Origin: Diadema setosum | Taxonomy: Eukaryota > Echinodermata > Echinoidea > Diadematoida > Diadematidae | Direction of reading: 5' to 3' | Length of the DNA stretch: 64,000 nt | Assembly: GCF_964275005.1 (NCBI RefSeq) | Contig: NC_092692.1 | Location: 14,453,584 to 14,517,583 of the forward strand | Shown here: positions 1-64,000 of the stretch, in pieces | Numbering within the stretch: the first letter of the stretch is position 1 | How the letters are laid out: every line of letters starts with the position of its first letter | Position numbers and translations under genes: made by a program | Notes under the pieces: model-generated | What the model was told of the DNA's origin: nothing | Databases searched by the model: none | What the model saw: only the letters and a program-made list of their open reading frames with translations

Positions 1-480
1 CATTTCAACGTCTCCGGGAAAGCGCTGTTCATATAATATATTATTTGGATGCATGAATAAACCGGTCCTATTATTCAGAAAAGGATGTACTGTATGTCCC
101 ACCTCCGCTCCCGATTCAACCTTCCCGGAGTTTTAAACGCACTGGTTGCATGTGTAATTTGTATTGTTTGACAAGGTGGGGGGGGGGGGGGGGGGGGGAG
201 TGGGGAAACAGTGGAAATCATAGGCGTTCATGCATAAAAAGAGTAAAAAGAAATGAAACAAACAAGTGTTTGTTGAGGAGGGTGAAGAGGTCGGAGATGG
301 AATAGACAAATATTTCATAGGCATGTATTAAAAAAAAAAACATCATGTGAAATGCTAGACTGTTTAAACACATGCATATACAATTCAGTTTTTACAAGGT
401 GGGTGAACTTGCGAGGAATTTAGTCAGACAAACGACCTTCTCGGTCAAGTTTTACCGGGCATTGGCTTACAAAAGATGAG
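1..480. other. No gene seen; poly-G tract
   Basis: I see no coding exon here. The only distinct feature is an uninterrupted run of 21 G at 178-198. Short open frames across it are low-complexity and not credible proteins. Confidence 0.5.
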
Positions 481-571
481 AAAAAATGTGCAAAACAGTT
501 CACGCGTCCTGTTACATAACAAGTTTTATAGAAAAAATGTGAAAACAGTTCACGCGCAATGTTACATAACA
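481..571. repeat. Two-unit tandem repeat, period about 51 bp
   Basis: Two units, starting at 481 and 532, share an A6-TGTG start, ACAGTTCACGCG and GTTACATAACA. They differ by a few substitutions and one indel. The array ends about 30 bp before the target site of the transposon at 621. Confidence 0.8.
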
Positions 572-613
572 GGGAGGGGTATACAGGACGGATTGAAATT
601 ATAGCTGATCTGG

Positions 614-1966
614 CTATAAGCAGGGAGGTGTTACAGAGATGGAGTGGCAACTCTTCGTAATTCATCCAAACACATGTTTGGGTTGAAGGCGTTACGATGG
701 GATGTCTAGCATTCCATTACGCTTTGAAGTCATGCTCGGCACCGCTCTGGTTTGCAAGACGAAGTTCAGAGACGAAGAACGCATTTCACCTTTCGTTGAA
801 TTACAAGTTTTATTTCACCGTAAAATTTTTAATGAAATACTCGAATTGATTTAGAATAGTTTAGGAAAGAATTCAATATCATAAACATGTATTTCTAGTT
901 TCTTCGTAATGCGCAAATCAAAATGAAATGAAAATTGTCTCTTAGGCCCTCTTAAAATCCTAATATTTTTCTATAATGCGCATATTTGTGCATGTTAGTT
1001 TTTTAATCTTTTAATCTGGGATATTTTGATCTTTCAAATACAGTACTCCGCTAAAGCGTATTCCAGCGTGCTTTTGAACTATTTGCTGTTAAAATTATTA
1101 GTTTTACACTGCATTTTGGTTCGCTGCTCCAATTCAAGTTACACAAATTCATTGTTGCCATCACATTGAAAGAGAGAGCGAATTGCAGTAGGGGCAAGTA
1201 TTTCTAGATGTGAAAGCGCTAGTCCCGATTATTGATGCCCTCTTTTGTCAAAGCACATGGGTAACACCTGTAGTTGAACGCATAACTTCTCGGCGGCGCC
1301 GCGCATGACTTCAAAGGAGAACAGTAGTTGTCTCTCCTTCTCTAGGACCCCGTTTACAGTGCGAGGCTCGGCCGCGGCCGAGCCGCGGCCGAGCCCAGCC
1401 CCGCTTCAGTGTAAACGCGCAAAAGGCCAAATGCGAGGCCAAAATTGGCCTCGCATTTGGCCTCGCTCTGGAGGTGGTCTCGGCTGTGGCCGAGCCGCGG
1501 CCGAGCCCTGCCTCTTCTTGGTGTAAACGCAAACTGGGCCAATTGCGCGGCCAATTGCGCGGCCAATTTTAGTCTGGCTTCCAAACCCTCTGCCTGTATC
1601 TTTCGCTATTCAGGATATTAACCCCCTCAACGTCGAAAACTAGTATAGTTTAAGGTGGTTTTGTCCTGCAAAGGATTTTTTCCTTCGGCAAAGGCCTTTG
1701 CCCGAACGGCGACTTCGTCGCCACGGAATTCATTTGGCAAAGGGTCTGAAAACCAGACAATACAAAATTGCGTTTGTTTACAAGCAGAGCGCCACTACGA
1801 CAAAATATTGAAAGGTTTGAATCAAAAGCGCGGCCGAGCCCAGCAGTGTAAACGGACAAAATTGCGAGGCTCGGCCGCGCAATTGAGGCCGGACTCGGCC
1901 GCGGCCGAGCCGCGGCCGAGCCCGGCCCGGCACTGTAAACGGGGTCTAGCACCTCCCTGCTATAAG
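614..1966. mobile_element. Long copy of the CAGGGAGGTG-ended, 7-bp-TSD transposon
   Basis: The element runs 621-1959 (1339 bp). It starts CAGGGAGGTG (621-630) and ends with the exact reverse complement CACCTCCCTG (1950-1959). It is flanked by perfect 7-bp duplications CTATAAG at 614-620 and 1960-1966. Sequence from 621 to about 1345 matches, in reverse complement, the copy at 40597-41319. The remainder (1346-1946) is a second transposon inserted near the right end. No transposase is recognisable, so it is non-autonomous. The restored empty site contains the palindrome TTATAGC-7nt-GCTATAA (599-619). CAG...CTG ends resemble hAT and P-type elements, but a 7-bp duplication is unlike hAT (8 bp); superfamily not assigned. 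Confidence 0.88.
1343..1949. mobile_element. Nested GC-rich element, 17-bp TIR, TAG duplication
   Basis: The element 1346-1946 has perfect 17-bp inverted ends GACCCCGTTTACAGTGC and is flanked by TAG (1343-1345, 1947-1949). The related copy at 40597-41319 shows the empty site: the host sequence reads through CTCTAG to CACC with one TAG. The interior is rich in repeats of CGGCCGAGC and has several internal GTGTAAACG motifs near 1413, 1520, 1843 and 1931. A 3-bp duplication fits a PIF/Harbinger-like element, but TAG is not the usual TWA site and no transposase is present. Confidence 0.8.
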
Positions 1967-3860
1967 GTAAGGGGTGGAGGTGACTGCACTCGATTAGTGG
2001 GGGGGGGGGGGGGGTTGTAAGGGATGAATAAGGAGAACATACACGTAATGACCCTCTGGTCGTATTCTAACTCGGGTTGAAACAAATGCATATAATTGGA
2101 AAAAAAAAATCCATGGGCATTGTGAAAACGAATACAACAAGTATTGGGAAAACGACAATTAGAATTCAATTGGGGGTATACACATGTATACATTCATAAA
2201 TTAGATGCGTCTTATAGTGTGTGAATACCAATGGGGGAGTGGAACAGGTTTCAAAAGACACCTAGACCTTCAATGGAGGGGGTATAGACCCTTAAAAACT
2301 GTACAAAGAATGAGTGTTATTTGGATTCCATAGCGTCTTATAATGCAAAAATATGTTAAACACATTATGAGTATAGGGCAAACGAAACGATCTAAGGAAT
2401 ACACACAAGTGGATATCAATGAAGAGGGTATGGACGAGTTCTATGCACTCTGTATGCAATTGGGTTAAGAAGAATCATGTGGGAAATTATTGTAAATCGC
2501 CCAAGTGCCTTCAGTATCCTTCTTCAAGGGAGATACACAACAGAAATGTATACATACAAATCGCAAATTTAGCTGGTCGCATAACAGACATCGGTTTTGA
2601 TAGCATGAAAATAGGTCGTCGTTAGTTTTTGACGTTATCATCGTTAGTTTTTGACGTTATCAGAGAGAACAGTTCTAAAAAACTATGAGGTTGTTCTGGT
2701 AAAGACCCGAATACGCAAGCCCGAAATAATCGACATCAACAAAAAAAAGAAAAAGAAAAAGGAAAGGAAATGAAATAACATGCTCATAACATGATAAATG
2801 GCATCTACAATGGATATGACGCACTAAAAATGTTAAAGAACAATGCAGATGTTACATAGGTAGACAATATTGTAGGAGTCAAATTCCCACGCAAAGGATA
2901 AACTTAATATATTGCGTTTGAACATTCTTGTCTAGGGTGTGTAACCCCATTTGGCAAGAGCAGACAGAGAAAATTGCTTCTTGTTTTGCATAACTCTTTC
3001 TGTTTTAAGTCTCCTTATATAGGGGGTTTAAATCTGACACTACAATTCTTCTTTTTTTCATTTTATTTACTATCTATCTGACAGATATACAGTAAGCAAT
3101 CGCTTTGACGTTATTTTAATTTCTTTCATTCCATAAGTTATGAAAAAGTCATATGTTGAATATTTGCAACCATAACAACGTGGCAAAGGTATCTAAAAAA
3201 CTAATAGATGTATATATCTTAGGGTTCGAGAATGTCTTTCTCTGAGGTGGATCACCTGGACCACTAAAGTCTTCAAATCTTAAATTTTGGTGCCCCGAAA
3301 AAGAAAGATATAGTTGTGATAGTCTCCTAAAATACACGGGAACAGAATCCATTTTTAATCTAAAATGCCAGTAAAGTGCCCAATCGGGCCAGCAAAAGAT
3401 GGTATTTTTGGAACTTTGATGGCCCGACATCAATTTCAGTGGCCCCGTCTCGATGCATGGTCAACGTGGGGAAACGAAGTACAAACGAGCTCTAACATTT
3501 TGAAAATGTCCCAAATTTTCCAGAGCATTATTGCCAACAGCGTTTGCGTTTCCCAAAACCGCATTAGAAGCTATAGACGTCACATCCGATTTTGTACTAA
3601 TGTTTCTGGTTTACTTACTTACTTTACTTTACTTTACTTTTACTTTTCCGGAAAAATTTGCTGTGGGTCAGAGCCTGTTCATCGATCAGGATTGCATCCT
3701 CGGCTGCTTTTGATCCTTCCAATTAATATAGCCTGGGCTAATCTCATTTAAACATATATCTTGGAATAAAAAAAAATAAAAATAAAATCTATGGGACCTA
3801 CACATGGCAGGCTGGGGTGAAGACTGCTTGAGACCAAGGACATTATACGTAGTAGTTACT
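1967..3860. other. Intergenic, no gene recognised
   Basis: There is a poly-G run at 1999-2014 and a two-unit tandem repeat of about 22 bp (core CGTTAGTTTTTGACG) at 2617-2661. Short open frames at 2419-2625 and 3365-3751 show no motif, no convincing splice sites and no similarity I recognise. Confidence 0.4.
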
Positions 3861-3864
3861 CGTA

Positions 3865-4295
3865 ATCAAATACACAATTCTTCCAATACTCATCTAGCTT
3901 ATTCTTAAAAGCATTAACAGAGCACGCCGAGACTACATCTTCTGGAAGAGAATTCCACATATCGACCACTCTGATGGCAAAAGAAAAAAAAAGTTCTGAT
4001 CCTCATATCCAATCTAGCATAGCTTCATTGAGTGACCACCAGTCCCCCACCACTGTTACGACTCAACATGTCAAACTTAGTTTGATAATGACCATGAAAA
4101 TATTTGTACACATCAATCATGTCCCCTTTTTTCGCCTGTAACTGAGAGATGGTAGGGATGACGCAAACGATTAGAGTACGACAAATGACTAATTCCTGGA
4201 CTCATTTTAGTGGCCCTTCTTTGAACACTTTCGGGTCTCCTTAGCTCCCCCCAGTTTGAATGATGACCACACAGCCTGACCGTATTCCAATGCCT
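3865..4295 (-). pseudogene. LINE reverse transcriptase, degenerate C-terminal fragment
   Basis: Minus-strand translation, with frameshifts, gives pieces typical of the region after the RT domain in CR1/L2-like LINEs: LEYGQAVWSS, then VQRRATKM, then GDMIDVYKYFHGHYQTKFD, then a terminal FKN(R/K)LDEYWKN stretch. There are several stops and frame changes. This is a 5'-truncated, decayed insertion. It is more divergent from the LINEs at 10-18 kb than those are from each other, so it is probably another subfamily. Confidence 0.75.
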
Positions 4296-4844
4296 TTAAA
4301 AACATTCTTATTATAACTATTATTCACATTTTGTGCCTTTAACAATACGTAATATCGATTATACTGATTCACATTTTTACAGTGGTTGTTTCTATCCCTA
4401 ACTCACATTTTATAACTATCTTAAAGGACTAATGCTGGGTTTTTGTTTCATCTGCAAATGGTAAATTATGCCTTTAAACAAGAGTTTTACATTATCCTTA
4501 GCCACATGTACAAACGACCTTCGAATAATTCGTAACAGTTTGTTTGATTTTGCAACAACTTATGAAATGTGGTCTTTGAAAGTCAAATGAGAGTCCCCTA
4601 AAATACTCAGATCTCTCTATACCTCAGTTTCAGCCACGACAACAATGTCAGACCCTTTCTTCTTCCTTTGGACATATAGGCCATGGGGTGAAGCTGAAAA
4701 AGAGGCTTAGAAAATGGGTTTCGTTCCAGCAACACTGGCACTACTTTCTGGATGCGGAAATGTGATGTTTTGTACATCCTAAATATACTGTAAAAAGTTC
4801 TCCTCGAAATATCCTGCAGTTTTTGCGAAAATACATATTTTATA

Positions 4845-5452
4845 AACTGCGACCAGCAGCCCAGTACACATATCGTAATGGGGCTGCGGATTGTAGCATT
4901 TAGGATTATGACAGAATAGTATCGCGGACAAATGTCAACCTTAAATCGAACAAAAATTCTTCAATTTGAAGACTTACAAGTAAGGTTGAAGTATTGACAA
5001 CAGGGTTCGTGCAAGGTTTGGTTCTACAAATAGTCATTTTCTGTTCGAATTGATGACTTAATATGACTAGGTCGAGAGGAATCTGGGAGAGCTACGCAGA
5101 ATTGACGGTCAGCGCAGGCGCACACATCACTGCGCACAAATTTCGAATCCATTGACTGGATGTAGATGTCTGTGTGTGCATGCGCTGGCCGTCAATTCAG
5201 TGTAGCTCTGCCAGTTTCCTCTCGACCGAGTCACATTTAGTCATCAATTTGAACAGAAAGGAACTATTTGCAGAAACAAACCTTGCACGAACTCTGTTAT
5301 CAATACTTCAAATTTATTAATAAGTCTTCAAATTGAAGATTTTTTCCCGATTTTAAGTTGATATTTGTCCGCGATAAAACATCCGTCATGATTCTGTATG
5401 CTACAGTTCACAGCCCCATGACGCTATGCGTATGGGGCTGCTGGCCGCAGTT
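4845..5452. repeat. Fold-back element about 600 bp
   Basis: Two long inverted arms meet near 5140. The left arm begins ACTGCGACCAGCAGCCC (4846-4862) and the right arm ends GGGCTGCTGGCCGCAGT (about 5435-5451). Internally, the left arm's CGCGGACAAATGTCAAC, CAATTTGAAGACTTA and GACGGTCAGCGCA are mirrored in the right arm. A second partial copy of the right terminus follows at about 5455-5480. This has the structure of a non-autonomous fold-back MITE. A target duplication was not resolved. Confidence 0.7.
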
Positions 5453-5490
5453 ATGCGTATGGGGCTGCTAGCCGCAGTATAGTTCCCATA

Positions 5491-7199
5491 GTGTTTCTAA
5501 GCTGAAAAACATATGCACATTTGTAAAGCACTGCTTTTAGCCATATACCTAGAAAAAAAAAGTGAAGTTGTGGTTTAATAGTTGCATTATATCTCATGTT
5601 TCAGTTTTTCCTGATGCTGGCTATGCAAAGGAGGACAAGAGCAAAGTGGTTCGAGACCGTATGAGAGAGAGAACTGACTGACCGTCAGAGGTCAAGGCAA
5701 ATGCCTTATATTCTGTTCAAAGACATGTTATTAATCAAATGACTAATCATTCAAGGCAAAAAAAGAAAGAAAAAAAATCAGTGCGTTTGTTTGTGTGTGT
5801 GTCCGCGTGCATGTGGGAGAATCTTATTGTACACACACACACACACACTCACATGCACACACACATACGCACACACATAGTTATGAAGATTCAATATACC
5901 CAAGTGTATTAAAATATTATTCTACATGCCTTTGCCATTTATCACATCAGCATCATAAAAAAGATTATCATAAACATGAACACACACAATGATATAATAC
6001 ATGTATTGATCAGTGCATTACACATACACAGGTGCATAAAAACGCTGACATATCATATACACTCACACGCACACATACAAACTCATTTACACACACGAGA
6101 CATTACTATTAAACAGATCATATTGTTTATCAGTAAACATGTTTTTATTTTCTTCTTCTTAAGAAGCTTTAATATACTTAGATCACATAGCAATCACGTT
6201 GTTCATGAAATATTATACAGTACTTTAGAAAATTTAATCTTCATAAAATTTCCTGAAGTTTTCATTGCTACTATTAGGTTACAACATGGTGGGACACTAC
6301 CTCCTTTCATGTAAGATAGCTCAAAATGATAATCAGTCAAATTTTCTAGTTTTAATAAATTTCCTGGAACATTCCATGGTCCAAATATCCTTGAAAGGGT
6401 GTAAAAGTTTTGAAAAATGCCAATATATAAAAGAAAGGCAAAGTTATAGTTTACCCATTCATGAGTGAAACATGTTGGATTCTGTATTGGAGGCAATGTG
6501 TACCTGAAAATCTTGGAGAGAATAAAACAGGTTTGGCATTAAAAATTATGATAACATTGCAATTAACTTCCAATATCAGAGGATCTGTGCAAACCTGACT
6601 CAACTTATGCACAATTTTCATTTGGCTGGTATTAGTTTTAGCAAACTGATTTTGTACTCACACCCACATTGTACTGACCTTTCTACATGAACATTCTGTT
6701 TCAGTATTAATAATACATGTAGTTACATTTTTTTTCCCCCAGAGTGGGAGAAACAAATTTAATCGTAGTCATTCAGTTTTATGAAAAAAACACACTTAGG
6801 AAAACATCTTTGTTCTTAGAATAATTCAACCCTAATCAAATCATAATAGTGGGCAGAAATGTTTGCTAAAGGGCGAACAATCACATACTGAGGCAAGGAG
6901 TCAAAACATGTTGCATAAACATTGGCATTCAAAATACAGGAAGCAATCTGTATTACAAAGACATTTTATCATGCACAACTTTGGTAAGATGTCAATTTTT
7001 GAATATCAATCACATTGACCAAAGCATTGGTGCATATACAGTACATTCTGTTGTTTCTGAACTTTGCACTGAAGTTCTTTGTGTATGTGTGTGAATGTTT
7101 CAGTGGTGTATATATATATATATATATTGCTCCATTTTATCAAGGACAACTTATAGTAACATGACAATGTTTTCATGCTTCAATATCAATCATATTAAC
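5491..7199. other. Intergenic, microsatellites only
   Basis: CA-rich microsatellite at 5830-5878 with further CA/TA-rich stretches around 6000-6090, and (TA)n at 7109-7127. I found no supported exon. Open frames at 5795-6496 are driven by the CA repeat or lack any motif. Confidence 0.4.
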
Positions 7200-7441
7200 C
7201 TATTTCCCTTGGCAAGTACCGGTAATGAGCAGGTTGACTCTGTTGCAAATGATGCATTTTACAGGCAACACAGCAGAACCTGAACAGCTTCCAGAAGAAA
7301 ATCTTGATCTTGCTTTGAGCGTCTTAGGGGAGGAAACAGATGCTCCTGCTGACGGACCAGGCTCCTCCTTCAGCTTTCGTTTCCTAGCGAGATTCAGGCG
7401 TTTGCTATCTATAAACCTCTTGTAGCACGTTTCATGGAATC
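7200..7441 (-). CDS. Cysteine-rich (zinc-finger-like) protein, last exon
   Basis: Exon 2 of a two-exon gene whose exon 1 is 8523-8781. On the minus strand an acceptor ...TTAAATAG precedes 7441, and the frame runs to a TAG at 7202-7200. The phase-1 join gives ...LRRIT-GFHETCYKRF.... The product continues through a basic stretch (residues LARKRKLKEE), a Ser/Ala-rich linker and a Cys pair in LPVKCIICN. The pattern Cys...H-x3-C-Y-x-R-F...C-x2-C resembles uncharacterised cysteine-rich domains common in marine invertebrate and transposon-linked proteins. I know no function for it. The gene could be host or TE-derived. Confidence 0.6.
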
Positions 7442-7866
7442 CTATTTAATACAATGGAGAAATGAACAGCAATGATTAGCCGTTGGATTTTGTTAGGGGG
7501 AAAAAAAGGCTAAACGCTAGAGGGAGGGGTTGAACATTACACTCAATATATCATTAAATGTACAGTAGACTATTAACTGCAAATATATTTGAATCTTGTA
7601 ATTACCAATAAGCCCTAGTACTATGCAAGGTAATCATTAACAATTCATGATCATTGTCATCATCAACTACTTCAACTTGTACTTGCAGTGCAATTACTGA
7701 TTTTAAATTACATCTACAGCTTTCAGCACCTGATCACATGCAATATCAATTATCATAATTATGAATACAACTGCCTTATCATCATTACTACTAGTAATCC
7801 TTGGCCTTTCACTATCACCACCACCCACTGCTTTATAGTTTGGCACAACATAATGGTAATCATATG

Positions 7867-7985
7867 TTTTAGGGAGTTTAATTGTTGAAATTATGTTATT
7901 GTCATTGTTGGTTTTTTAACAGTTAGACCTTTTAGGGAGTTTAATTGTTGAAATTATGTTATTGTCATTGTTGGTTTTTTAGACC
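7867..7985. repeat. 63-bp tandem duplication in intron
   Basis: Two nearly identical units starting TTTTAGGGAGTTTAATTG at 7867 and 7930, period 63 bp, inside the intron of the cysteine-rich gene. The near identity suggests a recent slippage or duplication. Confidence 0.9.
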
Positions 7986-8522
7986 TATTTATATCAAATA
8001 TTAATAAGTTAATTTAATGAGATGCTAAATGTGTGTTTTGAGGGGAGATTCGCCAATTTCGGGGTGAGAGAAACAGGATGGATATTTAATATTAATACTC
8101 CATGGCCATGATTATGAAAATATAAATTTACATGCAGTTTAGAGCGACCTTTTTCAATCCAGTCCTGTGTGTCAAGGTTTTTACAAAACAATATCACCGA
8201 TCAGCTACATCAACCTACAACCTGGGCTGTACATAGAACAACATCTAAAATTACATCTAACTGTTAGGCTACATTATAACGGGGCTATGCCATGCCAAGG
8301 TGAAATTCAAGATAATTTATCTAAAATGTAACAGACACGCTAACGGCTACGCTACTGCATTAGCGCCCATTATAACATACACAAGCAACGTTCATAACAT
8401 AGCTAACGTTGTACTTGTAGTCATCATGGTCATTAACATTATGCATATAGATCTAGCTAGTATGAGAGAGACTGCACTGCAGTGCAGTGTCGACTGCTAC
8501 GACTGTACGCACGTAAACTAAC

Positions 8523-8781
8523 CTGTGATCCTACGTAGGTTGCAGTCATAGTCAGTCCCCCTGAGCAGCTGAATCACTTCGTTCTGGTCTGCGATTTCAC
8601 GGTCTCCCCCACTCAATTTGATCCACTCTTTGGCACACAAAATAGGTTTCGTCTATCTTAGGTTTGCCATAGCCGTGAAATTTTCAAACTTCATCGATGT
8701 TACTTGCATAATAACGCATCTTAAAAGTTTCGGCAGAGCAGACGACGTAGACGCGTCGACAGGCTCACAGGGGGCGGCCAT
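8523..8781 (-). CDS. Cysteine-rich protein, first exon with in-frame TAG
   Basis: The frame opens at ATG (8781), whose context CAAAATGGCCGCC is a YY1-type start motif, and reads MAAPCEPVDAST.... It meets TAG at 8655-8653, then continues in the same frame as TKPILCAKEWIKLSGG... to the donor ITG|GTTAGT (8523/8522). The phase-1 donor matches the acceptor at 7441, giving 501 nt in total, so the reading frame is otherwise intact. One C-to-T change (CAG to TAG) would explain the stop. Alternatives are a nonsense allele, a pseudogene, a short cryptic intron ending at that AG, or a sequencing error. Confidence 0.55.
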
Positions 8782-8786
8782 TTTGA
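8774..8786 (-). promoter_or_regulatory. YY1-like motif overlapping the start codon
   Basis: CAAAATGGCCGCC on the minus strand matches the YY1 consensus often found at the 5' end of TATA-less animal genes, with the translation start inside it. The surrounding 8730-8900 region is CpG-rich compared with its flanks. This supports a promoter and first exon here, but no transcript evidence is available. Confidence 0.35.
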
Positions 8787-9813
8787 CTCGTAAACAATAA
8801 TTCTCGATTCGGATTGGATAACATACATCACATGATCGTTCGCGAATGAATATCGTACGCGGCAAAGTGTACATATTCAGCTCCTCAGTGACAAAAAAGT
8901 TCACTGTTTCCCCCTAAATTACCAAAATACTGCAGGAGGGTTTGTGTCGAACTTTTTCCTGTAGCCTTTTTGGTTATTTGTTTACATGTAGCTATGGAGA
9001 AATTTTAGTGCCGCAGTTGTCGGAACGAAACAAGCGAAAAAAACAGCTCACCCCATGGCCTAATACTGGGAATCCGCACAAGACCGACCAATCTTCATTA
9101 CAACGCATTTGTCAGGGTGAAAACGGAGCTGCCATTTAACAGAAACGGAAATACAGTGGCTCAACGCATTACGACCAAGCTATTTGGAAGAGCTGATATT
9201 GCAGCTGATCATACGTTTCGGCATAGTGAAACATTAATTTATTTACCCGTAGACTCGTGTCTGCCACCTGTCGATTTACTTCTATACACTGTATTCCAAA
9301 GTTCTTCGTCACATGGAGAGAAAAGGGAGAGAAGTTCAAAAATCACACATATGCTACGTATTCCGTTTGACATCGAATAATGGACACACGATGACATTTA
9401 TGATTTACATGCTAAGCACTCCTATTTCACACCCGTTTTAGTTCATATGGATCAAATTGCCAATTCAAACCATAGTCTTGATTTGAACTACAATATGTAT
9501 ACCTTGATGGTTTTAGGTCTAAGAGATTTTAAAGTCAGCACAGTCACTGTCACATCATGCATGCTGTACACTTATTGTAGTTCCTATTACTGTCCAGGTG
9601 CTATAAATCTCAGAGTGACAGTAATAAATGTCAGATTTTCACTAGTCTTCTCTCATGTGAGGTTTGCGTATCTACCATGGAACGTTACAGAATCTGAATG
9701 ATATCAGTGCATACTATATAGTATATAACTTACGTCTGCCAGTGTGTTGTCTGCTACGCAAAATATCTGCTTATTGCCACAGGTATGTAGTCAGTGTACA
9801 GCCCATCCGCCGC
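8787..9813. other. No gene recognised
   Basis: This lies upstream of the cysteine-rich gene. Plus-strand open frames at 8942-9139 and 9117-9380 have ordinary amino-acid composition but no motif I recognise. A divergent transcript sharing the 8.8 kb promoter is possible but unsupported. Confidence 0.35.
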
Positions 9814-9866
9814 ACTGAACCAAGGAGGTACTCGCGTAGGCGAGCCTAGTACCTCCTTGACTGAAC
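9814..9866. mobile_element. 39-bp hairpin element with perfect 7-bp TSD
   Basis: The element 9821-9859 starts CAAGGAGGTACT and ends with a near reverse complement AGTACCTCCTTG. It is flanked by ACTGAAC at 9814-9820 and 9860-9866. The ends are a variant (CAAGGAGGT) of the CAGGGAGGT family. The restored empty site is itself a hairpin: GCCGCA (9809-9814), an 8-nt loop, then TGCGGC (9869-9874). Confidence 0.85.
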
Positions 9867-9940
9867 AATGCGGCAGAACAAAAATGTATGCTCCTAAACT
9901 TGTACAGTACTAATTGTATCCACATACCCTAACCACCAAT

Positions 9941-10115
9941 GGGCCGAATGCATAAAACAATCAATTGCTTGTAAGCAATTGCTTCAAGCAAAAGCACAAG
10001 CTCGTCTAGCAAAAGGTCTAGCTCAAGCAATTGCTTAAATCCATATGCATAACATTTTGCTTGTGCTTATACCTTGTGCTTGTCCCGCACAAGCAATTGC
10101 TTGCGTTTTCAATAA
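9941..10115. repeat. CAATTGCTTG-rich MITE, partial
   Basis: The start GGGCCGAATGCATAAAAC is the reverse complement of the end of the repeat at 19740-19985 (GTTTACGCATCCGGCCC). The interior has repeated AAGCAATTGCTT palindromes. The opposite terminus was not found, so this copy appears truncated or diverged before the LINE that starts about 110 bp further on. Confidence 0.6.
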
Positions 10116-10224
10116 AAGGGACGTCACGCCTGTGCGAACACAAGAACAAAGAAGTGTGGCTGCATGTATTTGAAAGGGCATGCGTGAGCGGAAACATTTC
10201 CTGACATAGCAGAATAGCTATGAA

Positions 10225-12269
10225 ATGTTCAAGTTCAATCATAGTTCAAGTTCAATCATAGTTTATTTCCAATCAAAGAAAATCAAAACGTAATGCAAAG
10301 TATACATATCATAAAATGATATTGTCTACACTTTTACAAAAGGTTCATGTAATATACGAAATAAATCATATACATCAACATATGTACAATAATCAGAAGG
10401 AACGATGCGTATACATGTACACTTCGCGAGCTTTCAGAAAATAACTTCAATTTTGGAAAATAGCGATCCACAAAAAAGCTAAGCTTGTAGGACGTGGATC
10501 CCTAGATAATAATTGATGAGTAAGCAATATATTATTCAAGTTTGTTTTATTATTTTCTTACAGCATTTATATTAAATATAGATTACTTAAGTCGTTTGTA
10601 AAAATATAGCTATACGCTGGCTTCGACAATAATAGGAAATAAGTATCAATGCTAATGCCCAGACGGTGTTCATTGAACTGGTGTACCGGGAAAATATAGG
10701 AAGGACGACACACTCGTACAGACATTCAGTTACCCACACACATATACGACGCGAGACAGTACTGAGAAGAGAGAAGACGGTGACAATACAAGTCTACGAG
10801 GAACAAAGACAGGAAGGAAGAGGAAAGAAGAATAAAGAGAGAAGAGAGGTCTGCATACAGAACACGCCAAGTGCTGCGACATCAGGACAGGTGAAACCTC
10901 AAGCATTAATTAAAACAATTAATTCAGATTATCTAGAATTATAAGTAGATAACAAATGTTTTCTGAATTTGTATTTAAATGTGAGGAATGAGGGTGAGTC
11001 TTTTAAGCTATTATCTAGATTATTCCAAAGTCTGGGTCCGGTATACAGAAATGTATTTTGGGCATGTACGGTTCTCATGAATGGAAGATGGAATTCGTTG
11101 GATCGTCGCGTAGGATAGTTATGTACATGACTGTTTCGATGAAAAGAGTCGTGAAATATTTTGGGTAAAAAGTTGCTGTTATAATTAAACATGAACTGAC
11201 CAAGTTGAAACACATACAAATCTTTTATTTTTAGTATTTTATGGTAAAAAAACAAAGGATCTGTATGTTCTCGTGTAGTTAGGTTAAAAACAGTTCTGAG
11301 TGCTTTCTTTTGCAATAAAAAAAGTTTATCAAGTAATATCTGATATGTATTACCCCAAGCAAGAATCCCGTAGTTTAGATACGGTAGTATCAAACTAGAG
11401 TAAAGAGTTAATAATGCACTTGAAGGAAGATAATATTTTAATCTGTTCATTACGCCAATGTTTCGTGAAATAGTTTTACATATGCTATCAATATGAGTCC
11501 TCCATGAAAGCTTGTTATCAACGCAAACACCAAGAAATTTAAAAGTAGAAACTTCTTCTAGGGGAGTAGTATCAAATGATATATTGCCCGGGAGGCTATC
11601 TAAAGCGTTACTAAAAAGCATAAATTTTGTTTTTTTAATATTAAGTGACAATTTATTTGCGTATATCCATTGTATAACCTTTTTCAGTTCTTCGTTTACT
11701 GTTCTTGCTAAGATATTTGGGTCGGGATGGGAAAAGAAAAGGTTAGAGTCATCCGCGAATAATATGAATGATAGTTTCTCCGAGGATCTATGAAAATCAT
11801 TGATATAAATAATGAATAACAACGGGCCTAGTAAGCTCCCTTGTGGGACACCACATGTTATCGTTTTATTTTGAGAATCAAAACCACTGACATGTACAAA
11901 TTGGGATCTATTTGATAGGTAACTCGTGAACCACTCCAAGGCCTTTCCACGTATGCCATAATGGGATAATTTTGCGAGAAGTATTCCATGGTTAATCGTG
12001 TCAAAGGCCTTGGAGAAGTCCAAGAAGATACCGATCGTGTGTGAAAATGTGTCAAGTGCGTGTGTGACTTTGTCGATGAGGGCGAGTAATGCGTGTGTTG
12101 TGCTGTGGTTTTCCCTGAATCCAAATTGAACATTTGAAAATATGTCACAGGTTTTAAGAAAACGTACTGTCCGGATGTAAACTATTTTTTCAAGAATCTT
12201 GGAGATAGAAGATAATAAAGATATAGGTCTATAATTGTTGACATCATCCTTCTCCCCTTTCTTGAAGAG
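10225..12269 (-). mobile_element. Outer CR1/L2-like LINE, 3' half
   Basis: The 3' end lies near 10225-10263, where the minus strand reads AAATAAACT followed by repeats of TTGAACTATGA / TTGAACTTGAA, a short simple-repeat tail typical of CR1/L2-like LINEs. The 3' UTR is about 0.65 kb, followed by RT coding sequence to 12269. There the coding sequence stops abruptly at the tail of a second LINE and resumes at about 16357. Both halves are on the minus strand and join within the same conserved RT segment (KIAKVI | LFKKGEK). Confidence 0.8.
10929..12269 (-). pseudogene. Reverse transcriptase part of the interrupted outer LINE
   Basis: The frame is uninterrupted from LFKKGEKDDVNNYRPISLL at 12269 to the stop at 10929, about 445 residues. 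RT motifs appear in order: FGFRENHST, LDFSKAFDTINH, GVPQGSLLGPLLF and the catalytic box FADDSN (YADD-type). The C-terminal LINE domain follows, with YLNYGILAWGNTY, LLQKKALRTVF and HNYPTRRSNEFHLP. The RT core is intact but cut off from its N-terminus by the nested LINE, so it cannot be made as a full protein. Upstream residues on the same strand are LINE tail repeats, not part of the protein. Confidence 0.9.
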
Positions 12270-12821
12270 TTCAAGTTCAAGTTCAAGTTCAAGTTTATTA
12301 AAAGTTTCCACAATACAAAAATTACATAAGAACAATAATATGTAACAAGGAATACATTGTTGAATATGTGATTAAAACAATTTGCAGAATTGAGTATAAA
12401 TTGACAATGCATGTAGATGCATATAAATGCAAAGTGGAGGGGTCTTAGAAAAGCAAGCTTGTATAATAAGAACCCCTGGAAAGGCAAGTTAAGACATGTA
12501 ATATAACAACTCACTTCTATATACAAACATTAAAGCCATAGAATAATTCTAGTGGAATTCCTCAATCCCTCACACACACACACACACACACACACACTAC
12601 CTATGGAATTTTAAAGCAAAACATAATTGGCATTAGACTATGTTACTCAAATGGAAAGCGGTGAGATGAAGTCATGTATGTAGAATTTAAAAGGAGCAGC
12701 ATCAATGAGACTGAGAATATCGATGAAGCAAATACTTCCGAGCCAACACTTTAAATCTGGAAAAAGTGGTACTATCTTTAACATCTGAGGGCAACATGTT
12801 CCATTCTTTTATGCAAGACAC

Positions 12822-15680
12822 TTAAAAAAAATTTAGGGCAATACTGGTAGCTACACGAGGTAGATGCAGAAGGTTTTTCTGACGTGTATTATGGGAATGA
12901 ACAACTGAGTTTTTGACGAACAAATCTAGAAATAAGGAGGGAGAACTGGACATGTGAAGCTTGTACATGAATGCCAATGAGTTAAAACACACTAACTCGT
13001 TTAGAGGTAAACAACACAGCTGTAAGAACTGGGGGGGCACTTGGCCTAGTAAAGTGTGAGCTTGTTATTAGCCTGATAGCTCTTTTTTGTACAATAAACA
13101 ATTTATGAAGATGGCTGTTATAAGTATTACCCCAGGCAACATTACAATACATCAAGTGAGGCATTATGATGCTATTATACAGTGTAGTCAAGACACTTTT
13201 AGGAACAATAAATTTTAGCTTATGCATCACACCAACACCCCGAGAAGCTTTGGAACATACATTTAGTATGTGTTGCTTCCATGACAGAAATTCATTGATA
13301 GTAATACCAAGGAATAATACATTTTCGCTTGTAGCTACCTGATGTCCACCAATAATGAGAGAAGGGGTGTTTACAGGTATCCTCTTATTCCTTGTTCTGA
13401 AAATAACACATTGTGTCTTCTGAAGATTAAGTGACAATTTATTACAACAAAACCAACGATAAGTTCTTCATTTGCTGAAGATATTAAACTGTACGCATCC
13501 TTGTGGGAGGACAGAAGACTTGTATCATCAGCAAACAGTGAGTAAGTAAACAATGATGTAGCACTGATGATATCATTGATATAGATAAGAAATAATAGTG
13601 GGCCTAACACTGAGCCTTGAGGCACTCCACAATCAATGTGGGTGGAAAGCGATTTGGTCCCATTGACAACCACAAACTGCATTCGGTTTTGCAGATAGCT
13701 TTTGAACCAGTCTAAAGGAACTCCACGAATACCATAAGATTTAAGTTTGCTTATAAGAATGTGGTGGTCAATGGTGTCAAACGCCTTGGACAAATCTAAG
13801 AAAATGCCTAGACAAAATTTCCCTTCATCAAGTGCATGAGCAATAATGTTAGTTAAATGCAATACACCCATACTGGTAGAAGAATATTTGCGAAAACCAA
13901 ATTGCTCGGGGATCAAAATGCCTTCTACAGCTAAATAATTATTTACTCTTGAGCATACAATCTTTTCTAACAATTTAGAAAATACAGGCAGCAAGGCAAT
14001 GGGTCTGTAGTTTTCAATGTTTCTGTTATCACTTTTCTTATATACAGGAACTACTTTGGCAATTTTCATCTTGTCTGGAACTATTCCTTGCGACAGAGAT
14101 TTATTAAATATGTCACACAATGGGACAGCAATGCTATGGATACACTCTTTGACAACCCTAGGAGCTATATTATCAGAACCTGATGACTTAGATGATTTCA
14201 GTGATAAAGCTAGCATTATTATTTCAGATGCAGTAGTGGGCTTCAAAAATAAGGATTTGCTGTTTTTTGTAGGTTTCAAATAATCCTGAAAAGTATTGGA
14301 TGTACTTGGGATCTTTTCACTTATCTTAGCAGCAATTCCTGCAAAATACTGATTGAAATGTTCAGCCTTTTGCGTATTTGTACTTAATGAAATATCACCA
14401 TTATACATTTCTGAGGGAAGGTTGTGACATTTCCCCTTTCCGATCAATTTGTTTATATGGAACCATGTTTTTTTGATATCCCCTTTTATATCATGGAATA
14501 GATTTCTAAAATATTTTTGCTTTGAAAAGCGCACAACATTTGTCAATTCATTCTTGTAATCAACATAATTCTTCTTATTTATCCAGGTTGGATGTTTAAT
14601 GAATAATTTATAGAGCTTATGCTTCTTCCTAATGAACCTAAGCAAACTATGTGTGATCCAGGGTTTCTTACATCCCTTCTTGGCACATGATTCAACAACA
14701 GGAAAGCATTTGTCATACACATCACCAAATACATTAATAAAATAATCGTATGAATCATTTGCACTAGTTAAGCTATATAAGTCATGCCAGTCAACTTCTA
14801 AAAGCTTCTGTTTGAAAATAGATATGTTCTCCGCATTGACTGCACGCTTAGTTTTTATACTTCTTTCACCATTTGGTATGCTTACTTTTCCTTTGTCTAT
14901 ACAATAAATAGGCAAATGATCAGATAGGTCTGAAAATATAAGACCACTCTCAACATTATTTTGAATACAATTTGTGAAAAAATTATCAATCAGGGTAGCA
15001 GAGGTGTCAGTAATGCGAGTAGGTTTAATGATGAGAGGGAACATATTATGTGAATACATAAGATCCAAGAACCCCTTCACACTATCATCATAATCAGAAT
15101 TTAGCAGATTGATATTGAAGTCACCCATAACATAAACAAACTTGTTCTCCCTAGATAACGTTTGCATATTCTCTTCAATATTATCACAAAATGATTCAAT
15201 ATCACTTCTTGGAGCCCTATAAATACACCCAACTACAATATGCTTTTCCTTATCATCAACTTCAATAAAACTTGACTCATAACCAGGTTTACTACCAGAC
15301 AAATCGCACCGTAGCTTATAATCGATGGAGTCTTTAATATATAAGGCAACACCACCACCTATGCTATCAGGTCTACAGATATTGATTAGGGAGTAACCTT
15401 GCAACTTGAATAAATTAGCATCAGTTGATGTCTTAAACCAAGTTTCAGAGACACCAATGAAAGAAAAATCATGGTGTAAACACTCAAGCAACACTTGCAA
15501 ATTATCATGATTTTTAACAAGGCTCCTAGCATTTATATGAAGCATAGTAAAATTCTCATGTGGTTCACTGCATGCAAGCTTTTCCTGAAAGTCATCACAA
15601 CTTACATAATTACATTCCCTTACTGTGGAATTTAAGTCATCGTCAAGGTCAACACCCAGTTCAAAGTCATTGGGCAACAT
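12822..15680 (-). pseudogene. Inner LINE endonuclease-reverse transcriptase ORF, frameshifted
   Basis: ATG at 15680 begins MLPNDFELGVDLD. An APE-type endonuclease follows, with INARSL, GVSETW, GGGVALYI, GDFNINLL and SDHLPIY. The RT domain has NYRPIALLPVFSKLLEKI, FGFRKYSS, LDLSKAFDTIDH, GVPQGSVLGPLLF and LFADDTS. The frame is continuous for about 740 residues, then shifts near 13440. The C-terminal domain continues in other frames (SLNLQKTQCVIF, LTTLYNSIIMPHLMYCNVAWGNTY, then MYKLHMSS...HNTRQKNLLHLP) down to about 12822. At least two frameshifts make this copy inactive. No separate ORF1 is visible. Confidence 0.9.
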
Positions 15681-16167
15681 TTTTCATGTTATTTCAAAAT
15701 CTAAACATGACAATCTGCATGTAGGCTCTTGAAAACAGCACAATGCTGCAAGAAAGGTAGACAGTATAAAAACGCTTGCATTAAAAAGGTTCATAGGTAC
15801 ACATACACACACAAGAACATACACACATACACACACACAATAACAGAAGATATTTGCAAAAACTTCAATGAACAAACACATTAAAGGTAAAAAAGGCAAT
15901 GAATAAAAACCTGGGGGCTTTCTGCCAGGAGAAATTGAATACTTACATGTACATGTATCCACCCTATACTTACAACTTGTATACATGTACATGTATCCAC
16001 CCTACTTACTGTAACTAATAAATGAACAAGATCCATTAGTACAATGCCCCTTGTACATACATGTAGGAGTAGCAAATAGTATTGAAATGTGAAGTACCAA
16101 TAATACAGTACTACGTAAAATTCAACAAAAATGTTGTACATGTTTATACATATGCCATATAAAGCAA

Positions 16168-16354
16168 TACAGTGGACCCTCACTATGAATAAATACCATA
16201 TGTCCAATGGCATTTCTTTGCCATATCAAAATCTTTTGGTTGTAGAAACAATAAAATACGTTAAAATATTCATTCCAAGCCCATGGTCAAGAAAATTACT
16301 TTGTTATTTGGATATTTCAACAACAACAGCAATCTATAATGAGAGTTCACTGTA
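16168..16354. mobile_element. pogo/Tigger-like MITE, TA duplication
   Basis: The element 16170-16352 begins CAGTGGACCCTCACTAT and ends with the near reverse complement ATAATGAGAGTTCACTG. It is flanked by TA on each side. These ends match the CAGTGGACTCTC-type termini of Tc1/mariner-superfamily Tigger/pogo elements. It has no coding capacity. It sits at the boundary between the inner LINE's 5' end and the outer LINE, making a three-layer nest. Confidence 0.75.
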
Positions 16355-16356
16355 CA

Positions 16357-18350
16357 ATTACTTTCGCAATTTTCATGCTATTTGGCACATGGCCAGTTGT
16401 AAGCGATGAATTGATAATATGTACTAAGGGATCCACTATTTGAGGAATTATGTTTTTTATCAGGTGGTTATCAATTCCGTCGTGGCCAGGACTTTTTCCT
16501 TCTTTCAAATTGGCAACAATCCTTACTATTTCTTCTTTATATGTAGGGTCAAAAAATATAGTTTTGGAGTTAGGTGTATCTAAAAAATCAGTAAAAGTTT
16601 TACTAGAAAGAGGAATATTTTGAGAAAGATTTTGTCCAATTGAAGAGAAGAAGTCATTAAAAATTTCAGCCATGCCAGCGGGAGTGTTGCTGGAGGCATC
16701 GCCCCATCGAACTTCAGTAATATTGGATGAATTGTTAGGTGTATTCATAGCATCTTTTAATATTTTCCATGTGTTTTTAATATCATTTTTATATTTATCT
16801 GATTTACATAAAAGTTTTTCTTCCGCGTACGTAATAATGTGGTGAGTGTGTTTTTATATGAAACATATTTTTTCTTATTTTTTTCAGTAGGATTGCATCG
16901 GTATTTATAAAATAAATTGTTTTTTCTATTTATAGATCTTAATATGGACTGGGTTATCCACGGGAGTTTTGGAATTTGCTTATATCTATCTTTTATGTTA
17001 CGCTGCGGAATATGGTTATCGATTTCAGAGGTAATAGTAGATATGAAGTAGTCATAAGACAAATTGACATCGGTGGTGTTGTATACAAAGGACCAGTCGA
17101 TTTCTTTGAGGCTGTTTTGGAGACTTGTAAGCTTATCTGCAGTAATCATACGTCGCTTGTGATAGTTATTTTGTTTAGTCAGTTTAATTGGAACCTGGGC
17201 AAATATAGGATAATGGTCAGTGGTGTCTGAGAGGACGATACCAGACTCAGGAAGTGGAAGAACGTTAGAAAAAATGTTGTCTATGAGGGTAGCCGATTGA
17301 CTGGCGACTCGGGTAGGCTTGGAAATTAATGGTAAAAACGAAGCAGACATTAATGTTTCTATAAATTCTTGTGGGTTGTTTTGGGAATTACATTTCATGA
17401 GATCAATATTAAAATCGCCCATTAAGAATGTATCTTTGTTAAGTATAATGGGATTTTGTACTAAATCCTGCATATATGTCAGAAAATCATTCAAATTCGA
17501 CCGAGGGGGTCTGTAAATTACGCCAATCACAACGTTTTTTTTCCATGTGGATTTATCAATTCAATAAAAAGGGATTCGAGTTTATCGTTCATAACACTGA
17601 TCTCCTCATGTATAATATATTTAATTTTTTTCGAGATGTACAAACCAACTCCACCACCGACTTTGTTGTTTCTATTTCTAAATACAAATTCGAATCCGGG
17701 TAAAGAAAACAAATGACTTATATTGGAGTTCAACCATGTTTCTGTTAGCCCTATGATGGAGCAAGATTTTTGATCTGGGTTTTCTAGGAGTAAACGCAAC
17801 TTAGTCAAAGTTTCTGTTGATACTGCGTATGTTAAAGTGAGTTAACAACAATGTTTCATTGACTGTATTCATCATACGATTCTTATATTGATTTTCAGTC
17901 AAATAAACACATGATGGACTCTGAACTGGATCATTTGAGTCGAAATTATATTCAAATTCTTGTGCTGAGGGATTGTATTTATTGGATATATAATCTTCAT
18001 ACAAACTGGAAGTAACATTTGCATGGTCAGATTCAGAATGCCTTACTGTGTCATAAAATTCATCACTATTCAAGGAATTGAAAACAAAATTTGTTATGTT
18101 AGCCATGGTTATAATAAAACATTCGGGAGTTAATAACTGGCTTCTCGCCTGGACCTGACTCAGCAGCTACGTGGGGGTATGCAGACCTAGAAGAAGAAAG
18201 GAAAACGGAATGTGTACAGAGAAACATGAAACACACACAGAACAAGGAAACGAACATGAACACACATGAAACAAAATCAACATCGTTACGGATGGTACTC
18301 AAGGCCATGGTCAGCGTCTGGGTATGTACATGAGCTGAAAAACACAATGC
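16357..18350 (-). mobile_element. Outer CR1/L2-like LINE, 5' half
   Basis: This is the missing 5' part of the LINE whose RT is at 10929-12269. The coding remnant begins with ATG at 18106, with about 0.25 kb of 5' UTR beyond it. The exact 5' end near 18350 is my estimate. Orientation and reading agree with the distal half across the 4 kb inner insertion. Confidence 0.72.
16362..18106 (-). pseudogene. Endonuclease and N-terminal RT part of the outer LINE
   Basis: Four frame blocks in collinear order. 18106-17801 is an N-terminal leader ending LLTHFNIRSINRNFD. 17808-17527 has IIGLTETW and GGGVGLYI. 17530-16757 has MIGVIYRPPRSN, MGDFNIDLM and SDTTDHYPIF. 16748-16362 has GKSPGHDGIDNHLI and PNSMKIAKVI. 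These are the APE endonuclease and linker up to the RT entry. Frame breaks lie near 17805, 17529 and 16752. The next expected segment is found only at 12269, beyond the inner LINE. Confidence 0.85.
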
Positions 18351-19735
18351 AAAACATTAGCATGATACCTGAGGAAGCTCCCTGCTACACTATGGGTGCA
18401 ATTAAGGAAATGCAATTATAAATTTGATTTACAAAATGAGACAGTAATTACAGAAATTAGAATGCAACTAAGAGACAGGTATAAATGTTATATTACCTAT
18501 GAATTATTGATAAGCAGTATACTGTATGCGAGGTATTATCAACCGTATATTATACAAATGTTAGTTTGTTGGGTCTTTTTTTTTCCCCGTAAAGTGAGTA
18601 GAACTAAATCTATATAAATCTTATTTATAAAGAAATTGCGGACAACCATGAAGGACTCAGAAACCGAGGACATTTACAATTGTATACCAGTTGATATCAA
18701 AAAGAGGGACCTACATTATATAAAATCAAACGTTGTCTGAAATGGAGCTTTACAGTGGATGTGATATAGGAAATAATGACAAGTTATGCCTTAGAGTAAA
18801 ATGTAGAGTCAGATGTAACTATGCAGAGTGCCTAACAGTGGGGCCACAGAACACAGTAGTGCCACTTAAGCTCGTTTGATAACCATTGGGAACCTATCGA
18901 GTGTAGCTCCCACAGACAAGCCAAATCCAGGCATACAAGGATGAGTGGAACAATTAAAAATAAAGGGTAAGATTTTTTTTTTTTTTCGATTCACATGCAT
19001 AGCCCGAGATCATCCTCGAGGGCCCCACTAAGACCGTTTAACTACTGCAATACACATGCATAAAATTGTGGCTTCAAAACTTCGGCACTCTGTATCATAA
19101 TGCACGTTACAGTGACACTTTTAGAATGGCTGACATTTGAAATGCAGTCAATGAATTCACATCATTTTAATTACAATTAAGGAGATATTCTGGCTGAAGA
19201 AAATTTGTGAGAGTTTATGCAGGTGCATCATTGGGGGACTACATAAATACTGTTGCGTGAAAGACATGATTCCGGATAAGTATACAACAAAACAGGGGAC
19301 ATGGCGTCCCTATTATATTGCTATTGAATAGGGGTGAGTGAATGAATTAAGTTAGTAAAGCCTAGGTCAGATATCCACCTGGCCCAATACGAATTTGTGG
19401 ATGACACTCATAAATGACACTCATAAATGCGCACACAGACGCACACACACAACTATACACACACATGTACTACTGGCTGATTCCCATCACTGCTTACAGC
19501 AGCCCGGATCTTCCAGATCGCACGTGGAGAGAGGTCTCTTTGCTCTCCACCGAAGTCAGACGTCCTACCTGTTTTTCATCACATTTTGCGTGCTAACTAA
19601 TGGACATTCCCGTTGTTGAAAAGAAAAAGTTTCTTACTCTACTTTTTTTTTCTTGTAGATTTTATACCACTCATTCACAAGTGTGGTCTTTCTTTCGTGA
19701 ATATGAAAATGATACTTAAAAGGGAACGTCCCAAT
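18351..19735. other. No gene recognised
   Basis: Only minor features: a poly-T run at about 18970-18985 and a 13-bp direct repeat TGACACTCATAAA at about 19401-19427. Open frames here are short and motif-free. Confidence 0.4.
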
Positions 19736-19985
19736 TAATAAAGCTCATTTTACAGAGCTTGGAAAATCGTAAGCAATTGCTAGCAAGAACTAGCCAAAGG
19801 TGTGTTTTATGCATACGTTTTTAAGCAAATGCTTAGTCTCTAAGCAATTGCTTGCGGGCAGCAAGCAATTGCTTGTGCTTGTTAGTAAAAGCTTCTGCTT
19901 GCAAGCAATTGCTTGTTTTTATGCATACGGATTCGAGTAAAAGGCTAGCACAGGCAATTGCTAGCGTTTACGCATCCGGCCCAGT
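19736..19985. repeat. CAATTGCTTG-rich MITE
   Basis: Many copies of AAGCAATTGCTT-type palindromes, for example at about 19850-19912. It ends GCTAGCGTTTACGCATCCGGCCC, the reverse complement of the start of the repeat at 9941. The LTR element begins 7 bp after this end, so the LTR element inserted at the very edge of the MITE. The left end was not resolved. Confidence 0.6.
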
Positions 19986-19991
19986 GCATCG

Positions 19992-21147
19992 TGTCACAAA
20001 TGTACACACAAGTAGTTATGTACATGCATCAAGGCTGTATGCATGGTTGTTTTAATGTGTCTGTACACAGGTGGACCAGAATAATGGAGAACATTCTATA
20101 TGATATAGATATAGCACATACAGGCTGACCAGATCAGTGGAGAATTTTCTACATGGTATACAATGTAGCTACAGTACATTTATGCATGTGACAGGAAATA
20201 CATTATAGCTCACTCAATCTAGAATGATTTAACCCATTCCAGAAAATTCTAGGAAGTGCTTACATATTTGGCTGAGTGAGGCACTGTCCCTGTAGACCAA
20301 TGTGATTGGTAGTTTATTTTGGCAATGATGTTATACACATAGTTAGACAGTGAGTCATCCAGGATTCCTTTAATTTGGACTTGCTAGTATGTTCAGGTAT
20401 GTGGCCCAAGGTTGGAGAAAATTACAGAATGTACTAGAAAGGGGTGAATGGATAGTATATAAGCTGGAGAAATTCTGCAGTAGGCAGAGTACCCAACACC
20501 TCTGCTCTGAGAGTTACGTCACTTCTGGCTCTGAAGCGACTTGTTATAGTCAGTCCTGTGTTACCTGCTGACCTGCTATACAAATTGTGTTTGTGGAGAT
20601 AAGGCATGGGAGACATTTTGCCTGCAGAGAATTAACTTGCCTACATTGGAGATAGACTCCATATTTTAATGTCAACGGACATTGTTACGGCAAAGCGGTG
20701 ACCGGCTGGATTCCTAGCTGGACAATATAAAGTGAATCATCATTCAACGCATCAACTGGACGTGGTCGTCATAACGTTTGGATCCTGCACGCTTCGCTGT
20801 GGACGTATATCCTGGATCCTTACCCCGGATTAATACCGAGGATTATCACAACCTGCGCCTCTGGATTTACGTCTGAGGTATCATTCATCGGTGCATCGCG
20901 GATCATTCAGCTGTGCATTGAACATCGTATCTGGACACTGTCAAAGGATTACTTGCTTTCAAATTTGGCTGTGGTGCATGTAAGTGACTCCATTACTGAT
21001 TTATAATTGTTTCTATTGATCATTATTGTACTGATGTGAAAACCGATTACCAGTCTGTACCCACAATATCACTGTTAATAAACCGCCTGAACATCAGTTG
21101 ATTGTTTCTTTTGTGCGATCATTCTCAGAGTGATTTTGGTCGTAACA
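19992..21147 (+). repeat. 5' LTR
   Basis: 1156 bp, TG...CA ends. TATATAAG at 20456-20463 is the probable promoter TATA box, and AATAAA at 21077-21082 the probable poly(A) signal. This implies U3 up to about 20487 and a long R of about 600 bp. Confidence 0.92.
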
Positions 21148-21151
21148 AAAT

Positions 21152-21169
21152 TGGGGGCTTGTCCGGGAA
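21152..21169 (+). other. Primer-binding site, tRNA-Pro type
   Basis: TGGGGGCTTGTCCGGGAA lies four bases after the 5' LTR. It differs by two bases from the tRNA-Pro primer-binding site familiar from murine leukaemia-type retroviruses, so minus-strand priming by tRNA-Pro is likely. Confidence 0.8.
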
Positions 21170-21286
21170 TTGAATTTAAAGCCAAACTTAGAATTTGGAA
21201 CGTTCCGGAACCTAGAATATTGGTACATACAAAATACCAGTTGAGTTGATTGTTCAATTGTATATTGTTTGTAATATATTGTGACA

Positions 21287-24200
21287 ATGTCAATCAGTAG
21301 AATGGATGTTCAGGCATTTGTTCAGAGGACAGATTTGTCCCTCAAAGATTTGCAAAGGTTACGCAAATGTGATTTGACTGCTATTGCACAGCATTTGAAT
21401 GTTGATGTTCCACAAGGTGTAAGAAAGGCAGAAATTCTTGACTTAGTAGCTGGTCACATGGAGCTCAAAGAAGAAACTCAAACTTCAGATCAAGCTCAAA
21501 TGTCTGATCAAACACGGCTTGAGCTTGCTAAAATGGAAATGGAGAAAGAGAAGATGAGATTAGAAAGAGAGAGGGAGAAAGAACAAAAAGAACTGGAAAT
21601 GAAGAAACTTGAAATGGAACAGAAGAAATTTGAAGTGGAGCAACAGGTGAAATTGCGTGAGATGGAAATGGCTCATGCACACACTGTTGGAAATCGTGAA
21701 AGGGCTCCCCCTGAATTTGATTTGTCCAAAAACATTCGATTGGTGCCAAAGTTTGAGGAAAACAGAGTCGATGCATATTTTGTGTCATTTGAGAAAGTGG
21801 CTAACAGTTTGAACTGGCCGCAGGAATTTTGGCCCTTGCTCCTTCAAAGTGTGTTTGTCGGCAAAGCTGCTGATGTGTACTCATCTCTCTCTGAAGAGCA
21901 ATCACGTGACTATGCTACAGTCAAGAAGGCAATGTTGAATGCTTATGAGTTGGTGCCAGAGGCGTACAGACATAAGTTCAGAAATTCGTACCGCAAACCA
22001 GGCCAGACACATGTTGAGTTTGCTCGTGAAAAAGAAATGATGTTTGATAGGTGGTACAGATCCTTGAAAGTGGATCAGGATTTTGATAACCTACGTGAGG
22101 TTGTTCTCTTGGAAGAATTCAAAAAGAGTGTTGCTTTCAGTGTGAGGTCGCATTTGGATGATCACAAAGTGACAAGTTTGCATAGGGCAGCCTTGATGGC
22201 TGATGAGTATGAGCTGACCCACAGAAATGACAACAGACCACCTTTCAGGAATTTCTCTGGAAATAAGAGAGACAAAAATCAGTCGAGCAATCCAAAGAAT
22301 GCTGGTCCTGAAAAAGGCACGAGTTCTGAAACTTCATCGGCACCAAAGCCTCAATCTGACAAAGGGTCCAGTACAAGTGCAAATGTCATCAAATGTTTTC
22401 ACTGTAACAAGACAGGGCATGTAAAGTCACAGTGTTGGAAGTTGCAAAACAAAACAAAGAAGGACATGGGATTTGTCATGTCAAAAAGTGTCCTACCCGA
22501 AAATAGTGTCCCTTTCAGTGAAACACAGGCCATTGAAAGTCGATCTCCCAAATTCAAAGATAGGCTGAAGCAGGTGGATGAGAGCTATCGTAGCTTTTTG
22601 TTTGATGGTGAGGTGACCCCATGTACTTCTGGTGAGGCAGGTAAACCAGTAGTCATCCTGGGGGATACGGGGGCCTCTCAGTCGTTGATGGTGGATGGTG
22701 GTATGACTTTTCCACCAGATAGTGCAGTGAATGCAAAAGTCTTGATTCAGACTGTTGATGGCAGTCATATGTCAGTTCCACTGTATAGAGTGGATTTGAA
22801 GTGTGACCTAGTTTCTGGTCCTGTGACTGTTGGAGTTGTTCCTGAGTTGCCCATGGTAGGCATTGACTTCCTGTTGGGGAATGGCTTGGCTGGGGACAAG
22901 GTGGTTGCGTCTCCAGTTGTTACGGATAAACCAGTGGTGGTTGCTGAAACTGAGCAGTTGCAGGAGGAGTTTCCTGGGATTTTTCCAGATTGTGTTGTGA
23001 CTAGGTCTCAAGCTCGTAGAGCTGTTCAAGATGATGCGGATTCTGTTGATGTGGAGGAGAATTCCGGTGTTTGGTTGGCAGAAACCTTTTTCAAGGATTT
23101 GAATGATGGGGTTGCTGTATTAGGCTCCGAGGCTAACAGTGATGGGCTGTTTAGCAAGTCTTCCTTGGTTGAAGCACAGCAGGCAGACTCTGAGTTGAAA
23201 GGCTTGTCTCAGACGGCGTGTTCTGAGGCTGAGGCCGAAAAGGTCCCTGAGCGCTATTATGTCAAAGATGGCATTTTGATGAGGAAGTGGAGACTAGCTC
23301 CCCATAGGCCAGCTGATGACGATTGGACGGTGGTCCGTCAAGTTGTTGTCCCTCCCAGTTACCGCGGTGAGATCTTGAGGATTGCTCACGAGTTACCTGT
23401 TGGCGGCCATTTAGGCGTCAGAAAGACAAAGGATCGGATCATGAGGCATTTCTATTGGCCAGGGTTGAATGTGGATGTGGCTGAGTTTTGCAAGACTTGT
23501 CACACATGTCAGGTGGCTGGTAAACCACAGCATTCAGTGAAGCCGGCGCCATTGATTCCGATACCTGCGTTTGAAGAACCATTCAGTCGGGTTCTAGTTG
23601 ACTGTGTTGGACCTTTGCCTGGGACTAGGTCGGGTCATAAGTACCTCTTGACAATCATGGATATGTCTACACGGTTTCCAGAGGCTATCCCATTGAGAAA
23701 TATCACTGCTAAGACTGTGGTAGATGCTCTAGTGCAGTTTTTCACTAGGTATGGGTTGCCCAAGGAAGTGCAGTCTGACCAAGGGTCAAATTTCATGTCA
23801 GGCATATTTCAAGAGGTGATGTATCGTTTGGGTGTGAAGCAGCTTAAGTCATCAGCTTATCATCCCCAATCCCAAGGTGCGTTGGAGCGCTACCACCAGA
23901 CCCTAAAGACAATGATTAGGACATTCTGTGAGGAGTATCCCGAGGATTGGGATAAGGGCATCCCTTTCCTGCTGTTCGCAACGAGGGACTCCCCAAATGA
24001 GTCGACGGGTTTCAGCCCATTTGAGTTGGTGTACGGTCATGAAGTTAGGGGCCCACTGAAGCTCATCAAAGAGAAATTCATGACTGAGGATGATGAGGTC
24101 CACCTACTTGACTATGTGTCAAAGTTTCGTGAAAGGCTTTCAAAGGCTTGTGAGGTAGCTAGGGAACACTTGAAAGTGTCACAAGACTCTATGAAGAGAA

Positions 24201-24436
24201 AGGCAGACAAAAATGCCAAAGCCCGAACCTTCAAACCAGGTGACAAAGTTCTTGTACTGCTGCCCATACAAGGTGAACCACTGAAAGCCAAGTTCAGTGG
24301 TTCATACTGTGTCAAAAAGAAACTCAATGAAGTGAACTATGTGATCAGCACACCAGACAGATGCAAAGGACAGAGAATGTGTCATGTCAATATGTTGAAA
24401 GAGTGCTATGACAGAAAGTCAGTTGGTGTGACATAG
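21287..24436 (+). CDS. Gag-protease-integrase polyprotein without RT/RNase H
   Basis: 1049 aa from ATG at 21287 to TAG. Residues ~1-55 are a helical N-terminus and ~70-135 a highly charged coiled coil. About 140-310 is a capsid-like Gag region (PKFEENRVDAYFVSFEKVA, FRNSYRKPGQTHVEFAREKE). The CCHC zinc knuckle CFHCNKTGHVKSQC sits near 365-378 and the aspartic protease motif LGDTGAS near 455-461. After a linker (VVTRSQARR) integrase follows: an HHCC zinc domain (H-x5-H...CKTCHTC), catalytic Asp in VDCVGPLP, Asp in SDQGSNF, Glu in GALERYHQ, then a C-terminal SH3-like segment (FKPGDKVLVLLP). RT and RNase H are absent and the frame ends cleanly. It could supply particles and integrase but would need RT in trans. 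Confidence 0.93.
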   Translation: MSISRMDVQAFVQRTDLSLKDLQRLRKCDLTAIAQHLNVDVPQGVRKAEILDLVAGHMELKEETQTSDQAQMSDQTRLELAKMEMEKEKMRLEREREKEQKELEMKKLEMEQKKFEVEQQVKLREMEMAHAHTVGNRERAPPEFDLSKNIRLVPKFEENRVDAYFVSFEKVANSLNWPQEFWPLLLQSVFVGKAADVYSSLSEEQSRDYATVKKAMLNAYELVPEAYRHKFRNSYRKPGQTHVEFAREKEMMFDRWYRSLKVDQDFDNLREVVLLEEFKKSVAFSVRSHLDDHKVTSLHRAALMADEYELTHRNDNRPPFRNFSGNKRDKNQSSNPKNAGPEKGTSSETSSAPKPQSDKGSSTSANVIKCFHCNKTGHVKSQCWKLQNKTKKDMGFVMSKSVLPENSVPFSETQAIESRSPKFKDRLKQVDESYRSFLFDGEVTPCTSGEAGKPVVILGDTGASQSLMVDGGMTFPPDSAVNAKVLIQTVDGSHMSVPLYRVDLKCDLVSGPVTVGVVPELPMVGIDFLLGNGLAGDKVVASPVVTDKPVVVAETEQLQEEFPGIFPDCVVTRSQARRAVQDDADSVDVEENSGVWLAETFFKDLNDGVAVLGSEANSDGLFSKSSLVEAQQADSELKGLSQTACSEAEAEKVPERYYVKDGILMRKWRLAPHRPADDDWTVVRQVVVPPSYRGEILRIAHELPVGGHLGVRKTKDRIMRHFYWPGLNVDVAEFCKTCHTCQVAGKPQHSVKPAPLIPIPAFEEPFSRVLVDCVGPLPGTRSGHKYLLTIMDMSTRFPEAIPLRNITAKTVVDALVQFFTRYGLPKEVQSDQGSNFMSGIFQEVMYRLGVKQLKSSAYHPQSQGALERYHQTLKTMIRTFCEEYPEDWDKGIPFLLFATRDSPNESTGFSPFELVYGHEVRGPLKLIKEKFMTEDDEVHLLDYVSKFRERLSKACEVAREHLKVSQDSMKRKADKNAKARTFKPGDKVLVLLPIQGEPLKAKFSGSYCVKKKLNEVNYVISTPDRCKGQRMCHVNMLKECYDRKSVGVT

Positions 24437-24763
24437 GTAGTGGATAGCACAGTAGAAGTTAAGGGTGAAAAGTTTTCACTTCAAATCACATGTACAGTGT
24501 TTAGCTTATCCATTATCGATGTATGCAATTTGAGTTTGACATGATTGTATAAGCTCCAAGAATCCAAGCAATATCAATGTAAATGGTATCCATGAAAAGA
24601 GAACATGGAATTAATGCAGCTATTCAAAGGGCATGTGATAGTATGTGATTATTGTTGCTTGACTTGGATTGTACCTCACATTCATTGTAAATAGCAATGA
24701 CAAAGTGTGAAGGTAAAAGAAACCCTTGCTACGGCAAGGCTTTCTTTTTCCCATGGGGGATGG
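24437..24763 (+). other. Non-coding tail where RT-RNase H would be
   Basis: In Gmr1-like elements RT and RNase H follow integrase. Here 327 bp separate the integrase stop from the 3' LTR, with no RT motif in any frame. It ends in a purine tract, GGGGGATGG, adjacent to the LTR and likely serving as the polypurine primer. Confidence 0.75.
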
Positions 24764-25916
24764 TGTCACAAATGTACACACAAGTAGTTATGTACATGTA
24801 TCAAGGCTGTATGCATGGTTGTTTTAATGTGTCTGTACACAGGTGGGCCAGAATAATGGAGAACATTCTATATGATATAGATACAGCACATACAGGCTGA
24901 CCAGATCAGTAGAGAATTTTCTACATGGTATACAATGTAGCTACAGTACATGTATGCATGTGACAGGAAATACATTATAGCTCACTCAATCTATAGAATG
25001 ATTTAACCCATTCCAGAAAATTCTAGGAAGTGCTTACATATTTGGCTGAGTGAGGCACTGTCCCTGTAGCCCAATGTGATTGGTAGTTAATTTTGGCAAT
25101 GATGTTATACACATAGTTAGACAGTGAGTCATCCAGGATTCCTTTAATTTGGACTTGCTAGTATGTTCAGGTATGTGGCCCCAGGTTGGAGAAAATTACA
25201 GAATGTACTAGAAAGGGGTGAATGGATAGTATATAAGCTGGAGAAATTCTGCAGTAGGCAGAGTACCCAACACCGCTGCTCTGAGAGTTACGTCACTTCT
25301 GGCTCTGAAGCGACTTGTTATAGTCAGTCCTGTGTTACCTGCTGACCTGCTATACAAATTGTGTTTGTGGAGATAAGGCCTGGGAGACATTTTGCCTGCA
25401 GATAACTTGCCTACATTGGAGATAGACTCCATATTTTAATGTCAACGGACATTGTTACGTAAAGCGGTGACCGGCTGGATTCCTAGCTGGACAATATAAA
25501 GTGAATCATCATTCAACGCATCAACTGGACGTGGTCGTCATAACGTTTGGATCCTGCACGTTTCGCTGTGGACGTATATCCTGGATCCTTATCCCGGATT
25601 AATACCGAGGATTATCACAACCTGCGCCTCTGGGTTTACGTCTGAGGTATCATTCATCGGTGCATCGCGGATCATTCAGCTGTGCATTGAACATCGTATC
25701 TGGACACTGTCAAAGGATTACTTGCTTTCAAATTTGGTTGTGGTGCATGTAAGTGACTCCATTACTGATTTATAATTGTTTCTATTGATCATTATTGTAC
25801 TGATGTGAAAACCGATTACCAGTCTGTACCCACAATATCACTGTTAATAAGCCGCCTGAACATCAGTTGATTATTTCTTTTGTGCGATCATTCTCGGAGT
25901 GATTTTGGTTGTAACA
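24764..25916 (+). repeat. 3' LTR
   Basis: 1153 bp, collinear with the 5' LTR. Differences include a 2-bp insertion (CTATAGAATG at about 24993), a 4-bp deletion in the GCAGATAACTTGCC segment, and about 20 scattered substitutions. It ends TTGTAACA and is followed by the ATCG duplication. Confidence 0.92.
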
Positions 25917-25980
25917 ATCGACTCCACCCCTTGTATACCTAGTTCGTTTCAGTTTGTCTCATTTCCCTGCTTTGTGATTT

Positions 25981-26547
25981 TTAAAGGACAAGTTCACCTT
26001 CATTAACATAAAGATTGAGAGAATGCAGCAATATTAGTTGAACACATCAGTGAAAGTTTGAGGAAAATTGGACAATCGATGCAGAAGTTATGAATTTTTA
26101 AAATTTTTGTGTTGGAACCGCTGGATGAGGAGACTACTAAGGCTCGTGATGTCATATGAGTACAACAGTATAAAGAAAATGTAAAGAAAATTCAACATAT
26201 TTTCACTTTTTTCGCATAATAAAAAAGCACTTGACTTGCCTCTTTCTAAAGGCAATGGGAATAATATTACCCAATACATATGTCAGTAACGAGTCAAGGG
26301 AATGTGTACTTTTTTCAAAAGATGAAATTTTGTGAATTTCTCTTTATATTTTCCTTATATTGTTGTACGCATGTGACATCATACACTGCAGTAGTCTTCT
26401 CATCCAGCGGTGACTGCACAAAAACTTCAAAAATTCATAACTTTTGAACAGATTGTCCGATTTTCCTCAAACTTTCAATGATGTGTTCTACTAATATTGC
26501 TACATTCTCTCAATCCTTATGTTAATGAAGGTGAACTTGTCCTTTAA
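25981..26547. mobile_element. TTAA-flanked MITE with long inverted ends
   Basis: The left end TTAAAGGACAAGTTCACC and right end GGTGAACTTGTCCTTTAA are exact inverted copies. Similarity continues more than 100 bp inward through a few mismatches (AACTTTCA, GGACAATC, CATAACTT). TTAA is duplicated at both edges, as in Kolobok and piggyBac elements. It has no coding capacity and lies 64 bp beyond the LTR element. Confidence 0.85.
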
Positions 26548-27346
26548 GTACACGTGTATAATGAAAGAATTCACATCAGGCACAACGTTATATAACAACA
26601 CGTATAAGGTGAAAACTCAAAATGAACGGTGTTGTGTTACGAGGACAAATTTCTACTATTTTGTAGTAATTTTCTATATCACTAATATTCTGAATACTAT
26701 ACAGAACACTCGCTTTTCAAGTCCCTTTACATAATATTAATGGAACTAAGCCACGAAAGAAAAGGCCTCTGTGTACGGTTTAGCAAGTGGTCAGTGAGGA
26801 AGTGTTTCAGAAGTGTTGTCTTGTCTCCTGTGTAAAGGATACGTCCCCTCCCCCATTTTGGACCTACGCCTCAGTATCAAAATATTTACCCTTCTAACTT
26901 TGTCTATCTATCAGATTCTATCTATCTATCCATCTCTCTTTCTATCTATCCATCATTCTATCAGTCGTTCTATCATTCTATCTATGTATTTACATACATA
27001 AAAATTGCAAAGAGAAATTGCCGTTAAAGGGGTATTGCCGTTTTACGAACTTCGACATGGCATGCTCTTCCAAGAAGGCACCACGAAGCAATGATCTGGA
27101 AACCCCCTTGTAGACCAGATCGGCATCATTCGTGTCACATCCATTAGGAACAGACAGGCCTGTCGGACGAAAACGGCGTTCCACTGCGTTGTACCAGTGG
27201 ATGGAAACATACGAAGCCGACTGCATCGTTACAGCAGAACAACGTAAAAACGGGGTGAGAAAACTGAAATATGGACGTATGAATTATATAATTTGTTTAT
27301 ATATATATAAACAAATATATATTTATGTATATATAAATATATATTT

Positions 27347-27395
<49 letters not shown>

Positions 27396-28787
27396 ATAAA
27401 GATATCATAGGATTCAAGTATAAGTTCAATAAGTTGTGTCGGTCTTATCAATAGGCATAGACCCAATTCATGGGCGCAGTTTGTGTGTTGACAGTAAATG
27501 GCGAGGAATCTATAACGATTTGTGAATAGATATCATTATTCTACAATAAATAAGGAGTCACATGAATTACCAATGAAAGACAGTCGGTCATAGCAGCATT
27601 ATGCTCTCACTCATATTCTGGTTTAATCATCAAATATTTCAAAAGACTTTGTGGAAAATGTATGCTGTTTGACACAATGGCAAAAAAAAAAAAAAAATCT
27701 GATCGTTGTCTGACCACAAGATATATTTGGGAAGAATAGGATACAAACTAAACAGGTATGAAGATTCCCTGACGATTACACTGCATATCACTCTCGTATC
27801 TTATTCCATGCCTATACATGTAGTACAATAACAACAAGAAACGTCGGTAATGGTACCAGGAGTGAAAAGAAAGCATGGAAATAAGGAAGTGTAGACGAGA
27901 CAATAATATGGGCCCGCTCAACAACCACGCATTTAGCAGCTATGATGTGCATATTGGTAACTATGAAGTCCATAAAGAAGGAAGCAGTGCTAACTTATTA
28001 CGACTGTTATTGGTTTGATTGAAACGCTGGAGTGGTTTGACTATACAGTTGATTCGGGTGTATCAATTTACATTTTTATGAAGTTGAATGGCCACTAAAG
28101 ACTTAGGATTGACCTTTAACTCTCTCTGCATAAAAGAAAAAATTACAGTCTGTTTCGTTTCAAATTGCACAGAATAACAGAATTATTGTACTTCTACCTC
28201 TTGGAATTTGTGGCCAGAAGTAACATTTAAGCGATATCTTGGTGACCTTGAACATTGACCTTTCATCCTTGTCATTTCAGGCAATTACTTATTCATTCTT
28301 GTTAAACCTTCAATTCTATTGCAATACAAATTAATTTTCATTTTTCGACAAAAGCATAACATACATTTCACTTTCTTTTGTAACAGAGTCCAGAGATTAA
28401 TGTAAAGAAGACAATGTGAAATGAACGGAGTATACAGCAACAGTGAAACATTAATGATATACGTTGTGATGAATTAATGAATAAACTTACTGTATTCTAA
28501 GTCGCATTAAATGTTTATTGAAACTTTATGTAAAATCATACTTACATATAGTTTGCAAAGGTTACTCACAGTTTTGCTCTCTTCTTGAAAAGATATGTAG
28601 GGGCCTATGCACATCCTTTGTTTCTATGACAGCACTCCCCACGTTCAGCTAATCTTTCGACGCTGAATTATACGTACATAGAAACCACTCCCTTCACCGG
28701 CTGATCATTGTATTTCTGTACCATACACGTGTGCATGCTATGAACAGGAAAGAAAAATATCAAGGGAGTTTTCTATAACACCCTAAT
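26548..28787. other. Intergenic with microsatellites
   Basis: TCTA/TCCA-type microsatellite at about 26900-26990 and a (TA)n-rich tract at about 27296-27388. No exon is supported. This is the 3' flank of the METTL27-like gene, whose stop is at 28788. Confidence 0.45.
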
Positions 28788-28990
28788 TCATCGTTTTCTT
28801 ATCGTGACGACAACGCCGTCGATCTCAACGACATCGCCATCGACGGCGTTTTGGTAGAAAGGAACACCGAGGTCGGCCTGTCGCTCCCAAGTTCCGTCGA
28901 CTTCGTACTTTTCGAACACGGACTTGACATCGAAATCCTCGGTCTGCATCTCCAACCGACTTTTGCGCATGAACGCTATAAAGTATCCAC
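28788..28990 (-). CDS. METTL27: METTL27-like methyltransferase, exon 5 (last)
   Basis: Acceptor ...CATGACAG precedes 28990 and the frame runs to TGA at 28790-28788. It encodes GGYFIAFMRKSRLEMQ... and ends VVVTIRKR: the C-terminal beta strands of the class I methyltransferase fold (typical P-G-G-x-hydrophobic turn) and a lineage-specific tail. Together with exons at 29955, 31682, 32710 and 38701, the coding sequence is 687 nt, 228 residues, all phases consistent. Human METTL27 (WBSCR27) is of similar size. Confidence 0.85.
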
Positions 28991-29954
28991 CTGTCATGAT
29001 GGTAGTAAGGTCATAGGTCAATGAACTTTACCTAAAGATTGCATGTTTTTAGCTGTGACCTCTATGTAGAAATGGCAAGTACATGTAATGGTAATGTAAC
29101 ATATTTGTGAGGAGCACAGACAAACATGTATAAGATAGAGTTTTATATTACATAAATGATAGTTTGAAAGGTCAAAGGTGATAGTCAAAGGTCAGTGTTC
29201 TTTTACACACACACACACACACACACACTCGTACATACAAAAAGGTCATCCAAGCCTTGGTTTCAATAGTAATCTCCAGTGATGATAAAGATCTATGACT
29301 AGGGTAAGATAAGAAAATCCTTTGGTTTGTAATCAAGATGGATCCCTATGGAAACCAGCTTTTCTGATCAGGGTATCCCACTCCATGATGTAGAAATGAA
29401 TTTAATTCATTTTAATTCAATTCAATCCAAGATCTATGAACTTCATTATAATGCAAATGAAGGACCATATACTTTTCGCTTTCTATGCAGCAACACATGA
29501 GAAAGTAGTACATGTACTGATATTCTTATATTTATTTTTGATTTTACAAATGTACTTTTTATTATACATAATGTATGTAGTGATCGCGTGAGAAAACAGT
29601 CAAATTGCTCTATCAGTGTCTACAGTGTTTCTTTGTTTTGAATTCGCGTAAGGAAAGAATCATTTATATTTCTCGGCAAATCAATGGGAGACTTGTAAGG
29701 ACATTATACCACTACCTCATTTAATTATCATTTCCTCACTTTTCATTTGTTTAAAGGATGGATATATCAAGATAAAGTCAGCAATGTGATTTTCTTCTTG
29801 TTTAGATTTATAATGGTAAGGTTAAACATGAAATACATGAGACATTGTAACTCTATAAATGGAGAGCGAAATCATAGAGAATTAAATCGTTATTATACAA
29901 CATGCTAAAGCGTGTTTTTGTTTTATTTTGTTTTGTTTTGTTTTTTATACTGAC
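28991..29954 (-). other. Intron 4 of the METTL27-like gene
   Basis: Contains a (CA)n tract at about 29202-29228 and TTTTG-type simple repeat at about 29925-29945. Nothing else is recognised. Donor GTCAGT lies at 29954-29949. Confidence 0.6.
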
Positions 29955-30047
29955 CTTTTCGGAGAATTCGATTGACTTCTGGAAGAGTGTGTTGATCCAT
30001 CGCCCTTGGACCAATCACCGAGATACCGATGATAATGTCAAAGCTTT
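29955..30047 (-). CDS. METTL27: METTL27-like methyltransferase, exon 4
   Basis: 93 bp between acceptor CTCTGTAG and donor GTCAGT. With the carried G it reads ESFDIIIGISVIGPRAMDQH..., the motif-IV region (FD-hydrophobic3-G) of the SAM-dependent methyltransferase fold, followed by the helix LPEVNRILRK. It both begins and ends in phase 1, matching its neighbours. Confidence 0.85.
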
Positions 30048-30082
30048 CTACAGAGTTCAAACGAAAGGATGACAACAAATAA

Positions 30083-30338
30083 TAATAATGATTACAAGGT
30101 CTTCTTTACTCAGGGTAGCCTCTTCAGTATTGCCACTGCTCTACCCGAGTGCCCTACCATTATTATTTCCCTATAGCGTTGACAAGCACCCGTTTTATAC
30201 ACCTGGGGTGAGAAGGACATGGTGGGTGAAATCATCTTGTCCAATTTAAGCCTAGGACGCAAGCAATGGGCGAGGAATCGAACTCGGGTCCTCCAATTAG
30301 GAGTCAGGAGTCTTATCCACTGAATCACAGCGCCCCCA
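30083..30338 (-). repeat. tRNA-derived SINE in intron 3
   Basis: The minus-strand head GGGGGCGCTGTGATTCAGTG (30338 downward) continues GGATAAGAC, resembling a pol III A box. About 50 nt on, GAGTTCGATTCC matches a B box. The body includes CCCCAGGTGTATAAAACGG, like the conserved core of several marine SINEs, and it ends in an (ATT)n tail at about 30080-30092. It sits 36 bp upstream of exon 4's acceptor and so occupies the branch-point region of intron 3. Confidence 0.8.
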
Positions 30339-30886
30339 CAGATGCGCAACTTGCCAAAACGGAACTAGGCATGACGCATTATTTCTCCAAGAGAGTTACC
30401 TCTAGGGCTCACACGGGTAAATAATTCCCCAAAGAGACGTGTGTTAAAATTAAAAATTAAAAAAATTCTCTAAAATAGCTGGGAGAAATGAGGTGTTTCA
30501 TCTTCACTAACCTGGATACGTGAGATATACCCTTTCATCCATCAAATTCCCAAGGCGGGTTCTTCGGCTCAAACTCTGTCCAAGGGTCCGCAAAGCCAGA
30601 CTACAAGTTCTTTTCACTCAAAAAATCACCTATTTTCTGTACACGCACCCAATGAAATACAGTCCCTTCAAATTCCATGAGAAAAGCTTTCATCTTCCAA
30701 GCAAAATGCAGTTTGTAGAGAATTTCATACTCAATATCTGTAGCTATTCAGTTATTAGCCAAACTGCATTATTGATTTTTAATTATTTTTTTTCTTCATT
30801 TATTTTGGTATCTTTGCACGTACTTGTGAAGGGGTTGGGACATTCCATTTTATTTACAGGTGTGAGCCCTCTAATAGTCCGTCTCG

Positions 30887-30920
30887 GTGAAAGCAGGGAG
30901 ATGAACCTCCCTGATGAAAG
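30887..30920. mobile_element. 20-bp hairpin element, near-perfect 7-bp TSD
   Basis: The element 30894-30913 is CAGGGAGATGAACCTCCCTG. It is flanked by GTGAAAG (30887-30893) and ATGAAAG (30914-30920), 6/7 matching. It is one of the shortest members of the CAGGGAGGTG family, with a loop of about 2-4 nt. It lies in intron 3 of the METTL27-like gene. Confidence 0.75.
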
Positions 30921-31169
30921 GGATTCGCAATCTATAAGTGGATAAGCTATTATGACTGTCATGATAACCTTACAACAGGTGAACAGGCAGATGCTGTCTC
31001 AAGATTGAAAAGCAAAAATATAATTCAAGTCTTCCGAATGGTGTCTGCAGGTCTTCTATTCGCAGGTATAATAAGCAGTACGAGTCATCTTTCACGGAGA
31101 CTTTAAAGTTTCGTTTTATATCACAACGATCTCTTAATCAATATGATGCGGAATGTAAAATGATGATGA

Positions 31170-31183
31170 TAATAATAAAAATG

Positions 31184-31225
<42 letters not shown>
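31170..31225. repeat. (AAT)n microsatellite
   Basis: Run of AAT triplets with a few interruptions in intron 3. The protein frames seen across it are pure Ile or Asn repeats and not genes. Confidence 0.9.
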
Positions 31226-31681
31226 GTAATAAAAACGCAGACGGATGATTCGGTATTTATGTAACGACGACAGCATGTTTCAAAGCCATAAGTCGTCATT
31301 GATAATGGATGGGATTTCTGGCAGAGGCGTGACGACAAAGTTCTTTCCGACATAAAAAAAAAGAAGCATGTGCATTTTTGTAATTTCTAAACAATCACAA
31401 CGGTACATCAGAAAAGAATAATGTGGAAATGCCGGTTTCTGTCGCAGAATTATTGTGATCAAAAGGTAGATAACCGTAAAAGATGATATGGTCATAACTT
31501 CATAAGACCTGTCAGTTTTTCCAGCATTTCCTTGTTGTTGTTTTGCTCTGCTAAATTGGCTGATCTACTCTGCGTTCCTGATTTTACGCCATTTTTCTTT
31601 TATATTAATTCAAACAAGTTGGTTACTAATTGGTTCGTGCATCTTATTCGGGCAATGCGTTTGTTCTGAAACGATACGTAC

Positions 31682-31820
31682 CATCGTCGAAGGGTATACC
31701 AGAGTTAGATCCAATATCGACGATTTCCACCTGACGATAGATTTCCCTCGCGCGACTCTTTTCGACGAACGATTGATTGGCGTCAATACCGCATATGTTT
31801 TCATATCCCATCAACCCGAG
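31682..31820 (-). CDS. METTL27: METTL27-like methyltransferase, exon 3
   Basis: 139 bp between acceptor CTGTTTTAG and donor GTACGT. It reads LGLMGYENICGIDANQSFVE... and ends GIPFDDG. ICGIDAN is motif II, whose acidic residue binds the SAM ribose. GIPFDDG is the stretch before motif IV that in this family reads as PF-x-D. It starts in phase 0 and ends in phase 1. Confidence 0.88.
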
Positions 31821-32709
31821 CTAAAACAGGCAGAACGTAAAGTAGAATTTATAAGCAAGCGTGATATCAGCCTGTATGACCTTCAATTCGTATACTGAGG
31901 TTATAGTTAGCCTTAAACATAAATTCTTCTTGTCGGTCCTGCCTTATAGTTTTTACTTATTAATGAATATACCACGTTTTTAATTGTTAAAGTGCATCTT
32001 TAAAAAGTGATGTGACCTATGATGTCAATCTATACAACTCACGTTGTAGCTCTTCTCTTTCCGTTAACTATTTTGAGTTTGGCATCCGGACGCTCTTTTA
32101 TAATAGCTTAGAACACGCGGAAATGATGTAGCAAAACGGAAATGGAACACTGTACCATGCAAACATAGTATTCACCATTGTTTTCCATCAATCAAAGTGT
32201 ACCTGCATGGTAGTGTGCCATGTTTTTCAACCTGTCTCCAGTTGCTAATTTTTTGGTATATCCGATCATTGAACTCATATTTCTGGCAAAGAGGCTTAAA
32301 TCAAATGTATAAGTACACCAGAAAATACTGGGCTCTACATGCTTGAGTGGTGTATCATTATCTATTGTCACCATAATTATGACACTGTTGTTATCTCTTT
32401 TCTGCAATAAGATTCCAAATTTTAATTTTGAGAATATGCATGCATTGTTTATGGAGGACATTACACATTACAGTGTACTGTTTGTGTTCTTGAAACAACT
32501 TACGTCCTTGCCGGGAGATATACTGCAAAACAACAATAACAAACTAACCAACAAACAAACTGACGTAACCACTATTACCTTCTTGTTATTGTCAAAAAAA
32601 AAAAAAACCCAACCCCATGGTAATTGCATTGATATAACGAGTATAAGCCAGCAGTAGAACCTGAATAAGAGTGGTTTTCAGAATGGGATGATTAAGGTGT
32701 GCGACTTAC
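31821..32709 (-). other. Intron 2 of the METTL27-like gene
   Basis: About 0.9 kb. Poly-A runs near 32594-32606. No other feature is supported. Confidence 0.5.
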
Positions 32710-32832
32710 CATCTCTCCAAAATGGCCTGTACCACATCCAAGGTCCAGTATCTTGACTGTCTTGTTGGGGGCTACCTCTGCAACTTTTCTGGAACATGCA
32801 TTGTAACCATTAAACCCTAAGATTACCATGTC
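32710..32832 (-). CDS. METTL27: METTL27-like methyltransferase, exon 2
   Basis: 123 bp, phase 0 on both sides, between acceptor TTTCTGGTGCAG and donor GTAAGT. It encodes DMVILGFNGYNACSRKVAEV... and the glycine-rich SAM-binding motif I, KILDLGCGTGHFGEM. The segment DMVILGFNGY follows TYDQ of exon 1, reproducing the family signature Y-D-x-D-hydrophobic...GY at the fold's N-terminal helix. Confidence 0.9.
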
Positions 32833-33379
32833 CTGCACCAGAAATAAATAAATGAGAAAGACACGAAAAAAAAATGAAGAAAGCTAAGTTATATGCCGGT
32901 TTGTCCACATCTACGTTGCCGTTTGGCGTTCAATGCTAGCAGCACCTCACACCCTCATTTTCCCCCTTTTCTTCAGTTCAAGCAAAGCTGTAAATAAAAT
33001 TTCAAGAGAACGTTACTGTGGAAGACAATATATATAGCGGCTACAGGCTAAGCCTTATTATGTATAGGTTCTTTTAAGAACATTCTGGACCGGATCTGCT
33101 GTAGAAATTTGTCTAGAGAAAGTAAAAGTTTTTTTTTTCTTTTTTTTTTTTCATTTGATTTGCTACAGTATAAGGAATACGGGGCAAACTTCAAGTGTAC
33201 CTTGGTAGCTGGTCATCAAAGGGATGTTCTAAGAACATGATTTTTTTATTATTATTATTTTGAATAACATTTTTTTTTTTTAATCGAGCCTCAAAAAGCC
33301 GACATGTCCTACATATGACACGATTAGTGTTGGAGCCGAAATCCAGCGAGTTTGTTGTTGTTTTCCTTCTTTTCTTTTT

Positions 33380-35770
33380 CTTAACTCCGGGAGTCAGTGG
33401 CGTATCTTGGGGGGGGGGGCAAGGGGGGCACGTGCCCCGGGCGCCACTCCTTGGGGGCGCAAAAAACGAAAAAAAAAAAACGAAGAAGAAGAAAAGAAAA
33501 AAGAAAAGAAAAGAAGAAGAAGAAGAAGAAGAAAAAAAAACTCGGCCGGAAAAAAAAGGGGGGGGGGGGGGGACAGAGAATGGTTGGGGGGGGGGGGCAA
33601 AAAACCAAATCAAACAAGATAAAAACAAAACACGATGATGACGCGGACAAAATGACAATGTTTATTGTGTTCACACAAGAATTCCATATTCCGTAAGCTG
33701 AAATAAAAAAATTTTCGGCTCGCTCGCTGCGCTCGCTCGCCAAAGTTTATATAAAAAAGAAGGTAAGAACAAAACGTGATGATGACGCGGACAAAATGAC
33801 AATGTCTATTGTGTTCACAGTTGTCATTTAATATTTAGCAGGTAAAATGTTTCACTGAGCAGCGGCTGCAATTTCTTTCGTTCTGAAGCGATCGCCAATT
33901 GGATCAAAAGACGCCAACGGTTTCGAACATTCGGGGGGGGGGCGCAAAAAAAAATCAAACAAGATAAGAACAAAACGTAATGATGACGCGGAAATATACA
34001 AATTTCGTCTCACTCGCTCGTACTAATTTAGAGTATTTTTTTCAAGTCCTCAGTTTGTTGATATAAATCGTTATCTATAAGGCCGTCACTATATCTTGAT
34101 TAGAATTGTAAGATTTAATAAGCAAAAAATGACAAGAGTTCCATGTTTAGTAAGCTGAAATACAAAAATTTTCGGCTCGCTCGCTGCGCTCTCTCGCCAA
34201 AATTTATCAAAAAAAGGAAGAAGAAGATAAGAACAAAACGTGACGATGACGAGGACAAAATGACAATGTCTATTGTGTTCACAGATGTCATTTAATATTT
34301 AGCAGGCAAAATGTTTCACTGAGCAGCGGCAGACGCGTTCTTTCGTTCTGAAGCGATCGCCGATTGGATCAAAAGAGGACGCCAACTGTTTCGAACATAC
34401 GGGGGGGGGGGCGCAAAAAAAAAAGACAAATCAAAAAAGATAAGAACAAAACGTAATGATGACGCGGAAATGTACAAATTTCGGCTCACTCGCTCGTACT
34501 AATTTAGAGTATTTTTTTTCAAGTCCTCAGTTTGTTGATATAAATCGTTATCTATAAGGCCGTCACTATATCTTGATTAGAATTGTAAGATTTAATAAGC
34601 AAAAAATGACCAGAGCTCTATGTTTAGTAAGCTGAAATACAAAAATTTTCGGCTCGCTCGCTGCGCTCACTCGCCAAAATTTATCAAAAAAAGGAAGAAG
34701 AAGATAAGAACAAAACGTGACGATGACGAGGACAAAATGACAATGTCTATTGTGTTCACAGATGTCATTTAATATTTAGCAGGCAAAATGTTTCACTGAG
34801 CAGCGGCTGACGCGTTCTTTCGTTCTGAAGCGATCGCCGATTGGATCAAAAGAGGACGCCAACGGTTTCGAACATACGGGGGGGGGGGGCGCAAAAAAAA
34901 AAGACAAATCAAAAAAGATAAGAACAAAACGTAATGATGACGCGGAAATGTACAAATTTCGGCTCACTCGCTCGTACTAATTTAGAGTATTTTTTTCAAG
35001 TCCTCAGTTTGTTGATATAAATCGTTATCTATAAGGCCGTCACTATATCTTGATTAGAATTGTAAGATTTAATAAGCAAAAAATGACCAGAGCTCTATGT
35101 TTAGTAAGCTGAAATACAAAAATTTTCGGCTCGCTCGCTGCGCTCGCTCGCCAAAATTTATCAAAAAAGGAAGAAGAAGATAAGAACAAAACGTGACGAT
35201 GACGAGGACAAAATGACAATGTCTATTGTATTCACACATGTCATTTAATATTTAGCAGGCAAAATGTTTCACTGAGCAGCGGCAGACGCGTTCTTTCGTT
35301 CTGAAGCGATCGCCGATTGGATCAAAAGAGGACGCCAACGGTTTCGAGCATACGGGGGGGGGGGGGGCGCAAAAAAAAAGACAAATCAAAAAAGATAAGA
35401 ACAAAACGTAATGATGACGCGGAAATATACAAATTTCGGCTCACTCGCTCGTACTAATTTAGAGTATTTTTTTCAAGTCCTCAGTTTGTTGATATAAATC
35501 GTTATCTATAAGGCCGTCACTATATCTTGATTAGAATTGTAAGATTTAATAAGCAAAAAATGACCAGAGCTCCATGTTTAGTAAGCTGAAATACAAAAAT
35601 TTTCGGCTCGCTCGCTGCGCTCACTCGCCAAAATTTATCAAAAAAAAAAAGGAAGAAGAAGATAAGAACAAATCGTGACGATGACGAGGACAAAATGACA
35701 ATGTCTATTGTGTTCACACATGTCATTTAATATTTAGCAGGCAAAATGTTTCACTGAGCAATTAAATGAC
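33380..35770. repeat. Tandem array, period about 475 bp, in intron 1
   Basis: Each unit has a G10-14 run then GCGCAAAAAA (33942, 34411, 34889, 35367), a CAAATTTCGGCTCACTCGC stretch, then GTAAGCTGAAATACAAAA followed by CTCGCTCGCTGCGCTC (about 33697, 34150, 34628, 35105, 35582), then CACTGAGCAGCGGC. Spacing is 469-478 bp. The three central units are nearly identical; the first (from about 33380) is diverged and the last is cut at about 35758. Apparent open frames here are repeats of low-complexity residues. Confidence 0.9.
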
Positions 35771-36754
35771 GATCCTTCTCAGTTTCCTACAGTTAATCAT
35801 AGGCAATACAGGTTCAATGGTGAATGGGCATCAGCATTGCTAATAACATGTATTCAAATCTGTACTTTTTATGTTTCAACGATGGGAACGTGATAAAATT
35901 CCAGCGCTCTCATGCATTTAATATGTTGAAACATATTTTTATATAGTTTTGTTTTGTGTTTTTTTGTTTGTTTGTTTGTTTGTTTTTCCTTCTTTTGTTC
36001 ATTGTCCCAAGAACAGCTGATTCTCCAAGAAGCCAACTTCGGCATTCAAAATGCAACATCGTCTTCTCCAGTCCAGCACTTTCATTTTCATGGACCCGTA
36101 ACTTTCTACAACAACAGCAGATAAACAGACTGCTTCAGCCCAAAAACTAGTAGGTCCTAGACCTAACGACTACTAACGCAGAGACTCCAACTCTCCCGCT
36201 CTCGACGGGAGATCTCCCGCCGAAAGCCCATTTTTGCAAAATCTCCTGTTCTCCCGCTTGAGATTTAATTTCCCCCGTTTGAAATGATTTCTTACTTAGT
36301 GTCATCGTATGCAGAAAAATAAGCCTTAGATAGCACGACATAACATCTAGAACCCTAGAGTTGGACCCCGGCAGCAAGGAATTTCGCGCTTCGCGCACAT
36401 CAAGTTGGAGTCTCCCGTTTGCTAGGGGTTTCAGGCGGGAGAATCTCCAGATCAGAAGGTGCTTGGGGTTGGAGTCTCTGTTAACGTTAGTGTCTACGTT
36501 CTTAAAATTTAGTGTTTGGAGTTCGAACGAGTTTATGCCAAGGAGTGAACTGTTATAAACAAGCAACGTTAACTGAAAACAATTTTGAATCAGATTGGAT
36601 TTCTACGGAAGTTCGTGTTTGACTCTGTGGAACGTACATATTGACGTCAAGGACTACGTTCTAGTACCGTGACGCACACCAAAATGTAAGTCCCTTCTCT
36701 CTTGTTTCTAAATTCATAAAACATCAAATGACAAGGGTTAGGATCTCTTTAGGC
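35771..36754. other. Intron 1 of METTL27-like gene, no coding sequence seen
   Basis: A CTCCCG/CGGGAG-rich stretch at about 36190-36450 has several imperfect inverted copies (for example CTCCCGCTCTCGACGGGAG at 36191). A perfect CRE palindrome TGACGTCA lies at 36642-36649. I found no exon. Confidence 0.4.
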
Positions 36755-36905
36755 GTTATATAAAACAAATAATAAATGTTTTGATTCGTGCAATGGACAG
36801 AATATTTCATTCGGTGAAAGATGAAATGTAGAACCATTCAACGAGGCTGCGCCTCATGAAATATTCTGTCCATTGCACGAATCAAAACATTCATTATTTG
36901 TATAC
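36755..36905. repeat. Palindromic MITE, copy 1
   Basis: The arm AAACAAATAATAAATGTTTT...CAATGGACAGAATATTTCAT is mirrored by ATGAAATATTCTGTCCATTG...AACATTCATTATTTGTAT. The centre contains the GAGGCTGCGCCTC hairpin. A second copy with about 50 bp of shared upstream sequence is at 38045-38205, in the same orientation, on the other side of the Harbinger derivative. Confidence 0.8.
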
Positions 36906-36932
36906 TGTGTGTGTATGCGACAGCGCGCTAGC

Positions 36933-37955
36933 GTATCTCACTGAGCGGCGAACGTTTGCGAACGTAGCGAATTTGAGATTCGCCAACTTTTCTGACGAAT
37001 GTTAGCGAAAACTCAGGGTTCGCTTCTGCCGTTAGCGACAGTTAGCGACTTTTAGCGATGTTTAGCGACAATTAGCAACACTTGAGCGAATGTTTGCGAA
37101 AGTGTTTGCGAAACACAGGTGGCGACTAATTAGCGACTGTTAGCAAATGTTAGCGACAGTTTTGCAAATGTTAGCGACAGTTTTGCAAATATTAGCAATT
37201 TTATTGTTTGCAAATCCCTTGCGACAATTTGCGAATGTTTTGGGACCTGGAAAAGTATCAGACGATTATGTATAGTCAGACCCATAAAACGAACGTGTAA
37301 CCTTCCACTGCATTCAGATCTCTTATGACCACCGTTCAAGATGGATTTCCAGAATATGGAAATGAATTTCTGCCAAGAAGAGGCTCAACGTGCTGCTATC
37401 CTTGAAGAGCTGCTTTGCTTGGCTGCTGCTACAGCTATCGTGCAGCTTAAGAGAAAGAAGATAAAGAAAAACAAGAAAGGAAGAAGAAAAGGAAGACTGT
37501 TTGGGTCAAAGAGTGGTTGTTGAGGACAGACTTTGGTCAATATGAAAAGCTTTTCAGCAATTACATGATGGAGATGTCAAGAGCTTCAAGAACTTTCTTA
37601 GAGTGGAACCTTGCCTGTTGCAGGAGCTTTTATTTATAGGAACCATAATATTATGGTTACTTGTTCGCTAGCAGTGGCGAATCAAATAGAAATGTTAGCG
37701 ACACCGTATAACGACCGTTTGCGAATTCTTACGAGTGTTTTGCGAATGTTTGCAACTGTTAGCGAAAGTACAAATTCGCAAAGAAATTTTGAACATGTTC
37801 AAAATTTCTTTGCGACAAGAAAAAACTGCTTGCGACAATAAAAACCGTTTGCGAACTTTCTTGCAACCGTTAACGAACCTTTTGCAACCCTTTACGAACC
37901 CTGGCGAAATCCCAAATTCGCTACGTTCGCAAACGTTCGCCGCTCAGTGAGATAC
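36933..37955 (+). mobile_element. Harbinger-derived element with long TIR
   Basis: Perfect inverted ends of 43 bp, starting GTATCTCACTGAGCGG at 36933 and ending with its complement at 37955. Between the ends are dense degenerate repeats of GTTAGCGA / GTTTGCGAA-type octamers and a remnant of a PIF/Harbinger transposase N-terminus (37341-37650). No clean 3-bp target duplication is visible at the edges. It lies in intron 1 of the METTL27-like gene. Confidence 0.75.
37341..37650 (+). pseudogene. PIF/Harbinger transposase, N-terminal remnant
   Basis: ATG at 37341 gives MDFQNMEMNFCQEEAQRAA and a Lys-rich stretch. A shifted frame then reads RKTVWVKEWLLRTDFGQY, and another shift gives DGDVKSFKNFLRVEPCLLQELL. 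The pattern W-V-K-x-W-L-x-R...G-x-Y...F-x-x-F-L-R-x...L-L is the conserved N-terminal region of Harbinger transposases. The DDE domain is missing and two frameshifts are present, so it is non-functional. Confidence 0.7.
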
Positions 37956-38044
37956 CAGCTCTAGCGAGCACTCTCCTCTAGCGAGCACTCTCGCGATCTC
38001 AGATTCTCTCTTGTTTCTAGGAACATTAAATGACAAGGATCTAT

Positions 38045-38203
38045 TTTAGGCGTTATATAAAACAAATAATAAATGTTTTTTTCATTCCTACAATGGACAG
38101 AATATTTCATTCGGTGAAAGATGAAATGTTTGATACATCATTTCATCTTTCATCTCATGAAACATTCTGTCCATTGCACTCATAAACATTCATTATTTGT
38201 ATA

Positions 38204-38205
<2 letters not shown>
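38045..38205. repeat. Palindromic MITE, copy 2
   Basis: Same family and orientation as 36755-36905, with arms around a TTTCATCTTTCATC-containing centre. Similarity extends upstream to about 37995 (TCTCTCTTGTTTCTA..., ...AAATGACAAGG), so the two copies look like a direct duplication flanking the Harbinger element rather than two separate insertions. Confidence 0.75.

Positions 38206-38243
<38 letters not shown>
38205..38243. repeat. (TA)n microsatellite
   Basis: About 38 bp of alternating TA directly after the MITE. Confidence 0.95.
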
Positions 38244-38247
<4 letters not shown>

Positions 38248-38518
38248 CTATAACGTTAGAAATTCTTTATACGGCCATTACAGGTAGTCTATATCATGGC
38301 CTGTTTCGGGGCCACTAGTCAAGAGTACGTCTCATTTTTTACTCGACCCCTGTTGGATGGCAGCTATTAGGTTGGATGCGTCTGTATGCGTCCTGTCTAC
38401 CACGCTTGAACTACCACGATTGAACTACCACGGTTGTAATACCATGTTATGGTTGAGGCAACCATTGTGCCATAAGGCTAATGGAATACAGTGTACTGAC
38501 TAATACTGACTGTTGTCC

Positions 38519-38572
38519 CATGGAGCAGGGAGGTGGTTCTCACCTCCCTGCATGGAGCTATTGTAGCTCCAT
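38519..38572. mobile_element. 25-bp hairpin element in a palindromic site
   Basis: The element 38526-38550 has perfect 10-bp ends CAGGGAGGTG / CACCTCCCTG and a 5-nt loop GTTCT. It is flanked by CATGGAG (38519-38525 and 38551-38557). Right of it, ATGGAGCTA-TTG-TAGCTCCAT (38552-38572) is a perfect palindrome that includes the target duplication. It lies in intron 1 of the METTL27-like gene. Confidence 0.9.
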
Positions 38573-38700
38573 ATGGTTGTACTTTAGATAGAAATATAAA
38601 TCCGTTTCCAATCCTCGCATGTCTGTTTTGAATGGCAGACGAATGTAACACACTGCGCATCCCTCGAAAGCCTGGGCCCCACAAGTTTGAAATGGTTTAC

Positions 38701-38829
38701 CTGGTCATAGGTGTTCACCCATTGACTATATTGCTTGATCTCCTGTTCATGCGTCTCGGCGTGGATAATAGCGCCTAGTCGAGATCTTGCCTCGATTTGG
38801 GCGGCATGGTCAGTGGCGGCAGTCTCCAT
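38701..38829 (-). CDS. METTL27: METTL27-like methyltransferase, exon 1
   Basis: ATG at 38829 starts METAATDHAAQIEARSR, followed by ...EIKQYSQWVNTYDQ and donor GTAAAC. The Y-x-x-W-x-x-x-Y-D motif is the N-terminal signature of METTL27-type methyltransferases. The join to exon 2 is phase 0 across a 5.9 kb intron that holds the tandem array and the Harbinger derivative. A 20-bp hairpin transposon (38847-38866) and its duplication lie only 10 nt upstream of the ATG. The enzyme is a predicted cytosolic SAM-dependent methyltransferase; its substrate is not evident from sequence. Confidence 0.85.
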
Positions 38830-38839
38830 CGTCTGGTAA

Positions 38840-38873
38840 CTTGGACCAGGTCTTCTCACCTCCCTGCTTGGAC
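38840..38873. mobile_element. 20-bp hairpin element just upstream of the METTL27-like start
   Basis: The element 38847-38866 reads CAGGTCTTCTCACCTCCCTG: full right end, deleted left end, and the TTCTCACCTCCCTG block also seen at 38526-38550. It is flanked by perfect CTTGGAC duplications (38840-38846, 38867-38873). The near duplication is 10 nt upstream of the ATG of exon 1, probably in the 5' UTR. Confidence 0.85.
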
Positions 38874-39012
38874 CAAACGAGTTCTCTTCTTCGCTTCAGT
38901 TCATCCAGGGAGCCTGGTTCAGCACACCAGTTTGACATGGATGTCACGATTTCAGAGGGTACACATTGTGAGAAGCTACAGTAGTATTCGGTAGATTGTA
39001 CTGTATAGGAAT

Positions 39013-39051
39013 AGTTTACATAAGGAGGTGCGTGATACCTCCCTAGTTCAG
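39013..39051. mobile_element. Degenerate hairpin element
   Basis: 39020-39044 (core AAGGAGGTGCGTGATACCTCCCT) has flanks AGTTTAC and AGTTCAG that match at 5 of 7. It is probably an older member of the CAGGGAGGTG family. Confidence 0.5.
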
Positions 39052-40589
39052 ATAACGGCGACATAAAATCACTCGCACAGGACTATTATCATCATTGACA
39101 CACAGTGTCGGCACATAATGCCTTTATATCAATCGCCGTCGGCTTTTCGGCATATTTGTTTGTATGCTGTTCTTTTTTTTTTCTCGTCAAAAGTGTGCAG
39201 GTGAAATGTTATGTGTGAATACACAGATGAAAGACCACCGAACAAGGTCGACAAAATGGAGAAGTCACTTGCCCCTTGTGAACCCCCCCCCCCCCATGTA
39301 AACAGGCACTCATGAGAAAACATTGCCCATTTTTCTATAAGTAGATCTCACCTTTTTTTTTTTCTTTTTTTTTTTTGCTGATAGTCTTCAAAAGGACACT
39401 GCGTTGATCTTTTTTTTTTTGTATTGAGTTTGGTGAAATACATTTAATGCAGTCCACTTCTAGCACTGACATATAATTTTCCCCAAAATATCTGAACGCG
39501 AAAAGTGCAGAAGAGGGGTGTAGTATATTAGGAAGGTTGGAAAACCACTTAACTAAATTTGATATCACGTGACTGGACCTGGCCAATGGGTAACAAGATA
39601 GGCATATAGAGTAATCACGGTCTCACTGATCTGGGGTATATATACTATAGCCTATAACATGCACTTTATCGTGGATCCTGCAGTTATTATCACAACTCAA
39701 TCATATCGGGGTACATAGTTTTACCTCAAGGTGAAGGTCGACCGCCATGGGTGTTACATTACGTCCAAGGCCGTAAGGGACAAGAATCAAAAGTGCGGCT
39801 TTCGTGGTCGTTGAAGCAAAATCTTACCTTCAGTATATATTATTGTATTGTGCATTCAGTGAATACAGAAATTTAGAAAACGCATCAGTCTGGGGAATAT
39901 CAGACAATCCAATTAAAAGTCATAAATCTTGAAGTAAAGGTTACATGAATTCCATTGTTGCCAACGCTGGATGGAAGAGACAATTTAACAAGACAAGTTG
40001 AATGAAAAAGAGGTATTCCCTCTACTTATCACTGACTTTATAAGGGCATTGTTGCTTCCCCTTCGTTCTGAAGGAAGTAAGTCAGATGGTCTTACATTTA
40101 GCAAGAAAATGAAAGTTCTATTATGTGGAATTCCACTACAATGACATCACAAACTGTTGGAGCCTTTTTACAAGCCATTTTCGTTAGAACACACTTGTAT
40201 TTTTTTTGACTTAGACATCCCTGGTTTCCCGCCATTACGCTAAATAGCCACACACCTACACACGCCCACACACACATACACACACACACGCGCACACAAT
40301 TTTTTTCTCAAAATTTAAAAGAGTCTATTTTTATGTTTTTATTGAGCACATTACTCAAAACAGGTATAGTACATGTCGCTTCAGGACTATGACTTTCTAC
40401 TAATAGAACTGCACGAGTTTTGCGCAAAGAAACATGTCCAACAGGAGAGGATGTGTATTTTGAGGAGGAATTCACCTTCATGAACCACATCTCGTTAGTC
40501 CGAACTGTGACGGCTTACTACTTTTTTTTTTCCTCCGAATATATTTTAGCACACATGAATTTTTAACGCGACAGAGTGATGGGGATTAG
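39052..40589. other. Upstream of METTL27-like gene, no gene recognised
   Basis: Contains poly-T runs (39170-39183, 39352-39375, 39409-39420), a C12 run at about 39284-39295, a TATA-like TATATATACTATAG at about 39637, and CA repeats at about 40257-40300. The minus-strand open frame at 40308-40490 is uninterrupted but motif-free. Confidence 0.4.
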
Positions 40590-41326
40590 GATAAACCTGA
40601 GAGGTGCTAGAGAAGGAGACAACTACTGCTCTCCTTTGAAGTCATGCGCGGCATCGCCGAGAAGTTATGCGTTCAGCAACAGGTGTTACCCATGTGCTTT
40701 GACAAAAGAGAGCATCAATAATCTCGACTAGCGCTCTCACATCTAGAAATACTTGCCCCTACTGCAATTCGCTCTCTCTTTCAATGTGATGGCAACAATG
40801 AATTTGTGTACCTTGAATTGGAGCAGCGAATCAAAATGCAGTGTAAAACTGACAATTTTACAGCAAATAGCTTAAAAGCACGATGGAACACGCTTCAGCG
40901 GAGTACTTTATTTGAAAGTTCAAATATACCAGAATAAAAGATAGAAAACTAACATGCGGAAATGTGCGCATTATAAAAAAAAAAAATAGGTTTTTAAGAG
41001 GGCCTGATTTTCATTTCATTTCGATTTGCACATTACAAAGAAACTAGAAATACATGTTTATAATATTGATTTTTTTCCTAAACTATACTAAATCAATTCC
41101 AGTATTTCATTTAAAATTTTACGGTGAAATAAAGCTTGTAATTCAACGAAAGGTGAAATGCGCTCTTCGTCTCCAAACTTCGTCTTGCAAGTAGAGCGGT
41201 GCCGTGCATGACTTCGAAGCGTAGTGAATGGTAGACATCCCATTGTAACGCCTTGAACCAAAACATGTGTTTGCATGAATTATGAAGAGTTTCCACTCCA
41301 TCTTTGTAACACCTCCCTGGATAAAC
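40590..41326. mobile_element. Second long copy of the 7-bp-TSD transposon
   Basis: The element 40597-41319 (723 bp) ends CACCTCCCTG (41310-41319) and starts CTGAGAGGTG, two mismatches from the perfect end. Flanks are identical GATAAAC at 40590-40596 and 41320-41326. It is the reverse complement of 621-1345 plus 1950-1959, so it represents the element without the nested GC-rich insertion. No transposase motif is present. Confidence 0.9.
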
Positions 41327-41737
41327 CATTCTACCGCACATGCCAGGCCGGTAACGGGAGGGGGGTTCAGGGAGTTCTGTGGGAACCCCCTGTTTGCCAG
41401 CAGCCAAAAAAATAACAGAAATAAAAAGAAAAAATGAGTCTCGGAACTACCCACCCACCACCCCCCCCCCCCCCCCCGTTTTGGAAAAGATATTAAAGGG
41501 GGCTTGCAACAGAAAATTGTGCTGAAGCCTTTTTCTTTCTTTTTTTTTGGGGGGGGGGAGGGGGGATTTTCAGCTGATGAAACCGGGAAGTAGCAGGAGA
41601 AACGAAAATATTGCATGGTGATCCACTTTGTGTTCCTTTTTGTCTTTCTGACCCCCTATAAAAATCTTAGTTACGGGCCTGCATTTATCATGCAAGATAT
41701 TGTAACACTGAAGTAGAGCCGAACGGCTCTACATTGA
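41327..41737. other. No gene; homopolymer tracts
   Basis: C-run at about 41460-41477 and a T-run directly followed by a G-run at about 41540-41558. Open frames across it encode runs of Pro or Lys and are not credible. Confidence 0.5.
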
Positions 41738-41788
41738 ATCGGAGCAGTCCCACCTCCCTGCTCAGAGCCCTTCATTACAAGGGCTCTG
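41719..41788. mobile_element. 16-bp truncated element between two palindromes
   Basis: CAGTCCCACCTCCCTG (41745-41760) keeps the full right end and only CAG of the left. Flanks ATCGGAG and CTCAGAG match at 5 of 7. Immediately left is GTAGAGCCG-AA-CGGCTCTAC and immediately right CAGAGCCC-10nt-GGGCTCTG (41763-41788), both near-perfect hairpins. Confidence 0.55.
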
Positions 41789-42339
41789 TATTGAAAACCT
41801 TAACAGCGCCATCTCTTGGGCAAACGTAGGCGGGTGTTTTTCGCAGACCAATCGCTTATCTCGAAAGACGGTATAGATAAGTCCGACTTAAGAGCTCTGA
41901 AACTTATGGCGGTCGTAACTGGGGGCTTTCAAAGAAGAACAAAAGCACTTTCAATGGTTATGCAATGAGCCAGGTGTGTTGCTATGTCAGTGCAAAAATC
42001 ATCTTTTGTTCGACATATTGGAGCCCCTAAAAAAAGCACCCAAACCAAGTTGGTCTATAGAGATCAGTGACACCAGTGCGCAAGTGAGATAGAATATCTA
42101 TTTTCTCGATATAGAGAAACTTATTTAAAATATATTGATATTCACAACAACTGAAAACTTTCATATCTTTCATATTTCATTTCCAAGTAAGCGAAAGTTC
42201 TTTCACTTTTTTTACTTTAGTCCTGAAATGTGCAGTGGGATATATCTGCTCAATGTATGATGCATCACCCGGTACCCCGGGGTACCGCGTTGTATGGCGT
42301 CATCTCGTGTTCGTAACGTTTAGTGAAACACAGCCATCA

Positions 42340-43500
42340 ACGATTTTGCTGAGCAGTCGGCGCGGCACGGCTCGCTGGCAGAAATTATGGGCAATTTTCA
42401 GGAAATGTATGTATGGTAGCCTGTATCCTTCGGCGGAAAAAAAAAAGAGAGGTAATGGTCTCCTTATTGGGAGCATGGATTTGTTATTTAAATCATAAAA
42501 CAGGTGAATTGATTGATCAATCAATAAATTGATGAAGTGTTTATTTCATGAATCTAATTGTTCAATCATTGAATCTTGGGAAGAATTTCGGGATGAAAGC
42601 GCAGAGAAGACTCCTTTTCGCGCGACTACGAGATGACTAGCACACACTGGGGTGCACATGTAGCAGTCGCTTCTTGTGTGTCACGTCCAAGTCCCAGGGG
42701 CGAGCTCCGTATCCCAGGTATACTTACCGGTGCTAGGATATCCGACTGTTTAGCATAAACCCTCAGACTTAGGCCCTATTCGTAGTTCACAGCCATACAT
42801 CAGAAAAGGCAACAAATCAAAACTGAACCAACGAACAGATATGCTCACCCGTCATCCCCGGCCGTCATCACCTTCCCTGCGTCGCGATACGCCATCGTGA
42901 CTCGAAAGTGTCATCGAACAAGGCAAGACCTGCAGCAATACGGTGTATGTACGATGGCGATGTGACGGAGCGGTTGTCGAGCGAGGTGACTGCAATCGAC
43001 GTCGGCGAAATGTTTTGCATACACCCATGTTGCATGTTGAACGTCCCATGTATACTGCAAGGTACCCTAGTTACCGGTAAGTACCACGTACCTGAGAGAT
43101 GGAACTCGCCCCCGAAACTTGGGCACACGAAAAACAAAAAAACAAAAAACAAACAAAAAACAAACAAAAAACACGACTACACTAACTAGGCCTACATGCG
43201 CACCCCACTGTGTGCTATCAGTATTCAGGAGTCATATCTGCCTTTCATTCCGCAATTCTTTCCAAGATTCAATGATGCAACAATTAGATTCATGACATCA
43301 ACACTATATCAATTCATTGATTGATCAATCAATTCACTCGTTTTGGATCCATGCTCTCCCGATAAGTAGACCTTGTTCTCTCTTCTTCCTATTTTTTTCT
43401 GCCTAAAGATACAGGCTACCATATGTACGTTTCCTGAAAAATTGCCAATAATTTTTGCCAGTAAGCCGCGCCATCACGACCCGACTTTTTAGCAAAAGCT
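42340..43500. repeat. Large inverted repeat, about 1.2 kb
   Basis: The left arm (about 42343-42740) and right arm (about 43060-43500) are diverged inverted copies. Examples: TATGGTAGCCTGTATC against GATACAGGCTACCATA, CAATCATTGAATCTTGG against CCAAGATTCAATGATG, and TACTTACCGGT against ACCGGTAAGTA. The middle 320 bp is unique and comparatively GC-rich. It may be a fold-back transposon or an inverted duplication; no terminal duplication was resolved. Confidence 0.65.
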
Positions 43501-43676
43501 GCCATCACGGAGGTCAAATCTAGCAGTCGGCGACAGTCTACGTGACCAGCGAAAAAAAAATGGGATTGTGCTTGAGGTGGCCTAAAATTATGCTAAATTG
43601 CCATGAAATTATGTCACAATCATGCCAACCAATAACGAAGTGCCTAATAGGCTGACAAGCAATAAATAAAGAAACA

Positions 43677-44150
43677 TGAGACCCGGGGGTCTCGCGCTCA
43701 CCTGAGTATCCCAAGTTCACCTTTCACGCAGTCACTAATCTAAATTACACACAGCTCTACTAAAATTTGACCAGACATTCTAAAGTAGAAAATGAAAATG
43801 TACAACGAGGACCCAAATTTGGACCCCCCCCCCCCTCCCCGGCTCCAAGGGGGGGGGGGGGGGGGAGGCACCATTGATCTGCCATGAACAAACTTGAAAC
43901 TTTAGTCATCAATGTACTTACTCATAGTATTAATTTTAGCTCTATCACTTTTGGTTCTAGAGAAGAAGACCCCCTGAAAGATTCCTTATTAATATAATTA
44001 TTATTACTATTTTTTTTTTTTGGGGGGGGGGGGGGGGCGGGCCCCCTAGGGCCCCCAGGGGGAGCATGGTGCCCATTTGGACAAATTTAGATCCTATACC
44101 CCCTGCACTATTGAGCTCATTCTTGCAACAAAATGTTCTTCCATAGAGCA
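43677..44150. repeat. CTCACCTGAG-type dispersed repeat, fragment
   Basis: The start GAGACCCGGGGGTCTCGCGC, then TCACCTGAGTATCCCAAG, and the body (AAAATTTGACCAGACATTCT...TGAAAATGTACAAC) match the start of the repeat at 59571-60630. Runs of C, G and T at 43825-43865 and 44010-44037 interrupt it. This copy lacks the terminal ACGACGG-rich tail. Confidence 0.75.
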
Positions 44151-44160
44151 CTAGAAATTA

Positions 44161-45160
44161 CTTTCACTCATTATCGATGAAATCAGGGTACATCGCCCAA
44201 AACAAACAAACAAACAAACAAACAATCAATCAATCAATCAATTCCACACAATGGTGGATTTCTGTTTGGTACCCTCGGATATCGCATCATATATGAACTC
44301 CGCTCAGAGGTAAATACTTGAATAGAGACTAGGGTTTAATAACTCAAAAAGTGCACGCGTTTGAAAATCTAGGTCGGAACAAACACAATTTCCTTTCGAT
44401 CTGACGGAAAATCGTCCTTAAAAAGTGAGGTGCACTTGTACAGGAAGTTTAGCCTATCAACCACAACTAATCGTTGTTTTCTGGGTTCCAGCGAACCTGC
44501 TATTGTTTGTTGTTTTTCATATTTTTCTCCTGATTTATATCAGCAAGTGTTTAGCATGACAAAGTGATAGGCGTGTCGATGGTCAATTCGGTACGTGAGT
44601 TAAACCTTTACACTACATATTACAATAATTTCTGATGCTGTTTCACGCTATATAGTCCAAAACCTTCCAGTCGCTTCAACAAAATATTTAATGTCCTCTA
44701 AAGGCCTCCGCACACCGATCACCATAACGGCAACGACCCGTTTTTTTTGTTTGTTTTTTTTTTTTTTGGTTGTTTTTTTTTTTTTGCTAAAATTGCTCTG
44801 CCTGAAAGAAAAACCGACATCGGATTTTATCCTGATGAACGGAAAGAGAAGGCAACTCGACAAATCTCAACATACGTGTACTTCAAGTTCTCGCCCAACT
44901 TTAATCGGGATGGATTTTGCAGAAAGCAAACTGGTGTACACGTACTTTGTGTATCACGTTGTTTGTGTCGTGATACGCGTGTCCTTGGCCCTAGCCAAGA
45001 CTTTCAGGCCTTTTTTCCAGCTAGAGATCGCGATACTGTATAAGCGGTATAATTCCTTTTAGTGTGTAATTTAGGACGCTTAAAATATCCGTTTGTCCCT
45101 CAATTTTCCCATCCAGCCGATGATAAATCTTGTGGCCTTCTTTTGCTCTTTTCTTCATCC
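44161..45160. other. No gene recognised
   Basis: CAAA/CAAT microsatellite at about 44199-44242 and poly-T runs at 44740-44785. No supported exon. Confidence 0.4.
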
Positions 45161-45162
45161 TC

Positions 45163-45164
45163 AT

Positions 45165-45218
<54 letters not shown>

Positions 45219-45229
45219 TAATATTATTA

Positions 45230-45277
<48 letters not shown>

Positions 45278-45280
45278 CTC
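45163..45280. repeat. Compound (TG)n(TA)n(ATT)n microsatellite
   Basis: TG/TA alternation to about 45212, then ATT triplets to about 45280. Frames crossing it encode Tyr-Ile or Leu repeats only. Confidence 0.95.
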
Positions 45281-45446
45281 TCTAAATTCTTTAAATTGAG
45301 ATGAGGGACCGATCCCAAATCAGATTGAAAATCTCAATCTAATAGAATAGAATAGAAGTCAATCTTGCTTTCAGTCAAGTTTGGGATTGGTCCCTCACCA
45401 CATAACAATCTTATGGATTGATTTCCATCTAAAGAATTTAGAGAGC
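45278..45446. repeat. Fold-back repeat about 170 bp
   Basis: CTCTCTAAATTCTTTA (45279) is mirrored by AAAGAATTTAGAGAG at the right end (about 45431-45445). Inside, GAGGGACCGATCCCAAA is mirrored by TTTGGGATTGGTCCCTC. It directly abuts the microsatellite. Confidence 0.75.
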
Positions 45447-45743
45447 AAGGAATCAAAACATAAACTAATAGGTAACCAAACTTACATGAAGTTATGTTAA
45501 GAGATGATTGGGTTGATTAGTGGAGAAAAAAAAAGGAAGAAAGAATTCGGCTCATTTTCAACGATTCCTCGATGCGTAATTTCCTCGAGGAAAGTAGCAC
45601 TTGTCCGAAATGTAGCATTCTTTCGTTACCACCAAATTTTCACGCCAGATTTCCTTACTCGATCAAGCCTAATGACTTCCGAACGTAAGAGAGAATAAAT
45701 AGAAAAGACTAGTGGATGTTTCTGTTGCTACAACTATCAAAAA

Positions 45744-45784
45744 CAGGGAGGTGGTCCAGGGGATTTGATTTTCTCATCTCCCTG
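45744..45784. mobile_element. 41-bp hairpin element without clear TSD
   Basis: It begins CAGGGAGGTGG and ends CATCTCCCTG, with a loop of about 20 nt. The 7-bp flanks (TCAAAAA, AACTCGG) do not match, so either the target duplication decayed or one edge is rearranged. Confidence 0.6.
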
Positions 45785-47891
45785 AACTCGGCATTTGCTT
45801 CAGAACAATTCGATTTTGTTTCTGTTTTCATATACACTGTAATAATATAATGTGTTCTTTTAGGCAAATACAGTCATGTGTATCGACCTGCACGACCATG
45901 GCAGCGTTCTGATATTTTGTTGTGTGCGACTCATTGCGTTCAGGAGAGAAAGAAAAAATGTGTTATGTTTTTCTACGAAACACCGTCGTTGAATGATTCA
46001 TTTCATCTCCCCCCCCCCCCCCCCCCTCCGTTATTGTGTCGAGCTTTGGCCTTGGCCTTAGGCTTGGGGTTTCAAACTTTGTTTTCAGGGGTCAATGCCT
46101 CGAGGAGTTGGACCTTGTGGGTCAGAGCGGTTTGGGGCTTCGTTTCTTTGCGGAACTACATGAACTTTTGAAGACGAATATTCGGCAACAGCAGTTTGAC
46201 AAAATGATTAATATACACTTCATCATGAATGTCGTGCAATACTTCACAGGATTTTTATCTTCTTCTTTTTTTAAAATTTGTATTTGTGTGTGTATGTGTC
46301 ACGGGTTTGTCTGCTGGTACACAGCTAAACCGTCGCTGGATACGCTCTTTATATACAATGTAGTATTCATGCACTTTTCAACATCGCGATGATTTATTAG
46401 TACTATTATTGTAGCCTAAGTTAGACAGGGTTTGAAAATTACTCAGTGCATACTTTGTGTTTATACGATCAGCAAAAAATTCCTATTGCATCTCACTGTG
46501 ATACTCTCTTATTATGATATATTATGGTAAGTGTATTGTGCCCAAATTATACTGAAAAAGTGTTGTTTTCTCTCCTTTTTTCACATCGTACAGATTCACC
46601 ACTGTAGGGTACATTATTATTGAAATCAGACACAGGGGCGAAGCCATCACAAATGTCCACCTTTCGATAGAAATGCACATTTATATATTTATTCAATACA
46701 ATAGAAATACAGAGATGATGAAATACAAAACATTGACAAAAAGAAAACGTTTTAACGGACACACACACACACACAAACACAAACATCACACACATACACA
46801 CGCCAGCGCACAGTAATAAGTACAGTCAATGCTTAGGGCATAATGTTATATGTGTACCACATACCAAATAATCAAATATAGATACAATGAAAAACATAAT
46901 ACTGGCAATATATTGCTCCTCAAATTTCTCGAGTTTCCGTGCTTAGTCGCTATGCTACATTTTTTTAGTTAGAGCGACCTCTACTTTCAAGTACACCACA
47001 ACATTCAAAGAGTTTGGTTACAAAATGGGCTAACCTTCATTTTTAAGCAATTTGAAGTAAGTCCATCATCAGATAGAACGAAATAAACCCTTTCCAGTGA
47101 TACATACTTCAGTTGTAACATCACAAGGAATATTCTTGAAGTTATAATTACAAATATCCCATGTTTTCTGATCATTTCCTTTGTTTGTGTTTAGCAGCTG
47201 AGCAATCGTATATAAATATCTCAACTTAACTGTAACACAGCTCGTTTTGCGGTCAAACTCTTCATTCAATATCTCGGAATGTTCTCGTTCAGTGCTTTCC
47301 TATCACAAGGGAAAATTCGGAGTGAAAGTACGACACAAAATGGTACATGTATAGTCAACAACTCTAATGCGCACCCAGATTTAACTCTTTGGGGACATTT
47401 TAGGCACTGATACTATGACGCGAGTTGGTGCCTCATCAAAATTTAATGTTCTTCAGTCACATGCAGGGGAATGCAAATTATTGTACATCTACATGCTAAT
47501 CGACGGAAAGATATAACAGTGCATTTTGCACGAATCCGTACCAACAGTTTTGGAGGGGGAAAATACAATCAAACAAACCAACACCAAAACGGTGTTTCAG
47601 TGAAGAGAGAGAGAGAGAGAGAGAGATTCGAATCATAAAAAGGTCACCCACATTCAGAGGGTTCAATGATAGGTGCAATTTCCGTTTCCCGTCTTGGTCT
47701 GTCACGCGCTTTTAGCGTATCGTCGTTAACCTGGAGGCCACAGTGGTATATATCTCGCTCTGAGTGGGCGAAAATCGACAGATAATATGTACATTGTCTC
47801 CGGAATGCTTTGACTTTCTAAACACATAAAAAAACAAACATGATTCCCTACTTTATCAGGAGATAACCTCGTACTCTTCTTCGTTGTTTAT
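45785..47891. other. No gene confirmed
   Basis: C-run at 46010-46026, (CA)n at about 46760-46800 and (GA)n at about 47605-47626. A plus-strand frame after a possible acceptor at 46088 is discussed under rejected items. Nothing else is supported. Confidence 0.35.
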
Positions 47892-47987
47892 TTAAAGGAA
47901 TGGTATACACATGTACTTTGGTTGATATGAGGATTCAGTTTTTAACGTTTTGCAAGATAATTAGAAACCACTTATCCCTCCCTTTAA
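47892..47987. mobile_element. Short TTAA-flanked MITE, 96 bp
   Basis: TTAAAGGAATGGTATA at the left and TCCCTCCCTTTAA at the right, TTAA at both ends. The interior (TTTGGTTGATATGAGGATTC, ATAATTAGAAACCACTT) matches the ends of the larger family members at 50512 and 61343, so this is an internal-deletion derivative. Confidence 0.8.
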
Positions 47988-49418
47988 GATGATTAACATA
48001 TAATCTTATTTTCTCTTGGTTTTCCTCACTGCCAACTAACGAGCGATCACTATCTCACATCACAGCTCATCGCTTTGTGCTCCGAGAGGCAACTTTGTAT
48101 ACTCACATACAGCCTAATTTCACAACGAATTACTCTAACACCATTACACACAAAAAGCCATTTAGTCATACATGTGGGTATACAAACACGCATGCGTAAT
48201 CACGACTTAGTTTAAATCAAACGAGAAGATCAAAACAATTCCTCATTGAACATTACAAAATACCTGAGCCTGAGAATTTGGACACCTCGAAAAAAAACAA
48301 ACGAGCATTAAAAAAAAAAAAGAAAAAAACCGGGGATATTTCCAGTTAAAATTTGATTTATGTTATTTGTATATGAATTTGTTTGCCTTTCTTTTATTTT
48401 GATTACATTATACATCACTTAGTATGAGACTGTTATGCGCATTGAGTATATATTCTTATAGAAACTGCGTAATATAAATTCGCAATATATGTTATTACTA
48501 CTGTTGTTATTACATAATCTTTCTGTCTTTTTTGGAAGGGGAGGGGGCTGTCTTGTGACAGTCTAAACACCGGCATAAACAAAGAATCAGAAAGGGTCTG
48601 GAGGAGATTCACCATGACACCAACCCCCAAGACAGCGATCTCCATCAGGTCAGTTGCATACCATACTCCCATACTTGATGACGACCCGGGAAAGTGTAGG
48701 GCCTACAGCCAACCGTAACCATCCCGCACACATTTAGCTCAGGTTCATTCGGGACCGCATCCGACACACAGGAAGAGAGGTTTGGGCTTGGAATGGCCAA
48801 TTAGTCATATTACTAGGATAGGTCAAAATCAGGTACCACTCTTTTACGGTGTGGATTCTGCCTCGTGACATGCAACCCTCAATAGGGGAAGTATGTGTGA
48901 GGTGTTTTTTTTTTTTTTGGGGGGGGGGGTGGGGGAGGGGGTGGTTAGTGCTGTACGCTATTCACCAACAGCGTAATCATCCTGAGGAAGAACAGAACAT
49001 ACTGGTCCAAACGCCAATTTGCTAAGTTATTTATCAGGCCCAAATTCATCCAAGAAACAATCTACGTGGTACATAAGAAACCCACACGCTTATATTCTCA
49101 AAAAACTCATAAATAAAAGAAATTTATTATCTGTATAATTAGAACTTAATCATAATCATTTATACTCGTAATCTGTTGGATCATCATCTGACCAGCACAA
49201 TGGTCGTCAGAGTCGTTTTTTCTTTTCTTTTTTTTTTCCTTTTTTTGGTAATGGGACCCAGTCTGAGTCACACTACATGCCAGTCCAGACACGCTTTACA
49301 TCAGTCTGAACCGCTCTCACACACTTCACACCAATCCCGACCACATTCACACCGGTATACATTCACACTCGTGCAACTGGTGAACGTGTCTGTTCACGGG
49401 ACATGACGGCAACTCAAT
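47988..49418. other. 3' flank of the secreted-protein gene, no other gene
   Basis: A T-run followed by a G-run at about 48904-48928 and a run of imperfect CA/TCACAC-type repeats at 49260-49375. I see no exon. Confidence 0.4.
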
Positions 49419-49689
49419 TTACGCTTTCACGTGTGTCTTGTGGTGTGTTCGCGAAGGTTTCCTCGGCTTTGACAGGCCGTCCAATCCGAACGGGAGCTCG
49501 AGCATGAATGGCTGCTCGCTGGAGTCGAAGTCCAGGGTATCGATGTAGGCTTCCTTGCAGCAGCGCTGAAACTCGTCGGCCAGCCGCGGGAGGGCACCCG
49601 AGACGCACTTGCTGTACTGCCGAATATCCACGTAACGTTGAGGATCAACTCTAGAGACTTTGAAGTTGCCAGGCCGGTTCAGATCATGC
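49419..49689 (-). CDS. Secreted cysteine-rich protein, exon 3 (last)
   Basis: Acceptor TTCCTTTTGCAG precedes 49689 and the frame ends TAA at 49421-49419. It reads R-HDLNRPGNFKVSRVD..., then KCVSGALPRLADEFQRCCKEAY and a low-complexity tail ending HHKTHVKA. The Cys...F-x-x-C-C pattern pairs with CC-x-L-G...C in exon 2, resembling the CC...C...C...CC layout of fibulin-type anaphylatoxin-like modules, though the middle spacing is longer than usual. The predicted mature protein is extracellular with six cysteines in this region. I cannot name an orthologue. Confidence 0.72.
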
Positions 49690-50164
49690 CTGCAAAAGGA
49701 AACGCGACGACAATACATTATTGAGAAAAGACAAACAATCACACTCACTCAACAATAACTGTAAAGCAAATTGTAAAATTTTTGCTGCACTTTTGTTGGC
49801 TTTATCTCGAGTCCTACGGAATTCACAGTTTAAAACGGAGATTTCTCTCCATTCCAGAATGATAACAGAAGGTAAAACAACAACAAAAACCAACCTCCGA
49901 AACCGTGCAACTCAGTGACACGAGCATTTCGAATCCCAAAGTTCTGGCACATCTTATCGTCAGCGGGACGACGAACACAATATGCAACAGCGAATGTTTA
50001 AATCTTCAAACACCACGCGCCAGCACTGTTACTCCTGGACAAAATAAGATGTTTGTCCAACATGTATGGTACTTGGGTAGGTTCACTCGGAAGCCCTGGG
50101 CCATGGATTATGCGGCCGATTGCAACTTAGCACCCAAACTGAATCTCTTCTGCCAATAACGTAC

Positions 50165-50501
50165 CTCATGAGCATCTGGCGCCGGTAGTGCTCCGGATTG
50201 CAGAGGTGGCCATTTCTGCCAGCCTTGGCGCCGAGCACGCAACACGTGTTGCGCGTTTCGGGAAGTCGTGGACGCTTCGTGGAGAACATTTCACTGAGGC
50301 TGCTGCTTGGAGCTTTGGTGGGCGGTGTTGGCTTGCGGTCGGAGAAGGGAAGACTGTTGAGGGCGTTCTCTGGCCCCTCTCCGCTTCCAGACATGAAGTT
50401 TGATGCCTCAGCAGCCGCGTGAGTTTGTTCGTTGCTCTCCGGTATCAGCTGCACCCTCTGCTGCGACTCCTCAGCCCTCATCCTCTCCCTCATCAAAAAT
50501 T
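50165..50501 (-). CDS. Secreted cysteine-rich protein, exon 2
   Basis: 337 bp between acceptor TGTCTTCCAG and donor GTACGT. It starts in phase 1, giving EFLMRERMRAEESQQR after the carried G, and ends in phase 2. The first ~80 residues are acidic or low complexity (Ser, Pro, Glu). Then come a basic stretch FSTKRPRLPETRNT and CCVLGAKAGRNGHLC. KR could be a furin-type cleavage site. The exon's acceptor lies only 8 bp from a TTAA MITE (50512-50900), so intron 1's branch point probably falls in transposon sequence. Confidence 0.75.
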
Positions 50502-50511
50502 CTGGAAGACA

Positions 50512-50900
50512 TTAAAAGGATTGTATAGGTTTGGTTGAGACCTAATTTCAGGTTTCTAACATTTTTGGTGAGATAATGAGAAACCTCTTATGAAATATGA
50601 AAGAGCATGTAATTCTATGAGGAATTCAACGTTTATTTAATGAAAATTGGCTTTGAAATGGCTGAGATATTCTAAAAAGAGCAATTCTAATAAAGTGTGG
50701 GACCCACACTTTATTACGATCGCTTTATTTTACTTTGTTTTTGGAGGTTTCAATCATACAATACCCGATTTTCATCAAATAAACTTTGATTTCCTCTTAA
50801 AATGGTATGCTCTGTACAATATCATAAGTGTTATCTTGGTATCTTGCAAAAAGTTAAAAGCCCAATTCTGATCTCCTCCAATACTGTACCATCCCTTTAA
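50512..50900. mobile_element. TTAA-flanked MITE, 389 bp
   Basis: Left TTAAAAGGATTGTATAGG and right GTACCATCCCTTTAA, TTAA at both edges. Arms are inverted copies: TTTGGTTGAGACC, GATAATGAGAAACC and GAGGAATTCAACG on the left are mirrored on the right. The centre contains GTGTGGGACCCACAC. It is the same family as 47892-47987 and 61343-61760, of Kolobok/piggyBac-like target specificity, without coding capacity. Confidence 0.85.
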
Positions 50901-53900
50901 TGAAAGAATTACCACGTTATATTGCCATACTATACTATACATGCAGAAGTAATGACATCTTTTTCTCCCGCCCTTATTCTTGACCTATTACTGTAATGAT
51001 CTGTGTCTATGTACGTTATTCATTATGTATGGATATGATACCTAAGATGATCTACTGTATATCAATGATGGTGTTTTCACAGCTATTTCGCCCTGTTCCA
51101 GTGGAACTCATTCGCGCTCTTTTTCATATTCCCTGCGTGACTCTGTGTTTGTTTTCAAATATTTTACACATACATAATAATCATATATATATATATATAT
51201 ATATATAAAGGGAGGTGCCACAAGAAATTAATTTCGGGGCACCAAAAGAAAAGGTTAGCATCGAGACTTGATACATAGGTACCTACACATACATATAATT
51301 ATACTAGTGATTTGCCCAAACAGAATATTAGTGATATTTTTTAGCTGTAATTCGGTGTTGACGTCAGGTTCATTGTTTCTGTACTGAACGTGAAACACTG
51401 TCCTCTGCATAAAAAGCACTATGGTAAAGGGGAAAAGACTTTGAAATAAATGATGCGAACCCTGGTCGGTCTTGTCGGCTAACATCCTCGGGACAGTGTT
51501 TTGCCCAAGATGTCCCTCAAAGCTACAGTGACGGGTAATATCAAGGAGGTGTGTGATACCCTGTTGGGCATACCAGCATTGCTTGGGGTAATGGTGGTGG
51601 CGGAGGAGGAGCCCTCCGGTACACCAGTGTATACTCTGAAGATGCTACTCAAGGTACGTAAGACTGAGTATAACAATCAGCAATTTAAACGCACTCTTCC
51701 AATAGGCTAGCACTTTTCCACAAAGTATACTTCAAAAAGAAAAAGGCTCAAATTGTAAAAACAACTCTTTTCCTGGCTTTGAGAAATACAAGCAATTTAT
51801 GATAAAGATTCAAAATAAAATAGTATAGTAAATAGATAGTACGTGGTTTTTGATGCTGTATGAGTAAACGACCGGACAAACTTTAGACTGTGTTAAAGGG
51901 AAAAAATGCTCATCCAGCATCACCTCAACAGATTGTGTAAGAGGCAGGATTACACGACCTAGACACGTCGTATTATTTCAATCGACAGACGGGGCAAGCT
52001 GTGGTAGCCAACTGTGGACTCTTTTCCGCTTCCTAGCGGTCGAAACACCCTGCGGATGTTCATTTTATGGAAGAGGATTTCCGGTCTCATCCCAAATAGG
52101 GTGTGTCCACAAAGTACAGCACATACATGTATCAGTCTATTAGAGCGACCTATACGAGTACACACTCATTCTTTCTTGAGTGTCTTAAACAGAGTACTGA
52201 AATTCCATACATAATACAAGTACTCTGTACACTTTGAACACAGTAAAACTTGACGAGAAAAGTCAATAATCTGGCAAGTTCAACCCCGCCCATGCTTGGT
52301 ACGTCATTACAACTTTTACGCTGTTGGAATGAAATCCACATCCAGACAGGAAATTTAGTGAAGACAAGTGTGGAAGCGGATTGGAGGATATGGTTTATGG
52401 GCAGATGAAATCGTTTCGTCATCTAATTTGCATATGTGAGTGAGACCAATATCCGTGTGATACTCCACAACCATTTTCATCTATCCGGTCAAACTTTTAA
52501 GGCTTAGAGAAAGGTAACGCGGGGGGGGGGGGGTCTAAGAAGTGTAAGGTTTATTGCAATTTTACACCTTTGAAAGTCCTTTAAAAGAACACGTGTTCTG
52601 TTTAAGGGTGCGTTTCAACATGCTCAATTCGCGAAGGCGGAATCAGCGTTTGGATACACTGATCCAAAACTGATCCAAAATGCAGTTCATGGGTGTACTG
52701 TTTCTATTTCTAAAACAAGAATATCTATTTTACATAAATATATTTTTTAAACAATACATAATTCTTTCGAGCTCGAAAAAGAGACGATTTCGCGAACAAG
52801 CACTGCGCATTGCTGAAAAACTATAAACTCGTGCTGCAGCGAGCTGCTGAGCATACGTATCTACTTTGCGTTAACCGGAAAGGCGTTGAGATGACATCAG
52901 AATAAAGGTCTATACGTGATTTTGAGTTTATGCTTCGCTGTAAAACGCGTTGATAGAGATAGAGAACGCACCTTTTTTTTAGAATCAGCGTTTTGAAACG
53001 CGTTCATGTCAAAATGAGTCGAGATGCACCCGTGCTTTGAACTAAATGTGTCTCAAAAGCCTGATTATGTTCCCCCCACCCCCCCCCCCCCAAAAAAAAA
53101 ATATAAACGCACCCTTAGGCTTTCCCTTGCCCAGTTACTCCTCTTTTGCAGTCCTTTTTCTCACATCAGTGAAAATTTGCACGTAAAAGGAGCGTTACGT
53201 TGCATTTTCACTGGAACTCCCAAAGTAAACATGTCAGCCCTGCAAATGTCTCCTTTTCTTACCCCCCCCCCCCCAGGTTCAACATGATGACCTCTGGGAA
53301 ATTCCGCACATTTTCTTCATGATTGGAGTCTTTTGTGAATAAACACATATCTCGCATTGAAACGAGAGAATGTTTTATCATCATTATCATCAATATTATT
53401 ATCTTTCTTCCACCCAGGGTCCCAAGAACGATAATACTCGTAATTTTAATCTTAACATTTGGAGAAGATCTCGCATATTTGCCTGATTCAATTTATCAAA
53501 ATGATAGCGGGCCCAACAGCGATTGGCATTTCGGCTCTGCATGGGAGTTGGCTCCTCTTGCCAAGTCTTGCTCTTTCCTTCATTCAGTTTCTTGCCACCA
53601 GGTTTTCTCGGCCCAGTTAGCCGCTCCATTTATTTACCCATTACCAATGGATTATCATCAATTTCAATCCTGATGGAGGGGGGCACCAGCGTACCCGGTG
53701 ACGCGGAGCCGACCTTTGACCCAGAAAGGCAAAGAATGATGGGCGCTTGTCTCCCTCTTGCTGCTGTCAAATTCACGTGTTTTTCTCTTATCCCTCTTCA
53801 TAAATTTATACATACATGAACATATTCATGTATATACATATATATGCAGGTACATACACACACATACATGTATATGTCATTATTATGTACCATAATAATA

Positions 53901-53990
53901 TTATGGTATCACATAATAATGTGTAATAATATACATATGATAATGATAATATGTATGTGTGTGAGCGACGTTTATGCGTATATCAGTGTG
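50901..53990. other. Intron 1 of secreted-protein gene, no exon confirmed
   Basis: (TA)n at about 51183-51206, G-run at 52520-52532, C-runs next to A-runs at about 53078-53101, and another C-run at 53263-53275. A partial hairpin-like CAAGGAGGTGTGTGATACC lies at 51542-51560. The plus open frame 51501-51710 has no motif. An imperfect palindrome of ATTATT/AATAAT type lies at 53878-53935. Confidence 0.35.
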
Positions 53991-54048
53991 ATCAAACCAA
54001 AGAAGTACTAGGCGAGCTCGCTTACAAGCAGTACCTTCTTGATCAGAC
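53991..54048. mobile_element. 44-bp hairpin element, 6/7 TSD
   Basis: The element 53998-54041 begins CAAAGAAGTACT and ends AGTACCTTCTTG with GGCGAGCTCGC at the centre. It is closely similar in layout to 9821-9859 (both have GTACT/AGTAC and a GGCGAGC core). Flanks ATCAAAC and ATCAGAC match at 6 of 7. Confidence 0.75.
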
Positions 54049-54190
54049 CAGCTATAAATATATGAGAAGTCCATTATTCTCAAACCGTTGGTACAAAGCC
54101 ATAAATCCTTCCAATATTTAATGTTAATGTACTTCAAGCAGGGTGATGATGGATTGAGTGTAGGCAATTCCGTTTCTAGTCAGCATGGAA

Positions 54191-54360
54191 CAGTGCACTC
54201 CCGCTTTAACGAACACGGTTGTAACAATCCGGTTACAACGAAACAAAATACAGGCCGCAACAGAGCCGTTCTGTTTTTTATTGTTTATTAGCTCGGTAAT
54301 AACGAAATTTCGAAGAAAACTGCCAGTCCCGAGGACTTCGTTAAAACAGGAGTCCACTGT
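54191..54360. mobile_element. pogo/Tigger-like MITE
   Basis: It starts CAGTGCACTCCCGCTTTAAC and ends GTTAAAACAGGAGTCCACTG, inverted near-copies of the CAGTGGACTCCxGxTTTAACG type. TA follows the right end; the left flank has AA instead of TA. It has internal TAACGAA-type repeats and no coding capacity. Confidence 0.75.
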
Positions 54361-55880
54361 ATACCATCAGATAAAACATACATCACGGAGGCAATGAAGG
54401 TAACTCATCCAATGGTCCATGGGATTATTCGAGATTGGTGCAATACCACGACTAACATTCTATTTATACACATGATTATTTCAATATTGTGATGGTCGAC
54501 GTACCTGGTCATCTCCCATATGGCAGATACGCGACGCATCAAGTATCACATTGCTCGTTTGCCCCACTGGGAGCCCTATTATTCTCGACAGGTTATTTAC
54601 GAGCGCTCCTCATATCTTCAACCTGTTTGTCAAAACATATTTAAACACAATAGTCATGATCACCCAAATACCACACATAGTCACATGGTCAGTGCCAACA
54701 TTGTGATAACCACGTTTGGAGCCCCGCTGAGTTCTACCATACCATGGAGAAATGTTGTATGTAGCTCCATGGTTGGAGCATGGAGTTACATGTAGGCACC
54801 TACATTTTTTGTTTTGTTTTTGGTATTTGTCTTGAAATTTACAAAATTGCATCACTGTTCATAGTTTGTTTTTCATTGCATTGTTATGTTATGATGTGTA
54901 TTCAAAGGTTGTAATCGTATGTGTTGGAAATGAAATAAAACGAAATGAAATTACAGTGTAAATTAAATGTACATGTACTAAACATTGTAACTCCATGACT
55001 GGAGGCATGGAGCATATGTCTCTCCAACACTTCCCCGGTTGTATAGTTACGCGCCAATCCATACTTAAATGACTTTATGGGAGGGGAGGAAGTATTGAAA
55101 CTTCTCTAATTCTCTCTCTCTCTCTCTCTCTCTCTTGTAATCTGCCTTCCTTATACGAATATCACTCAATTCAAGTATTATGGATCCGTACAGAAAACCC
55201 GGGCTCTTGTCCTGTATAGGCCTACACCTTGGGTATATAATATCTTACAATATGTGACGCGAAAACATAATAATGTTCTGTTGATAAGCTGCCACCGCCT
55301 ATTGATCCCTTCGTTTTGCAGGTTTCTCGCTTCGACCTCTTGAAGTTAGGGTCTGTATTGTTCTCATGTGTTTGGAAAACACACCTGTTAACTGCCACAT
55401 ACTTTCCTACCCGAGCAGATCCAGTGTAAAGGTCTATTTCAGGTTAGATGAGCAAGAAATATTTAGGCCCAAGTCATCCCCGGATGTTACCACAGAACCG
55501 TTGCTCCATTAGCCGCATCGTAACTGACTGATGCGAAAAGCAGTCGGATGTATAAGCCCACGATGGGATAAACGGTCGATCCTGTTGTTTGGTGGATATT
55601 TTTTCGAAAACATCTCCGGAGCTGGCACGCAGGCAGAGTGGATTGCCCCTGTATTTCCCAGGGTACAGCGCCCTGACCCCCTCACCCCTTCCATTGACCT
55701 TGAATCAGGAGCGGGGTCAACAACGAGCAGGACGCCTCCAAGAGGACAGCTTGATCCATCTGATATAATTACATCTCCAACATGCCGTTGGCGTTAACGT
55801 TTTCTCCAGCACCTTTCCAGGTTTGGTGTTTGATTGGTCATGTGTCATCTCAAGATACAGAGCCTGGTATATCTAGGAGG
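54361..55880. other. Intronic, no exon; perfect hairpins
   Basis: Two bare hairpins: ACCATGGAG-15nt-CTCCATGGT (about 54737-54769) and CTCCATG-8nt-CATGGAG (about 54993-55014). (CT)n at 55109-55135. The open frame 55531-55797 has no motif I recognise. Confidence 0.4.
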
Positions 55881-55921
55881 GTACCAGCAGGGAGGTGGAA
55901 ATGCCACCTCCCTGGTACTAT
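55864..55921. mobile_element. 27-bp hairpin element
   Basis: 55888-55914 has perfect 11-bp ends CAGGGAGGTGG / CCACCTCCCTG around AAATG. Flanks GTACCAG and GTACTAT match at 5 of 7. The left flank belongs to the palindrome CTGGTA-12nt-TACCAG (55864-55887). Confidence 0.75.
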
Positions 55922-56310
55922 GAAGGTGGAACTGGAGGTCCAGGGCGAGCTCTTTCCAAACAGAAGAGCAGGATATCGGGGTATGAGTCAGTGTTCAAAG
56001 TGGAGATGACATTACTGTTAATTGTCATTCACTGCTAAACAGGAAATGCTGTGCGACCACAGAATCTACCTTATCATTTTACGCACCTGAGAGCTTCGGA
56101 TGTATCGAGAGATAATTGTCTAGACTTAATATTCCATTCTATCATGACCATCTTCTACATAAGATACAGAACGTACTTTGCACTACTCTCTCTCTCTCTC
56201 TCTCTCCCTCTTCATGTACTTTACCACTCGCGGGACCGGACATTCTGAGATTGGATGAATTGATTCGAATATTTCCCTCTTATTGACCCTTCAGTCTAGT
56301 TGGTCCCTGC

Positions 56311-56405
56311 TTAACCCGTTGAGGACGGAGTGATTTTGCTATACAACACACATTTCCCATAGACACCCGCCCGAGTATGCGTGACTCTCGTCCTCAACGG
56401 GTTAA
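56311..56405. mobile_element. 95-bp TTAA MITE
   Basis: Perfect 17-bp inverted ends TTAACCCGTTGAGGACG, including TTAA on each side, with a 60-bp centre. The CCCGTTGAGGAC-type end is known from piggyBac/Kolobok-like MITEs. Confidence 0.85.
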
Positions 56406-56480
56406 TGGTAGTTGTAGATATGCCCGTCTCAGAACAGGTGTTTTTTCTATACTCTCTCTAGTTTCTTCTTCCCGTCTTGT

Positions 56481-56541
56481 GTAGTTGAACAAGGGAGGTT
56501 GATCCTACTCTCCCAGTTGAATAGAGTTATGCATAAACTAC
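56481..56541. mobile_element. 25-bp element with perfect 7-bp TSD in a hairpin site
   Basis: 56490-56514 begins CAAGGGAGGTT and ends ACTCTCCC, an imperfect inverted pair. Flanks are identical AGTTGAA (56483-56489, 56515-56521). The empty site is GTAGTT-17nt-AACTAC, whose left arm overlaps the duplication. Confidence 0.75.
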
Positions 56542-57408
56542 ATGTCTTCTAAATAATATTGTGCTACATTCTCGAATTTACTTTGGTAGGGAATTGGCTT
56601 GTAAGCGCTATTTCAGGGGTTACATTCTTGTTGAAGGCTGTCATACCCCGAGATCATTCTCTCCAACTACGTAGTTATGCAGTTATATCTAGATACTTTG
56701 AATCATGGTTTCACTCCGTGAAATGCATCTCAACAGGAACTCCATTTTATCTTTAATCTGCACAGATCTGTTGGAACATGTGCTATAATAAAGACCCATA
56801 ATCATTTGAAAACACCCATCCCCCGGCTATTGGTAGTAAGTGTCTCTAATGGCATTTCAATGTGATAAATTCGATGGTATATCACTATCATATGATCGAT
56901 ATCTACGTGGATTCTTTGGATTTGTGCAAATTGTAAGCTCTGTTGTGCCTTCTGAGAATTTGGATTTATTTAATACTGAAAAACAAGTTAACCAATAGAA
57001 CTTCCAATTTTGAAAAACAAGAAACAAAGCGAAAAATGTATTAGAAGATTAACTGGCTCGCTTCGGGGCACTATCGCTATAGTGTCATGTGATTGGAAAC
57101 GGTGACCTGAAAGAGAGCACGTGGTCTCCCAGAACACATTGCGTCCTCCCCACGCAATGGTATCAAAATCAGCATCAACAGCATGTACCGAATGTCCACC
57201 CCCCCAAAAAAAAAAAATATATATACAATGTATATACACCTGTATATATATATATATATACATATACAGGTGTATATACATATATATGCATATATATATA
57301 TATATATATATATAATGGGACCCTCAGCCATGATTTCTTTAAAAGTAGTGATTCAATCCAAATACAGTTTCAGGGTATGAAACTATAACTTATACCCACA
57401 TCTTACAG
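56542..57408. other. No gene recognised
   Basis: C-run followed by A-run at about 57197-57217, then a long (TA)n-rich tract to about 57315. No exon. Confidence 0.45.
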
Positions 57409-57607
57409 AAAACGCCATCCGATTTTGCCTCAGTGGTCAAAGAGAAATGATGAGTTTTGTAGAGCACGTCAGGAATCCCTTCCCTCCAAGTTCTGTCCGT
57501 TGTGTCCACACATTATGCAATTCCAAGAGCATCCAAGTGCTAAATCTTGGAAGAATCTGACCTATGACATGCTCCACAACGATCCACATTTCTCTGTGAC
57601 CACTTAA
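57409..57607 (+). CDS. Possible terminal exon, unknown product
   Basis: After the acceptor-like CATCTTACAG an open frame reads KRHPILPQWSKRNDE..., with a cysteine pair in KFCPLCPHIMQFQEH, and stops at TAA (57607). Balanced composition and a zinc-finger-like C-x2-C...H are mildly suggestive. There is no upstream exon to join, and it is on the strand opposite the gene whose intron holds it. It may be a TE fragment or chance. Confidence 0.22.
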
Positions 57608-58681
57608 CCAAATTGAGTGGGGTTTTCTGCAAAATATAGCTAAGGTGTTATATTTTAAGACCCAGAAGCAGCATTAGACAGTTTAATCATATTGGAATTC
57701 ATCAATGTAAAAACCCGATTGTTTTGTTGTGCTTTGTTTTGATTTTTTGTTTGTTTGTGTGTTTGTTTGTTTGTTTGTTTGTTTTTTTGTTTTTTTTTTG
57801 GGGGGGGAGGGGAGGGGAACATACTGTATAGTGCTACACGGCCTTGCGATGGATGAAAAAAGAGCCGTTAGACGTGCCAAGCTGTTGCAACGTCCCTGCA
57901 TGGACCGGTTCTTATAGGGTCCATGGTCCCTGGAACTAAAAAGGTCATAGTTTGCTCAGCCCTTGCCACTTCACGACAAAAACAAGTCCCGAGGAGAAAG
58001 CGGCCTTCTCTTCGCTGTCGAGTCGAATCGCAATACCCCGTTATAATGCTGCACGCCACCTGTCTTGATTGGATCGTTTTTAACCCCCACGTCCTGTCGA
58101 CATCTATAATCCCTTTATTTACTTCCTTTTCTGTATCAAGGAGAAGAAATAAGGATCAATCGATTGGTGTATAAAAACACGAGATGAATAATAGCCTCCT
58201 CGGGTCATTGTGGACCTCCACCACCTCCCGCAATGCTGGGCCCTATCTTATGCCGGACTAACACACAATGGCCTTTGAATAGGCCCTATACTATTATGAT
58301 GCATCGTCTCGATTCTTAGCAGGCGCCGAATCGACACCTGTGCTGGAGTCTTTTTCCAGACCTGGCCATACTCGAGTTTGCCATGACGAGAGGGCAGCAA
58401 AGGGCAATTCGAAAACCTATAATTGCTTGTAAAAGTTCAAGTGTGTATGTCTGGCTGTGGTCAGACCTCAGCATTGACAACATTTAGTCATAGAGTGCAG
58501 GTATGGAAACTGCTCACCGCTGACTACCGTAATACTCGCTGCTCTTTCAAGGACCTGTGCAATGCAAAAACGTTACTTGTGTTGATTTTTAATATCCTGA
58601 GAGCCACTTGTGTGGCCAATAAAATATCTAAATATGTGTCATACATGACTGTGTAATGTTTTATTGCTTTTCCGCAGATCA
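57608..58681. other. Intronic, no exon; one bare hairpin
   Basis: T-run then G-run at about 57785-57807. Hairpin CATGGACC-11nt-GGTCCATG at about 57899-57925 is preceded by CGTCCCTG, reminiscent of the right end of the 7-bp-TSD family. Nothing coding is supported. Confidence 0.4.
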
Positions 58682-58730
58682 CTTGGATCAGGGAGGTGGA
58701 AGAGAGCCTCTTTCACCTCCCTGCCTGGAT
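58682..58730. mobile_element. 35-bp hairpin element, 6/7 TSD
   Basis: 58689-58723 begins CAGGGAGGTGGAAGAG and ends CTCTTTCACCTCCCTG. Flanks CTTGGAT and CCTGGAT match at 6 of 7. Confidence 0.8.
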
Positions 58731-59570
58731 CCGCCCCCCCCCCCCCAAAAAAAAATATATATATATCATCCATACAAAGAGTTTATAACATTTTCTATCA
58801 ATCACTGTTCCATTTCCAATGTGATTAAAGAAGACATTGGAATACACCTTCCCCTAATCTGGCCATATAAACTTGCATTTTTCAATAGGCTTGACCACTT
58901 ATGATAAAAAAAGACGTGTTTAATAGCATGGAAATTATAGTAGGTTCAGGGGAAAGTGCCTTCCACCGAGTTCCAGTGATTTTTGTTAATCGAATCAGTA
59001 ATGTAGCATTGATCGACAGGTGATGTCATCGGCAGAATGTTTGGGTTTTTTTTTGTGGGTAGATCCAAGTAACCTAAAGAAAATAGCAGAAAAAATATTA
59101 AGTATATGGGACAAAGTTTTGAGATATTCTGCATAGGTCCTGTTCCCATGGAGACACATTGTGATACAATATAACCCCTATGTCAAGTATTGTCAAGTGA
59201 TTTTTTTTTTTCATTTATTTTGGAGTGACCTCAGGAATCACTTTTTGAGTGATCCCTGAGGTCACTCCGAAATAAGCGATAATAAACATCTTCACTAAAA
59301 ATTCACTCCAATTTCACTTTAGTCTAACCTCACTCTATTCCGTTATTCACTCTTTCAACATTTTCAACATTTTCACTCCTTTTTTTTGGGGGGGGGGAGG
59401 GGGTAGAGAGTGAGCAGCCACAATGATACAGAGTGGTGTATGAATTCTCAGAATACGATGCAACTTTTATCATCTATTTCTCTCGTATTAATGAGGACGT
59501 CTTGGAGCATGAGCTCCATGCTTGAGGAAGTGATCGTGGTATTTCCTCTAGGTCTACCCTATGGAAGAAC
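58731..59570. other. No gene recognised
   Basis: C-run then A-run at 58734-58754, a 20-bp-scale inverted repeat GGAGTGACCTCAGG / CCTGAGGTCACTCC at about 59222-59269, and a T-run then G-run at about 59380-59398. Confidence 0.45.
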
Positions 59571-60630
59571 AAGAGACCCGCGGGTCTAGCGCTCACCTGA
59601 GTATCGCAAGTTCACCTTTCACGCAGTCACTAATTTAAATTATTCACAGCTCTACTAAAATTTGACCAGGCATTCTCAAGTAGAAGATGAAAATGTACAA
59701 TAAGGGCCCAAATTTTTTAAGATTCCTTAATTTGGGGGGATTGGAGCCCCCTGGGGCCCACTGGGTGGGGCATGGTGCCCACTTTGATAAATTGAGATCC
59801 TGACCCCCTAGGGATGCTACCTGCCAAGTTTGACGAAAATCCATCATGAGGTTTTCAGGAAGAAGATGAAAATGTACAATTCAGGCCCCCATTTGGACCT
59901 TCCCAACCCCCCCCCCCCCCCTGCCCCCAAGAGGGGCACCCCTGGATCTGCTATGAACAAACTTGAAACTACAGTCATTAATGTACTCACTCATAGTATT
60001 ATCTTAGCTCTATCACTTCAGATTCTAGAGAAGTTTTGTAAAGATTCCTTCATTTTGGGGGGCCCCTGGGTGGGGCATGGTGCCCATTGTAACAAAATGA
60101 GATCCTAACCCCCTAGGGATGCTACCTGCCAAGTTTGGTGAAAATGGGTCATGGGGTTCTCAAGAACAAGATGAAAATGTACAATTTAGGCCCTATTAGG
60201 ACCCCTCCCCATCCCCCCCCCCCCCCTCCCCTGGGTCGCAAGGGGGGCACCCCTGATTCTGCCATGAACAAACTTGAAACTACAGTCATCAATGTACTAA
60301 CTCATAGTATTAACTTAGCTCTATCACTTCTGGTTCTAGAGAAGAAGATTTTTAAAGATTCCATAATTTTTGGGGGGTTGGGCCCCCCTGGGGGCCCCCT
60401 GGGTGGGGCATGGTGCCCATTTTAACAAATTGAGTTCCTAAGCCCCTAGGGATGCTACCTGCCAAGTTTGATGAAAATTGGTCTTGGGGTTTTCAAGAAG
60501 AAGATGAAAATGTAAAAAGTTTACGCACGACGGACGACGCACGACGGACGACGCACGACGCACGACGGACGCCGGACGAAGGGCGATCGCAATAGCTCAC
60601 TTGAGCCTTTGGCTCAGGTGAGCTAAAAAG
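59571..60630. repeat. CTCACCTGAG-type dispersed repeat with internal tandem units
   Basis: The start GAGACCCGCGGGTCTAGCGC then TCACCTGAG; the end TTTGGCTCAGGTGAGCT forms an inverted counterpart. Inside are about three 300-330-bp units marked by GATGCTACCTGCCAAGTTTG at about 59814, 60118 and 60451 and by GAAAATGTACAA, each with a C-run and a GGGGCATGGTGCCC palindrome. Before the end lies a run of ACGACGGACG-type repeats (60526-60582). A truncated copy is at 43677-44150. Such CTCACCTGAGC-ended repeats are common in marine invertebrate introns. Confidence 0.85.
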
Positions 60631-60651
60631 GAACAAGGATACTCTCAATCC

Positions 60652-60707
60652 CTCATACCACGGAGGTGGGAAGAGATGAAGTTCATCTTCCACCTCCCTG
60701 CTTACAG
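60652..60707. mobile_element. 42-bp hairpin element
   Basis: 60659-60700 begins CACGGAGGTGGGAAGATG-like and ends CATCTTCCACCTCCCTG with a perfect inner stem (GATGAA-GTTCATC). The flanks match poorly (4 of 7), so it is likely an older copy. Confidence 0.6.
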
Positions 60708-61342
60708 ATACCTGATGTTGATATCAATTCATGAAACATATCACACCATAGCTCCATGATATAACGTTCCATTGAGGAATGTCACGTCCCTCGAACTTTT
60801 AGTCGTGCCTGCCAACATCTGGGACAGAAGTTGGGGAGCGATGAGTGACTGGCACAGGAGTAATTCTTCTTGACAACATAAACAGTCAGAAGGGATTGGA
60901 CCATTACAGAAGTGATGCCTATTTCTTAGTACATGTGCATGATGACATTGTAGCAATTAACACACCTGCTATCTGCTAGAGGTTAGAGGTCACCGGTGGG
61001 CGTATACAGCGAATGACGTAAATCATTTCCGACTCTATACCATGACCGTGGGAGGTTTTTCGTTTTAATATGTCCATTATCGGTGTAGAGGATTTAGTAT
61101 TTTGTTGTGGGTTTTTGTTGTTTCTCTACGCGCGTATCTATTTGATTGTTTTTGAAGTTTGTTTTTTTGTTGGTTTTTTTTTCTGTTTGTTTGGTTGGTT
61201 TTTTTTTTTTGGGGGGGGGGGGGCAAAGGGTGGGGGTTATGATGGGAATATGCCAGTGGTTTCTACTCTTCTGACGTGGAACTATAGGAGAGAAAGTGAA
61301 GCGAACAGTGGCGGACTTACGAGAAGCAAGGCTATATATAGT
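60708..61342. other. No gene recognised
   Basis: T-run then G-run at about 61199-61223. The open frame 61070-61375 is rich in Phe/Gly from these tracts and not credible. Confidence 0.45.
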
Positions 61343-61760
61343 TTAAAGGGATGGGTACAGTTTTGGTTGAGATAGGGAATCAATCAGCTTTTATCTCTTA
61401 GTGAGATGATTATGAACCACTTTTAATATGAAATATTGAAGAGCATATAATTCTGAGAGGAATTCAAAGTCATTTGATGAAAATCGGCTTTGAAATGGCT
61501 GAGATGTCTAAAAACAAAGTGGACCTACTGAAACGTGGGACCCGCCTTTAGGACCACTTTGTTTTACTTTGTTTTTGAATATCTCATCCATTTCAAATTT
61601 CAAAACCGATCTTCATCAGATAAACTATGAATTCCTCTTAGAATTGTATGCTCTTTAATATTTTATATAGGACCTACAAGTGGTTTCTAATTATCTCACA
61701 AAAAGTTAAAGCCTGAATCTCCATCTCAACCAAAACCATACCATGACGGCATCCCTTCAA
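61343..61760. mobile_element. TTAA-type MITE, about 418 bp
   Basis: The left TTAAAGGGATGGGTACAG and right CATACCATGACGGCATCCC match other members, with the right TTAA mutated to TTCAA. Long inverted arms mirror each other (TTTTGGTTGAGAT / ATCTCAACCAAAA, GAGGAATTCA / TGAATTCCTC). The centre is near GTGGGACCCGCC. Same family as 50512-50900. Confidence 0.85.
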
Positions 61761-63533
61761 TGCATTTCTTCCTGCAATAGTTCGAGATTTGTCTTTAATC
61801 GTTCTTTGGCGAGACAAGATAATTACAAGTGTGAAGCTCTCTCTTTATACACAGGTATTAGACGGCTTATTTATCAAATGATTATTGTACAATAAATCCT
61901 ATGACTAAACAACAACAAAAAAAAATCACTCATCAAAAGTTTCCTTCACAAGAAAAGTAAGTATTCACGCTGGTATAGTCGAGAATGGCATGATACAAAT
62001 CATATTCCAAAGATTCTGTGTGTGTGTGGGGGGGGGGGGGGGGGAGGAGGGGGATGGGATGTAATGTTTATGCAGGCCCTATATAAACAGTAAAGAAAAT
62101 TTTGATCTGCTAACTTTTCCACTGTAAAGAATTTTAACAGTCGAATTACAATCTTATTAGCAAATAAAAAACACAATTTGAGGGGTTATTTGTTTTAAAA
62201 AAAAAGGACAGCAAGTGTATCTCCATAATCTGCCTTTTCATTCCGGAAACGTAGCGAAATGTTCCTTTAACTCTATCTCGCTCTCTTTCCCTATTGTGCA
62301 TGGAGACACTGTAAAATTCCAGCCCTGCTGTCAGAAACACGGCTTGGTGAGTAAATGAGGATTCGAACACAAGAGTATGACCTGCGAGGCTACTGCCCCA
62401 TCGCAAACTGCGTTTGATTTGGGTTTTTTTCTTTTTTGTTTATTTGTTTGTTTGTTTTGAGCTGCAATATTCTTCGCGAGGAACCCTATCAACAATCGCA
62501 GCGACCCACCTAAATAAGAAATGGCTAAATCAATTCGCGGAACAGGCCTGATCACGTGGCATTTCTGGGAACACCGGGAAGACCCCTAGTATTTTTCCAG
62601 GAGAACTCAACTACTTTCAACTGAAAAAAAACCCCCCTCAAAACACACACACAAACCAACATCAAAGACAACCACAAATCACCTCTGACCTCAACTCTGT
62701 AGGGAAAAGTGAAACTCACAATTTTGACCTCTTCCCGTCATCACAATTGTTTATGGTTTGTGACGGCTGGAGACCGATAATTGAAAGTGACGCGATCGGC
62801 TCACGTTACTTACCTCAAGAAAGAATTCTCTGCTCTGAGGGCAGACCGCCACATGCACTTTTATTTGTATTTTAATATGTTCATAGGTTTATACTGACCA
62901 AATACCCAAATATGACGTTTCCGAGAAATAATTCCATTCTCTCATCCCTCCCCCCCCCCCCCCGCCCCTCTTTCCCCTTCGGAGAGGGAGGGGCGGGGGC
63001 GAGGGGAGGGTGAGCCAATGATGAGCCGTGCAATGGTTCATGTTATAATCGAGTATGCCTCTACATGATGACTCATTTGAATTGAACACGTGTACGCAAC
63101 AAGTTTTCGATGAGGAAGCTCAAAAGAAAGAAAGACATAGAGAATCATTTGAGGAAGTGGTGGTCTCTATATGTTATCTCGTGATTAATTTTTTACTTTA
63201 TTTGTTTTTACGTTACCACATGTTAGGTGGCCAATTAGTGTGATACAATGTATGATATAATAGCGACATGAAACTGAAACAGTTTTTGCCCTCTTTCAAA
63301 GTTTCGCTGGTGAATCATTTGCTCGTTGTTTAGTGTGTTTGACTATTTTGATCGTTGTTATGGTTGCAATAGAAATAAGCAAACATGTGGATGAGGAGGT
63401 GATAGCATTCACAGGAAAAGCTGTCATCACAAACCATAAATCACGTGATAAGGACTAAAGTATAGGAAAAGGAAATAGCTCCTATCGCAAAATTTATCTA
63501 TTCTCACTTGAATAACGCGATCTCCAAATGCAC
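61761..63533. other. Intronic, no exon seen
   Basis: G-run at about 62029-62044 after (GT)n, and a C-run with a nearby G/C-rich inverted stretch at 62949-63008. No frame with a motif. Confidence 0.4.
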
Positions 63534-63592
63534 ACCATGGAGCGACAGCATGGTTACACCAGGGAGGTGGCTTTCCACCTCCCTGGTTACAC
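63534..63592. mobile_element. 26-bp hairpin element with perfect 7-bp TSD
   Basis: 63560-63585 is CAGGGAGGTGG-CTTT-CCACCTCCCTG, with perfect 11-bp ends and a 4-nt loop. Flanks are identical GTTACAC (63553-63559, 63586-63592). The left duplication abuts the palindrome ACCATG-9nt-CATGGT (63534-63554). It lies 58 bp from exon 1 of the secreted-protein gene, inside its first intron. Confidence 0.9.
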
Positions 63593-63649
63593 CAACTCCT
63601 CGTGAAAGTCGTATCTTTGACTACGATGTGAGTAAGTAAAATGGCTTAC

Positions 63650-63737
63650 CTTGCAAAGGGTCGACGTTGAGAACTGCCATGCTGAAGCTGAAGAACGACA
63701 ACACCACCAACAGGACTGGTACGGCGCTCGATTTCAT
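63650..63737 (-). CDS. Secreted cysteine-rich protein, exon 1 (signal peptide)
   Basis: ATG at 63737 begins MKSSAVPVLLVVLSFFSFSM, an n-region lysine followed by a 17-residue hydrophobic core, then AVLNVDPLQ and donor G|GTAAGC. This is a classical secretory signal with likely cleavage near SMA-VLN. The phase-1 donor matches exon 2 at 50501. Joined coding length is 696 nt, 231 residues. Additional phase-neutral exons in the 13 kb intron cannot be excluded. Confidence 0.75.
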
Positions 63738-64000
63738 GATTGATGACTATTTTCGCTCCCAAGAGAAGAAAGTTGGTAATACTGCAGTTGCTCGGGTCAG
63801 CCCACGTGAAGTCTAATGTTTATCGTAGTCTTTTCTTTCTTCTGACCGTTTCGTCGAATAGGCAGTATGAATGTATGCTGGCTTGGATTGCTATTTGTAG
63901 CATTAATATTGTAACGAGTATGAAAACTTCACTGCTGGAGCTGTTAGGAGTCGAAAATTCGCGATAATTCAGCCCTTGGTCGCGTCAGCGTTTCTCGTTT
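63738..64000. other. Upstream of the secreted-protein gene
   Basis: Expected 5' UTR/promoter of the minus-strand gene. No TATA box is obvious within 100 bp of the ATG, and nothing else is recognised. Confidence 0.35.

Follow-up and report, generated by a model that had tools for sequence, protein, structure and literature searches.

The locus at 38519..38557 of the 64,000-nucleotide stretch of Diadema setosum DNA analysed here (the window) consists of a 25-bp hairpin (38526-38550) placed between two identical copies of the heptamer CATGGAG (7/7 flanks), and it raises the question of whether a unit of this size was itself transposed or is what a longer element left behind. The hairpin joins a left stub of 10 nt to a right stub of 15 nt, the split being read from the sequence. 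An earlier note on this DNA had described such hairpins as nano-transposons, possibly mobilized at 16–44 bp, with the collapse of longer insertions as the alternative. Our analysis points instead to P-type excision scars with an apparent 20-nt stagger, closed by microhomology-mediated end joining, a reading to which we assign a probability of roughly 0.87.

Thirteen hairpins in the window were scored for flanking 7-bp duplications, of which five matched at 7/7, three at 6/7 and three at 5/7, the remaining two having no convincing duplication (0/7 and 4/7). Besides the locus described above, perfect duplications border the scars at 9814..9866 (hairpin 9821-9859, ACTGAAC), 38840..38873 (hairpin 38847-38866, 20 bp, CTTGGAC), 56483..56521 (hairpin 56490-56514, 25 bp, AGTTGAA) and 63553..63592 (hairpin 63560-63585, 26 bp, GTTACAC). 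The 39-bp core at 9821-9859 corresponds, in a comparison by eye, to a recurrent 34-bp core with five extra bases, CGCGT, and the hairpin at 38847-38866 retains about 16 nt of the right end and only 4 nt of the left. Duplications matching at 6/7 border the scars at 30887..30920 (hairpin 30894-30913, 20 bp, GTGAAAG/ATGAAAG), 53991..54048 (hairpin 53998-54041, 44 bp, ATCAAAC/ATCAGAC), the left half of which, compared by eye, departs from the 20-nt end CAAGGAGGTACTAGGCGAGC by two substitutions, and 58682..58730 (hairpin 58689-58723, 35 bp, CTTGGAT/CCTGGAT). At 5/7 there are a probable scar at 55881..55921 (hairpin 55888-55914, 27 bp, GTACCAG/GTACTAT) and two probable eroded scars, at 39013..39051 (hairpin 39020-39044, 25 bp) and at 41738..41767 (hairpin 41745-41760, 16 bp, with a left stub of 3 nt). 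The coordinates, sizes and duplications given for these eleven sites in the earlier note, including the five perfect, three 6/7 and three partial ones, all proved correct. Added to its list are a 42-bp hairpin at 60659..60700, with an unsupported duplication (4/7), and a 41-bp hairpin-like pair of ends at 45744..45784, without duplication (0/7).

A strict scan of the window, requiring exact TIR prefixes and a duplication of at least 6/7, returned 6 scars, whereas all 20 permuted-TIR controls gave 0. Mutated ends escape such a scan, as at 56490-56514, where neither end is perfect (CAAGGGAGGT and CTCTCCC). Exact pattern sites number 5 in the window, where the genome-wide average would predict 0.30 (Poisson 1.6e-5), and three hairpins crowd into about 520 bp (38526-39044); this clustering is only suggested, windows not having been randomly sampled.

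In the 912.7-Mb assembly, the pattern CARGGAGGT-N(2-25)-ACCTCCYTG, taken from the earlier note, occurs at 4,272 sites, against 1 for the reversed-pattern control, and the same ends separated by a longer loop, N(26-55), occur at 351 (reversed control, 1). Flanks were compared at 49 sites, 5 from the window and 44 from among the 50 sites listed first on contig 1; the two L015 sites included here represent a single insertion copied within a duplicated stretch. The two flanks of a site matched at 7/7 in 27 cases, at 6/7 in 8, at 5/7 in 6 and less well in 8, whereas mismatched pairings of flanks from different sites (n = 2,352) gave 7/7 once and 6/7 29 times. The matching therefore exceeds chance, bearing out the description of the flanks as duplications in the earlier note, and by these 49-site counts both duplications are kept around remnants of both ends. 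One of the eight low-scoring sites, L028, has a perfect 8-bp duplication, and duplications of this length are also found at L075 and L080. Forty distinct perfect duplications yield the target consensus GT-N3-AC (G1 in 25, T2 in 33, A6 in 33 and C7 in 22), the symmetry of which is a property of the column consensus only, within-site pairing of positions being no higher than in shuffles.

The hairpins are insertions into a once continuous target, as demonstrated in one case, L012, where a 38-bp scar lies within a copy of a 723-bp MITE also present in the window, in the order GTTCAAG, hairpin, GTTCAAG. In the two window copies of this MITE the same place is uninterrupted and holds the 7-mer once (GTTGAAG or GTTCAAG; GTTSAAG), from which it follows that L012 gained 38 + 7 bp. 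The MITE occupies 40597-41319 (span 40590..41326, strand -) between perfect 7-bp duplications GATAAAC; the second copy lies at 621-1959 (span 614..1966, strand +) between perfect duplications CTATAAG, its MITE part being 90% identical to the first. Both long elements carry the terminal 9–10 bp of the hairpins, in agreement with the kinship to longer family members proposed in the earlier note.

A genome search with the 723-bp MITE gave 882 first-look candidates, 40 of which were scored, with 39 others at 90–93% identity. The 723-bp element is thus high-copy and non-coding, with shared ends and duplications, and is a MITE in a sense in which the hairpins are not. Its left end is retained to 14 nt or more in only 3 scars, so that the numbers of this abundant element and of the scars are poorly matched, and the MITE is at most the parent of those 3 scars. 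Within the copy at 621-1959, a nested insert at about 1347-1946, with ends GACCCCGTTTACAGTG and CACTGTAAACGGGGTC and TAG on both sides, looks by eye like another short inverted-repeat element. Three pairs of distant ends considered as long window elements (51542/55914, 28762/29722 and 30486/32510) were rejected as chance partners. Elsewhere in the genome, a 2.9-kb stretch at L007:2050-4940 lies between CTCAGTC repeats; its left end is CAAGGAGGCTTACTTCG, its right end is odd and broken by a 24-bp hairpin, and it has no open frame above 89 aa.

The extent to which the ends are retained was determined in the best-sampled subfamily, using the first 100 listed of the 289 genome-wide copies (148 + 141) of its 20-mer end, CAAGGAGGTACTAGGCGAGC. 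The opposite end follows within 30 bp in 77 of the 100. Among the other 23, which were read singly, a second duplication of at least 6/7 was detected by script in 8 and by eye in 3 more (L085, L086 and the right end in L071), and was absent from 12. Eleven of these twelve, compared pairwise past nucleotide 20, have no common 10-mer and are identical at 11/20 positions or fewer; the first 6 bases past nucleotide 20 of the twelfth, used as a query with up to 2 mismatches, matched 6 other places, which are hairpins or a stub with filler. Past nucleotide 20, then, the sequence varies by place in the first 100 listed copies, the opposite end excepted. A full-length family would be expected to leave common sequence there; among these 100 of 289 copies, neither a shared element continuing beyond the 20-mer nor a full-length parent with these ends was recognized, and the parents of the subfamily are either very rare, lost or among the other 189 copies.

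The same limit is seen in one-sided scars (L111, L112 and L117), which keep 20 nt of one end but just 0, 2 or 3 nt of its counterpart, the stubs passing directly into the second duplication. A further 20-nt stub, L116, sits by eye in a copy of a recurrent 46-70 bp unit, much as the L012 hairpin is inserted in the MITE. Two candidate longer elements suggested by neighbouring 20-mer ends, of 6.2 kb (C6:22295152-22301316) and 304 bp (C5:8702049-8702352), turned out to be separate scars or a stub. Other hairpin subfamilies carry the ends CAAGGAGGTATGAGAGAAC and CAGGGAGGTGGRAAGAGA.

The way in which the two ends are joined was analysed at 86 distinct listed sites of the CAAGGAGGTACTAGGCGAGC subfamily. 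At 56 of these the junction is simple, the 20-mer being followed by exactly j nucleotides of the opposite end, with j = 14 in 23, 18 in 14, 13 in 6, 16 in 4, 7 in 3, and 9, 10 and 19 in 2 each. Within the range 7–20, only j = 7, 13, 14, 16 and 18 offer 1–2 nt of complementarity to the 3'-terminal GC of the 20-mer, and 50 of the 56 junctions fall on these 5 of 14 positions (binomial 1.1e-16; 49/55 and 2.7e-16 with one duplicated locus dropped), 37 of them on the two positions with 2-nt microhomology. These binomial values assume equal likelihood for the 14 positions and independence of the sites, assumptions that hold only approximately, and the bias was measured on the same data from which the 20-nt end was derived. 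The other 30 sites hold substituted versions of the simple products or contain filler; the filler AAGGAGGTAT at C2:39520947 resembles the terminal repeat and may have been templated by it. Microhomology, filler and one-sided trimming, the features of end joining, are thus all present in this one subfamily.

A cut-and-paste element belonging to the P superfamily, or P-like in action, can account for these features; it would insert with a 7-bp GT-N3-AC-like target duplication and, on departure, have its non-transferred strand cut by the transposase about 20 nt inside each end. Each flank would then be left with a 20-nt single-stranded 3' tail of terminal inverted repeat, and microhomology-mediated end joining, probably of a polymerase-theta-like type, would link the tails, trimming them and adding some filler. 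The expected product is a duplication, up to 20 nt of the left end, any filler, up to 20 nt of the right end and the second duplication, and a 16–44 bp hairpin would be the residue of a departed element, which could no longer be excised in the same way. The 38-bp palindrome that recurs in the genome, CAAGGAGGTACTAGGCGAGCTCGCCTAGTACCTCCTTG, would correspond to two 20-nt tails annealed through their last two bases, and the 34-bp core to pairing of the terminal GC with the inner GC at 15–16. Both cores lie at junctions predicted by terminal-GC annealing and are therefore likely to be favoured repair products. From these patterns we infer that a parent element existed, that its transposase was of P type and which repair pathway acted.

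P-type excision junctions have been described in flies, at single engineered sites. According to PMC2895639, donor flanks cut by Drosophila P transposase bear 3' tails of 17 nt, and end-joined excision sites retain up to 17 nt per end and both 8-bp duplications, with short (2-nt) microhomologies and templated filler; one product, joined at AT by a 2-nt microhomology, was recovered in 14 isolates. The sea urchin scars resemble these products in keeping both duplications and no more than one tail per terminal repeat, in their microhomology or templated filler and in having a recurrent near-palindromic product. They differ in an apparent tail of 20 nt and a duplication of 7 bp, compared with polymerase-theta-joined tails of 17 nt and a duplication of 8 bp, and in comprising thousands of natural sites rather than laboratory products of one site. 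That a known P stagger is 17 nt and not 20 counts against the P-type reading.

Galileo, a member of the P superfamily, is closer in its target, its descriptions (PMC2775673 and PMC4168063, in the portions available) giving 7-bp and sometimes 8-bp duplications with the consensus GTANTAC, as symmetric as GT-N3-AC. Galileo differs in its long, variable terminal repeats and known copies, in contrast to scars without a linked parent or transposase, and footprints are absent from those portions of its descriptions. The high-copy, non-coding P-type MITEs of Anopheles gambiae, with ends like those of P elements, are comparable to the 723-bp MITE, although the excerpted account (PMC1562414) gives them 8-bp duplications and terminal repeats of 27–31 bp, as opposed to 7 bp and about 10 matching terminal bases here.

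The genome contains 52 matches to PF21787, the P RNase H domain, against 0 in 14 control genomes, and two open frames combine P HTH, RNase H and GTP-binding domains. For one P transposase of the genome, the closest named relative belongs to the sea cucumber Holothuria leucospilota (55% identity across 63% of the query). An exact CARGGAGGT was found at none of six fetched transposase loci (about 1.5 kb on either side of the match), and one locus extended to 10.1 kb contained neither CARGGAGGT-type ends nor any TIR with a 7–8 bp duplication. Separately, two P-transposase loci, on C6 (L067) and C18 (L068), covered also by L098, L099, L119 and L120, are 98.5% identical to each other over 9.4 kb; the likeness extends to the end of the fetched DNA, placing the borders beyond it.

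It is unlikely, though worth weighing, that the maker of the scars was a transposon of some other superfamily whose cuts likewise produce long 3' tails. Such an origin would suit the lack of a transposase linked to the ends, at six loci and in one 10.1-kb stretch, and duplications of 7 bp where 8 bp is usual for P elements (PMC7776569 and PMC1562414, in part). A long stagger, indicated here indirectly by retained ends that stop at 20 nt, is nevertheless unusual, the 17-nt P stagger being called unusually long and a mark that distinguishes P elements in the consulted part of PMC7776569, and Galileo combines P-superfamily membership with an equal duplication length and a similar target (PMC2775673 and PMC4168063, as excerpted).

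Transposition of the hairpins themselves, the 38-bp palindrome or hairpins generally being cut and pasted as one of the smallest transposed units, draws on the identical cores with different duplications that the earlier note had suggested looking for. Such cores exist: the 38-bp palindrome has different flanks at all 10 fetched loci (seven at 7/7, two with perfect 8-bp duplications read directly from the fetched sequence and one at 6/7), the 34-bp core has different flanks at 4/4 (three at 7/7 and one at 6/7), and no longer parent was found among the first 100 listed of the 289 CAAGGAGGTACTAGGCGAGC copies. Their recurrence can, however, be explained by repair, since 50 of 56 simple junctions occupy the positions that overhang microhomology predicts, the two cores included. 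Many other cores contain filler or a single stub, and a mobile 38-bp unit does not fit right stubs of 0–3 nt, filler, an insertion that looks templated or a limit of 20 nt; 20-nt staggered cuts at both ends would, moreover, cover the entire 38-bp unit. The longer recurrent units in the N(26-55) tail, of 48 bp (11 loci fetched) and 46-70 bp (9 loci), have flanks in common within each group, five loci of the 48-bp group sharing only the right flank with the rest, and are therefore scars or pieces carried by larger repeats. Mobilization at 16–44 bp thus goes unsupported and is very improbable.

Internal deletion derivatives are common among P-type elements, and both ends are kept in the hairpins, as would be the case if replication slippage or aborted gap repair had gradually shortened longer insertions that were never excised. 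Slow deletion of this kind should give many end lengths, whereas the first 9.08 Mb of contig 1 contain 50 pattern sites of up to 43 bp and only 4 of 44–73 bp, 3 of the latter within amplified repeats. It also leaves unexplained why none of the first 100 listed copies keeps more than 20 nt of the end and why the junctions are set by the last two bases of the 20-mer, and we consider it to have little chance of being correct. The collapse of longer insertions envisaged in the earlier note was close to right as to outcome; the route proposed here is transposase excision with end joining. Somatic programmed excision caught in the assembly, to which the lack of intact parents among the first 100 listed of 289 copies of the sampled subfamily would lend itself, is scarcely credible, since the scars carry point changes and imperfect duplications and have been copied with their flanks (L083/L084, the two L015 sites and the loci of the 48-bp unit), and so are inherited and of mixed age.

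If the hairpins are P-type excision scars, the genome holds a natural archive of thousands of P-type excision junctions, and sequence alone could reveal the distance of cleavage and the preferred modes of end joining in an animal germline, vanished elements included. New here are the scale of the phenomenon, the limit of 20 nt and the missing parents, a nano-transposon being unnecessary; judged by title, no publication among those listed in literature searches reports natural genome-wide P-type scars or such smallest transposons. More tentatively, at somewhat less than even odds, the source of the scars may be a ghost transposon: a P-type family cutting with a 20-nt stagger, of which at least 4,000 inherited scars survive but few or no full-length copies of the scar-making subfamilies, in which case the genome would record the movement, cleavage geometry and host repair habits of an element without the element itself. 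In a bolder form of this reading, a 38-bp palindrome may still be mobilizable. The scars also carry a warning, in that identical short cores with different duplications, commonly accepted as proof of transposition, can be independent repair products.

Among the window's open frames are LINE reverse transcriptases and a Gypsy-type polyprotein, the latter encoded at 21275-24436 (1,053 aa) between direct repeats at 19988-21148 and 24760-25917, which are 1.16 kb long, 97.7% identical and probably LTRs. A tandem array at 33693-35760 is built of 4.4 copies of a 477-bp unit with 95% matches.
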